Assembly (NCBI GenBank): GCA_919901555.1
Contig: CAKKPG010000045.1
Location: forward strand, 1 to 38,011
Origin: Nitrospiria bacterium
GTDB lineage: Bacteria; Nitrospirota; UBA9217
Direction: 5' to 3'
DNA: 38,011 bases
Part shown: positions 1 to 38,011 of the stretch, in pieces
Layout: the number at the start of each line of letters is the position of its first letter
How positions within the stretch are numbered: the stretch's first letter is position 1
Position numbers and translations under genes: made by a program
The notes under the pieces: generated by a model
What the model was told of the DNA's origin: nothing
Databases searched by the model: none
What the model saw: the letters and a program-made list of their open reading frames with translations, nothing else

Positions 1-25
1 TGGCTACCTTCTACAATATAGCAAG

Positions 26-58
26 CTCTGCGGTTAAAAAAATGACTTTTTACGAACG
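26..58 (-). repeat. Copy of a CGTAAAAAGTC repeat end
   Basis: Read on the minus strand this stretch carries CGTAAAAAGTCATTTTT followed by a CGCAGAG box. Nearly the same string, with CCACAGAG, occurs on the plus strand at 37748-37776. The rest of 1-114 shows no gene: no start of a TRAP large permease is visible before the window edge, although one would normally follow dctQ. Confidence 0.6.
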
Positions 59-114
59 CGTCAAAATATGGTTCCGGCCGTTCGGCTGAGTTCACGAAGA
101 AGCCTGCCCCGTCT

Positions 115-627
115 TTACACCGACACCCCCGGGGGTGTTGTCCTGGACCGGTCCTCCAGGCGTTGCCAGGCCTCGGGCATGCTTACGCTCTGGGCAATGA
201 TAAAAAGTACGGCGCCGATGGGGATGACCGATTGGGTCACCGTTGTCGATACCTGGGGCAGGCTCACCAGGGCGCAGCCGTGAAGAACTTTCACAACGGT
301 ATAACCGACCCAGGCGAGCAGGGCAAAAAAGCCGATCACGATGGACTCGCGGAGAATAAAAAGAGGGCGCCTCAAAAACGCCGGCGCGCCCTTGAGCAGT
401 CCCGGGAAGCCGATGTGGCACCGCTTCAGCGCGGCGAGGGCCGATCCGTAATAGGTCACCCAGGCGAGCATGACGGAAGCGACTTCGTCGTACCAGGTCA
501 ACGAAGCGCCGGTCTTGCGGTACACCACCGCTGCCACGACGAGCACGGCGAGTCCGGCCACTAACATCAGGACGATGAATTCCAGCAGTCGCTCTATCAG
601 TCTGCTCAATCTCTCCGAGATCGTCAC
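115..627 (-). CDS. dctQ: TRAP transporter small permease (DctQ)
   Basis: This is the small integral-membrane subunit of a tripartite ATP-independent periplasmic transporter, which pairs with a large DctM permease to import organic acids delivered by a periplasmic DctP protein. The 170-residue product has four predicted membrane segments (about residues 14-36, 46-66, 91-112 and 127-148) and the family's conserved W-x-E region after the first loop (WYDEVA). Length and topology are normal for DctQ. Translation starts on GTG at 627, preceded by an AGGAGG-like site. dctP lies upstream on the same strand, but 317 bases of repeat-rich DNA separate them, so tight co-transcription is uncertain. No dctM is seen downstream within the 114 bases available. 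Confidence 0.85.
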   Translation of the reverse strand: MTISERLSRLIERLLEFIVLMLVAGLAVLVVAAVVYRKTGASLTWYDEVASVMLAWVTYYGSALAALKRCHIGFPGLLKGAPAFLRRPLFILRESIVIGFFALLAWVGYTVVKVLHGCALVSLPQVSTTVTQSVIPIGAVLFIIAQSVSMPEAWQRLEDRSRTTPPGVSV

Positions 628-683
628 GAATGGCGCTCCTCCTTCAGCAACGAACAGGTTGTTTAAAACGTCCTCTTTTAGCC

Positions 684-793
684 GTCATTGCGAGGAGCCC
701 CGCATCAGAGTGCGGGGTAAACTCCGCGACGAAGCAATCTGTCGGTTCTTGATTTATTGAAAATCGAGATTGCTTCGCTTCGCTCGCAAAGAC
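684..793. repeat. GTCATTGCGAGG-type interspersed palindrome
   Basis: The outer arms are GTCATTGCGAGG and CTCGCAAAGAC, imperfect complements. Inside are GCGACGAAGCAATCT and its near complement AGATTGCTTCGCTTCGC, plus a small hairpin with arms CCCCGCA and TGCGGGG. This is a widespread class of bacterial intergenic repeat that I recognise from many anaerobe genomes. The ORFs running through it on both strands are repeat-derived, not genes. Confidence 0.75.
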
Positions 794-827
794 CTTCAAA
801 AAAGTTTTTAACAACCCGTTAGAAAAA

Positions 828-931
828 GCCGCCGACTCCTGACCCGTTAGAAATGTTGCGCTATTGGCATTAATCATGGCTACAATTCATAACTTGCTGC
901 CTGTGAATTTCTAACGGGTCCTGTCGGCGGC
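828..931. repeat. Long inverted repeat with CCCGTTAGAAAT arms
   Basis: Two nested perfect arms are present: a 9-bp pair (828-836 with 923-931) and a 14-bp pair, GACCCGTTAGAAAT at 841-854 with its exact complement at 907-920. The central loop is about 52 nt. Another partial arm (CCCGTTAGAAA) lies just before it near 815. The element ends 13 bases from the dctP stop codon, so it may double as its transcript end, though no T-run follows. Confidence 0.75.
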
Positions 932-944
932 TGATATCATACAT

Positions 945-1922
945 TTACTTCGCCAGCTTTTTGACCCTCTCGATGAGCTCTTTGCCGCCCGGAACGGTGG
1001 CGCCGAACTCATCGTAGATCGCCCCGCTGGCCTTGATAAAGGCCTCTTTGTTCGCGGTGTTCACCTTCATGGTCGCGCTGAGCTCTTTCAACAGGTCCTT
1101 ATCGAGCTTCTCGGCCGTCGCGTAGACGAACTCCTGCATCCCTTTGGCCGTATTTTCCAGGATCTTCCGGACGTCCTTGGGGAGCTTCTCCCACCGGCCC
1201 GTTCCCGCTGTCACGAAGGCCGGAGTATACACGTGTTCGGTGAGGGACAGGTACTTCTGCACCTCCTGGAACTTCTGGCTGGCGATCTGAGCAAGGGGAT
1301 TCTCCTGCCCATCGATCACGTTCGTCTGAAGCGCGACGAAGACCTCCGATAGCGCTATGGGCGTAGGATTGGCCCCGTACGCCTGGAACATCTTGACGCG
1401 CCAGACGCCTTTGGGGACCCTTAATTTGATGCTCTTCAGGTCCTCGGGAACGTTGATGGGCCGCGCGTTGTTGGTGATCTGCCGAAAGCCGTTTTCCCAG
1501 ACTGCGAGGACCTTGTATCCTTTTTCCTCGGCCGCGGGAGCGAGCTTTTCCCAGAACACCCCGTCCCGGATCTTTCGCATGTGGGCCCTGCTTTTCACGA
1601 GGTACGGCAGCTCAAACAGGCCGAAGACGTCGACCAACGACGACATCACCGTGGAAGGCAATGCAAGGTCCACTGTCCCGAGCTTGAGTTTCTGCATCAA
1701 CTCCTCGTCTTTTCCTATCTGGCTCGATCCGAACACAACCACTTTTGCCTTGTCACCCAGTTTCGCGTTGGCCCGTTTGGCGAATTCATTTGCCGACAGG
1801 TCGAACAGCGACCCGGGTGCGCCGACGTGCCCGAATTTCAACTCCAAGGGAGCCCCAAATCCGCTGCCGCCGAACAAGACGACCAAAACGAGTGCCGTGA
1901 CCAGCCATTTCAGTATTCTCAT
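945..1922 (-). CDS. dctP: TRAP transporter solute-binding protein (DctP)
   Basis: This is a periplasmic substrate-binding protein for a TRAP transporter, probably binding a carboxylic acid. The 325-residue product begins with a signal peptide (about residues 1-23, a basic MRILK followed by a hydrophobic core) and then the typical FGHV strand. Family landmarks are ENGFRQITN (143-151), the LRVP motif (167-170) whose arginine forms the salt bridge to the ligand carboxylate in this family, and DGQENPL (204-210). An upstream in-frame ATG would give a 393-residue protein. I chose 1922 because a GGGGGAG ribosome-binding site precedes it and the signal peptide begins there. dctQ follows on the same strand after two palindromic repeats. 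Confidence 0.92.
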   Translation of the reverse strand: MRILKWLVTALVLVVLFGGSGFGAPLELKFGHVGAPGSLFDLSANEFAKRANAKLGDKAKVVVFGSSQIGKDEELMQKLKLGTVDLALPSTVMSSLVDVFGLFELPYLVKSRAHMRKIRDGVFWEKLAPAAEEKGYKVLAVWENGFRQITNNARPINVPEDLKSIKLRVPKGVWRVKMFQAYGANPTPIALSEVFVALQTNVIDGQENPLAQIASQKFQEVQKYLSLTEHVYTPAFVTAGTGRWEKLPKDVRKILENTAKGMQEFVYATAEKLDKDLLKELSATMKVNTANKEAFIKASGAIYDEFGATVPGGKELIERVKKLAK

Positions 1923-2150
1923 GATTTCTCCCCCTTTGATATGTAATTCGCCACACCGACGGGGTGCGGATCCCTCGCTCCCTGAACGAACGTCTGATTC
2001 AGACCACATCATAAGAGCCGCCTTCATTGCCTGTTTTTGCGTGTAATAAATGATGGATGCTGCGAACGTGTTGCGACAAGTGTCGAAGATGCTATCACGA
2101 AACTTTCGACCTGTCAATAAAAACAAGAATTGGCATGCGCCGGGTTTTTC

Positions 2151-2831
2151 TCAGGCCCCCTTCACGGTCGTTTCCAGGATGCGCAGGGCCCGGGTGGTGT
2201 TGAACACGCCGCAGACACAGAACTTGGCCATGTATCTGCAGGCCTGGTCGCGCTCGAGCCGTCCTTCACGCACGCTGTCCACCATCTTTCTCGCGAAATT
2301 GGCGGCGATCATCCCGTGGCCGCACATCGTCGTCAATGACAGGATCTCCCGCTCCGGCAGGCGCGTGGTGTCGCCCTCAAAGGGCAGGGAATACTCCACC
2401 GAATGGGGGGTGAGATGGACCTCGCCGCACACCTCCCGTACGTCGTCAATCAGGGCGCTGACGTTCACCGAGAGCCCCAGGTCCAGCTCTTGAAGGTCCT
2501 TCAGGAAATCCGCCATGGCCCCGCGGTTGTCGAAGACAACGGCGGCTGTGCCGAGCGCGGCAATCTCCGCGATGAAGGTCTCGGGAGCGATCTTCTCCCG
2601 CCTCCCGACGAAATAAAGTTTGATAAAAGACAGGTCCTTCTCCGGCCGGTAAAGGGGGTTGATCACGGCGTTGCCCATGTTGATGGGTTTGTGCTTGAGA
2701 GAGGCCCGGAAGAACGCCTGGACCTTTTCGATCGCGCCTTCGTCATTGATCCCCTTGGACGTCATGGCGAAAACGATGTAATCGTCCCTGAGGGTCTCCG
2801 GTCTGCCGAAGCGATGCAGGGTGTTGGTCAT
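2151..2831 (-). CDS. Conserved-looking protein of unknown function, cysteine-rich C-terminus
   Basis: I do not recognise a named family for this 226-residue, soluble-looking protein without a signal peptide. Its C-terminal third has a TMCGHGM motif and, about 40 residues later, a FCVCGVFN motif. Three cysteines and a histidine in these motifs could bind a metal or an iron-sulfur cluster. That is inference. The ATG overlaps the TGA of the upstream iron-sulfur protein in an ATGA arrangement, so the two are translationally coupled and probably work together. It is the last gene of a three-gene operon starting near 3850. A longer reading to 3386 is an overlap with the neighbour's frame and is not used. 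Confidence 0.8.
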   Translation of the reverse strand: MTNTLHRFGRPETLRDDYIVFAMTSKGINDEGAIEKVQAFFRASLKHKPINMGNAVINPLYRPEKDLSFIKLYFVGRREKIAPETFIAEIAALGTAAVVFDNRGAMADFLKDLQELDLGLSVNVSALIDDVREVCGEVHLTPHSVEYSLPFEGDTTRLPEREILSLTTMCGHGMIAANFARKMVDSVREGRLERDQACRYMAKFCVCGVFNTTRALRILETTVKGA

Positions 2832-3655
2832 GCTCGTTTCCCCTTTCCCCCGGACATCCCGTTGCTGCGCCGGCCCATTCCCAGGTTCACCTTGGCGCGC
2901 CAGGTGTCGTACCCCTGCTTCGACAGCAGCGCGCGAAGGGGATCGGTCCCGTCCTTGTCGCAGCGAGTGGATACCCCGATACTGACCACGGTGTCCAGCG
3001 TCGTTGACACCTTCCTGATGGCTCTGAGGATCCTCGGAACCTCCTCCAGGCGCGTCTTCAGCTCGACAATGCAGGAGAGGACTTTCTCGTTCAGGATGTC
3101 CTCCCGGATCCTTCCCGTGTTGACATCGGTCATCAGGGAGGTCACCGGGTTTTCGCGCTCGAAGGCTGCTCCTTCGTGGGCAAGGGCCCGCGTCGCCTTG
3201 TCGACGTCCCGGAAGTAGACGCCGACACCGGGGCGCCCGAACTCGACCACGAACCCGGCGTCTCCCGTTCCCACACGGCCGGTCACGTCGTTCGTCTTGA
3301 CCTCGGCAGTGCCTCTGCCGTGGATACCCGTTGACTCGTGGGTGACCATGGGGTCGCTGAAGGCGCGGCGTACAATGCGCGGCCACTCCAGTTCTTCGGG
3401 TTCGAGGGCCTCGGTGGGACAGAGGTCCGGATCAGGCTGGAAGCGGAGCCGGACCATCTTGAGGGCGCGCCGGGCCCAGCGAACAGGGCCGCCCGGCAGG
3501 CGCTCGAAGCTGAGTCCCCGGTAGCAGGTGTGACACTCCACGCATGCCTCCCGGTTCACCGCCGCCAGCTGGTCAGGCCCGATGAAAATGGCCCCCATGG
3601 GGCAGACCGGCACGCAGTTGGCGCAGCCCACACATTTTTTCTTTGAGATTCTCAT
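2828..3655 (-). CDS. 4Fe-4S ferredoxin-domain protein, long form
   Basis: The 275-residue protein starts with a ferredoxin-like domain. The first motif, CVGCANCVPVCPMGAI (about residues 8-23), is a complete C-x2-C-x2-C-x3-CP cluster ligand set. The second, CVECHTCYRG, is followed about 35 residues on by LCP, so a second cluster with unusual spacing is possible. The remaining about 200 residues match no family I can name, but contain glycine-rich strands and a regulatory-like alpha/beta segment. A start at 3703 is also open. I prefer 3655, where MRISKKK leads directly into the cluster motif. The stop overlaps the next gene by 4 bases and a tiny ORF ends 16 bases upstream, so it is the middle gene of an operon. 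A redox role is likely; the substrate is unknown. Confidence 0.8.
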   Translation of the reverse strand: MRISKKKCVGCANCVPVCPMGAIFIGPDQLAAVNREACVECHTCYRGLSFERLPGGPVRWARRALKMVRLRFQPDPDLCPTEALEPEELEWPRIVRRAFSDPMVTHESTGIHGRGTAEVKTNDVTGRVGTGDAGFVVEFGRPGVGVYFRDVDKATRALAHEGAAFERENPVTSLMTDVNTGRIREDILNEKVLSCIVELKTRLEEVPRILRAIRKVSTTLDTVVSIGVSTRCDKDGTDPLRALLSKQGYDTWRAKVNLGMGRRSNGMSGGKGKRA

Positions 3656-3671
3656 GGAAAAAACCCGTTGA

Positions 3672-3836
3672 TCAGTCCACGAAGAGGCCGACCACTGCCA
3701 CATTGTCTTCGACCTTCGAGACCCCTGCCACGCCGTTGACCAGCCGGATCAGGCGTTCCTTTGTATCATCTTCGCGGACGACGCGGTCGAAGTCCTGCGG
3801 TTCAACGGTCTTACCGTTCACAGGAATGACGATAAT
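3672..3836 (-). CDS. Tiny ORF at operon head, apparent ATT start
   Basis: An open frame of about 54 codons runs from just after a TAA at 3843-3845 to a TGA at 3672. It reads like a real soluble peptide: a hydrophobic first strand (IIVIPVNG), an acidic middle, and a C-terminal stretch rich in valine and glycine. There is no ATG or TTG in frame. An AAAGG site sits just before an ATT ATC pair (start near 3836), and the only classical alternative is GTG at 3821, too far from that site. The transcript predicted from the promoter at 3858-3886 would begin only about 15 bases upstream, which fits translation from here. It lies 16 bases before the iron-sulfur gene. Function unknown. Confidence 0.45.
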   Translation of the reverse strand: MIVIPVNGKTVEPQDFDRVVREDDTKERLIRLVNGVAGVSKVEDNVAVVGLFVD

Positions 3837-3857
3837 GTGCCTTTAAATACCCAGGTG

Positions 3858-3886
3858 AGAATATCAAAAAACGTTCCTGCCGTCAA
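3858..3886 (-). promoter_or_regulatory. Sigma-70-type promoter of the iron-sulfur operon
   Basis: On the minus strand, TTGACG (3881-3886) and TATTCT (3858-3863) are separated by exactly 17 bases. The expected transcript start, near 3850, leaves a very short leader before the tiny ORF. The rest of 3887-3978 holds no gene. Confidence 0.65.
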
Positions 3887-3978
3887 TGGAATTTCCATGA
3901 TCTGCACTACGTCTTTCGGTAAGGGGGGTAAAATCAGGAACTGCAGGTTTTTCTTTTTACCAAAATGAAAGGCGGGAT

Positions 3979-4956
3979 TCAGGAATGGACGAGGTGAGGG
4001 TTCCCCGGAGCGTTCACCCCGGCCGGTGCTGCTCGACCGGCATCATTCTCCTCAAAATAATCGCAAAGCTGATTGATGATCCTATCGTGGTCCTCTCCCC
4101 TGCCGAAGTGGTCCACCGCAACGCCGCGGATTTCCGCGCGGGGAACCGCCGCCCTGAGCCGGGATTCGTAGGTCCTTCTTCCCTCCGGCCTGCTCAGTCC
4201 CAGGAGCCCATCGTTCACCCCGTAGAAGAAGAGGCAGGGAATATCGTCGGGAACCTCGACGCCTGCTGAAGGCTTTAGACGGTAGAACTGTTTTACCAAT
4301 TCCCGCATGTCGACGCGGCGGTATTCCAGCTCCTCAAAGGCGTCACGAGTGACATGCAGTTCAGGGAACAGGCCCTGTAAGTAATCCCGGAGCGCGTTTC
4401 GGTAATGCCCGCCGTCGATATCGATCGTCCCCTGCTCCACGCTCGTTATGAACTCGGCGGCGCTCGGAAATATCGTCCCGTTGCAACGGGCATAATACGA
4501 AAGAAAATCCTCAAGCTTGATGACGTGATTCAGCTCCAGTATCCCCGATACGGCGCTCAGGGTTTTTACGCCTCGCGGATGCCGTCCTTCCTTGAACCAG
4601 GACAACATGGCCATGTTGCCGTAGCAGGTGGCATGTACGTGGAGCGGTATATTTTTTGACGCTGCATACTCCTGCGCCCACTGCAATACCGTTTTGGAAT
4701 CCTCCAGGCTTTTTTCCAGGCTGAAGGTTCCTGAAGACTTGCCGTGCCCCCGGTATTCAAAGGAAAGTATTGCGGAGCCTCTTTTCGAAAAATTTTTGAA
4801 CCGCAGTATTTGCTGCACAGCCCCTGAACCCATGAGCGGCACGATATAGACAAGCCGTTTGGGGTCGCCGTGGGCAGGCATCATGAGGAGAGCCTCCAGC
4901 CGTTCACCGGCGGCGCAGGTTATCCCGACTTTTTCGAATATCTTTTTGCCCGGCAT
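3979..4956 (-). CDS. Alpha/beta hydrolase with cysteine at the nucleophile elbow
   Basis: The 325-residue cytoplasmic protein has the alpha/beta-hydrolase fold. Landmarks are the strand and turn FEYRGHGKSSG (about residues 66-76), the nucleophile elbow ATCYGNMA (about 109-116), an acid loop around FFYGVNDG (about 243-250), and VDHFGRGEDH near the C-terminus, which can supply the catalytic histidine. The elbow normally reads G-x-S-x-G. Here the central position is cysteine and the first glycine is alanine, which recalls dienelactone-hydrolase-like enzymes and some acyl-ACP thioesterases. The substrate cannot be assigned. It stands alone on its strand with AT-rich DNA upstream. Confidence 0.8.
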   Translation of the reverse strand: MPGKKIFEKVGITCAAGERLEALLMMPAHGDPKRLVYIVPLMGSGAVQQILRFKNFSKRGSAILSFEYRGHGKSSGTFSLEKSLEDSKTVLQWAQEYAASKNIPLHVHATCYGNMAMLSWFKEGRHPRGVKTLSAVSGILELNHVIKLEDFLSYYARCNGTIFPSAAEFITSVEQGTIDIDGGHYRNALRDYLQGLFPELHVTRDAFEELEYRRVDMRELVKQFYRLKPSAGVEVPDDIPCLFFYGVNDGLLGLSRPEGRRTYESRLRAAVPRAEIRGVAVDHFGRGEDHDRIINQLCDYFEENDAGRAAPAGVNAPGNPHLVHS

Positions 4957-5283
4957 GACTGGCGCTACCTCGTTGCGACGCTAAAACATTCAAATAACAG
5001 TGACTTACAAAATATATAAACGATGGCTTTATGACACCATCTCCAGGGAAACCCAACACAGAAGACTGCGGCGCTCCCAAACGGACCAAATAGTATGTAC
5101 TACTTTTATAGTATACCACGGAAAAACAGTAAAATCTACCTGGTAAATAAATATATGTTTGTGAGCAACCATTTAATTTAGTTTAAAATTTGCCAAGCAT
5201 GCGCCGGCTGAGAAAGAGGGCACTGTGATGATAAAGGGTAATGGTTTTTGAGCGCGAGAAGTGAAAGATCCGACAACAGCCTG
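4957..5283. other. AT-rich intergenic region without a gene
   Basis: These 327 bases between two minus-strand genes are much more AT-rich than the coding DNA. I see no gene or strong terminator. A candidate extended -10 promoter for the alpha/beta hydrolase lies inside, listed separately. Confidence 0.7.
5110..5118 (-). promoter_or_regulatory. Candidate extended -10 promoter for the hydrolase gene
   Basis: On the minus strand the sequence TGGTATACT combines a TGn extension with a TATACT -10 box. The -35 region (TAGATT at the right spacing) is weak, as is usual for extended -10 promoters. The predicted leader is about 150 bases. Confidence 0.4.
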
Positions 5284-6483
5284 CTAATCCATCGGGGGCG
5301 GTTTTGGCTTCTTGACCTTCAGGCTCCCTTCGTATAATTCATATTCAAGCAGTCTGCACTCGATGCCGCTGTTGAACAGCGGCAGGCTCCGCTTCGGCTT
5401 CAGGCTTACCTTCTTGGCGAGGCCGGGGTTTCCCGTGAACACGTAGCCCCTGTATCCCGTGCACCTCTGCTTGAAAAAATCGCCGATGCCCTTGTACGTT
5501 TCCCCGAGCTTCGCCGCCTCTCCCATTCGCTCGCCGTATTCAGGATTGAGAACAATGACACCGCCGCCCTCCGGCACGGGCGTATCGAAATAGTTGCATA
5601 CGCCGAATTCGATCAGGTGCTCCACGCCCGCCGTTGCCGCGTTTTTCCGCGCCCCCTCCACGGCCTCGGGGTTGATGTCCGTGGCGATGATCCTGCCGGA
5701 GAGCGACTTCCTCGCTTCCCCTTTTGCCTTCTCGCGCAGCTCGTTCCAGAGCTTTTCGTTCCAGCCCTTTATGTGCATGAAGCCGAAGTTGCTCCGCAAA
5801 AGGCCGGGAGCCCGGTTCAAGCCGATGAGTGCCGCCTCGATGGCAAGGGTTCCGCTGCCGCACATGGGGTTGATGAAGCTCCCGCCGCCGGTCCATCCCG
5901 TCGCAAGGACAACGGCCGCGGCGAGCGTCTCCTGCATGGGCGCTGCCAGCGGGATCTTCCGGTATCCCCGCCGGGAAAGGGGCTCGCCCGACGTGTCGAG
6001 ATACAGTGCGGCGCGCTCTTCCTTCCAGTAGAGATGCACAACGGTCCAGTCCCGCTCAGGGCCCGCGTCAGGCCGTTTCCCCCGCTTCTCCCTGATGCGG
6101 TCCACGATGGCGTCTTTGCTTCGCAAGGTCGCGAAGCGCGAGTCCTTGATCGTCGGATTATCGACGCTCGATGTCACGCACAGGTAACCCTGCTCGTCAA
6201 TATACTCTTCCCAGGGCATGGCGAACACCTGGCGGTACAGGTCTTCGGCATTCGTAGCTGAAAATTCTCGCAGGAGATAGAGCACGCGGTGGCCGGTCCG
6301 AATGAAGAGGTTCAGCCGGAGGGCGTCATCGAGCGTCCCCTCGGTCTCGACGCCTGCGCTGTGTTCGGAAAGCACGGGAAAGCCGAGGTGCTGAAGTTCC
6401 TGTTTGAGAATGGGAGGGATGCCTTTCGGGCAGGTGACCAGGATCCTGTTTATCTGCAAATGGATATATCCTCTTGTCGGCAT
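5284..6483 (-). CDS. rlmL: RlmL-type 23S rRNA guanine-N2 methyltransferase (THUMP + methyltransferase)
   Basis: This SAM-dependent methyltransferase is of the UPF0020/RlmL family, whose best known member makes m2G2445 in 23S rRNA. The 399-residue protein has an N-terminal THUMP-type RNA-binding region (about 40-150) and a Rossmann methyltransferase domain. It shows FINPMCGSGTLAIEA as the SAM-binding motif and LNPEYGER as the catalytic N-P-P-Y loop, with the second proline replaced by glutamate. The size matches the single-domain RlmL/YpsC group and lacks the RlmK half. I start at the ATG at 6483, with AAGGG six bases upstream. A TTG at 6510 overlapping the preceding gene is also open. It probably belongs to the transcript of the receiver-PilZ gene. 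Confidence 0.85.
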   Translation of the reverse strand: MPTRGYIHLQINRILVTCPKGIPPILKQELQHLGFPVLSEHSAGVETEGTLDDALRLNLFIRTGHRVLYLLREFSATNAEDLYRQVFAMPWEEYIDEQGYLCVTSSVDNPTIKDSRFATLRSKDAIVDRIREKRGKRPDAGPERDWTVVHLYWKEERAALYLDTSGEPLSRRGYRKIPLAAPMQETLAAAVVLATGWTGGGSFINPMCGSGTLAIEAALIGLNRAPGLLRSNFGFMHIKGWNEKLWNELREKAKGEARKSLSGRIIATDINPEAVEGARKNAATAGVEHLIEFGVCNYFDTPVPEGGGVIVLNPEYGERMGEAAKLGETYKGIGDFFKQRCTGYRGYVFTGNPGLAKKVSLKPKRSLPLFNSGIECRLLEYELYEGSLKVKKPKPPPMD

Positions 6484-6506
6484 GATGGCCCTTGCGTAAT
6501 TCGGGA

Positions 6507-7235
6507 TCAAGCGCCCTGCGGGGCCGTATCCTTCCCGACCTGCTCGAGAATGAAGGTCTTGATCAGGGCCTGGTCCTCGGGGTTGATCTTCACGAACTTC
6601 ATACCCATGCCGGGCTCCTTGAAGGGCCCTTCGTCGAAGGAGCTGGTGTACAGAACGACCGCTTCAAGCCTTACACTCCTGCCCTTGATCTCGATGCTTA
6701 CGGGAACACGCGTATTCGCCGGCCGGGGATCAAGTGCCCTGAAGAACATACCGTACTCGGAAATGACCGTGACGAATCCATCGGCCCCCTCGGGATCGTC
6801 TTCCAGTTTCGCCTTCAGGTAGGCGGCGATCCTGATGTTGCGGCGCGGGGTTTTCTCCACGGCCGACTGGATGACGCGGTAGAGCTCTTCGACATCGACG
6901 GGTTTCCTGAGAAAGGCGGCATATTCTCCCCGGCGCGCCCGGTCCTCCAGCGCCTGGTCGGGCCGCGTCGACACAAGGATGAGAGGGACGTCTGAAAAGC
7001 GGGCGTCCTTCTTGATCCGGGAGAGGAGCCCCGCGCCGGTCAGCCCGGCCTCGGAAACGACCGCGGCAGGCGGCGATACGCTCATGAACTCGACCGCCTC
7101 CTCCCCTGAGCGGGCGGTACAGATGTTGTAACCGAACCGCTGGAGCACCATGCTCATATGGAAACGGTCGTCAACGTTGTTGTCCACCACCAAAATAAAA
7201 CGTCGCTTCATCTCCGCGGCGCTTGTTCCGCCCAT
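6507..7235 (-). CDS. Degenerate response-regulator receiver fused to PilZ-like domain
   Basis: The 242-residue protein has an N-terminal CheY-like receiver (about 8-125) and a C-terminal PilZ-like domain (about 130-235). The receiver keeps the acidic pocket (VVDNNVDD), the serine-threonine switch (VSTRP) and the lysine (LRKPVD). The strand that should end in the phospho-acceptor aspartate reads VVSEAG, so serine stands in that place and normal phosphorylation is unlikely. The PilZ part has an RRNIR box fitting RxxxR. The later D/N-x-S-x-x-G motif reads VISEYG, so c-di-GMP binding is in doubt, although the C-terminal GMGMKFV strand is typical. The start at 7235 has GGAGG seven bases upstream. 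Its TGA overlaps the possible TTG start of rlmL. Confidence 0.8.
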   Translation of the reverse strand: MGGTSAAEMKRRFILVVDNNVDDRFHMSMVLQRFGYNICTARSGEEAVEFMSVSPPAAVVSEAGLTGAGLLSRIKKDARFSDVPLILVSTRPDQALEDRARRGEYAAFLRKPVDVEELYRVIQSAVEKTPRRNIRIAAYLKAKLEDDPEGADGFVTVISEYGMFFRALDPRPANTRVPVSIEIKGRSVRLEAVVLYTSSFDEGPFKEPGMGMKFVKINPEDQALIKTFILEQVGKDTAPQGA

Positions 7236-7320
7236 TCTTTTGTCCTCCGTTATTAAAACCCGTCGTGCGGCCCTGTGCGGCTCCACCGGGAGCCATCCTT
7301 CCCTGTGTACGCCGGACGTC

Positions 7321-8265
7321 TCAGATCATCTTCAGGACGATCTTCCCCCTCGCCTTCCCGCTCTCGCTGTAGGCAAGGGCTTCCTTGGCCTTGTCCAGGG
7401 AATACACCTTGTCGATGACGATCTTGATCCTGCCTGCTTCCAGTTGCAGCTTCATCCATTCCATGTCCGCCTCATTCGGCGCGACCATGATCATCCGGGC
7501 CTTCTTCCTCGTGAGAAAACCGGTCACGTACTGGTTCAGAATCACCGAAACCGCAGGGAGCGTGCTGATGTAAACTCCTTTCGACGTGAGCGCCTTCTTG
7601 CAGTCGCCAAAGGAGCGCTTGGCCGCTGCGTCGAAGATGATATCATAACTGACGCTGCCTTTGACAAAATCTTCCGACCTATAATCGATGGCGTGGTCCG
7701 CACCGAGACTTTTCACAAAGCCGATGTTCGCCCCGCTGCAGACCGCCGTGACCTCTGCGCCGAATATTTTTGCGATCTGCACGGCGATGTGCCCCACGCC
7801 TCCTGAAGCGCCGTTGATCAGGACCTTCCGGCCGGAGGCAATATGCCCCTTGTCCCGCAAAGCCTGGAGCGCGGTAAGGCCTGCAATAGGTATCGAAGCC
7901 GCTTCCTCGAAGCCGATGTTCTTTGGCTTGGGAAAGACGGTCTTTTCCGGCGCGATCGCATGTTCCGCAAAGGCCCCCATGGACCTTATGCCGGGAACGG
8001 CGATGACAGCGTCCCTTTTCCTGAATTTCTTCGCGAGGTTGCCGGCCTCAATCACTTCCCCCGCGCATTCCCTGCCCAGGACCATGGGAAACCTGCTTCC
8101 CGCGACCATCTTGAGCATTCCGCTCCTGGTCTTCCAGTCCACGGGATTGATGCTCGCAGCATGCACTTTGATGAGCACGTCATTCGGCCCGGCGGAAGGC
8201 CGGGGCACGTCCCTGATTTCCACCACGTCGTTCCCGCCGAATCTGTTTATGACGACAGCTTTCAT
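7321..8265 (-). CDS. Zinc-independent MDR oxidoreductase (quinone oxidoreductase-like)
   Basis: This 314-residue medium-chain dehydrogenase/reductase belongs to the NADPH:quinone oxidoreductase group. The N-terminal GroES-like domain includes INPVDWKTRSG (about 42-52) and GRECAGEV. The nucleotide-binding domain has GASGGVGHIAVQIAK in the middle. The cysteine and histidine ligands of the catalytic zinc in alcohol dehydrogenases are absent, and the C-terminus ARGKIVLKM is typical of this subgroup. It likely reduces quinones or enones with NADPH; the substrate is open. The start at 8265 has a GAGG site eight bases upstream. The 85 bases between it and the receiver-PilZ gene hold nothing recognisable. 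Confidence 0.88.
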   Translation of the reverse strand: MKAVVINRFGGNDVVEIRDVPRPSAGPNDVLIKVHAASINPVDWKTRSGMLKMVAGSRFPMVLGRECAGEVIEAGNLAKKFRKRDAVIAVPGIRSMGAFAEHAIAPEKTVFPKPKNIGFEEAASIPIAGLTALQALRDKGHIASGRKVLINGASGGVGHIAVQIAKIFGAEVTAVCSGANIGFVKSLGADHAIDYRSEDFVKGSVSYDIIFDAAAKRSFGDCKKALTSKGVYISTLPAVSVILNQYVTGFLTRKKARMIMVAPNEADMEWMKLQLEAGRIKIVIDKVYSLDKAKEALAYSESGKARGKIVLKMI

Positions 8266-8336
8266 GATTATACCTCGGAGCATAAATTTTTAGTCAGCTA
8301 AGAAGCAAATGCTACCCAAAATGGAAACAAAATTCA

Positions 8337-8513
8337 GCCACGAAGGCTCTAAGGCACGAAAAAGGCATTGCAAAAATCAAATTGTAAATGCAAATTGTAA
8401 AATTGCGGTATGGCCCCAGGCCATGATTTAGATTCCTTCATTTTGACTTTTGCATTCTGCACTCTGCATTTTGCATTCATCAGACCTCGTTCCTTGCGCC
8501 GAAGCGAAGTGGC
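8337..8513 (+). repeat. About 165-bp palindromic element, copy 1
   Basis: The element starts with GCCACGAAGG and AAGGCACGAA, continues with several GCAAAT/GCAAAA words, and is centred on GGTATGGCC, three bases, GGCCATGATTTA. It then runs through TTTGACTTTTGCATT and TCTGCATTTTGCATT to a degenerate right end. Copy 2 at 23157 shares the core almost base for base; copy 3 at 24137 is inverted. The right terminus here is diverged relative to copy 2. It fills most of the gap between the cupredoxin gene and the MDR gene. Confidence 0.8.
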
Positions 8514-8553
8514 TGATCTGGGTAGTTATCTTTACCGTTCTCTTCCCTCTTCT

Positions 8554-8595
8554 CTCTTCCGTCATCCCTCTTCCGTCATCGCTCTTCCGTCATCG
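8554..8595. repeat. 14-bp tandem repeat, three units
   Basis: CTCTTCCGTCATCC is followed directly by two copies of CTCTTCCGTCATCG. The array ends eight bases from the cupredoxin stop codon on the minus strand. Three units without spacers is not a CRISPR. Confidence 0.85.
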
Positions 8596-8603
8596 CTATT
8601 GAG

Positions 8604-9020
8604 CTACTCCACGACCTCAAGCATGCCGTGCATGCCCCGGTCCTTGTGGCTCTTGAAGAAGAGAAGCCGCTTGGTGCATTCGAAGGGGTATTTTCCCACC
8701 TTCGTAGGCGTAAACTGTATGCTCTTCGGCTCAGTGCTCAGGGATTCCTCGATATTGATACCCGCATCGGGGGCCTTGATAACGATGTTGTGGGGCGCGA
8801 TCCCGCCTGCCTTCTTGACCTTCAACTCGACGGGGACGTTCACCTTTACGACGATCACGTTCGGGTCGAAATAGTACGTGTCACCGGTCATCTCCACCCG
8901 CTGGACCCCGTCGGGATCTATCGTCGCAACAACACGCTTCTCAACCCGTTCATCTCCCCAGGCGATAAATGCCACGGCAAGAAGCAGCGCCGCGATAAGT
9001 ATGTATTTAAGGTATCTCAT
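8604..9020 (-). CDS. Exported cupredoxin-domain protein
   Basis: The 138-residue product starts with a signal peptide (about 1-24, ending at AWG) and then forms one cupredoxin domain. Candidate type 1 copper ligands are the histidine in PHNIVIK, the cysteine in PFECTK, and the histidine and methionine in the C-terminal DRGMHGM stretch. FDPNVIVVKVN is the family's usual second strand. Such proteins carry electrons or bind copper in the periplasm. The start at 9020 is preceded by GGAGG. A longer in-frame reading to 9086 would destroy the signal peptide. The S-adenosylmethionine synthetase gene lies 80 bases upstream. Confidence 0.85.
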   Translation of the reverse strand: MRYLKYILIAALLLAVAFIAWGDERVEKRVVATIDPDGVQRVEMTGDTYYFDPNVIVVKVNVPVELKVKKAGGIAPHNIVIKAPDAGINIEESLSTEPKSIQFTPTKVGKYPFECTKRLLFFKSHKDRGMHGMLEVVE

Positions 9021-9100
9021 GGTTCCCTCCTCCTCCCTGCGTTGTTGCCTCTGTTTTATCTCATCACACTTCTTGCGGTTTGTCAAGGGACCGCTGGTCC

Positions 9101-10303
9101 TCAGCAGATCGGATACTTGCCCCTGCTCAATTCCCTGCAGAACGCCGAGATCCTTGAAAATTCACGTTCGAACACATCTTCAGCCTTTTGCTGTATGGCG
9201 CTCAAACGCATCCCCCGTTCGAGCAGGACCTGGGCGGTCGCCACCTGCGGCTGGTCGATGGGCGTGCCGATCCTGCTCAGGAGCAGGACGTAGACCTCCC
9301 GGACGCCTTCGATCGTTTCGTAGAGTTCTTTTGCGATCTTGTGCGCAAGGACATTATAGATCTTCCCCACATGGCTTACGGGGTTCTTCCCGGCGGCGGC
9401 TTCTGTTCCCATGGGCCGGTTCATGGAGATGAGGCCGTTCACCCTGTTGCCGCGCCCCACCTGGCCCGAGTCCGCGTCCTCCGCCGAAGTGCCCAGGAGG
9501 CTGAGGTATACTCCTCCGAGCCCCCTGCCTTTCTCGTCCAGCGTGTTATAATGAAGCGTGATGCTCTTGAACCCCCCGGACCGCCCGCTGAACCGCTGCA
9601 TGTCCCGAAGGACCGCGTCTTTCCGTTCAAAATAGTCCTTCTCGGACCTCACGGAACGGCACAGGAGCGGCATGGCGACCGTAAGGTCGAGGTTATGGTT
9701 CATCCTGAGGCCCATGACCTTGACGTCCTCGCCGGTCTCGGGATACTTTCTCTTGAACTGTTTTGAATTGAGATAGCGCTCCAGCTCGAGGACAGCGGTC
9801 TCGGTGGGACTGAAGGGATAATATCCGACTGCCGCGGAGGTGTCGTTCGCGCCCCTCGTCTTCCCCGAGCGGGAAAAGATGTCCGTCAGCTCTTCCGAGC
9901 CCGGGGCAAGCACGACATGATAGTGAACGTGCTTTTCAGGGTCAACGAACCGCATGTTCTTTTTGAGCCAGTCTTTCGCGGCATCCACGGCAATGTCGGG
10001 CACCGGGATCTTTTTGGCGCCGGCAGTGAACGTGGCGCGGTCGCCGATGAAAAGCTCCATGGGTTTCAAAACCTTCCCTCCGCCGAACCGCTTCTCCGTC
10101 CTCCCGGCGGCAAGGAGGCCTTTGTCGATATTATGGTGGAGGACGGCCCCGAACTCCCGGAGGTATTCCCGGGAAAGGGCGATGGAAACGGCCTCCATCA
10201 TGGAGTCGCAGAGGTAATCAGGGTGGCCCGTGCCCTTGCGCTCCACGATCTCGACCCGCTGCCCGGTAACGGGCATGCCGGTGTAGGGTTCTATGACGAT
10301 CAT
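9101..10303 (-). CDS. mat: Archaeal-type S-adenosylmethionine synthetase
   Basis: It makes S-adenosylmethionine from methionine and ATP. The 400-residue protein belongs to the archaeal-type family, which is unrelated at close range to bacterial MetK. Landmarks are VERKGTGHPDYLCD (about 20-33), HHNIDKGLLAAG (about 56-67), DTSAAVGYYPFSPTE, RMNHNLDLTVAMP, and a long C-terminal signature GRGNRVNGLISMNRP followed by GKNPVSHVGK. Length is normal for the family (about 400). No Shine-Dalgarno sequence precedes the ATG. A TAAACT -10-like box ends six bases before it, so the mRNA may be leaderless. It stands divergent to the kinase gene, with 132 bases between them. Confidence 0.95.
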   Translation of the reverse strand: MIVIEPYTGMPVTGQRVEIVERKGTGHPDYLCDSMMEAVSIALSREYLREFGAVLHHNIDKGLLAAGRTEKRFGGGKVLKPMELFIGDRATFTAGAKKIPVPDIAVDAAKDWLKKNMRFVDPEKHVHYHVVLAPGSEELTDIFSRSGKTRGANDTSAAVGYYPFSPTETAVLELERYLNSKQFKRKYPETGEDVKVMGLRMNHNLDLTVAMPLLCRSVRSEKDYFERKDAVLRDMQRFSGRSGGFKSITLHYNTLDEKGRGLGGVYLSLLGTSAEDADSGQVGRGNRVNGLISMNRPMGTEAAAGKNPVSHVGKIYNVLAHKIAKELYETIEGVREVYVLLLSRIGTPIDQPQVATAQVLLERGMRLSAIQQKAEDVFEREFSRISAFCRELSRGKYPIC

Positions 10304-10435
10304 AATTTAAGTTTACCACAGATCGAGGGCGTTCTGTCCGGGACCTGTCACGGGTGCGGCGAAGATGGAACTTGACATTATGCCCATGATTCATTACTTT
10401 AGAGAACAGGGAGAAGACTCTTACGGTATTGCCAT

Positions 10436-12175
10436 ATGAAACGCGGACTTTTCAAACGCATCTTCATCCTCTACGCCGTCATCCTGCTGCTGGCGCTGCT
10501 CGGCACGGAGCTTTACGTCACCGGCGCCATACGCGAGAGCTCTATCAGCAGCCTGCGGGACAACCTCGCAATCCAGGCATCGCTTATTGCCCGGGACGTC
10601 CCCTTCCGGTCCCCCGCCCCCCTCGACGGCCTCTCCAGGCGGTTCAAAGAGCTTACCCGTGCGCGGGTCACGATCATTGCCGGGGACGGCAGGGTCATGG
10701 GCGATTCGGACCACGACTCGTCCACCATGGACAACCACAGGGACAGACTCGAAGTGCAGCAGGCCAGCCTGGGCAGGACCGGCATGGCCGTCCGCCACAG
10801 CGATACCCTGGGATATGATCTCCTCTACGTTGCGGAAAAGATCACCCAGGGGGGCGGAACGCAGGGGTTTGTCCGGCTGAGCGTGCACTTGAAGGACGTG
10901 GACGCCTCGGTGAACCTGCTCAGGATGAAGATCATCATCGCCGTGAGCGCCATCCTTCTTGTCGCGGGTCTGTTCTCCTTCTGGAAGATCGAACACCTCC
11001 GCAGGCTCACCACGCAGATTCGAGACTTCGCCACGGCCGTGGCGCAAGGCGACCTCGGCAAGAGGCTCTTCCTCACCCGCGCCGGAGAGTTCGACGAGAT
11101 CGCCGAGAGCCTGAACACCATGTCCGTGGAACTGAAACAGAGCATGGCCGCGACCGAGGAAGAACGGAACCGGCTGGCCGTCATCCTGAGCAGCATCCCC
11201 GACGCCCTGCTCATCAGCGACGCGGGCGGCGTCATCCGGATCGCGAGCTCCGCGTCGCGGAAGTTCTTCGGCGACGTCCTGCTTCCCGGGAAACAGTTCG
11301 TCGAGGTCGTCCGGGACCGGGAGTTCCTTTCCCTCCTGGACAGCGTGCGGCGGGACCATATGCCCGGAGTTGCCGAATTCACCCTTGAGCGTCCCGAGGA
11401 ACGGCACTGCGTTGCGCGGGTGTCTCCCCTCTCCTATCGCGAGGGCGAAGTATCGGGCTTCATCGCCATCTTCCACGACATCACCCAACTCAAGAAGCTC
11501 GAACAGGTGCGGAAGGACTTCGTCGCCAACATCTCCCACGAGATCAAGACGCCCATCACGGCCATCGGCGGCTTCGCCGATACCCTGCTGGAAGGCGCCC
11601 TCGACGACCGGGAGCACGCACGAAAGTTCGTTGAGACCATCAAGGCGAACAGCCTGCGGATCAACAGCCTCGTGGACGACCTCATGACCATTTCAAAGAT
11701 CGAGCTGGGCGTCATCAACGTGGAAAAATCAGCCATTGCCTTCGAGGACGCGGCGGACACGGTCCTGACCATGCTGCAGGAAAAGGCACGGGAAAAGAAC
11801 CTCACGCTGAAGGCGGTGGTCCCCCGTGATCTCGGCACGATCCAGGCCGACCGCGACAGGCTGGTCCAGATATTGACGAACCTCGTGGACAATGCCATCA
11901 AGTTCACCGAGACCGGCGGGGTGACATTCGGCATGGGTGAGGAAAAGGGAAGGGCTCACCTTTTCGTGGAAGATACGGGGATCGGGATACCGGAAAAGCA
12001 CCTTTCGCGCCTCGGGGAACGCTTTTACCGCGTCGATGCCGCGCGGTCCAGGAACATGGGCGGCACGGGCCTCGGCCTCGCGATCGTGAAGCACCTGGTC
12101 AAAGCCCACGGCTGGGACATGCAGATCGAGAGCTCGGTGGGAAAAGGGACGAAGGTGAGGATTTTTATAGCGTGA
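10436..12175 (+). CDS. phoR: PhoR-like membrane sensor histidine kinase
   Basis: The 579-residue kinase has a first membrane helix (about 6-28), an extracytoplasmic sensor domain (about 29-162), a second helix (about 165-184), HAMP (about 185-237), PAS (about 243-350), a HisKA domain with SHEIKTP (phospho-accepting His368) and a complete HATPase domain. The ATPase has N box NLVDNAIKF (482-490), G1 DTGIGIP (513-519), F box ERFYRVD and G2 GGTGLGLAIV (542-551). This order is that of PhoR-type kinases controlling phosphate or envelope stress responses. No response-regulator gene is adjacent in the window, so the partner is unknown. The last 49 codons are duplicated at 12584-12732. Confidence 0.92.
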   Translation: MKRGLFKRIFILYAVILLLALLGTELYVTGAIRESSISSLRDNLAIQASLIARDVPFRSPAPLDGLSRRFKELTRARVTIIAGDGRVMGDSDHDSSTMDNHRDRLEVQQASLGRTGMAVRHSDTLGYDLLYVAEKITQGGGTQGFVRLSVHLKDVDASVNLLRMKIIIAVSAILLVAGLFSFWKIEHLRRLTTQIRDFATAVAQGDLGKRLFLTRAGEFDEIAESLNTMSVELKQSMAATEEERNRLAVILSSIPDALLISDAGGVIRIASSASRKFFGDVLLPGKQFVEVVRDREFLSLLDSVRRDHMPGVAEFTLERPEERHCVARVSPLSYREGEVSGFIAIFHDITQLKKLEQVRKDFVANISHEIKTPITAIGGFADTLLEGALDDREHARKFVETIKANSLRINSLVDDLMTISKIELGVINVEKSAIAFEDAADTVLTMLQEKAREKNLTLKAVVPRDLGTIQADRDRLVQILTNLVDNAIKFTETGGVTFGMGEEKGRAHLFVEDTGIGIPEKHLSRLGERFYRVDAARSRNMGGTGLGLAIVKHLVKAHGWDMQIESSVGKGTKVRIFIA

Positions 12176-12266
12176 TAATCCTATTGAACTGCTGGAATCG
12201 CTAAAACCGTTCATCAGCCTCGAGGAGTATACGGTAGCGCGGCTGTATCTGGAGGGAAAAACATGA
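12171..12266 (+). pseudogene. Fragment of a coding frame fused after the kinase stop
   Basis: After the kinase TGA a second frame reads about 31 codons of protein-like sequence, including PFISLEEYTVARLYLEGK, and ends in a TGA overlapping the next ATG. It has no start codon. The LYLEGK end resembles the segment before the helix-turn-helix of small antitoxins. I read it as a relic of an upstream gene brought in with the antitoxin-like gene. Confidence is limited by length. Confidence 0.35.
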
Positions 12267-12568
12267 GAGCAAAAGCATTGAGATTGCCGGACAACCTGCT
12301 TCACGCCGTTAAATTCGCGGAGAAGAAGGAAAAGCTCGACGAGCCCACTGCGCTGAGAAAGTTCCTGCGGCTTGGAGCGGAGAAATATGTGGCGGACAGT
12401 TACGAGCGGGGAGAGGTCAGTCTGCGAGAAGCTGCCGGCGTGCTGGACATGTCCACACGCGACACCATCGAACTCTTCTGGGATTTGGGCATCACCGGCA
12501 ATGTTGACGCCGACAAGACGTTCAAAGCGATCGCTGCTGTTGAGAAAAAGTCGGCAAAGAGCCGGTAG
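12263..12568 (+). CDS. UPF0175-like antitoxin, no toxin next to it
   Basis: The 101-residue protein has an N-terminal ribbon-helix-helix-like stretch ([12 protein letters not shown]) and then a helix-turn-helix region (about 33-75) containing [30 protein letters not shown] and ELFWDLGI. That pattern is the UPF0175 family, known or proposed antitoxins and DNA-binding proteins usually paired with a PIN-domain toxin. GGAGGG lies six bases before the ATG. Downstream, where the toxin would be expected, there is instead a diverged copy of the end of the kinase gene, so this is an orphan antitoxin or one left over from a larger insertion. Confidence 0.75.
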
Positions 12569-12583
12569 CCGGACGGATATTAC

Positions 12584-12732
12584 TACGCGTCGATATCGCG
12601 CGGTCGCGGAACATGGGCGGGACGGGCTCCGGCCTCGCGATCGTGAAGCACCTGGTCAAGGCCCACGGCTGGGACATGCAGATCGAGAGCGCGGTGGGAA
12701 AAGATACGAGAGTAAGGATTTTTACAGCGTGA
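12584..12732 (+). pseudogene. Duplicate 3' end of the PhoR-like kinase gene
   Basis: These 149 bases match the last part of the kinase gene (12027-12175) at about 88-89% identity by hand alignment (17 mismatches, no gaps). The frame is intact: it runs from the RVD of the F box through the G2 box to the stop. GLGL has changed to GSGL in the ATP lid. There is no start codon and no upstream kinase body, so it cannot be a working gene. Similarity ends right at the stop codon in both copies. Confidence 0.85.
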
Positions 12733-12793
12733 GCTCAGTCTAACGCTCGCCGAAGTCCTTCGTGGCAAAGTCCCTGCTGACAGCAAATTGGCG

Positions 12794-12822
12794 TTGACAG
12801 CAACGTTTCTTATCAATAAACT
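12794..12822 (+). promoter_or_regulatory. Sigma-70 promoter with perfect -35 box
   Basis: TTGACA (12794-12799) and TAAACT (12817-12822) are separated by 17 bases. No ORF of useful length starts just downstream, and a terminator follows 63 bases later. Confidence 0.65.
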
Positions 12823-12828
12823 AAAGCC

Positions 12829-12906
12829 ATGTTGCGAGACACTCCAGACCCCTGTTTCGATTTTTACTTTTCGTAACACTCCGGGCGGCCCTGTGGCCGC
12901 TTTTTG
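12829..12906 (+). ncRNA. Candidate small RNA between promoter and terminator
   Basis: A transcript starting about seven bases after the -10 box and ending in the T-run of the hairpin would be about 75-80 nt. It contains no convincing ribosome-binding site with a frame. I match it to no known RNA family. The identification rests only on the promoter-terminator spacing. Confidence 0.35.
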
Positions 12907-12910
12907 TGTT
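12885..12910 (+). terminator. Rho-independent terminator
   Basis: A perfect 6-bp GC-only stem (GCGGCC/GGCCGC) with a CTGT loop is followed directly by TTTTTGTGTTTT. Confidence 0.7.
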
Positions 12911-12937
12911 TTGTGCCAATGTGGAATCAAAATTCCA

Positions 12938-13035
12938 CCACGAGGCACCAAGACACAAAGAAAACTCGAAGGATTGAGAGATTTATTGAACCGAAACTTC
13001 CGAATCAATTTCTTCGAGCCTTCGCGTCTTCGTGG
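12938..13035. repeat. CCACGAGG...CTTCGTGG inverted element
   Basis: The left end reads CCACGAGGCACCAAGACAC and the right end GCCTTCGCGTCTTCGTGG, which are largely complementary. The termini resemble those of the about 165-bp element elsewhere in the window, but the interior is different, so this is a related or convergent family. It ends 36 bases before the next gene. Confidence 0.65.
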
Positions 13036-13071
13036 CAGATACGGTTCTGGTTTGTCCGGGTTGGGGTGATA

Positions 13072-13386
13072 ATGAGGAGCGGAAATGGGGTAAGAAGATC
13101 AGTCTCTATCGCACTCGCCCTGGTTTTTCTCCTCGTCACCGCAGCACAGGCAGCCGAGTTCTGGGCGTCGAGAAAATCGAACAAGTACCACTACCCCTCC
13201 TGCCAATGGGCCCAGAAGATCAAACCGCAGAATCTTATCGTATTCTCCAGCCCCGAAGAGGCTATCAGGGCAGGCTATGTGCCGTGCAAAGTCTGCAGAC
13301 CGCCGGTCTCCTCACGTGCTGAATTAGACAAAGACAATAAACATAATCTCATGAAAAAGACTTTACAATTTGCTGCAGGTGATTGA
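13072..13386 (+). CDS. Small exported protein with Ada-like cysteine motif
   Basis: The 104-residue product has a signal peptide (about 1-25, cut after AAQA) and a compact domain with YHYPSCQWAQKI and, about 25 residues on, GYVPCKVCRPP. The three cysteines and surrounding residues match the zinc-binding domain first known from Ada, which is often found in exported form, sometimes attached to nucleases. No nuclease domain is present here. The start at 13072 was chosen because the signal peptide begins there. The open frame upstream runs through the inverted repeat. Confidence 0.75.
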   Translation: MRSGNGVRRSVSIALALVFLLVTAAQAAEFWASRKSNKYHYPSCQWAQKIKPQNLIVFSSPEEAIRAGYVPCKVCRPPVSSRAELDKDNKHNLMKKTLQFAAGD

Positions 13387-13482
13387 TCGGAAGGTGGTTG
13401 CTCTGATGCGGAATTTATCAATGGAGGTACAGGATCAAATCTTTGATGTCGACAATAGAGTCGCCGATAATAGGAGAGTATA

Positions 13483-14103
13483 ATGAAACATCTACCAATA
13501 TTTGCCTTGATTCTTATTGTGATCGTCATTTGTCCAAGTACGCAGGCGCAGGAGGAACTGTTTGAAGGCAGGATTGTGGAAAATGTCTACAAGAACGAAA
13601 AACTCGGCTGGGAGACCGTGATTCCCGCAGGATGGGTTGTTCGTTCAAAGAGCGAAATTGCGCGGATTGAAGGTATGGGGAAAGAGGCGATGGAAAAAGC
13701 TCTCAAACAGAAGGTCGTGCCTGATCACACGCCGCTGCTGTATCTTCAAAAAGATCAGTTCAACCGTTTTACCTCCGCCGCCCAGAAGTTTGATCTCAAA
13801 CGGGACGGCCGCTACAAGGACCAGCAGGAGTTCGTTTTTAAGTCGATCATCGATGCGTACCGGACCCAGGGCATAACGTTTGATCGCAAGCGGGGGAAAG
13901 AACTTATCGGAGGGCTTGAGTTTGAGTCAATGCAGGTGACTTTGTATACGCCCGATAGAAAAAAGGTAATCGCGCACCAGATCGTATATGACCGATTGAT
14001 TAATGAGAGATCGCTGATGGTCAGCGTCATGTTCAATAACGACGCTGACAGAACGAGCATGGTGGACTCGCTGAAAAAATCCAGATTTTTAAAAAAGAGA
14101 TAG
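13483..14103 (+). CDS. Exported protein of unknown function
   Basis: The 206-residue protein has a signal peptide (about 1-22, ending STQA) and a mature part with a PsbP-like look: YKNEKLGWETVIPAGWVV near the start, then alternating strands and helices, and a final segment resembling proteins that predict effects of peptides on membranes only in general shape. I cannot name a function. AGGAGAG lies six bases upstream of the ATG. A tiny frame of about 26 codons (13406-13486) ends overlapping this ATG and could couple translation, but I do not call it a gene. Confidence 0.7.
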   Translation: MKHLPIFALILIVIVICPSTQAQEELFEGRIVENVYKNEKLGWETVIPAGWVVRSKSEIARIEGMGKEAMEKALKQKVVPDHTPLLYLQKDQFNRFTSAAQKFDLKRDGRYKDQQEFVFKSIIDAYRTQGITFDRKRGKELIGGLEFESMQVTLYTPDRKKVIAHQIVYDRLINERSLMVSVMFNNDADRTSMVDSLKKSRFLKKR

Positions 14104-14145
14104 CATCACAAATGAAAGCAACCAAATCGCAAAAGGAGCATAAAC

Positions 14146-14622
14146 ATGAAAGTCATCCATACCGCATTTCTGTTCTTCGTCCTGGCGGTTCTGGGCTGCG
14201 GCTCTGACAATACGTTCCAGCTCGGGAGTCTCGAGATAATCACGGGGTCCGGTGTGACGCCGGACGCGGGGGAAGATCATCTCCGATTCGATGCAACCGG
14301 CGCCATCACCTACGAGCAATATAACCAGTTCTCGGACAGATTCGCCTCCTGGCAAGACCAGCTTACTGCGACCGAAAAGGCCCATCTCGAAGATCTCTGC
14401 GACGCTGCAAACGTCCTTGGCCAGCAGGACATCTCGGCACCTGCGGATCCGCCCTGTCTGGTGGGCGGCTCCGCGATCCAGGTCCTGGCCGGTTCCAGCA
14501 CCGGCCTGATGAATAGTTTCACCATTGCTGGGGAGGTTTTGTGCGATCCGGACCTTATCCCTGCGGGTGTCAATGCCCTGCTTGCGGAAGCAGACCGGTT
14601 GAAAACCAAATACCAGCCGTGA
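14146..14622 (+). CDS. Small lipoprotein of unknown function
   Basis: The 158-residue protein has a lipoprotein signal peptide with lipobox LAVLGC (lipid-attached Cys at about residue 18). The mature part is acidic, with two cysteines about 20 residues apart (EDLCDA and DPPCLV) and a third near the end (VLCDPD). No family is recognised. A strong AAAAGGAG site precedes the ATG, and it follows the preceding exported protein by 42 bases, so the two may be co-transcribed. Confidence 0.7.
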   Translation: MKVIHTAFLFFVLAVLGCGSDNTFQLGSLEIITGSGVTPDAGEDHLRFDATGAITYEQYNQFSDRFASWQDQLTATEKAHLEDLCDAANVLGQQDISAPADPPCLVGGSAIQVLAGSSTGLMNSFTIAGEVLCDPDLIPAGVNALLAEADRLKTKYQP

Positions 14623-14694
14623 GGAGTTTTCATCGGGCGACAAACCCCGGCCGGGCTGACACGGCTGGTTCCTTTCGGGTCCCCATGATGCCTG

Positions 14695-14703
14695 TGCTAT
14701 ACT
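14695..14703 (+). promoter_or_regulatory. Candidate extended -10 promoter
   Basis: TGCTATACT... in the form TG, one base, TATACT sits 59 bases before the Asp-box lipoprotein start. The -35 region is poor. Confidence 0.4.
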
Positions 14704-14761
14704 ATAAGCCAGTAAATTTACCGCGGCCTGCAAAGGCCCCGAAAGGACGAATGGTGTTTTT

Positions 14762-16030
14762 ATGGTCTTTTCTCAGCAGCAGGAGAGATCGTGGAAATCT
14801 CGTTCTTCATTTCTCGGCGCAGTCCTGTGCCTCTCTGTTTTGGCGTTCTCCTGCAACAGCAGTGGTCCTTCGGGTGATAGCGGCCCTGACCCGGCAGTGT
14901 GCGGGAACGAGATCGGCAACGGAATGGAGATCGTATCCGGGCCGAGCGGTCCGGCAGGCAGCGATTATGACTCCGCCTTTCGTTCGTTGACCGTGCATCC
15001 CACAAATCCCGATATTATTCTCATCGGCACCGAGCGGAACGGCTTCGTCAAGAGCGAGGACGGCGGGGCGACCTGGACCCGCCTGCGGGCGGGACTGCGC
15101 CACCTGTCCGGAGGACCGTCAGACCTCTATCCCGAGATATGGGACATCGCCTTCGACCCCGCCGATCCCACGGTCATCTATGCAGCAACCCTCGACTCTC
15201 CGGGTCCGGTGACGGGAAACTATCCCAGTTCCATCGCAGGGGTGTATAAGAGCACGGACAGCGGGGCAACCTGGAGCAGGAGCAACTGCGGCCTCCCCAA
15301 TTCGCGCATCACGTCGGTGCAGGTCTCTCCGGACAGCACAGCAACGGTCTTAATCGGGGTTGAAGGCGGCGCGGCCTCTTTCAGCGATCCGCCCAACCCG
15401 TATTTCGACGGAGGCATCTACCGTTCCATGGACGGGGGAGCGAACTGGACGAAGGCGTCAACGGGAGACGCGAATGACGTGAAGAACGGGTACTGGCGGA
15501 TCGTGTCCTTTGGCTCGCCTTCCGCGTTCATGACCTTCGGGTTCAATTACACGAATACGGCAGAAAACGCGGGATTCCTCAAAAGCACGGACGGGGGAGC
15601 AACCTGGACCGCTTTCGGCAGCCTGCTTCGGACACTGCTCATCACCGGCTGGGACATTTCGACAAGCGGCCAGACCATACATGCCAATCCACGTGACTCG
15701 TTCAAGATACAGACGTCCGCCGACGGAGGCAGCACCTGGAGCGAACTGTCAAGCCAGGCAAATGGACCGGTCGCGATCTCTCCGGCTGATCCGCAGATCG
15801 TTCTCTTTGCCGGCATGTCCACGCTCTATCGCTCCGACGACGGCCTGGGCACATCCAGCGCTGTCCTGCCCGCAGGGGGCACGATCACAGACATCGTCTT
15901 TGCGCCGTCTAATCCGAGCATTGTGTACGTCATTACCAATGGTTATCTGCTGTACAAAAGCGTGGATTCAGGCGCCACCTTCAGCCTTGCAAAAAACATC
16001 CGTTCCGATGTATTGAACGACATTCCCTGA
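14762..16030 (+). CDS. Asp-box (BNR) beta-propeller lipoprotein
   Basis: The 422-residue protein begins with a lipoprotein signal and lipobox LAFSC (Cys at about 31). It then carries at least six Asp-box repeats of the S-x-D-x-G-x-T-W type: SEDGGATW, STDSGATW, SMDGGANW, STDGGATW, SADGGSTW and SVDSGATF, spaced through the chain. This pattern forms the beta-propeller of sialidases, xyloglucanases, photosystem assembly factor Ycf48 and sortilin-like proteins. No catalytic residues of sialidases are evident, so a binding or assembly role at the envelope is as likely as hydrolysis. An AAAGGA site lies about 14 bases upstream, rather far. Confidence 0.8.
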   Translation: MVFSQQQERSWKSRSSFLGAVLCLSVLAFSCNSSGPSGDSGPDPAVCGNEIGNGMEIVSGPSGPAGSDYDSAFRSLTVHPTNPDIILIGTERNGFVKSEDGGATWTRLRAGLRHLSGGPSDLYPEIWDIAFDPADPTVIYAATLDSPGPVTGNYPSSIAGVYKSTDSGATWSRSNCGLPNSRITSVQVSPDSTATVLIGVEGGAASFSDPPNPYFDGGIYRSMDGGANWTKASTGDANDVKNGYWRIVSFGSPSAFMTFGFNYTNTAENAGFLKSTDGGATWTAFGSLLRTLLITGWDISTSGQTIHANPRDSFKIQTSADGGSTWSELSSQANGPVAISPADPQIVLFAGMSTLYRSDDGLGTSSAVLPAGGTITDIVFAPSNPSIVYVITNGYLLYKSVDSGATFSLAKNIRSDVLNDIP

Positions 16031-16116
16031 CCCGAACTGGAAGATCAGCTCGCCAAAGTCGGAGGTGAACTCGTCGTCATGCGGTGAGTTTAATGAAAAA
16101 CGGAAAGGAGCGCATC

Positions 16117-16487
16117 ATGAGTTATCCCGCCAAGACGGTATTCATCTTTGCACGTACCTCGTTCTTCTCGGCACTGCCCTGCTTCTTGTGCCGAATCTCC
16201 TGTTGCCCGTCGTCGGTCTCCCGACTACCGATGAAGTCTGGATACGCGTCGCAGGCATGCTTGCGCTTTTTCTTGCGTTCTACGACATCCAGGCCGTACG
16301 CAGCGATCTGGCCGCATTCTTCCGGTGGACGGTTTATGTCCGGTCTTCCGTCATCATATTCATGGCGGTATTCGTTTTACTGGGACAGGCCAGGCCCGCA
16401 ATCATCGTCTTCGGGTTCATTGATCTGGCAGGTGCGATTTGGACGGCATTCGCGCTGAAGTCATCAGAAACAACTTCTTCGGGGTAA
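16117..16487 (+). pseudogene. Small integral membrane protein, frameshifted near 16154
   Basis: An ATG at 16117 with AAAGGAG seven bases upstream opens MSYPAKTVFIFA. That frame then runs into junk, while the next frame continues with TYLVLLGTALLLVPNLLL and three further membrane segments to a stop at 16487. One base is missing at about TTTGC-ACG near 16154. Joined, they give about 120 residues with four membrane helices, a shape I know from a common uncharacterised family. It may be a decayed gene or a sequencing error. The 34 bases before it include a short coding-like tail ending at 16086 that I cannot place. Confidence 0.7.
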
Positions 16488-16527
16488 AAAGTTCGATAGT
16501 ACCCATCCCACCATAAGGAGGTCTGTC

Positions 16528-17616
16528 ATGAAGCGCATCTTCGCATTTGTCGCAGTGTTGTGCCTGCTGGGAGCGACCGGGGCCTTTGCCGACGGCTCGC
16601 TCACGGTGATGACGAGGAACCTGTATCTGGGGGCCGATCTCGCGCCGGTCTTTGCAGCAGAAACGCCGGAGGAATTCTCTGCGGCGGCGCAGACGGCCCT
16701 GGAACAGGTTGCCGCAAGCAATTTCCCCGAACGGGCCCGGGCCCTGGCAACGGAGATCGCGGAAAAGCAGCCTCACCTCGTGGGCCTGCAGGAGGTTTTT
16801 AACTTCACGTTCAACGGGAGCAACGGTCCGCCGCCGTACCGCGACCTTCTGAAGGATCTCATGGACGCCCTAACTGCTCAGGGCGCAGACTACACGGTCG
16901 CGGCCGTGGTCCGGGACACGGACCTTCAGGTCTCCCTGGGTGGGAACCTGGTAGGCGTTGTTGACCGCGACGTGATCCTGGCGCGGGGCGATGTGGCCGC
17001 CTCGATAGTGCCCGTGTCCCTGAGCGGGTGCAGGCCGTCGCTGGACGGCTGTAACTATCAGGTCGTTGCCGGCGCCTCCACCCCTGCCGGCATTATTACG
17101 ATCGAGCGCGGTTTCGTGGCTGTCGACGCCTTCATAGGCAACGGTCCTGTGCGTTTTGTGAACACGCACCTGGAGGACCGGTCCCCGGACCCGGCAAACC
17201 CGCTCTCGCCGGCCATTCAGGCGGCGCAGGCCTTTGAACTGCTCTCGGTCCTTGCCGGCTTCCCGAACCCTCAGAGCGCAAAAATCATCGTTGTCGGCGA
17301 CATCAATTCGTCGCCGCAGGACCCGACGCTCACCGTGGGCCCCTATACGATCGTGCCGCCCTACAAGCAGCTTGCCGATGAAGGATACGCGGACACTTGG
17401 AATCTGCGGCCGGGAAATCCCCCCGGCTTTACCTGCTGCCAGGCCGGGGACCTCTTGAATCTGGAATCAATCCTAAGAGAGCGCATCGACGTAATCTTCA
17501 CCAATGAAGAGCCCGCCGGCCAGATCAAGGTCAACGTGACGGGCAACGACGAGTCTGACAGGACGCCTTCGGGACTCTGGCCGTCGGACCATGCAGGGGT
17601 GGTGACACGCATGTAG
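16528..17616 (+). CDS. Exported endonuclease/exonuclease/phosphatase-family protein
   Basis: The 362-residue protein has a signal peptide (about 1-21, ending AFA) and an EEP fold. In order it shows TRNLYLGAD, LVGLQEV (metal-binding Glu), VNTHLE, VVGDINSSP (Asp/Asn pair), ERIDVIF and a C-terminal SDHAGVV (catalytic Asp-His). These cover the main active-site motifs of the family, which includes DNase I, sphingomyelinases and inositol phosphatases. The substrate cannot be chosen from sequence. A perfect AAGGAGG precedes the ATG. It lies among other exported hydrolases. Confidence 0.88.
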   Translation: MKRIFAFVAVLCLLGATGAFADGSLTVMTRNLYLGADLAPVFAAETPEEFSAAAQTALEQVAASNFPERARALATEIAEKQPHLVGLQEVFNFTFNGSNGPPPYRDLLKDLMDALTAQGADYTVAAVVRDTDLQVSLGGNLVGVVDRDVILARGDVAASIVPVSLSGCRPSLDGCNYQVVAGASTPAGIITIERGFVAVDAFIGNGPVRFVNTHLEDRSPDPANPLSPAIQAAQAFELLSVLAGFPNPQSAKIIVVGDINSSPQDPTLTVGPYTIVPPYKQLADEGYADTWNLRPGNPPGFTCCQAGDLLNLESILRERIDVIFTNEEPAGQIKVNVTGNDESDRTPSGLWPSDHAGVVTRM

Positions 17617-17637
17617 TTCTTCGCCCCGTTCAAGATG

Positions 17638-17689
17638 GTTTCTCCAATGTGGCAAATCTACGCAGGCGTTCGGCGCCCCTGGAGAAACA
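17638..17689. repeat. Inverted repeat with GTTTCTCCA arms
   Basis: GTTTCTCCA (17638-17646) is exactly complementary to TGGAGAAAC (17681-17689), with a 34-base loop that itself contains GGCG/CGCC. It lies just downstream of the EEP gene and could mark its transcript end, though no T-run follows. Confidence 0.5.
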
Positions 17690-17726
17690 TCCGGGCGTCG
17701 TTACATACGTTGCATTGTGCGTTGAG

Positions 17727-17735
17727 TGCTATAAT
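17727..17735 (+). promoter_or_regulatory. Extended -10 promoter before the deleted membrane gene
   Basis: TGCTATAAT gives a TGn extension with a consensus TATAAT, 28 bases before the ATG at 17764. No good -35 box is found at normal spacing. Confidence 0.5.
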
Positions 17736-17763
17736 TTCGCGGACTGAAAGGCGGCATTCCGTC

Positions 17764-17903
17764 ATGAAAATCCTGAAAGCAGGCGTGCTCTATTTCGCCC
17801 TTGTGTTCGGAGCGGGCTTCATGCTTGGGCCTACGTGATGCTCGGGGTCTTTGCTCTTATGCCGATTTTCGTGGCTGGAAGATCAGAACATTTAGTTTCT
17901 TAG
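17764..17903 (+). pseudogene. Membrane protein gene with an internal deletion
   Basis: The frame opens with MKILKAGVLYFALVFGAGF and stops after 24 codons. In the next frame the DNA reads YVMLGVFALMPIFVAG and ends at TAG 17901. In my memory of the family these are the first and last membrane segments of a protein of about 120-130 residues, so about 80-90 codons are missing. The junction lies between the near-repeats ATGCTTGGG and ATGCTCGGG, as expected for a slip deletion. The extended -10 promoter upstream is still intact. Confidence 0.6.
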
Positions 17904-18069
17904 CACTAAATCAAAAAACAAGAACTTTTTTTATTGCTCCGTGATGGGGCCTGTCCCCCCTGCGGGACGTTTTCTGTGGTAAAATAACATCGTGCAGCTG
18001 TGACTTTAGTAGCAGATTTGGTTCGGGGCGGGTTTTTAGACCAATTCTCATTCAAGGAGGGCAAGAGAA

Positions 18070-19056
18070 ATGAAACCGACAGTTTTTAAGAGGTGGACGT
18101 TCATGGGCCTGGTGGCGCTCGTGCTGCTGACGCCAAGCTGGGCCGCGGCGCAAACGACCTTTGGGCGGATCGTGGTCTTCGGGACCAGCCTGTCCGATCC
18201 CGGCAATGCCTTCGCGTTGGGTGGGCGGGTGAACACGCCGCCCTACGACACGCTGGGCCCGTTTCTCGTTCCTGAGCCTGATATGCCGTACGCGAGGGGT
18301 GGTCATCACTTCAGCAACGGGGCCACCTGGATCGAGCAGTTTGCAGGGCCGCTGGGCCTCGCGGGGAACGTTCGCCCCGCCTTCCAGGGACAGAGCGCCG
18401 GGGCGGCCAACTATGCGGTCGGCGGCGCCAGAGCGCGTAAATACAAGGATTACGTCAATCTGCCGGACCAGGTGGCCGCTTTCCTGCGCGATTTCAACGG
18501 CGCGGCCCCGTCCGATGCCCTGTACGTAGTGGAGATCGGCGCCAACGACATCCGGGACGCCCTGGAGGCGCTCGCGGCCGGTGCTGACGGCGGCGCCGTC
18601 ATCGCCGACGCGCTGACCGCTGTCGGCAACAACATAGGGGCCTTGTATGCGGCTGGTGCAAGGAAGTTTCTCGTTTGGAATGCGCCTGACATCCGGCTGA
18701 CGCCCGCCATACGCATCTTAGAAACCATCACCCCAGGCGCCGGGCAGGCCGCCGGATTCTTAACGCAAGCATTTAACTCTAACTCGGGCCTCGGCGCTGT
18801 TTTGGCGGGGTTGGAGGCAGGGCTTCCCGGGATCGAGATCGTGCCGTTTGATGTGTACCGAAAGCTCAACGACGTGGTCGCAGACCCGGCGACGTTCGGT
18901 CTGCATGAGGTGGAGGAAGCGTGCGTAACGCCCAACCTTCCGCCCTTTGCGTGCCGGACGCCCGACGAGTTCCTGTTCTGGGACGGGCTTCATCCGACTG
19001 CGGCCGCACACGCCATCATCGCGCAAGAGGCGGCCTCCGCGCTGGGACAGCAGTAA
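18070..19056 (+). CDS. Exported GDSL/SGNH-family esterase
   Basis: The 328-residue protein has a signal peptide (about 1-27, ending AAAQ) and the SGNH-hydrolase blocks: VFGTSLSDPGN (block I, catalytic Ser; the usual GDS reads GTS), the oxyanion glycine in AVGGARA (block II), EIGANDI (block III, Asn), and WDGLHPTAAAH (block V, catalytic Asp and His). It should hydrolyse ester bonds of lipids or acylated sugars in the periplasm or outside. AAGGAGG is nine bases before the ATG. There is no autotransporter domain, unlike many GDSL esterases of this type. Confidence 0.9.
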   Translation: MKPTVFKRWTFMGLVALVLLTPSWAAAQTTFGRIVVFGTSLSDPGNAFALGGRVNTPPYDTLGPFLVPEPDMPYARGGHHFSNGATWIEQFAGPLGLAGNVRPAFQGQSAGAANYAVGGARARKYKDYVNLPDQVAAFLRDFNGAAPSDALYVVEIGANDIRDALEALAAGADGGAVIADALTAVGNNIGALYAAGARKFLVWNAPDIRLTPAIRILETITPGAGQAAGFLTQAFNSNSGLGAVLAGLEAGLPGIEIVPFDVYRKLNDVVADPATFGLHEVEEACVTPNLPPFACRTPDEFLFWDGLHPTAAAHAIIAQEAASALGQQ

Positions 19057-19107
19057 GGGACAAAGGTCTCGGGGCCATAAATCTTGCTGCATTTTTATCT
19101 GCGATCG

Positions 19108-19138
19108 CCCCGTTAGAGGATTGCCCTCTCTAACGGGG
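19108..19138. repeat. CCCCGTTAGAG palindrome
   Basis: Perfect 11-bp arms, CCCCGTTAGAG and its complement, with a nine-base loop, lie 52 bases after the esterase stop. The arm shares CCCGTTAGA with the long inverted repeat at 828-931. No T-run follows. Confidence 0.7.
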
Positions 19139-19682
19139 TAAATCTGCGGCCAATGCGCAGGCTGAATCCTGCGGCTACATTGCGTCTTATTTCAAATTCC
19201 GCGCTCCGCATTCCGCTATCGCTACTCTTCCCATTCTACGATGAAGATATCCGTCTCTCTCGGCTGCTGGGGGCTACGGTTAAGGCCCAAGCCGGCTTCT
19301 TTCCTTCCGGTGAGGACAAGGGGAAGCCGCCGGCGGAATCAGCTAAATCCGCTTCATATCGCGTAGAGGTCTGCCGGTAAATCATGCATGGGAAGACATC
19401 CCAGAGATGGGCTAGGCTCAAAAAGTGGAGTACTCTCTACCTGCGCAAATTCGTGTGATTCGAAAGATATAGCAATTTAGCTGTATATTTCGCTTGTAAC
19501 GGCAGACAGCTCCTGGTAACATATTAAAATTTTAATCGCATGTTGTTCCGGAAGCTTCCGGAACAACGTGCGTTACGGATTGCCATTCTGCTTGTGTCTC
19601 GGCGCAAAGCACCTATGGTCTTGCTGATGAACCACAGCATTATGCGCAATACCCTGTCTGTCGACCGCCGTTAGGACTGACC
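19139..19682. other. Gene-poor interval before eptA
   Basis: These 544 bases hold no gene I can support. Short open frames exist on both strands (for example 19153-19380) but have no ribosome-binding site or recognisable motif. Two adjacent palindromes near 19523-19572 are listed separately. The frame of eptA remains open upstream to about 19537 but contains no start codon. Confidence 0.6.
19523..19572. promoter_or_regulatory. Two adjacent perfect palindromes upstream of eptA
   Basis: ATTAAAATTTTAAT (19523-19536) is a perfect 14-bp palindrome. It is followed at once by a 36-bp palindrome (19537-19572) with a single mismatched pair, whose 26-bp core centred on GGAAGCTTCC is perfect. There is no loop and no T-run, so a dimeric-protein operator is more likely than a terminator. 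It ends 110 bases before the eptA ATG. Confidence 0.5.
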
Positions 19683-21329
19683 ATGAAGAGTGTTTTCTCG
19701 TTTTTATCGAAGATGCGGACCCTCAATGCCGTTGCATTCAGCATCATTTGTGCCGTTGTTATCGTGCTGTTTTACAACAATGGATTTTGGGGGGTCTTTT
19801 TTAAGAATGTTGATATGTCCACGCTTAAGAGCGAGGCATTCCTGGCCGATACTTTTTTTGTTCTTGTTTTATGGATCAGCCTGCTTTTTTATCTAATCGC
19901 GATCAAATATATTTTCAAGCCGTTGGCTATCACCCTGTTCTTGATCGCAGCCATAGTCAGCTATTTTACGGGCGCGTACGGGGTGATCATCGACAAATCC
20001 ATGATCCGGAATTCCATGGAAACAAATTTCAGCGAAGCCTCTGAATTAATAAGTCCTTCGCTTCTGATTCATCTGTTTTTCTACGGCCTGGCCCCTTCCG
20101 TCATCATTGCGTTTACGCAGCCGAGATATGAGGCAGTCGGCAGGGAAGCGCTCAAACGGGGAGCGGCCGTGCTGATCGCTCTCTTGATGATCACGGTGTC
20201 ATTTTTTCTATTCAACAAGGAATTCACCTTTCTCTTCAGACAACATCCTGAGTTACGTTCGCTCATGAATCCCACATCCCCTGTCTACACTTTTGCAAAA
20301 TACATGAAAAAAGACTCGGGGAATGCTCAGATACAGCCTGTGGGTCTCGATGCCCGGCAGACCCATGCCGGGAGCGTTCGCGTGAAAAGAACGTTATTGG
20401 TTATCGTGGTAGGCGAAACCGCAAGGGCGGAAAATTTCGCTTTGAACGGCTACGGGAGGGATACGAACCCTCAACTGGGCAAAGCGGACATCATTGATTT
20501 CAGCAATACCTATTCTTGCGGCACAGACACGGCTTATTCTGTGCCGTGCATGTTTTCTCATTTATCTCGAAAAGACTATACTCCGTCCAAGGCGGCTCAG
20601 TATGAGACCTTACTTGATGTACTCACCCATGCGGGCGTGGATGTGTTATGGCTGGACAACAATTCAGGATGCAAGGGGGTCTGTAACGGGGTTAAAAATG
20701 AATCAGTTGCCCACGTAAAACACCCGAAATTATGCAATACGGAAGAATGTTATGATGACATTCTGCTGTATAAACTGAAGGACCGCATCGGCAAAGCAAG
20801 CTCTGACCTGGTCGTGATTCTGCACCAGAAAGGAAGTCATGGGCCCGCATATTACAAGAGAATTCCTGACGAGTATAGAAAATTTACGCCTGAGTGCAGA
20901 TCGGTCAATCTTCAAGACTGTACGACGTCGGAAATCGTAAACAGCTATGACAATACGATTTTATACACCGACCACTTCCTTTATTCTGTTATTGGTTTCT
21001 TGAAAGGTAATGCAACTCGTTTTGATACGGCGATGATTTATATGTCGGATCACGGCGAATCATTAGGTGAAAACGGGCTCTATCTCCATGGATTCCCATA
21101 CGCGCTCGCGCCGGATACGCAGATACATATCCCCTTTATATCATGGATATCCAAAGAGTACGCGGACGACTTCGGAATTGATAAAAACTGCCTCATGAAA
21201 GACAGGGAACGCAGGTATTCCCACGAGAATCTCTTTCATTCCGTCCTCGGCCTGCTTGAAGTAAACAGCGAAACATACAATCCGGAACTTGATGTTTTTT
21301 CTGTGTGCAAGAAAGATATTACACGTTAA
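19683..21329 (+). CDS. eptA: Phosphoethanolamine-lipid A transferase (EptA/MCR-like)
   Basis: This inner-membrane enzyme transfers phosphoethanolamine from phosphatidylethanolamine to lipid A, lowering outer-membrane negative charge and giving resistance to cationic peptides. The 548-residue protein has five membrane helices in its first about 180 residues and a periplasmic sulfatase-like domain. The zinc and catalytic residues are in place: Glu245 in VVGETARAEN, nucleophile Thr283 in CGTDTAYSVPCMFS, His386 in GSHGPAY, Asp456 and His457 in MSDHGES, and His469 in YLHGFPY. Several cysteines that form disulfides in EptA and MCR are also present. Codon use is more AT-rich than in the neighbours, which suggests acquisition. 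The ribosome-binding site is weak. Confidence 0.95.
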   Translation: MKSVFSFLSKMRTLNAVAFSIICAVVIVLFYNNGFWGVFFKNVDMSTLKSEAFLADTFFVLVLWISLLFYLIAIKYIFKPLAITLFLIAAIVSYFTGAYGVIIDKSMIRNSMETNFSEASELISPSLLIHLFFYGLAPSVIIAFTQPRYEAVGREALKRGAAVLIALLMITVSFFLFNKEFTFLFRQHPELRSLMNPTSPVYTFAKYMKKDSGNAQIQPVGLDARQTHAGSVRVKRTLLVIVVGETARAENFALNGYGRDTNPQLGKADIIDFSNTYSCGTDTAYSVPCMFSHLSRKDYTPSKAAQYETLLDVLTHAGVDVLWLDNNSGCKGVCNGVKNESVAHVKHPKLCNTEECYDDILLYKLKDRIGKASSDLVVILHQKGSHGPAYYKRIPDEYRKFTPECRSVNLQDCTTSEIVNSYDNTILYTDHFLYSVIGFLKGNATRFDTAMIYMSDHGESLGENGLYLHGFPYALAPDTQIHIPFISWISKEYADDFGIDKNCLMKDRERRYSHENLFHSVLGLLEVNSETYNPELDVFSVCKKDITR

Positions 21330-21472
21330 TCGCCGGAAGGGTCGCTTCCGCGGCTGCCGGTCTCCGTGGCCTCCCCCTAACCTTAATCCTCTCCCCCGAG
21401 GGAAGAGGAAGAAAAAAACACCTTCGTGAAAGCGGCCCTTCTCATTGCTTGCCCTTCCCCCGCAGTTCGGGC

Positions 21473-22162
21473 TCAATCGACGATCGCCACCCCGACAAAG
21501 TGGCAGATGACGCACACGCCGGTCCCCATGCGCGCCCACTGCGCTCCGCTGGAGCCGCCGTGGACCGCGTGGCAGGCCTGGCACGCCTTGCCGAAGGTCA
21601 GATAGCTGAAAGGCTGGAAGATGGCCATCGTCACCGTGGCGCCCGTATGACACTTATAGCAAATGTGCGCTTTGATGCGGACGAGCATCTCCGATTTCCC
21701 CTGATGGCCTGAATGGCAGTCCAGGCACGAGAGCTGCTGCTGATGTCCTTCGAACCCCACGTCCTTGTAGAGGCCGTGCTTGTCGTGGGGGTTGATGGCG
21801 CGGCCCTTGAACAGCTCCTGGTTGTAATGACATTTTCCGCAGATGCTGTTCTGCTCGGTCTTGGTCAGTGCGGCGATCTTGGCCGGGATCTTTGCCTTGG
21901 GGTCGGCGGCATGGGCCGAGGTGTTCTGATGACAGGCCTCGCACTCCCGGAGCTCGGTAACGGGGACGCGGGACATGCGGTCCTCGCTCCCGTGCCTGTT
22001 CTTTTTCCAGGTGCCGAATTGATCAGGATGACAGCTCCGGCAGACCGATGCAGGCGGAACGGTCCCGGCAGGACGGAATTTCTCTATGGGCTGGTACATC
22101 CAGGTCCTGGCGCAGCCGATGATGCCGAGGAGAATGAAAAACACGAGAATAGCTTTTTTCAT
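21473..22162 (-). CDS. Heptaheme c-type cytochrome lipoprotein
   Basis: The 229-residue protein starts with a lipoprotein signal (lipobox GIIGC, Cys17) and carries seven CxxCH heme-binding motifs: CRSCH, CEACH, CGKCH, CLDCH, CYKCH, CQACH and CVICH. Additional histidines (for example RHGSE and PHDKHG) can serve as distal ligands. Overall it resembles the periplasmic NrfB/MtrA/DmsE-type electron carriers, though those usually have five or ten hemes. It follows etfA by 46 bases on the same strand, so it may share that transcript and accept electrons from the quinone pool. AAGG lies about ten bases before the ATG. Confidence 0.9.
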   Translation of the reverse strand: MKKAILVFFILLGIIGCARTWMYQPIEKFRPAGTVPPASVCRSCHPDQFGTWKKNRHGSEDRMSRVPVTELRECEACHQNTSAHAADPKAKIPAKIAALTKTEQNSICGKCHYNQELFKGRAINPHDKHGLYKDVGFEGHQQQLSCLDCHSGHQGKSEMLVRIKAHICYKCHTGATVTMAIFQPFSYLTFGKACQACHAVHGGSSGAQWARMGTGVCVICHFVGVAIVD

Positions 22163-22208
22163 GGCGACTGGCCTTCCTTCGTTTGTGGACGTATAGTTGC
22201 CAACCGCA

Positions 22209-23126
22209 TTATTTTTGGAGCTTCGCCGTGAAGGCGGGAACGAATTGCATCACATCGGCCACCACCAGCACGTCCGCCACCTCCCCGATGGGAGCGTCCT
22301 TGTCCTTGTTGATGGCGACCACAAACTCCGACTTCTTCATTCCGGCCACGTGCTGAATGGCCCCGGAAATGCCGCACGCCACGTAGAGCTTCGGCGCCAC
22401 GATCTGGCCGGTGGTCCCGACCTGGCGGCTGTGCTCGACCCATCCCGCGTCTACCACGGGCCGGCTCGCTCCCAGCTCGCCGCCAAGGGCCTTGGCCAGC
22501 GCGGCGATGATCGCCACGTTTTCCTTTTTGCCGACCCCCCGACCGGCGCTGACGATAACATCTGCTTTGGCCAGATCCACTTCCTTTTTCTGCGGCGGCT
22601 CATAGCCGACAAACTCCAGGGGCGAAACAGCATCGGTTAGCTCGATCTTTTCAATCTGCGGCTTTCCCTGGGGCTCTCCGGGAAAGTTGAAGGCCCCTGA
22701 CTGTATGGTGAGCACCGTCTTCTCTGTCTGCGGAGTGACGATCCGTCTCAGTTTGGCATTGCAGATGCCGACCTCGAATTTTCCTTCTTTGATGCTCGTG
22801 ATCTCGGAAATCTGACCGACCTTGAGGGCCGCGGCCACCCGCGGGGCCAGATCCCAGCCATAGGAGGAATGGAGGAAGACGATAGCGTCGGGGTTTTCCC
22901 TCTTGACTGCTTCGAGCACGATCTTTTTGTGGAGGTCCGGGTTGTATTCCCCGTATTTCGCAACATCGGCCAGGTACACTTTGGCGTTGACCTTGGGCGC
23001 TGCCGCTTCGTTCCCGATCAGGACCATAGCCTTCTCCGCCCCCAGTTTGTCGGCAAAGGCCGCCAGTTCATAGCTGGAATCAAGGAGCTTCCCTTCCCGG
23101 TATTCGCAAATGAGCAGTGCTTTCAT
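22209..23126 (-). CDS. etfA: Electron transfer flavoprotein alpha subunit
   Basis: This is the FAD-binding alpha subunit of ETF, which collects electrons from acyl-CoA dehydrogenases. The 305-residue length is typical. The C-terminal FAD domain has AGRGVGKKEN, GASRPVVDAGW, RQVGTTGQ, the ETF-alpha signature around KLYVACGISGAIQH, and AINKDKDAPI near the end. The N-terminal domain is the usual nucleotide-fold, starting MKALLICEY. An RBS AGGAGG is visible before the ATG. It is separated from etfB by a 164-bp palindromic element but on the same strand. Confidence 0.96.
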   Translation of the reverse strand: MKALLICEYREGKLLDSSYELAAFADKLGAEKAMVLIGNEAAAPKVNAKVYLADVAKYGEYNPDLHKKIVLEAVKRENPDAIVFLHSSYGWDLAPRVAAALKVGQISEITSIKEGKFEVGICNAKLRRIVTPQTEKTVLTIQSGAFNFPGEPQGKPQIEKIELTDAVSPLEFVGYEPPQKKEVDLAKADVIVSAGRGVGKKENVAIIAALAKALGGELGASRPVVDAGWVEHSRQVGTTGQIVAPKLYVACGISGAIQHVAGMKKSEFVVAINKDKDAPIGEVADVLVVADVMQFVPAFTAKLQK

Positions 23127-23156
23127 GTCGATCCTCCTGATCCGGAACCAAATTTA

Positions 23157-23320
23157 CCACGAAGAGACCAAGGCACGAAGAAAGCAATGCATAAGTCAAA
23201 TATCAAAATGCAAATTGCAAAATTGCGGTATGGCCTTCGGCCATGATTTATAGCCCTTAATTTTGACTTTTGCATTTTGCACTCTGCATTTTGCATTCAT
23301 CAGACCTTGTGCCTTCGTGG
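23157..23320 (+). repeat. About 165-bp palindromic element, copy 2
   Basis: This is the best-preserved copy. It begins CCACGAAGAGACCAAGGCAC and ends GTGCCTTCGTGG, which are complementary. Its core TATGGCC-TTC-GGCCATGATTTA is shared with copy 1. The interior arms are runs of GCAAAT/GCATTTTG words. It fills the etfB-etfA gap, in the orientation opposite to copy 3. Confidence 0.85.
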
Positions 23321-23330
23321 TGAAAAGTTT

Positions 23331-24107
23331 TTATTTCACAACCTTCGTCTTCTCTTTCAGAATGCCGACGAGCCGGCCGGCCATGTCGTTCACGTCCCCC
23401 TCAAGGACAACGCCTTTCCCCTTCTTCGCCGGCAGATACGCGCTGGCCGTGGCGGTCAGTTCCTTTTCCTTAAGGAAGTCGGCGATCGGGAAGGCGAGGA
23501 GCTCCTTCTTTTTGGCCTTCATGATATTGGGAAGGGTCGGATAGCGGGGCGTGTTGAGACCGAGCTGACAGGTGATCATCGCCGGCAATTTGAGCTTGAC
23601 CACCGCCTTGATCCCTCCTTCAAGTTCCCGCTTTGCGGTGATGACCCCGTCGGCAAAGGCAAAACCGACCACGGTGGTGACGCAGGGGATGCCTAAGGCT
23701 TCGGCTGCAAGAGGTCCGACCTGGCCGGAGCCCCGGTCCTGGGACTGCATCCCGAAGAAGATCAGGTCAAAGTTCTTGTCGCGGCTGAAGCCTGCGATCG
23801 CGGAAGCTATCTGCCAAGGATCTTTCCGAAAGGAGGCATTGTCCTGAATGTGGACCCCGCGGTCGCACCCCATGGCCAGGGCCTTTTTGATCATCTCGAC
23901 GACCCGGTCAGGGCCGATGGAAAGAACGGTAATGTCCGGCGTGTTGCCCTGTTGCTCCTTGAGCTGCACCGCCTGCTCAACGGCATACTCGTCGTACTCG
24001 TTCATCCTGAACGCCAGATCGGTCTCGTCATACCAGATACCTTCCCCGTTGACCTTGAACCTGGACGCCATGTCAGGCACCTGTTTGATGCAGACCAGTA
24101 TCTTCAT
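23331..24107 (-). CDS. etfB: Electron transfer flavoprotein beta subunit
   Basis: This is the beta subunit of ETF; with EtfA it carries one FAD between acyl-CoA dehydrogenases and the membrane oxidoreductase encoded just upstream. The 258-residue protein starts MKILVCIKQVPDM, typical for the family, includes GMQSQDRGSGQVGPLAAEAL in the middle and the ETF-beta signature region LNTPRYPTLPNIMKAKKK near residue 185-205. The GGAGG five bases before the ATG at 24107 decides the start over a GTG three bases earlier. Palindromic elements lie on both sides of the gene. Confidence 0.96.
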   Translation of the reverse strand: MKILVCIKQVPDMASRFKVNGEGIWYDETDLAFRMNEYDEYAVEQAVQLKEQQGNTPDITVLSIGPDRVVEMIKKALAMGCDRGVHIQDNASFRKDPWQIASAIAGFSRDKNFDLIFFGMQSQDRGSGQVGPLAAEALGIPCVTTVVGFAFADGVITAKRELEGGIKAVVKLKLPAMITCQLGLNTPRYPTLPNIMKAKKKELLAFPIADFLKEKELTATASAYLPAKKGKGVVLEGDVNDMAGRLVGILKEKTKVVK

Positions 24108-24136
24108 CACATCCTCCTAACCCGGAACCAAGTATG

Positions 24137-24307
24137 CCACGAAGACTCGAAGGCACGAAGTCTGATGAATGCAAAATGCAAAGTGCAAAATGCAAAAGTC
24201 AAAATTAAAAAAAATAAATCATGGCCTGGGGCCATACCACAATTTTGCAATTTGCATTTTGAAATTTGACTTTTGCCTTGCCTTTTTCGTGCCTTAGTGC
24301 CTTCGTG
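24137..24307 (-). repeat. About 165-bp palindromic element, copy 3 (inverted)
   Basis: The ends read CCACGAAGACTCGAAGGCAC and GTGCCTTAGTGCCTTCGTG. The core is the reverse complement of that in copies 1 and 2 (ATCATGGCC, gap, GGCCATACC). The A-rich and T-rich interior arms also match in reverse. It lies between the membrane oxidoreductase gene and etfB. The base string CCGGAACCAA precedes both this copy and copy 2, so some flanking leader sequence is shared too. Confidence 0.85.
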
Positions 24308-24337
24308 TCTGAATTTTGTTTTCATTTTTTATAGAAT

Positions 24338-26329
24338 TTAACGTGTAACTATTCTTGCGGCGATGATCTCGGCCAGATCAAGCGCCTTCAGTTTTTCTTC
24401 GCAGTTATTGATCTTTATCCCATCCTCGAACATGGTGAGACAGAAGGGGCAGTTGGAGACAAGGAGCGGGGTCCTGGTTGCCTGGGCCATGCTTACCCGC
24501 GTTGCGCTGATCCTTGTCCCCACCTTCTCTTCCGCCAGGATCAGGCCGCCTCCTCCGCCGCAGCAGAAGCTCGCGTACCCGGACTTCTCCATCTCCGTGA
24601 TCCGGCCGCCAACCGCCTTCAGCACGGCGCGCGGCTGGGCGATGATGTCCATGTAGCGCCCCAGGTAACAGGAGTCGTGGTAGGTGAACTCGAAGGCTGA
24701 TGGTTTTATTTTGAGCCTGCTGCTGTTGATAAGCCCGTTGATATAGGTGCTGTAATGCTCGACATCGATCTCCATTCCCAGGTCCCTGTAATCTCTCTTA
24801 AGAGTATTGAAACAGTGGGGGCAGGTGGCGACGATCTTCTTGACGCCGTAAGCCTTGATCCGCTCGATGTTCTGGGCGGCCACTGTCTGGTAGAGATACT
24901 CGTTCCCCAGCTTCCGTGGCGGCTCGCCGCAGCATTTCTCCTCTTTGCCGAGGATGCCGACCCGGATGCCCGCGGCGTTGCAGATACTGATGAAGCTCCG
25001 GGCGACCTCCCGGTTTCTCTTGTCAAAGGAAGCGAAGCAACCGACGAAGTAGAGGATGTCCACATCGTTGTCCTGCTCCATGATCTTCACGTCGAGTCCG
25101 TCGGCCCATTCCCCCCGGGCCGCATAGGCGAGGCCAAAAGGGTTGCCGTTCACTTCGATATCGTTGATTGCGGTCCGCACCTCGTCGCCAGGGAAGACTC
25201 CTTTCATGAGGGAGAGGTCCCTGCGCATCTCGAGGATCTTGTTCACATGCTCGATATTTGCCGGGCAGATATGCTGGCAGGCAAAGCAGGTGGTGCACGC
25301 CCAGAGAACATCCTCGGTGACTTTTTCGATCAGCCCTGCCTGGGGGTTGGAGAAGGCAACTTCGCCGATCTGCTTCACAACTTTCATGGGAGACAGGGGC
25401 TTGCCTGTCGCATAGGCCGGGCAGCGTTCCTGGCAGCGCTTGCAAGTAGTGCAGGCGTCGGCATCGAAAATATCCTTCCACGTGAGGTCATTGACTTTTG
25501 CCGCGCCGAACTGTTTGGCGCCTTCGTCCTCAAGATTGATGGTGGCGATACTCCCCCTGGCTGACAGGTCGGTGAACAAATAATTGGTGGAAGTCGTAAA
25601 GATGTGGCGCAGCTTGGTGAAGGGAATGATGACGATGAAGCCCATGCTCAGGAAAAAATGGACCCACCAGAGTATCTTATGAGTACGGGACAGGGCCTCA
25701 GGTGCCATGCCGAGAAAGAAGAACTTCCCGAAGAGCATGCCGACGGGCGAGAAAAGAGCCAGGCCGGGATTGGTCACAAGTTCGGTATCAGCGATCCGCA
25801 GCCCTTCGACGACAAAGCCGGTCAACAGGATGGCAAACAGCAGCGCGTGCACCACATAATCGTCACGGATGGTATCCAGGCCTTCCGGCTTTATGAAAAA
25901 GCGGCGCACGAGAAGCCCCCCGAGCATGACCAGCGCGACAAATCCGGCCACATCGAGAGTCAAGGAAAATATTTTATAGAATGTCCCTTTGAGGAAGAGC
26001 CACCCAAAGACCGGCTGGGTGAAATCCACCTGGGCCATGATGAGAAGGGTGCCGATGAAGAGGAGGCCGAAGCCCCAGAAGAAGAGTGCATGGAGAAAGC
26101 CGGGGCCGAACACCCGAAGCACCTGCGTCTGGACAAACGTGTTTTTCAGAAGCAAAGAGATCCGTTGCAACAGGCGGTCGTGCCTGATCAGCGCCTTTCC
26201 CAGTTTATACGCGGCGAAGCGCCGGTAAAATCCGTACAGAAGCACCGCGATGGCAATAAAGGCAAAGAAGTACATCGGCAGTATGACCCCGTGCCCGACG
26301 TTCCAGTATATTTCCCGCGTGGCTTCCAT
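24338..26329 (-). CDS. Membrane iron-sulfur oxidoreductase, ETF:(mena)quinone type
   Basis: The 663-residue protein fuses a NarI-like membrane domain (about five to six helices within residues 15-245, with histidines that can bind heme b) to a cytoplasmic HdrD/GlpC-like domain. The latter has two 4Fe-4S motifs, CTTCKRCQERCP (293-304) and CTTCFACQHICP (345-356), and two CCG domains (CCGEPPRK at 466 with CPHC at 503; CCGGGGG at 589 with CPFC at 627). This architecture, next to etfAB, is that of the membrane FeS oxidoreductase proposed to link ETF to menaquinone in Syntrophus, Syntrophomonas and Geobacter. It lies directly upstream of etfB and etfA, in the order expected for one pathway. Confidence 0.92.
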   Translation of the reverse strand: MEATREIYWNVGHGVILPMYFFAFIAIAVLLYGFYRRFAAYKLGKALIRHDRLLQRISLLLKNTFVQTQVLRVFGPGFLHALFFWGFGLLFIGTLLIMAQVDFTQPVFGWLFLKGTFYKIFSLTLDVAGFVALVMLGGLLVRRFFIKPEGLDTIRDDYVVHALLFAILLTGFVVEGLRIADTELVTNPGLALFSPVGMLFGKFFFLGMAPEALSRTHKILWWVHFFLSMGFIVIIPFTKLRHIFTTSTNYLFTDLSARGSIATINLEDEGAKQFGAAKVNDLTWKDIFDADACTTCKRCQERCPAYATGKPLSPMKVVKQIGEVAFSNPQAGLIEKVTEDVLWACTTCFACQHICPANIEHVNKILEMRRDLSLMKGVFPGDEVRTAINDIEVNGNPFGLAYAARGEWADGLDVKIMEQDNDVDILYFVGCFASFDKRNREVARSFISICNAAGIRVGILGKEEKCCGEPPRKLGNEYLYQTVAAQNIERIKAYGVKKIVATCPHCFNTLKRDYRDLGMEIDVEHYSTYINGLINSSRLKIKPSAFEFTYHDSCYLGRYMDIIAQPRAVLKAVGGRITEMEKSGYASFCCGGGGGLILAEEKVGTRISATRVSMAQATRTPLLVSNCPFCLTMFEDGIKINNCEEKLKALDLAEIIAARIVTR

Positions 26330-26349
26330 GAAAGCACTCCTGATTGGGA

Positions 26350-26772
26350 TTATGGCTGCATCATTTCGATGCCATCAATGCCCTTGAAATGCTTCCTGTC
26401 AAAGGTATAGATGACACGGACCTCAGCCGCTTTGGCGAAGGCGACGATCCATGCGTCTATGAAATCGATTGCCTCATTGCGATAAATCGCGATGGCATCA
26501 GAGACGACAGTCTTGTCACTGACCTCGACGCCATGCGTATGCAGGATTGCGTTCAAGAGCGGCACAATCTCACTGCGTTCGAGTTTATAAAAGCTTTGAA
26601 GGACCCAGACCAGTTCCGCGATCACGACAGAGGGAATCAGCAGCCTGATCTCTCCCTGCGCCGCCTTGAGCAGAAGGCGTTTGACATCATTTGCCTTGGA
26701 TGGATCGTCCCCGGTCAGATAGCGGACGAGCAGATTGGTATCGATGACGGCAGGCTTACGGTCGTCCAGCAC
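26350..26772 (-). CDS. vapC: VapC-type PIN-domain toxin
   Basis: This PIN-domain ribonuclease is probably the toxin of a vapBC pair. The 140-residue protein has the acidic active-site residues in order: the Asp of VIDTNLLVRY near the start, the Glu of VIAELVWVL (about 50), and the Asp of DFIDAWIVAFA (about 105), followed by FDRKHFKGI. I start at GTG 26772, where AAAGGCGGG is correctly placed. An ATG at 26796 is also open. The start overlaps the end of the antitoxin gene by 17 bases, showing translational coupling. Confidence 0.88.
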   Translation of the reverse strand: MLDDRKPAVIDTNLLVRYLTGDDPSKANDVKRLLLKAAQGEIRLLIPSVVIAELVWVLQSFYKLERSEIVPLLNAILHTHGVEVSDKTVVSDAIAIYRNEAIDFIDAWIVAFAKAAEVRVIYTFDRKHFKGIDGIEMMQP

Positions 26773-27016
26773 GCTTGCCCGCCTTTCTCCCGACATACGT
26801 TCTGGCTGCCTCCCGGACAATGTCGACATCGGCATGTTTGGCCCGTCCCTTGAGATACCCCTTATAGTCCAGAAGGGATTGAGCGGGTTTGATCACAAAC
26901 GTATCATCCTCCTGCTCGAAAACAACCACTCCGCCCTCCCGAAGATGCAGGATATCCCGTACTTTCTTGGGAAGCGTGATCTGGCCTTTTGATGTAATCT
27001 TCGCGGTAACCGTCAT
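26756..27016 (-). CDS. vapB: AbrB/SpoVT-type antitoxin (VapB)
   Basis: The 86-residue protein has an N-terminal swapped-hairpin DNA-binding domain, with TAKITSKGQITLPKKVRDIL and GGVVVFEQEDD, and a basic C-terminal tail expected to wrap the toxin. AAGGAG is placed seven bases before the ATG. A near-consensus promoter lies 40 bases upstream, and the toxin gene overlaps its end. The module sits between fatty-acid oxidation genes without disturbing them. Confidence 0.9.
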   Translation of the reverse strand: MTVTAKITSKGQITLPKKVRDILHLREGGVVVFEQEDDTFVIKPAQSLLDYKGYLKGRAKHADVDIVREAARTYVGRKAGKRAGRP

Positions 27017-27055
27017 GTCGCCTCTCCTTACCCAGTATGTTACTCCTTACTTTTT

Positions 27056-27084
27056 ATTATAACCAATGACCCGTAAATTATCAA
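27056..27084 (-). promoter_or_regulatory. vapB: Strong vapBC promoter
   Basis: On the minus strand TTGATA (27079-27084) and a perfect TATAAT (27056-27061) are separated by exactly 17 bases. VapB-type antitoxins usually repress such promoters. The AAAAAGTAAGGAG leader follows. Confidence 0.75.
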
Positions 27085-27486
27085 GTGGAAATCAGAGGAC
27101 GAGGTGGGCTATCTCCAGAGGGAAAAACAGTATGGGGCGGATGCGATAAAATGCACTACGTGGCTCAACAGCAAGATTCAAGACGCGACCCTATGAGTTC
27201 CCTATGAGTTCCCTTCCATGCTGCGCAGTCACTTGTTTTTCCGTCATTCTTGACCCCAAGTCGTAGTAGAGCGTTTTTTTGCCTAACCATGTAATTGAGC
27301 GACAGGACGAATGTAGCAGAATCCTGCCCAATTTGGCAAACAAAAATCACACAACTATTTGATATTACCAAGGTCGCTTGTCGGTTAACACCGCAAATTG
27401 AACAGCTACACTCATCACGGCAAAGGTCCAGTGCTCCAGCCAATTCAGGGGGGCAAGGGGCATGTCGATAACAAGTTCAAAGTCTG
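27073..27486. other. Intergenic stretch with possible gene relic
   Basis: No intact gene is seen. On the plus strand, codons from about 27077 to 27196 read without a start as a coding-like peptide ending WLNSKIQDATL, which may be the tail of a lost gene. CCTATGAGTT is directly repeated near 27190. A 92-codon minus-strand frame at 27165-27443 has no motif, no RBS and unusual composition. Confidence 0.4.
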
Positions 27487-27525
27487 TAGGTTGGGCTGAA
27501 TGATTTCTTCGTGAAGCCCAACCTA
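27487..27525. repeat. TAGGTTGGGCT inverted repeat
   Basis: Perfect 11-bp arms, TAGGTTGGGCT and AGCCCAACCTA, flank a 17-base loop. This is a common intergenic repeat type in bacterial genomes. It lies about 80 bases after the acyl-CoA dehydrogenase stop. Confidence 0.75.
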
Positions 27526-27605
27526 TCGTGTCGAAAGATGTTGGGCAAGGTGACCCGTTTTGCCCAGCTTATCAACTGTCGTTCTTAGGACAATCCGTGA
27601 CGGAC

Positions 27606-29384
27606 CTAAAAAATATACTTCTCCGCCTCAATGGCCGCGTCAGCCAACTGCCGCTTCGCCATGAGAAGACCGGTGGCGTCGTATTTGGTGAACCGCCTGA
27701 TCCCGCCGAGAAGCATGGTCAGGTTGTCTCCTTCTTCGACGAAGAAGGCCGCCTTGCGCGCCGCAGTGGCCGCCTTCTCCGAAGCGTTGAAGGCAAAGAC
27801 CTTCACCGCGGCCGTGACCACCAGCTTTTTGGCCTCGCTCAGTGTCGGCATGATCTTTTCAGCGCGCAGGAGGGAGCTCTCTATGGCGAAGATGTTGATG
27901 GCCACGTCGGCTACCGCCAGCAGGATCTCCTGCTCGTCCTTGATGGCGGCCATATATTTTTGCGCGCCGGTCCCCGCGATCACCAGGAAGATCTTCTTCA
28001 GGTTGGCGAGAAGCGCCTTTTCCGCGCCAAAGGCGCCCTTGTCGCCGGACTCGTCGAGGGAGGGCGACGTGAGCGCTTCGATCGCCTTCATCGCCTCGCG
28101 CTGCAGCGGAAGCTCCCCTTTCATGGACCGCGTCAGGATCATGCCGGGGATCAGGAGGCGGTTGATCTCGTTCGTCCCCTCGAAGATCCTGTTGATCCGC
28201 TCATCGCGGTAGAACCTCTCCGCCGGGTAGTCCTCGATAAAACCGTAGCCGCCGAATATCTGCACCACCTCGTCCACCACGTCGGCAAGGACCTCGCTGC
28301 AGAACACCTTGGCGATGGCGCACTCGATGGCATACTCCTCGATCCCCTTCTGGTAGGCTTCGTAGTAGTTGGGGGTGTCCTTGGCAATGGTCGCCAGCTT
28401 GTTGTCGATCATCCCGGCCAGGCGATAGACGAGCGATTCCGAGGCGAAGATCGCGGCCGTCTGATCGGCGATCTTCTCTTTGATGGCGCCGAAGCTTGCG
28501 ATGGGAACGCCGAACTGCTTCCTGATAACGGCGTACTTGATCCCCTCGCCAAGGGCGTGCTTGGCGGCCCCGGTCACTCCCGCGCCCAGCTTGAAACGGC
28601 CGACGTTCAGGACGTTGAAAGCGATCTTGTGCCCTTTGCCGATCGTGCCGAGCAGGTTTTCCTTCGGCACCTTTGCGTTCTCGAGCACGACCTGCGTGGT
28701 GGAGGTCCCCCTTATCCCGAGCTTCTTCTCCTCGGGCCCTATGGACAGCCCCTCCGTGTTCCTTTCCACGAGGAACGCGGTAAAATGCTCCTTGTCCACC
28801 TTGGCAAAGATCGTGTAGAGGTTGGCGAAGCCCCCGTTGGTGATGAACTGCTTCGTGCCGTTCAAAATATAGTATTTCCCGTCGGAAGAGAGGACGGCTG
28901 TGGCCTTGGCGCCAAGGGCGTCGCTGCCCGAGTCCGGCTCGGTCAGGCAGTAAGCCGCGACCCACTCGCCGGTGATGATCTTCTTCAGGTATTTTTCCTT
29001 TTGCTCCTTGGTCCCATAGTAGACGAGCGGAAGCGTACCGATGCCGGTATGGGCCGAGTAGGTCACGGAAAAAGAACCGGATGTAGATATCTTCTCCGCC
29101 ACCAGCATGCTGGTCGCCTTGTCGAGTTCGAGACCGCCGTACTCCTCGGGGGCGTCGATCATAAGAAGCCCCAGCTCGCCGCACTTTTTCATCAACTGGA
29201 CCACCAGGTCGAAATTGTGCTTCTCGATCTCCTCCTGGCGGGGGACGACCTCGTTCAGTACGAACTGGGAGGTGGTCTCGCCGATCTGTTTCTGCTCGTC
29301 GGTGAAGCCCTCCGGTGTAAAGACATCGTCCTTGGTCACGTCGGTGATCAGGTACTCGGCCCCTTTGAATAGTTTCGCGGTCAT
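27606..29384 (-). CDS. Acyl-CoA dehydrogenase, long form
   Basis: It catalyses the first beta-oxidation step, making trans-2-enoyl-CoA and passing electrons to ETF. The 592-residue protein is longer than the usual 380 because of a C-terminal extension of about 160 residues, as in the very-long-chain-type enzymes of many anaerobes. FAD-domain signatures are AYCLTEPDSGSDALG and FITNGGFA. The catalytic glutamate is the one in NRIFEGTNEINR. GFIEDYPAERFYRD is the usual preceding motif. The start at 29384 has GAGGTG upstream. An earlier in-frame ATG (29441) has no RBS and lies in the repeat region. It follows the thiolase gene on the same strand. Confidence 0.95.
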   Translation of the reverse strand: MTAKLFKGAEYLITDVTKDDVFTPEGFTDEQKQIGETTSQFVLNEVVPRQEEIEKHNFDLVVQLMKKCGELGLLMIDAPEEYGGLELDKATSMLVAEKISTSGSFSVTYSAHTGIGTLPLVYYGTKEQKEKYLKKIITGEWVAAYCLTEPDSGSDALGAKATAVLSSDGKYYILNGTKQFITNGGFANLYTIFAKVDKEHFTAFLVERNTEGLSIGPEEKKLGIRGTSTTQVVLENAKVPKENLLGTIGKGHKIAFNVLNVGRFKLGAGVTGAAKHALGEGIKYAVIRKQFGVPIASFGAIKEKIADQTAAIFASESLVYRLAGMIDNKLATIAKDTPNYYEAYQKGIEEYAIECAIAKVFCSEVLADVVDEVVQIFGGYGFIEDYPAERFYRDERINRIFEGTNEINRLLIPGMILTRSMKGELPLQREAMKAIEALTSPSLDESGDKGAFGAEKALLANLKKIFLVIAGTGAQKYMAAIKDEQEILLAVADVAINIFAIESSLLRAEKIMPTLSEAKKLVVTAAVKVFAFNASEKAATAARKAAFFVEEGDNLTMLLGGIRRFTKYDATGLLMAKRQLADAAIEAEKYIF

Positions 29385-29427
29385 GGCATTCACCTCGTCT
29401 GGTTTTTTTGTAATTACCCAGGTCAAA

Positions 29428-29485
29428 TGTAGCGCCCCCATTTACTGGGGGCGATTAATCGTCGGGGATAAACCCCGACGCTACA
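29428..29485. repeat. TGTAGCG double-hairpin repeat
   Basis: The outer arms TGTAGCG and CGCTACA enclose two perfect small hairpins (CGCCCCC/GGGGGCG and CGTCGGGG/CCCCGACG). This type of repeat is common in metagenomic Nitrospirota and Desulfobacterota. It separates the thiolase and acyl-CoA dehydrogenase genes. Confidence 0.8.
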
Positions 29486-29540
29486 ATCTTTTGTGATTGT
29501 TGCGCCTTTTTGCGGCTGACCTGAGTAGTCACTTATGATC

Positions 29541-30713
29541 TTACATCTTCTCAAAGATCCCCGCGGCCCCCATGCCGCCGCCGATGCACATGGTGACCAT
29601 GCCGTAGCGGACCTTGCTCCGCCGCATCTCATGGAGAAGGGTCGTGGTCAGCTTCGCGCCGGTGCACCCCAGGGGGTGCCCCAGGGCGATCGCGCCTCCG
29701 CTCACATTGACCCTGGCAGGATCGAGCCCGAGGGTCCGTATGCATGCGAGAGACTGGGCCGCGAACGCCTCGTTGAGTTCAAGAAGACTTATATCCTCCT
29801 GCTTCAGCCCCGCGAGCTTGAGCGCAGCAGGGACCGCCTCGATGGGACCGATCCCCATGATCTCCGGCGGCACGCCTTTCACCGCAAATGCGACGAACCG
29901 TGCGAGAGGAGCTTTGCCGCTCTTTTTGAGAAATTCCTCGGACACGACCAGCACCGCCGCGGCCCCGTCGGTCATCTGCGACGCATTGCCGGCCGTGACC
30001 GTGCCGTTCGTCTTGAATGCGGGCTTCAGTTTTCCCAGGATTGCCGTGGTCGTGTCCCCCCGCACACCGTCATCGATAGTCACGAGCTTCTTTTCTCTTT
30101 TCATCTTGCCGTTGACCAGCGTGCAGTTCTCAACTTCGACAGGAATGATCTGCTCCTTGAATTTACCCTGTTCGATGGCGGCCGCGGCCTTGACATGACT
30201 TGCCACGGCAAAGGCATCCTGGTCTTCCCGGGAAACCTTGTACTTGTCCGCCACCAGCTCGGCGGTGATCCCCATGGTGGCGAATGATTCCGGCCAGGAG
30301 GAAGCCAGAAAGGGATTGACGCTGTACTTGTTCCCACCCATCGGGATCATGGTCATGCTCTCCACGCCGCCGGCGATGATGCAGTCGGCGAACCCCGCCA
30401 TGATCCGTTCGGCGGCCGAGGCTATTGTCTGGAGTCCGGACGAGCAGAAGCGGTTGACGGTCTGGGCAGGCACCTGGTAGGGGATCCCGGCCCTCATTGC
30501 CGCGATCCGCGCCATGTTCATCCCCTGCTCCCCCTCGGGGAAGGCGCACCCGATGATGATGTCCTCGACCAGCAGCGGGTCTATGGCCGTTCTCTCCAGT
30601 AGCCCTTTCAGCGCGGCCGCTGCCAGATCGTCGGGCCGTACATCCTTTAATTTCCCTTTTTTCGCCTTGCACCCCGGAGTGCGATAGGCGGCAAGGATAT
30701 ATGCGTTTCTCAT
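29541..30713 (-). CDS. fadA: Acetyl-CoA acyltransferase (thiolase)
   Basis: This is the last enzyme of the beta-oxidation cycle, cleaving 3-ketoacyl-CoA with CoA. The 390-residue length is standard. The active-site residues are all present: Cys90 in NRFCSSGLQ, His346 in GHPLGCTG and Cys376 in CIGGGMG. GGVESMTMIPMG follows the first motif as usual. GGAGG precedes the ATG. It lies between the dehydrogenase and hydratase genes in the same direction, with 91 and 156 bases on either side. It could also act as a biosynthetic acetoacetyl-CoA thiolase, but the context argues for oxidation. Confidence 0.95.
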   Translation of the reverse strand: MRNAYILAAYRTPGCKAKKGKLKDVRPDDLAAAALKGLLERTAIDPLLVEDIIIGCAFPEGEQGMNMARIAAMRAGIPYQVPAQTVNRFCSSGLQTIASAAERIMAGFADCIIAGGVESMTMIPMGGNKYSVNPFLASSWPESFATMGITAELVADKYKVSREDQDAFAVASHVKAAAAIEQGKFKEQIIPVEVENCTLVNGKMKREKKLVTIDDGVRGDTTTAILGKLKPAFKTNGTVTAGNASQMTDGAAAVLVVSEEFLKKSGKAPLARFVAFAVKGVPPEIMGIGPIEAVPAALKLAGLKQEDISLLELNEAFAAQSLACIRTLGLDPARVNVSGGAIALGHPLGCTGAKLTTTLLHEMRRSKVRYGMVTMCIGGGMGAAGIFEKM

Positions 30714-30804
30714 CGGTATCCTCCGTTGTTTCTTAGTAACTACTCAGGGCTGTCTCGCGCTCATGTTTTCCAATTTGAATTTTACAATTTTCAATTTACA
30801 ATTT

Positions 30805-33192
30805 TCAATTCCTCAAAGGTTTCCCCTTCTTCAGCATGTGCTGGATGCGCTCCAGCGTCTTTTTCTGCCCGCACAGTTTGAGGAACGCCTCCCGCTCCAG
30901 CTCCAGCAAATATTCCTCGGTGATCAGCGTGCCGGCGGGAACATCACCGCCGGTGATGACGTCGGCGATCGTGCCGGCGAGGAGCTCTTCGAACTCCGTG
31001 ACCTGCCCACCCATCTTCATATTCCAGATCTGGGACTTGATGGTGGCGGCAATGCTCCTCCCCGGCGCTTTCAGGTCAATGAGAGGCTTTGAAGGCCGAT
31101 AGTTGGCCGCCAAGGCGATCGCCTTCTGTTTGGCGTCGAAGATCCTTTTATCGAGATCCATGGTGATGGCGTCGCCGTGGCGCAGGTAGCCCATCCCGCA
31201 GAGCTCGGCAGCGGACGTGCTCACTTTTGCCAGGGCAATATTCGAAAAATTCTTGAAGATGAACGGGCCGACGTCGGTCTCGTATTCCTCTGCCAGTTTT
31301 ATGGCGCGGATCGCCATCTCCTTGGTCCCCCCGCCTGCGGGAAGGAGCCCGACGCCGATCTCCACGAGACCCATGTAGGTCTCGGCGTGGGGGTTCATCG
31401 CGTCCGCATGGAGGCAGATCTCGCACCCGCCTCCCATGACGAGGTTATGAGGTGCGGCAACGACCGGTATCTTCGAGTACTTGATCGCCATCATCGCCTT
31501 CTGGAAGTTCTTGAGCGTCAGGGCTATATCGTCATAGGCCCCCTCGGCGATGGCCATGGCAATGAGCATCAGGTTGGCGCCCGCGGAAAAGACCCTGCCC
31601 TCGTTGGCGATGACCAGGCCCACACCGTCCTGCTCCGTGCGCTTGATGCCCTGGAGGACCATGGCGAGGATCTCGTTCCCTATGGCGTTCATCTTGCTGT
31701 GGAATTCGAGGCAGAAGACCCCGTCCCCCAGGTCGAGCAGGTCAGCGCCGCTGTTCTTCTCCACCACCTTGTTGTTTCTCTTCAAGAGGGAGAGGCTGAT
31801 ATTCCCGGCAGGCCTCGGCACTTCACGGTATTCCTTGGCAAGAATGTTGTAGTAATAGTCTTTGTTGTTCTCGAATTTATAGAATCGGTCGATCGATCTG
31901 AGATCAGCCGGCACGTCCACCTTATCCTGCTCCGCCCGCTTGACGAAATTTTTAACGCCGATGGCGTCAAGCATCTCGAAGGGGCCGAGGTCCCAGTTGA
32001 ATCCCCATTTCATGGCGTTGTCGATGTTCACGATGTCGTCGGCGATCTCGGGGACCCGGTTGAAGGCATAGATAAGGGTGTCGCGCAGATTCTTCCAGGC
32101 GAACAGGGCCCCCTTGTCGGTACCCGATATGACCGTTTGCAGCCTTTTCCCCGGGTCGTCGATCGGCTTGGCTGTTTCCACGGAAGCGAACTTGGGCCGC
32201 ACGGACGGCGCATACTGCCCGTTCTTATAATCGTAGTAGAAATATTTGGAACCGTTCTCGCCTCTCTCCTTCTTGAAGAACCCCTGCTCACTCTTGTTCC
32301 CCAGAAGCCCTTTTTTCACCATATCGTTGATAAACCCGGGCAAGCGGAAGACCTCCCGCTGCTCGTCCTTTACCAGGGTTTCATAGGCGTTGTCCGCCAC
32401 ATGCTGCAGGGTGTCGAGTCCCACCAGATCAGCGGTGCGGAAGATAGCGCTTTTGGGGCGGGCAGTGGCCGGCCCGGCTACGGCATCCACGTCCTCCACG
32501 GTCAGCTCCATCTCGATCATGTGACGCATACTGTTGCAAATGGAATGGACGCCGATCCTGTTGGCAATGAAGTTGGGAGTGTCCTTGGCGTAGACGATCC
32601 CCTTCCCCAGTCGCTTCTCGATGAATCCGGCCATGAACCGGACCACTTCAGGATCGGTATCACGGTTCGGCACGATCTCCAATAGGCGCATGTAGCGCGG
32701 CGGGTTGAAGAAGTGGGTGATGAGGAAGTTTTTCCGTACCGCCTCCGGGAGGCTTTCGGCCATCTCGTTGACGGAAAGTCCGCTCGTGTTGGTGGAGAGA
32801 ATGGCGCCCTCTTTCAGGTTCGGCGCGACCTTCTCGCTGAAGAGCCGCTTCTTGATCTCCATCTTTTCGACGACGACCTCGATGACCCAGTCGCTTTCCC
32901 GAAGTTTCTTGATATCATCGTCGAAGTTTCCCGCCTCGATGTATGAGGCATAGGAGGGGAGGAAGAACGCCGCGGGCTTGATCTTCCTGAGCCCTTCCAG
33001 TCCCGCTGTTGCGAACCGGTTCCGTACCACGGGATCGCTCAGGGTGAGACCCGCCTTTTTTTCGGCCTCGTTCGGCTCCTTCGGCACGATATCGAGCAGG
33101 AGCGCGTGGATACCGGCGTTCGCAAGATGAGCGGCAATGGTCGCTCCCATCACCCCCGCCCCCAGGACCGCCACTTTGTTGATCTGTCTCAT
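30805..33192 (-). CDS. fadN: 3-hydroxyacyl-CoA dehydrogenase/enoyl-CoA hydratase, FadN-type
   Basis: This two-activity beta-oxidation enzyme has 795 residues. The NAD-dependent dehydrogenase comes first: GAGVMGATIAAHLANAG near residue 10, THFFNPPRYMRLLEIVPN (about 155-172) and FIANRIG. The crotonase domain comes second, with VFSAGANLMLIAM (oxyanion hole), GGGCEICLHADA and GLVEIGVGLLPAGGGTKEM. That order is opposite to E. coli FadB and matches FadN of Bacillus and the enzymes of Geobacter-like bacteria. GGAGG is nine bases upstream of the ATG. It is the first gene of the fadN-thiolase-dehydrogenase run. Confidence 0.94.
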   Translation of the reverse strand: MRQINKVAVLGAGVMGATIAAHLANAGIHALLLDIVPKEPNEAEKKAGLTLSDPVVRNRFATAGLEGLRKIKPAAFFLPSYASYIEAGNFDDDIKKLRESDWVIEVVVEKMEIKKRLFSEKVAPNLKEGAILSTNTSGLSVNEMAESLPEAVRKNFLITHFFNPPRYMRLLEIVPNRDTDPEVVRFMAGFIEKRLGKGIVYAKDTPNFIANRIGVHSICNSMRHMIEMELTVEDVDAVAGPATARPKSAIFRTADLVGLDTLQHVADNAYETLVKDEQREVFRLPGFINDMVKKGLLGNKSEQGFFKKERGENGSKYFYYDYKNGQYAPSVRPKFASVETAKPIDDPGKRLQTVISGTDKGALFAWKNLRDTLIYAFNRVPEIADDIVNIDNAMKWGFNWDLGPFEMLDAIGVKNFVKRAEQDKVDVPADLRSIDRFYKFENNKDYYYNILAKEYREVPRPAGNISLSLLKRNNKVVEKNSGADLLDLGDGVFCLEFHSKMNAIGNEILAMVLQGIKRTEQDGVGLVIANEGRVFSAGANLMLIAMAIAEGAYDDIALTLKNFQKAMMAIKYSKIPVVAAPHNLVMGGGCEICLHADAMNPHAETYMGLVEIGVGLLPAGGGTKEMAIRAIKLAEEYETDVGPFIFKNFSNIALAKVSTSAAELCGMGYLRHGDAITMDLDKRIFDAKQKAIALAANYRPSKPLIDLKAPGRSIAATIKSQIWNMKMGGQVTEFEELLAGTIADVITGGDVPAGTLITEEYLLELEREAFLKLCGQKKTLERIQHMLKKGKPLRN

Positions 33193-33367
33193 CGTATTCC
33201 TCCGTCGTTATGTTGCTTACGGGAAGCTAAAGGTAATGGTTCATTTCTTTTTATTCACTCTGCTAATTGTAGCATCAACTTGAATTATTGTACAGGCAAT
33301 AACCGGAGTAGTTCGGCAGTGTTCATCTTGATACGCACTCTCATTTCAACCTTAGCAAAAACCACCT

Positions 33368-33405
33368 AAAAAAACGGCTTCTTCTGTCGTCAGCACAGAA
33401 GAAGC
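33368..33405 (-). terminator. Intrinsic terminator 176 bases upstream of fadN
   Basis: On the minus strand a perfect 11-bp stem (GCTTCTTCTGT with its complement, seven-base loop) is followed by CG and seven T. It reads toward fadN, and no minus-strand gene lies upstream to be terminated, since cheR is on the other strand. It may be an attenuator in a long fadN leader or a stop for antisense transcription of cheR. A TGTACA-17-TACAAT promoter candidate lies between it and fadN. Confidence 0.6.
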
Positions 33406-33452
33406 ACAAGCTTGCAAAATACTCTATAATTTCCATAGAAGGAATTCTAACG

Positions 33453-34268
33453 ATGGAAAACCACGACTGCATCCGGTTCCTCCAATGGTCTCTCCCGATA
33501 CTGCGCATGCGGTGGCAGGGCTTTCGCAAAGTCCGGGGACAGGTATGCAAGCGCATTGCCGAGCGCGTTCAGGAACTGGGGCTGGCGGACATATCAGCGT
33601 ACCGGTCCTTCCTCGAAAACGCGCCTTCTGAGTGGGCCATCCTCGACTCGTTCTGCCATATCACGATTTCCCGCTTTTCCCGGGACAGGGAAGTATTTCA
33701 GTTTCTGGAACGTGAAGTCCTTCCGAAGCTTGCAGGACGCTCTCGCTCCCGGGGAGACGGGGAACTGCGGTGCTGGAGCATTGGATGTGCTTCGGGAGAA
33801 GAGCCATATACCCTGGCACTCCTCTGGACCGCTTCCCTCAAGAGCACATTTGCTGATATGGAAATGAAGGTCATTGCAACCGATGCCGACCGGGGCATGA
33901 TCGAGCGGGCGAAGAAAGGATGTTATTCTCCTGGCAGCATGCGCGAGCTTCCCCGGGAATGGCTGGATACATGGTTTATCAAAACGGGAGCCGGATACTG
34001 CGTGAAAGAGACGATTCGGGGAACGGTGGAATTTCTCGAGCAGGATATCCGGGCGGCGGCACAGGACGACCCGTTTCACCTCATCCTCTGCCGGAATATG
34101 GCCTTCACCTATTTCGATGAAGCCCTCCAGCGCGAAGTCCTCGGGAAGATCCGGGAGAAACTCCTCCCCCGCGGATCCCTCGTCATCGGCAGCCATGAAT
34201 CACTGCCGGGCGGAGCAGAGGGATTCGAACCGTGGCCGGGCAAGCCGGGGATCTATCGAAGGACCTGA
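33453..34268 (+). CDS. cheR: CheR-type protein-glutamate methyltransferase
   Basis: This SAM-dependent enzyme methylates glutamates of chemoreceptors. The 271-residue protein has the small N-terminal helical domain (about 15-75), a TISRF-x-RD segment (normally T-x-F-F-R-D) and the methyltransferase domain with WSIGCASGEEPYTLALL (SAM motif I, about 108-124), VIATDAD and LILCRNMAFTYF. It ends GKPGIYRR, typical for CheR. No other chemotaxis gene is nearby, so it may serve a distant pathway. AAGGAA lies nine bases upstream of the ATG. Confidence 0.88.
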   Translation: MENHDCIRFLQWSLPILRMRWQGFRKVRGQVCKRIAERVQELGLADISAYRSFLENAPSEWAILDSFCHITISRFSRDREVFQFLEREVLPKLAGRSRSRGDGELRCWSIGCASGEEPYTLALLWTASLKSTFADMEMKVIATDADRGMIERAKKGCYSPGSMRELPREWLDTWFIKTGAGYCVKETIRGTVEFLEQDIRAAAQDDPFHLILCRNMAFTYFDEALQREVLGKIREKLLPRGSLVIGSHESLPGGAEGFEPWPGKPGIYRRT

Positions 34269-34278
34269 GGCCTGCCGC

Positions 34279-34434
34279 TTATTTGCCGAAAACGAGCAGG
34301 ACCCCCGCTGCCGCAGAGAGCAGGGCGAGCACCGTGCCGCTTCCCGAGAAGTTGATATGGAGCAGCGGCATGAGGCCCTTCGCGATCAGCCAGATCCCGA
34401 GCAGCATAAATCCCGTATTTCTGGAAAAGTTCAT
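34279..34434 (-). CDS. Small two-helix membrane protein
   Basis: The 51-residue product, MNFSRNTGFMLLGIWLIAKG and onwards, has two hydrophobic helices (about 9-25 and 34-49) separated by a HINFSGSG turn. I have seen the same plan in small uncharacterised membrane proteins of Desulfobacterota and Nitrospirota. An AAAGGAG site is six bases before the ATG at 34434. An ATG six bases earlier is too close to that site. It converges with cheR. Function unknown. Confidence 0.75.
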   Translation of the reverse strand: MNFSRNTGFMLLGIWLIAKGLMPLLHINFSGSGTVLALLSAAAGVLLVFGK

Positions 34435-34550
34435 GGCCATCTCCTTTGTTCAGTGAATGTTGTCACTGCTTATTGGTATCCTGCTTCAACTCCGTTGCCA
34501 AAAACGCGCCGAGAGCCTTGTCTGTCCTGCTGATGCGGTTCAGAAGCCGG

Positions 34551-34964
34551 TCATGGAACGGCAACATACCAGACGTTATTGAAGCCCTGGCCGTTCGCGT
34601 CGCCGGGGTTCTTGTCACCGGAAAAATAATACAGCGGCAGCCCCTTGTACGTCGTCTGCTTCCTGCCGTCATCGCCGGTGATCGTGCCGAAGTCCTCGGC
34701 CTTGAGGCCGATGGGCGGCGTGATGTTCTCGCTGTAAAAGACCGGCCATTTTTCAACGCACGGCCCGGCGCAGAAGCTCCTCCCCGGCATGTCCTTCTTG
34801 AAGATGTAGAGGGCCATGCCCTTTGCATCAGTAATAAAGGCGCCGATCCCCTCTTTCTTGGAGACCTGGACCGTCAGTGACTGGCCCGACGCAACCCCTG
34901 CCAGGACCATCACTCCAATGACGAAGACTGCAAGCATGCGCCGGACCATCATGCCCCTGTTCAT
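34551..34964 (-). CDS. Exported protein with two secreted lipoprotein-type repeats
   Basis: The 137-residue protein has a signal peptide (about 1-28, ending VASG) and two copies of the COG4315-type repeat: GMALYIFKKDMPGRSFCAGPC with EKWPVF, and GLPLYYFSGDKNPGDANGQG with VWYVAVP. The function of the family is not established; members are exported and often sit near cytochromes or copper proteins. GGAGG lies eight to ten bases before the ATG at 34964. A longer frame to 35045 lacks a site and hides the signal peptide. Confidence 0.85.
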   Translation of the reverse strand: MNRGMMVRRMLAVFVIGVMVLAGVASGQSLTVQVSKKEGIGAFITDAKGMALYIFKKDMPGRSFCAGPCVEKWPVFYSENITPPIGLKAEDFGTITGDDGRKQTTYKGLPLYYFSGDKNPGDANGQGFNNVWYVAVP

Positions 34965-35112
34965 AGCCGATCCCTCCTCCGTATCCACATGGTATGCATG
35001 TTCATAAAGCACGACATAGCCCGAACATTGGGCAAAGCTTACCAAATATTTTGGCCGCTGTCAACCGCAGCAACGTCTGACTTTCCTCAAAAATCGGCTT
35101 TTTACGACTGAA

Positions 35113-35934
35113 TCAATCCTCTTTTCGTGGGACCGGGAGGATATTGACGTTCCCTTCCGTCTGCCTGTCGATGAACTGCTTGACGGACGTGTAATCCCGG
35201 CGCCTGAGACCGGCAAGGATGCGGGACGCTTCCCGTTCGGAAACATCATCGGGGGATATGGTGGAAATTTCCGGCGCGATGTACGTGCGCGTTCTATCGA
35301 TAAAATTCGTGAGCTGGTCGTAAAATTCCCGTTGGCACCGGCCGATGTACCCGCCGCCGACCATCACGGTGTTCGCGTTCACGTCCTGAAGGAACCGGTA
35401 CAGGCTGATCATGTCGTCAACGGCGATAACGCCGGTACTGGACGTTTTGGAAAAGAGAGAGAACACCGAAGGGCCCCTCGATGCCACCGCGTTGAGGTAC
35501 GACGTATACGACAGGGGGGAGAAACTCTCCGTCGAATAGTTCCCGGGAATGATCAGGACCAGAATGCCCCCCGCTTCCGCGCGCTCCGCCATGAATGTCG
35601 CTTCATTATAAAATTGCTTTTTCAGCAGACGATATTTGACATCGGGATAGGCCTCCCGGGCGAGGTCCCGCAGGAATACGGAATACGCCGGGTGGACGAT
35701 GATCGTGACCTCGGGGACACCCGCTTTGCGGAGCTCCGGTGATGCTGCTGCCCCGGAGAGCTTTTGCACACGCAGGGGTTCGGTTGTCCGGGGATACTGC
35801 CTGAGGATGCCGGCGAATTGCTGCGCCGAATCACGGGGGCCCTGCACCGGTGTACAACCCAGCGCCACGAGGACGCAGAGGACGGCCCAGAGAGACTTTC
35901 TGATATGAAAAATTCCGATACCGCCCATCACCAC
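35113..35934 (-). CDS. Lipoprotein of unknown function
   Basis: The 273-residue product has a lipoprotein signal with lipobox LVALGC (Cys about 27). The mature protein has strands and helices in alternating order, VTIIVHPAYSVFL, GGILVLIIPGN, STGVIAVDDM and NTVMVGGGYIGRCQREFYDQL, then ISTISPDDVSEREA. The order of strands and the cysteine in GRCQREF recall the isochorismatase-like fold in a general way. That is a weak suggestion. The start could be GTG 35934 or the ATG two codons later. No strong ribosome-binding site is visible, and a hairpin lies just upstream. Confidence 0.7.
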   Translation of the reverse strand: MVMGGIGIFHIRKSLWAVLCVLVALGCTPVQGPRDSAQQFAGILRQYPRTTEPLRVQKLSGAAASPELRKAGVPEVTIIVHPAYSVFLRDLAREAYPDVKYRLLKKQFYNEATFMAERAEAGGILVLIIPGNYSTESFSPLSYTSYLNAVASRGPSVFSLFSKTSSTGVIAVDDMISLYRFLQDVNANTVMVGGGYIGRCQREFYDQLTNFIDRTRTYIAPEISTISPDDVSEREASRILAGLRRRDYTSVKQFIDRQTEGNVNILPVPRKED

Positions 35935-35943
35935 TCGTCAGCC

Positions 35944-35967
35944 CCGTTCTCCAGGACAGGAGAACGG
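35944..35967. promoter_or_regulatory. Perfect hairpin in the leader of the lipoprotein gene
   Basis: CCGTTCTCC and GGAGAACGG pair perfectly over nine bases around a six-base loop. The hairpin begins ten bases before the start at 35934. In RNA it would hide the region where a ribosome-binding site would be. The rest of 35968-36181 holds no gene. Confidence 0.5.
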
Positions 35968-36181
35968 CCTGTTCATCCCTGCCAAGTCTCCGGCCATTCC
36001 GGAGATGCGGAGGACTATACCATGCCGCAGTGTTCCGTTTCAATCTAAAAACCGCCTCCCCCTGCGCCCGCCGGGGACGCACAGTGTTATGGTCTTTTTC
36101 ATCGGTTTGCCGCCTTTCTGAGATATCGATGTTCGCGTCAGTCTCGTGCTCTTCTTGAATGCACGGGGGAGTGTCCATGGT

Positions 36182-36634
36182 CTAGTGCTGAACGGGATAG
36201 CCCGCTTCCTTCCAGACCGTAAGCCCTCCGCTCATGTTCACCGCGTTCCTGTACCCCAGGTCGTTCATCGCTTTGGTCGCCAACGGCGACCGTTTGTCGA
36301 ACATTCAGTACACCACCACTTTGGCCGTCTTGTCCGGGATCAGCTCGTGGATGTGGAAGTCGAGGAGCCCCCGGGACATGTTGACCGCGCCGGGGATATG
36401 CTCCTGCTGGTACTCTTCCTTGTCCCGGACGTCGAGAATGATCGCCTTCTCCTTTCCGTCGACCATCCTCTTCACATCGTGGATCGAGACCTCGTGAATG
36501 ACCGCCTTCGCCTCGCTGACGAGTTGGTCCGGCGTTTTGACGGCCGCCTCTCTCTTCCCCGTATCTTTGACCGAACACCCGGAAAACAACAAAAACGAGA
36601 GAACAAACAGCAACCACCTGCCCTTGTTCATCAT
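36182..36634 (-). CDS. Rhodanese-domain lipoprotein with in-frame TGA (probable selenocysteine) at the catalytic position
   Basis: Reading through the TGA at 36305-36307 gives 150 residues. A lipoprotein signal (lipobox LFSGC, Cys20) is followed by one rhodanese domain. CDC25/rhodanese landmarks are IILDVRDKEEYQQEHIPGAVN (67-86, given here as known blocks ILDVRDKEEY and HIPGAVN), then KVVVY, the TGA as residue 110, and MFDKRSPLATKA. In normal members the residue after VVVY is the catalytic cysteine of a C-x4-R-S loop, and R115-S116 are present at the right distance. The C-terminus GYRNAVNMSGGLTVWKEAGY is intact and typical. A GGTCGCC-GTT-GGCGACC hairpin begins 13 bases after the TGA. AAAGGAGG precedes the ATG. 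The alternative is a Cys-to-stop mutation. Confidence 0.8.
36275..36291 (-). promoter_or_regulatory. SECIS-like hairpin after the TGA codon
   Basis: On the minus strand, seven perfect base pairs (GGTCGCC with GGCGACC) close a three-base GTT loop. The loop starts 21 bases after the TGA and its first base is G. Published rules for bacterial selenocysteine insertion elements ask for a stem-loop just downstream of UGA with a guanine among the first loop bases. This hairpin fits them. It lies wholly within coding codons. Confidence 0.65.
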
Positions 36635-36837
36635 ACCAGCCTCCTTTCCATGGATATCCCCCGACGTAAATTTTGCCTCAATTATATATGCAAAGATTAT
36701 TATATTTTTATGTAGATGTCAACCACCGTTTTATGCAAAAGGACAGACAAATGTCATCAAAAACTGTCGTTGCCTTTACAATTCCTGCGGTCAATGCTAT
36801 TGTAGTAACGATGAGGCCCGGACCGAGTGCATTTACC

Positions 36838-37743
36838 ATGATTTCGACAAGACTTTTTCTGTATTTCATATCATGTGCCTGCCCCTTGGTTCTTGCGCTG
36901 AACTACTCCCCCAGTGCTCAGGCAGAGACCGTGAATTGGCATGCAGGAAACGCCGGCTTCGCTGCCGCCGGCACATACGACGTCCCCGTACGTCGCGAAA
37001 AAAACTTCCCCGGCTATCCTCATAACACCTCCGGCAATGACGGAATAGTTCTTGCGCTCAATGCGCCCGACGCCAAAGGGACGCCTCAAACCTCCGAAAC
37101 CGCCGCTGTACCTGAGCAGATGACCTTCGGGGCCTGGCTGTGGGACTACCTGTACAACGGAGCAAGCATTACCGTAGGCGTCGGCACCCGCCAGGCGGAA
37201 TTGAAAGTGACCGAGAAAAGCTCCGGCAGATACGGCAAGATCGCCCAGCGGGACGAAGAGGCATATTTTTTAAGCTACAGCACCCGGCCGTCGTTCATCG
37301 GAGACTCGCATTTCGGCTATACCTTTATATTGAACTATACGACCTTTAACATGGACAAGCAGGAAACAGCCAAAAACATATACGAGGACCTCGGCACGCG
37401 CGTGCGGGGAAAGACCGCCTATGTCGTCCCCACTCTCTTCTACCAGTGGGGTGAGCATCGTGAGAAAGGCAAATTCGTCAGACTGGGTGTCGGGCTCGGC
37501 ATGGGCGTGGCCAAATTTAACGGCGATATAATCCTGACGGATCCTCAACCTAAACCCCTGGTGCCGATCCACGTTTCCAACGACTCCTATGATCTTAAAT
37601 TCGCGGCCAGCGCTTTTCTCGAGGCGCGCTACCGCCACTGGGGCATAAAAGTCAGCATCGCGGGACCGAATTATCAAGACGAGACGTACAAGTACAACCT
37701 CAGCGATATCGCCGTCAATCTGGGATACTCCTATTACTTTTGA
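36838..37743 (+). CDS. Exported beta-barrel-like outer membrane protein
   Basis: The 301-residue protein has a signal peptide (about 1-30, ending PSAQA) and a mature part rich in alternating aromatic and polar residues. Strand-like stretches such as SITVGVGTRQAELKV, FGYTFILNYTTFNM, FVRLGVGLGMGVAKF and AVNLGYSYYF end with a C-terminal phenylalanine, the usual signal for outer-membrane assembly. No family name is recognised. The frame is open upstream to 36673, but the signal peptide fits only the ATG at 36838. No strong ribosome-binding site is seen. It is divergent from the rhodanese gene. Confidence 0.75.
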   Translation: MISTRLFLYFISCACPLVLALNYSPSAQAETVNWHAGNAGFAAAGTYDVPVRREKNFPGYPHNTSGNDGIVLALNAPDAKGTPQTSETAAVPEQMTFGAWLWDYLYNGASITVGVGTRQAELKVTEKSSGRYGKIAQRDEEAYFLSYSTRPSFIGDSHFGYTFILNYTTFNMDKQETAKNIYEDLGTRVRGKTAYVVPTLFYQWGEHREKGKFVRLGVGLGMGVAKFNGDIILTDPQPKPLVPIHVSNDSYDLKFAASAFLEARYRHWGIKVSIAGPNYQDETYKYNLSDIAVNLGYSYYF

Positions 37744-37747
37744 TGGA

Positions 37748-37839
37748 CTCGTAAAAAGTCATTTTTAGCCACAGAGGTTCCAGAGAAAATCTTTAATATT
37801 TTGAGAGCTCAACTCTGTGCTCTCTGTGAGCTCTGTGGC
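37748..37839 (+). repeat. CGTAAAAAGTC motif plus CCACAGAG hairpin element
   Basis: CGTAAAAAGTCATTTTTA is followed by GCCACAGAG (37768-37776), which pairs with CTCTGTGGC (37831-37839). Inside, AGAGCTC and CTCTGTG words repeat. The left part is shared, inverted, with 26-58 at the other end of the window. It lies seven bases after the barrel protein's stop. Confidence 0.7.
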
Positions 37840-37940
37840 AAATTCTGCTTTTTTATGAATCTGTCGCTCTTGCATCTGTAAAAAATATCTTCAGCCTCGG
37901 CTTTTCAAATAAGGCTGGAAAAGCGATCACTAAAACACCC

Positions 37941-38011
37941 ATGACTCACGAACTTCACGACTTCTTCTATCCCGGGACCGTGGCCCTCATCGGCGCCACG
38001 GACACGCCGAG
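37941..38011 (+). CDS. N-terminus of a CoA-binding acyl-CoA synthetase, cut by the window edge
   Basis: Only 23 full codons are visible: MTHELHDFFYPGTVALIGAT and onward. This F-x-P-x-(T/S)-VA-(L/V)-IGA(T/S) pattern is the start of the CoA-binding domain of ADP-forming acetyl-CoA synthetases and of the related protein lysine acetyltransferases. No clear ribosome-binding site precedes the ATG. Which member it is cannot be told from this fragment. Confidence 0.6.
   Translation, partial: MTHELHDFFYPGTVALIGATDTP

Follow-up and report, generated by a model that had tools for sequence, protein, structure and literature searches.

The Sud polysulfide-sulfur transferase of Wolinella succinogenes is a periplasmic protein with one catalytic cysteine. 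Rhodaneses in which selenocysteine (Sec, U) is predicted have been reported in earlier surveys (PMC1088965, PMC2398784 and PMC9312934), and five Sec-rhodanese forms have been listed, with the motifs UxxS, UxxG, CxU, UxxG and UxxxxU (PMC13188914). As a predicted kind, Sec rhodaneses are already known. The protein described here is encoded in a stretch of 38,011 nucleotides (the window), which is contig CAKKPG010000045.1 of a Nitrospiria bacterium. Like forms 1 to 5, it combines a rhodanese domain, a predicted Sec in the active-site region, a bacterial SECIS element and Cys homologs. However, proteins of the window clade read UxFD or UxFE followed by xRSPLA and are secreted single-domain proteins, set apart from forms 1 to 4 by the motif only. 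Judged by sequence, none of the five motifs on that list fits this UxF(D/E)xRSPLA loop, and on the strength of the motif the window clade may represent a sixth form.

Two NCBIfam models describe other rhodanese-type proteins, but with a different Sec pattern: rhodanese_LYCAU (NF041203), for which the window protein scores 44.6 bits against a cut-off of 115, and the (seleno)protein model seleno_TsoB (NF045694), with 39.6 against 805. Sud (1qxn) is a single-domain rhodanese like the window protein and is matched both by sequence (E 6e-9) and by fold, but has Cys instead of Sec and another loop sequence. The best PDB match is 6mxv from Francisella tularensis (E 3e-40, TM 0.91 on the query), of which the Cys is aligned to U110. 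It differs from the window protein by its tandem rhodanese domains and its Cys-containing loop of the CGGGFRS type. The following features were located:

36182..36634, minus strand: rhodanese gene read through a TGA, 150 aa, predicted Sec at residue 110, TAG stop (Pfam PF00581, 72.5 bits, residues 52-144)
36305..36307, minus strand: in-frame TGA, codon 110, predicted Sec, where rhodaneses have their catalytic Cys (shared by 10 further ortholog loci, with TGC/TGT in all others; the Cys of 6mxv aligns to it)
36275..36291, minus strand: candidate SECIS hairpin, 7-bp stem GGTCGCC/GGCGACC with a GTT apical loop 20 nt after the TGA (in agreement with the bSECIS constraints quoted in PMC13188914)
36640..36647, minus strand: Shine-Dalgarno sequence AAAGGAGG (direct sequence reading)
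36575..36634, minus strand: N-terminal signal sequence with a lipobox-like LLFSGC, probable lipid-anchor Cys at residue 20 (read by eye)

The open reading frame starts with the ATG at 36634 and runs down to 36182. A first-pass annotation of this DNA had given no strand; all of its elements were found, on the minus strand. It had placed an in-frame TGA after KVVVY, at the catalytic Cys position of a rhodanese, and this reading is borne out: the TGA (36307-36305) directly follows KVVVY as codon 110, is the only in-frame TGA of the 150-codon frame, and leaves the frame open up to the TAG (36184-36182). The 40 sense codons in between include the RSP of the loop and contain no further stop or frameshift. 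The read-through product is MMNKGRWLLFVLSFLLFSGCSVKD...IPDKTAKVVVY-U-MFDKRSPLATKAMNDLGYRNAVNMSGGLTVWKEAGYPVQH. The standard ORF call for this gene ends at 109 aa, which is the truncation that had been predicted for a gene caller. Over the full frame, the Rhodanese domain (PF00581) scores 72.5 bits, versus 42.1 bits for the part preceding the TGA (cut-off 22.2). The gene product is very probably a periplasmic single-domain rhodanese carrying Sec at its catalytic residue by means of the in-frame UGA.

The perfect 7-bp hairpin with a G-first loop, announced 13 nt downstream of the TGA, was found at 36291-36275. This structure, GGTCGCC-GTT-GGCGACC, consists of seven Watson-Crick pairs and a loop that begins with GU, sets in 13 nt past the TGA and has a folding energy of -15.9 kcal/mol. 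It satisfies the constraints on bacterial SECIS elements taken from PMC13188914. After synonymous recoding of the downstream amino acids, weighted by the codon usage of the window, seven or more Watson-Crick pairs under a correctly spaced loop led by G arose in 0.77% of 20,000 recodings, and an energy as low as that of the window hairpin in 0.4% of 4,000. A comparable hairpin follows 0.65% of the 9,379 codons in the larger ORFs of the window, and none of the 138 Cys codons. Because of these chance rates, both among recodings (0.77%) and among window codons (0.65%), the hairpin by itself is suggestive and no proof. An Rfam scan of the window at gathering thresholds returned no RNA family and no bacterial SECIS match, and a search of viral contigs with the SECIS-plus-TGA DNA pattern gave no match.

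Orthologs were collected by a phylum search and an alignment-based scan of genome contigs; a scan of the contigs with a single protein as query gave no match. A TGA at exactly codon 110 is present in 10 further loci (L080, L081 (=L172), L082 (=L174), L167-L171, L173 and L175), of which L080 comes from a Desulforhopalus MAG and the others from various families of Nitrospirota. This makes 11 TGA loci with the window, and the remaining orthologs have TGC or TGT at the same codon, including five from the window's own family (L025-L029, 46-64% identity), which have TGC. The TGA loci read VVYU, VVIU, VVVU or VTIU, followed by (I/M)F(D/E)xRSPLA. In all of them, a hairpin with an identical GTT loop occupies the same position; its stem is 7 bp long, with some G-U pairs, in 9 of the 11 (the window among them) and shorter in L080 and L081. 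The expectation of the first-pass annotation, that homologs would show Cys or an in-frame TGA at this position together with a conserved hairpin, is thus confirmed, the hairpin being conserved where the codon is TGA but not where it encodes Cys. Next to the Sec form outside Nitrospirota (L080), a resolvase and a tyrosine recombinase were noticed by eye, neighbors that hint at horizontal transfer or at a mis-binned contig.

The two kinds of orthologs differ in their synonymous codons, compared as the identity among codons that encode the same amino acid in two orthologs. Among the Sec orthologs, 267 of 302 such codons in the SECIS are identical (0.88), versus 371 of 909 further downstream (0.41), and the eight more diverse ones of these Sec sequences give 0.84 versus 0.37. 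In the Cys orthologs, the corresponding values are 0.30 in the SECIS codons and 0.40 downstream. Such a constraint, tied to the TGA, is what is expected if the RNA itself is read. Stem lengths also differ between TGA and Cys orthologs (p = 1e-5, although the sequences are not independent). The two kinds can be told apart by the position of the stem and by the synonymous constraint, but not by folding energy alone (p = 0.34). Compensatory base changes are absent from the stem, whose only exchanges are U-A/U-G and G-C/G-U; covariation is uninformative because the stem hardly varies. In the phylogenetic tree, the window protein and the Sec and Cys orthologs form one clade with a support of 99/99, within which the window protein is not placed exactly and Sec and Cys have been exchanged in at least three changes.

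The observed TGA could also have arisen from a TGC/TGT codon, by nonsense mutation or through an error in sequencing, as the five same-family orthologs have TGC and a single base turns Cys into a stop. The same TGA and hairpin, however, recur at the same place in ten other loci, and the downstream codons are under a SECIS constraint that is seen only in the TGA forms, by which this candidate is practically refuted. Decay of the frame after the TGA, for which relatives were checked as well, was not observed: the identity of the window protein to its orthologs is equal before and after the TGA (for example, 0.62/0.68 to L171 and 0.62/0.65 to L165). A second alternative concerns the decoding machinery. 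SelA and SelB were searched in the genome of the window organism (G000), a draft of 220 contigs that is 96.5% complete, and neither was found, an absence that the first-pass annotation had listed as a refutation. The two other components that it had named, selC (tRNA-Sec) and selD, are both present in this genome. The tRNA-Sec (G000:C7:7852-7946) scores 61.7 bits (cut-off 47), is called tRNA-SeC(tca) by ARAGORN, is 92% identical to that of the relative G002 and lies in conserved surroundings. SelD (G000:C10:23074-23988, 381.8 bits) has an in-frame TGA of its own (SHGAGUACK), as does the alpha subunit of formate dehydrogenase (G000:C111:12100-14103) in its classic CARYUH site. On C148, another large frame that resembles formate dehydrogenase contains one TGA, and two other TGA rhodaneses with hairpins are found on C33 and C38. 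Among the relatives, SelA was matched in 12 of 13 family members (only partially in G008) and SelB exceeded the cut-off in 9 of the 10 phylum members searched, the SelB-positive set being composed of eight of the nine TGA-form genomes (the exception is G317, 88% complete) and G285, with the Cys form.

The absence of both genes could reflect a recent loss of SelA and SelB, with Sec genes that are truncated but undecayed and a TGA that is a relic of Sec decoding. It was followed up by synteny with a concatenated query. The genes flanking selA-selB in relatives are present in G000 but adjoin other genes and not contig ends: the metallophosphoesterase on C126, RNase R on C53 and Kef/tRNA-Sec on C7 all occur without them, and no specific gap can be assigned to selA-selB because these flanking genes lie away from contig breaks. 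That both are missing from such a complete assembly, and that the region beside the tRNA-Sec is rearranged and contains three MFS-gene fragments, would fit with a loss. On the other hand, the tRNA-Sec, SelD, formate dehydrogenase and the three rhodaneses are all intact, with hairpins where examined. As selA and selB are one adjacent gene pair, a single gap removes both; in several relatives, the stretches that were read show no such pair beside the tRNA-Sec, and G012 has it twice. A further incomplete assembly with the TGA form (G317) lacks SelB as well. A displacement of selA-selB into an assembly gap is the likelier explanation, because six genes are intact through their TGA, and a recent loss appears highly improbable.

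Some further observations were made on these genomes. Near the tRNA-Sec (L061 on C7, 1549-5440), an MFS transporter gene is present as three fragments, which form imperfect direct repeats with other genes between them that, by eye, encode PIN-like and HTH proteins; in the relative G004, the intact MFS gene follows selB. G012 has two SelA copies (C71 and C42), one of them immediately preceded by a transposase-like gene, and G285 has three SelB-like genes above the cut-off. The rhodanese on C33 (L002, G000:C33:16246-16509) has its TGA at the catalytic Cys (TICYUASGVRSR), with one TGA in several relatives as well, and is fused at its C-terminus to a seemingly ferritin-like part containing EEHH/EEKDH motifs. 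The one on C38 (L004/L052, G000:C38:8788-9117) is a second exported rhodanese with a predicted Sec five residues past the loop Cys (CRGTGUTLS). Its relatives have U (L032, L035, L036, L039 and L041) or C (L037, L040 and L043) at that place, with hairpins in the U forms.

An AlphaFold model of the window protein (pLDDT 95.8) has the rhodanese fold, in which residue 110 opens the loop that connects a strand with a helix. The closest solved structures, the top Foldseek matches, are rhodanese-like proteins. The loop starts with UMFDKR, Sec replacing the catalytic Cys one for one and Arg standing at +5. A signal sequence is present in every full-length ortholog, by eye an ordinary signal peptide ending in AxA. 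The first-pass annotation had called the protein a lipoprotein, a claim made plausible by the lipobox-like LLFSGC, also read by eye, and weakened by the fact that this motif is peculiar to the window copy among the orthologs. To judge from the motif, the window protein is probably lipid-anchored. Besides Cys20, the mature protein has no Cys, so that an intramolecular Se-S bridge is impossible unless Cys20 is free.

For the proposed mechanism, tRNA-Sec and SelB, acting on the SECIS hairpin inside the coding sequence, would insert Sec at the UGA. The selenolate at residue 110 would then bind sulfane sulfur, forming a selenenyl-sulfide (Se-S) intermediate from which the sulfur would be passed to an outside acceptor. 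The protein would thereby carry sulfur on one residue in the periplasm, in close resemblance to the single-domain Sud, since the presumably lipidated Cys20 is the only other redox residue of the mature protein. We infer this transfer of sulfane sulfur through a selenol in the periplasm from homology and from the gene neighbors of relatives. In the families f21 and f26, the Sec rhodanese adjoins TauE/SafE, ArsR, DsrE (TusC-like), DsrH and an SQR-like flavoprotein, surroundings seen in L167, L169, L170, L171 and L173; these would suggest that it handles sulfide or polysulfide. The best NCBIfam match of the SQR-like protein of these loci is SQR_III_seleno, below the cut-off. In L081, L082 and L168, the rhodanese gene directly follows that of a VTT-domain membrane protein. 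The window copy stands alone, and two of its neighbor genes in the window have no Pfam match.

It is also conceivable that the protein contains Sec but is not a sulfurtransferase, the selenol serving as a reductant, a peroxidase or an oxyanion- or metal-binding site on a rhodanese fold. In its favor, the loop MFDK is without the glycine that rhodaneses commonly have there, redox roles are expected for most uncharacterized selenoproteins (PMC9312934), and an ArsM-like methyltransferase is a neighbor in one relative (L168). Yet the operons of the Sec orthologs in f21 and f26 are sulfur-linked (TauE, DsrE, DsrH and SQR-like), loop length and the position of R relative to U are as in rhodaneses, and a resolving Cys is absent. 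Such a role seems unlikely, although it deserves more weight than the alternatives discussed above. Only tentatively can the fuller reading be put forward, namely an uncatalogued exported Nitrospirota subfamily (UxF[DE]xRSPLA), associated with sulfide oxidation and Dsr/Tus-type carriers, in which sulfane sulfur would be held on the selenol.

In standard annotation, the Sec form of this enzyme is invisible, as gene callers would give a protein of 109 residues that lacks the active site. In this clade, one small exported enzyme occurs naturally in a Sec and a Cys version among related bacteria. If sulfane sulfur is indeed carried on a selenol, this would be a native enzyme chemistry not yet demonstrated. 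With the Sec/Cys pairs, and with the sulfur operon in some of the relatives, the question of why a sulfurtransferase would use selenium becomes testable.
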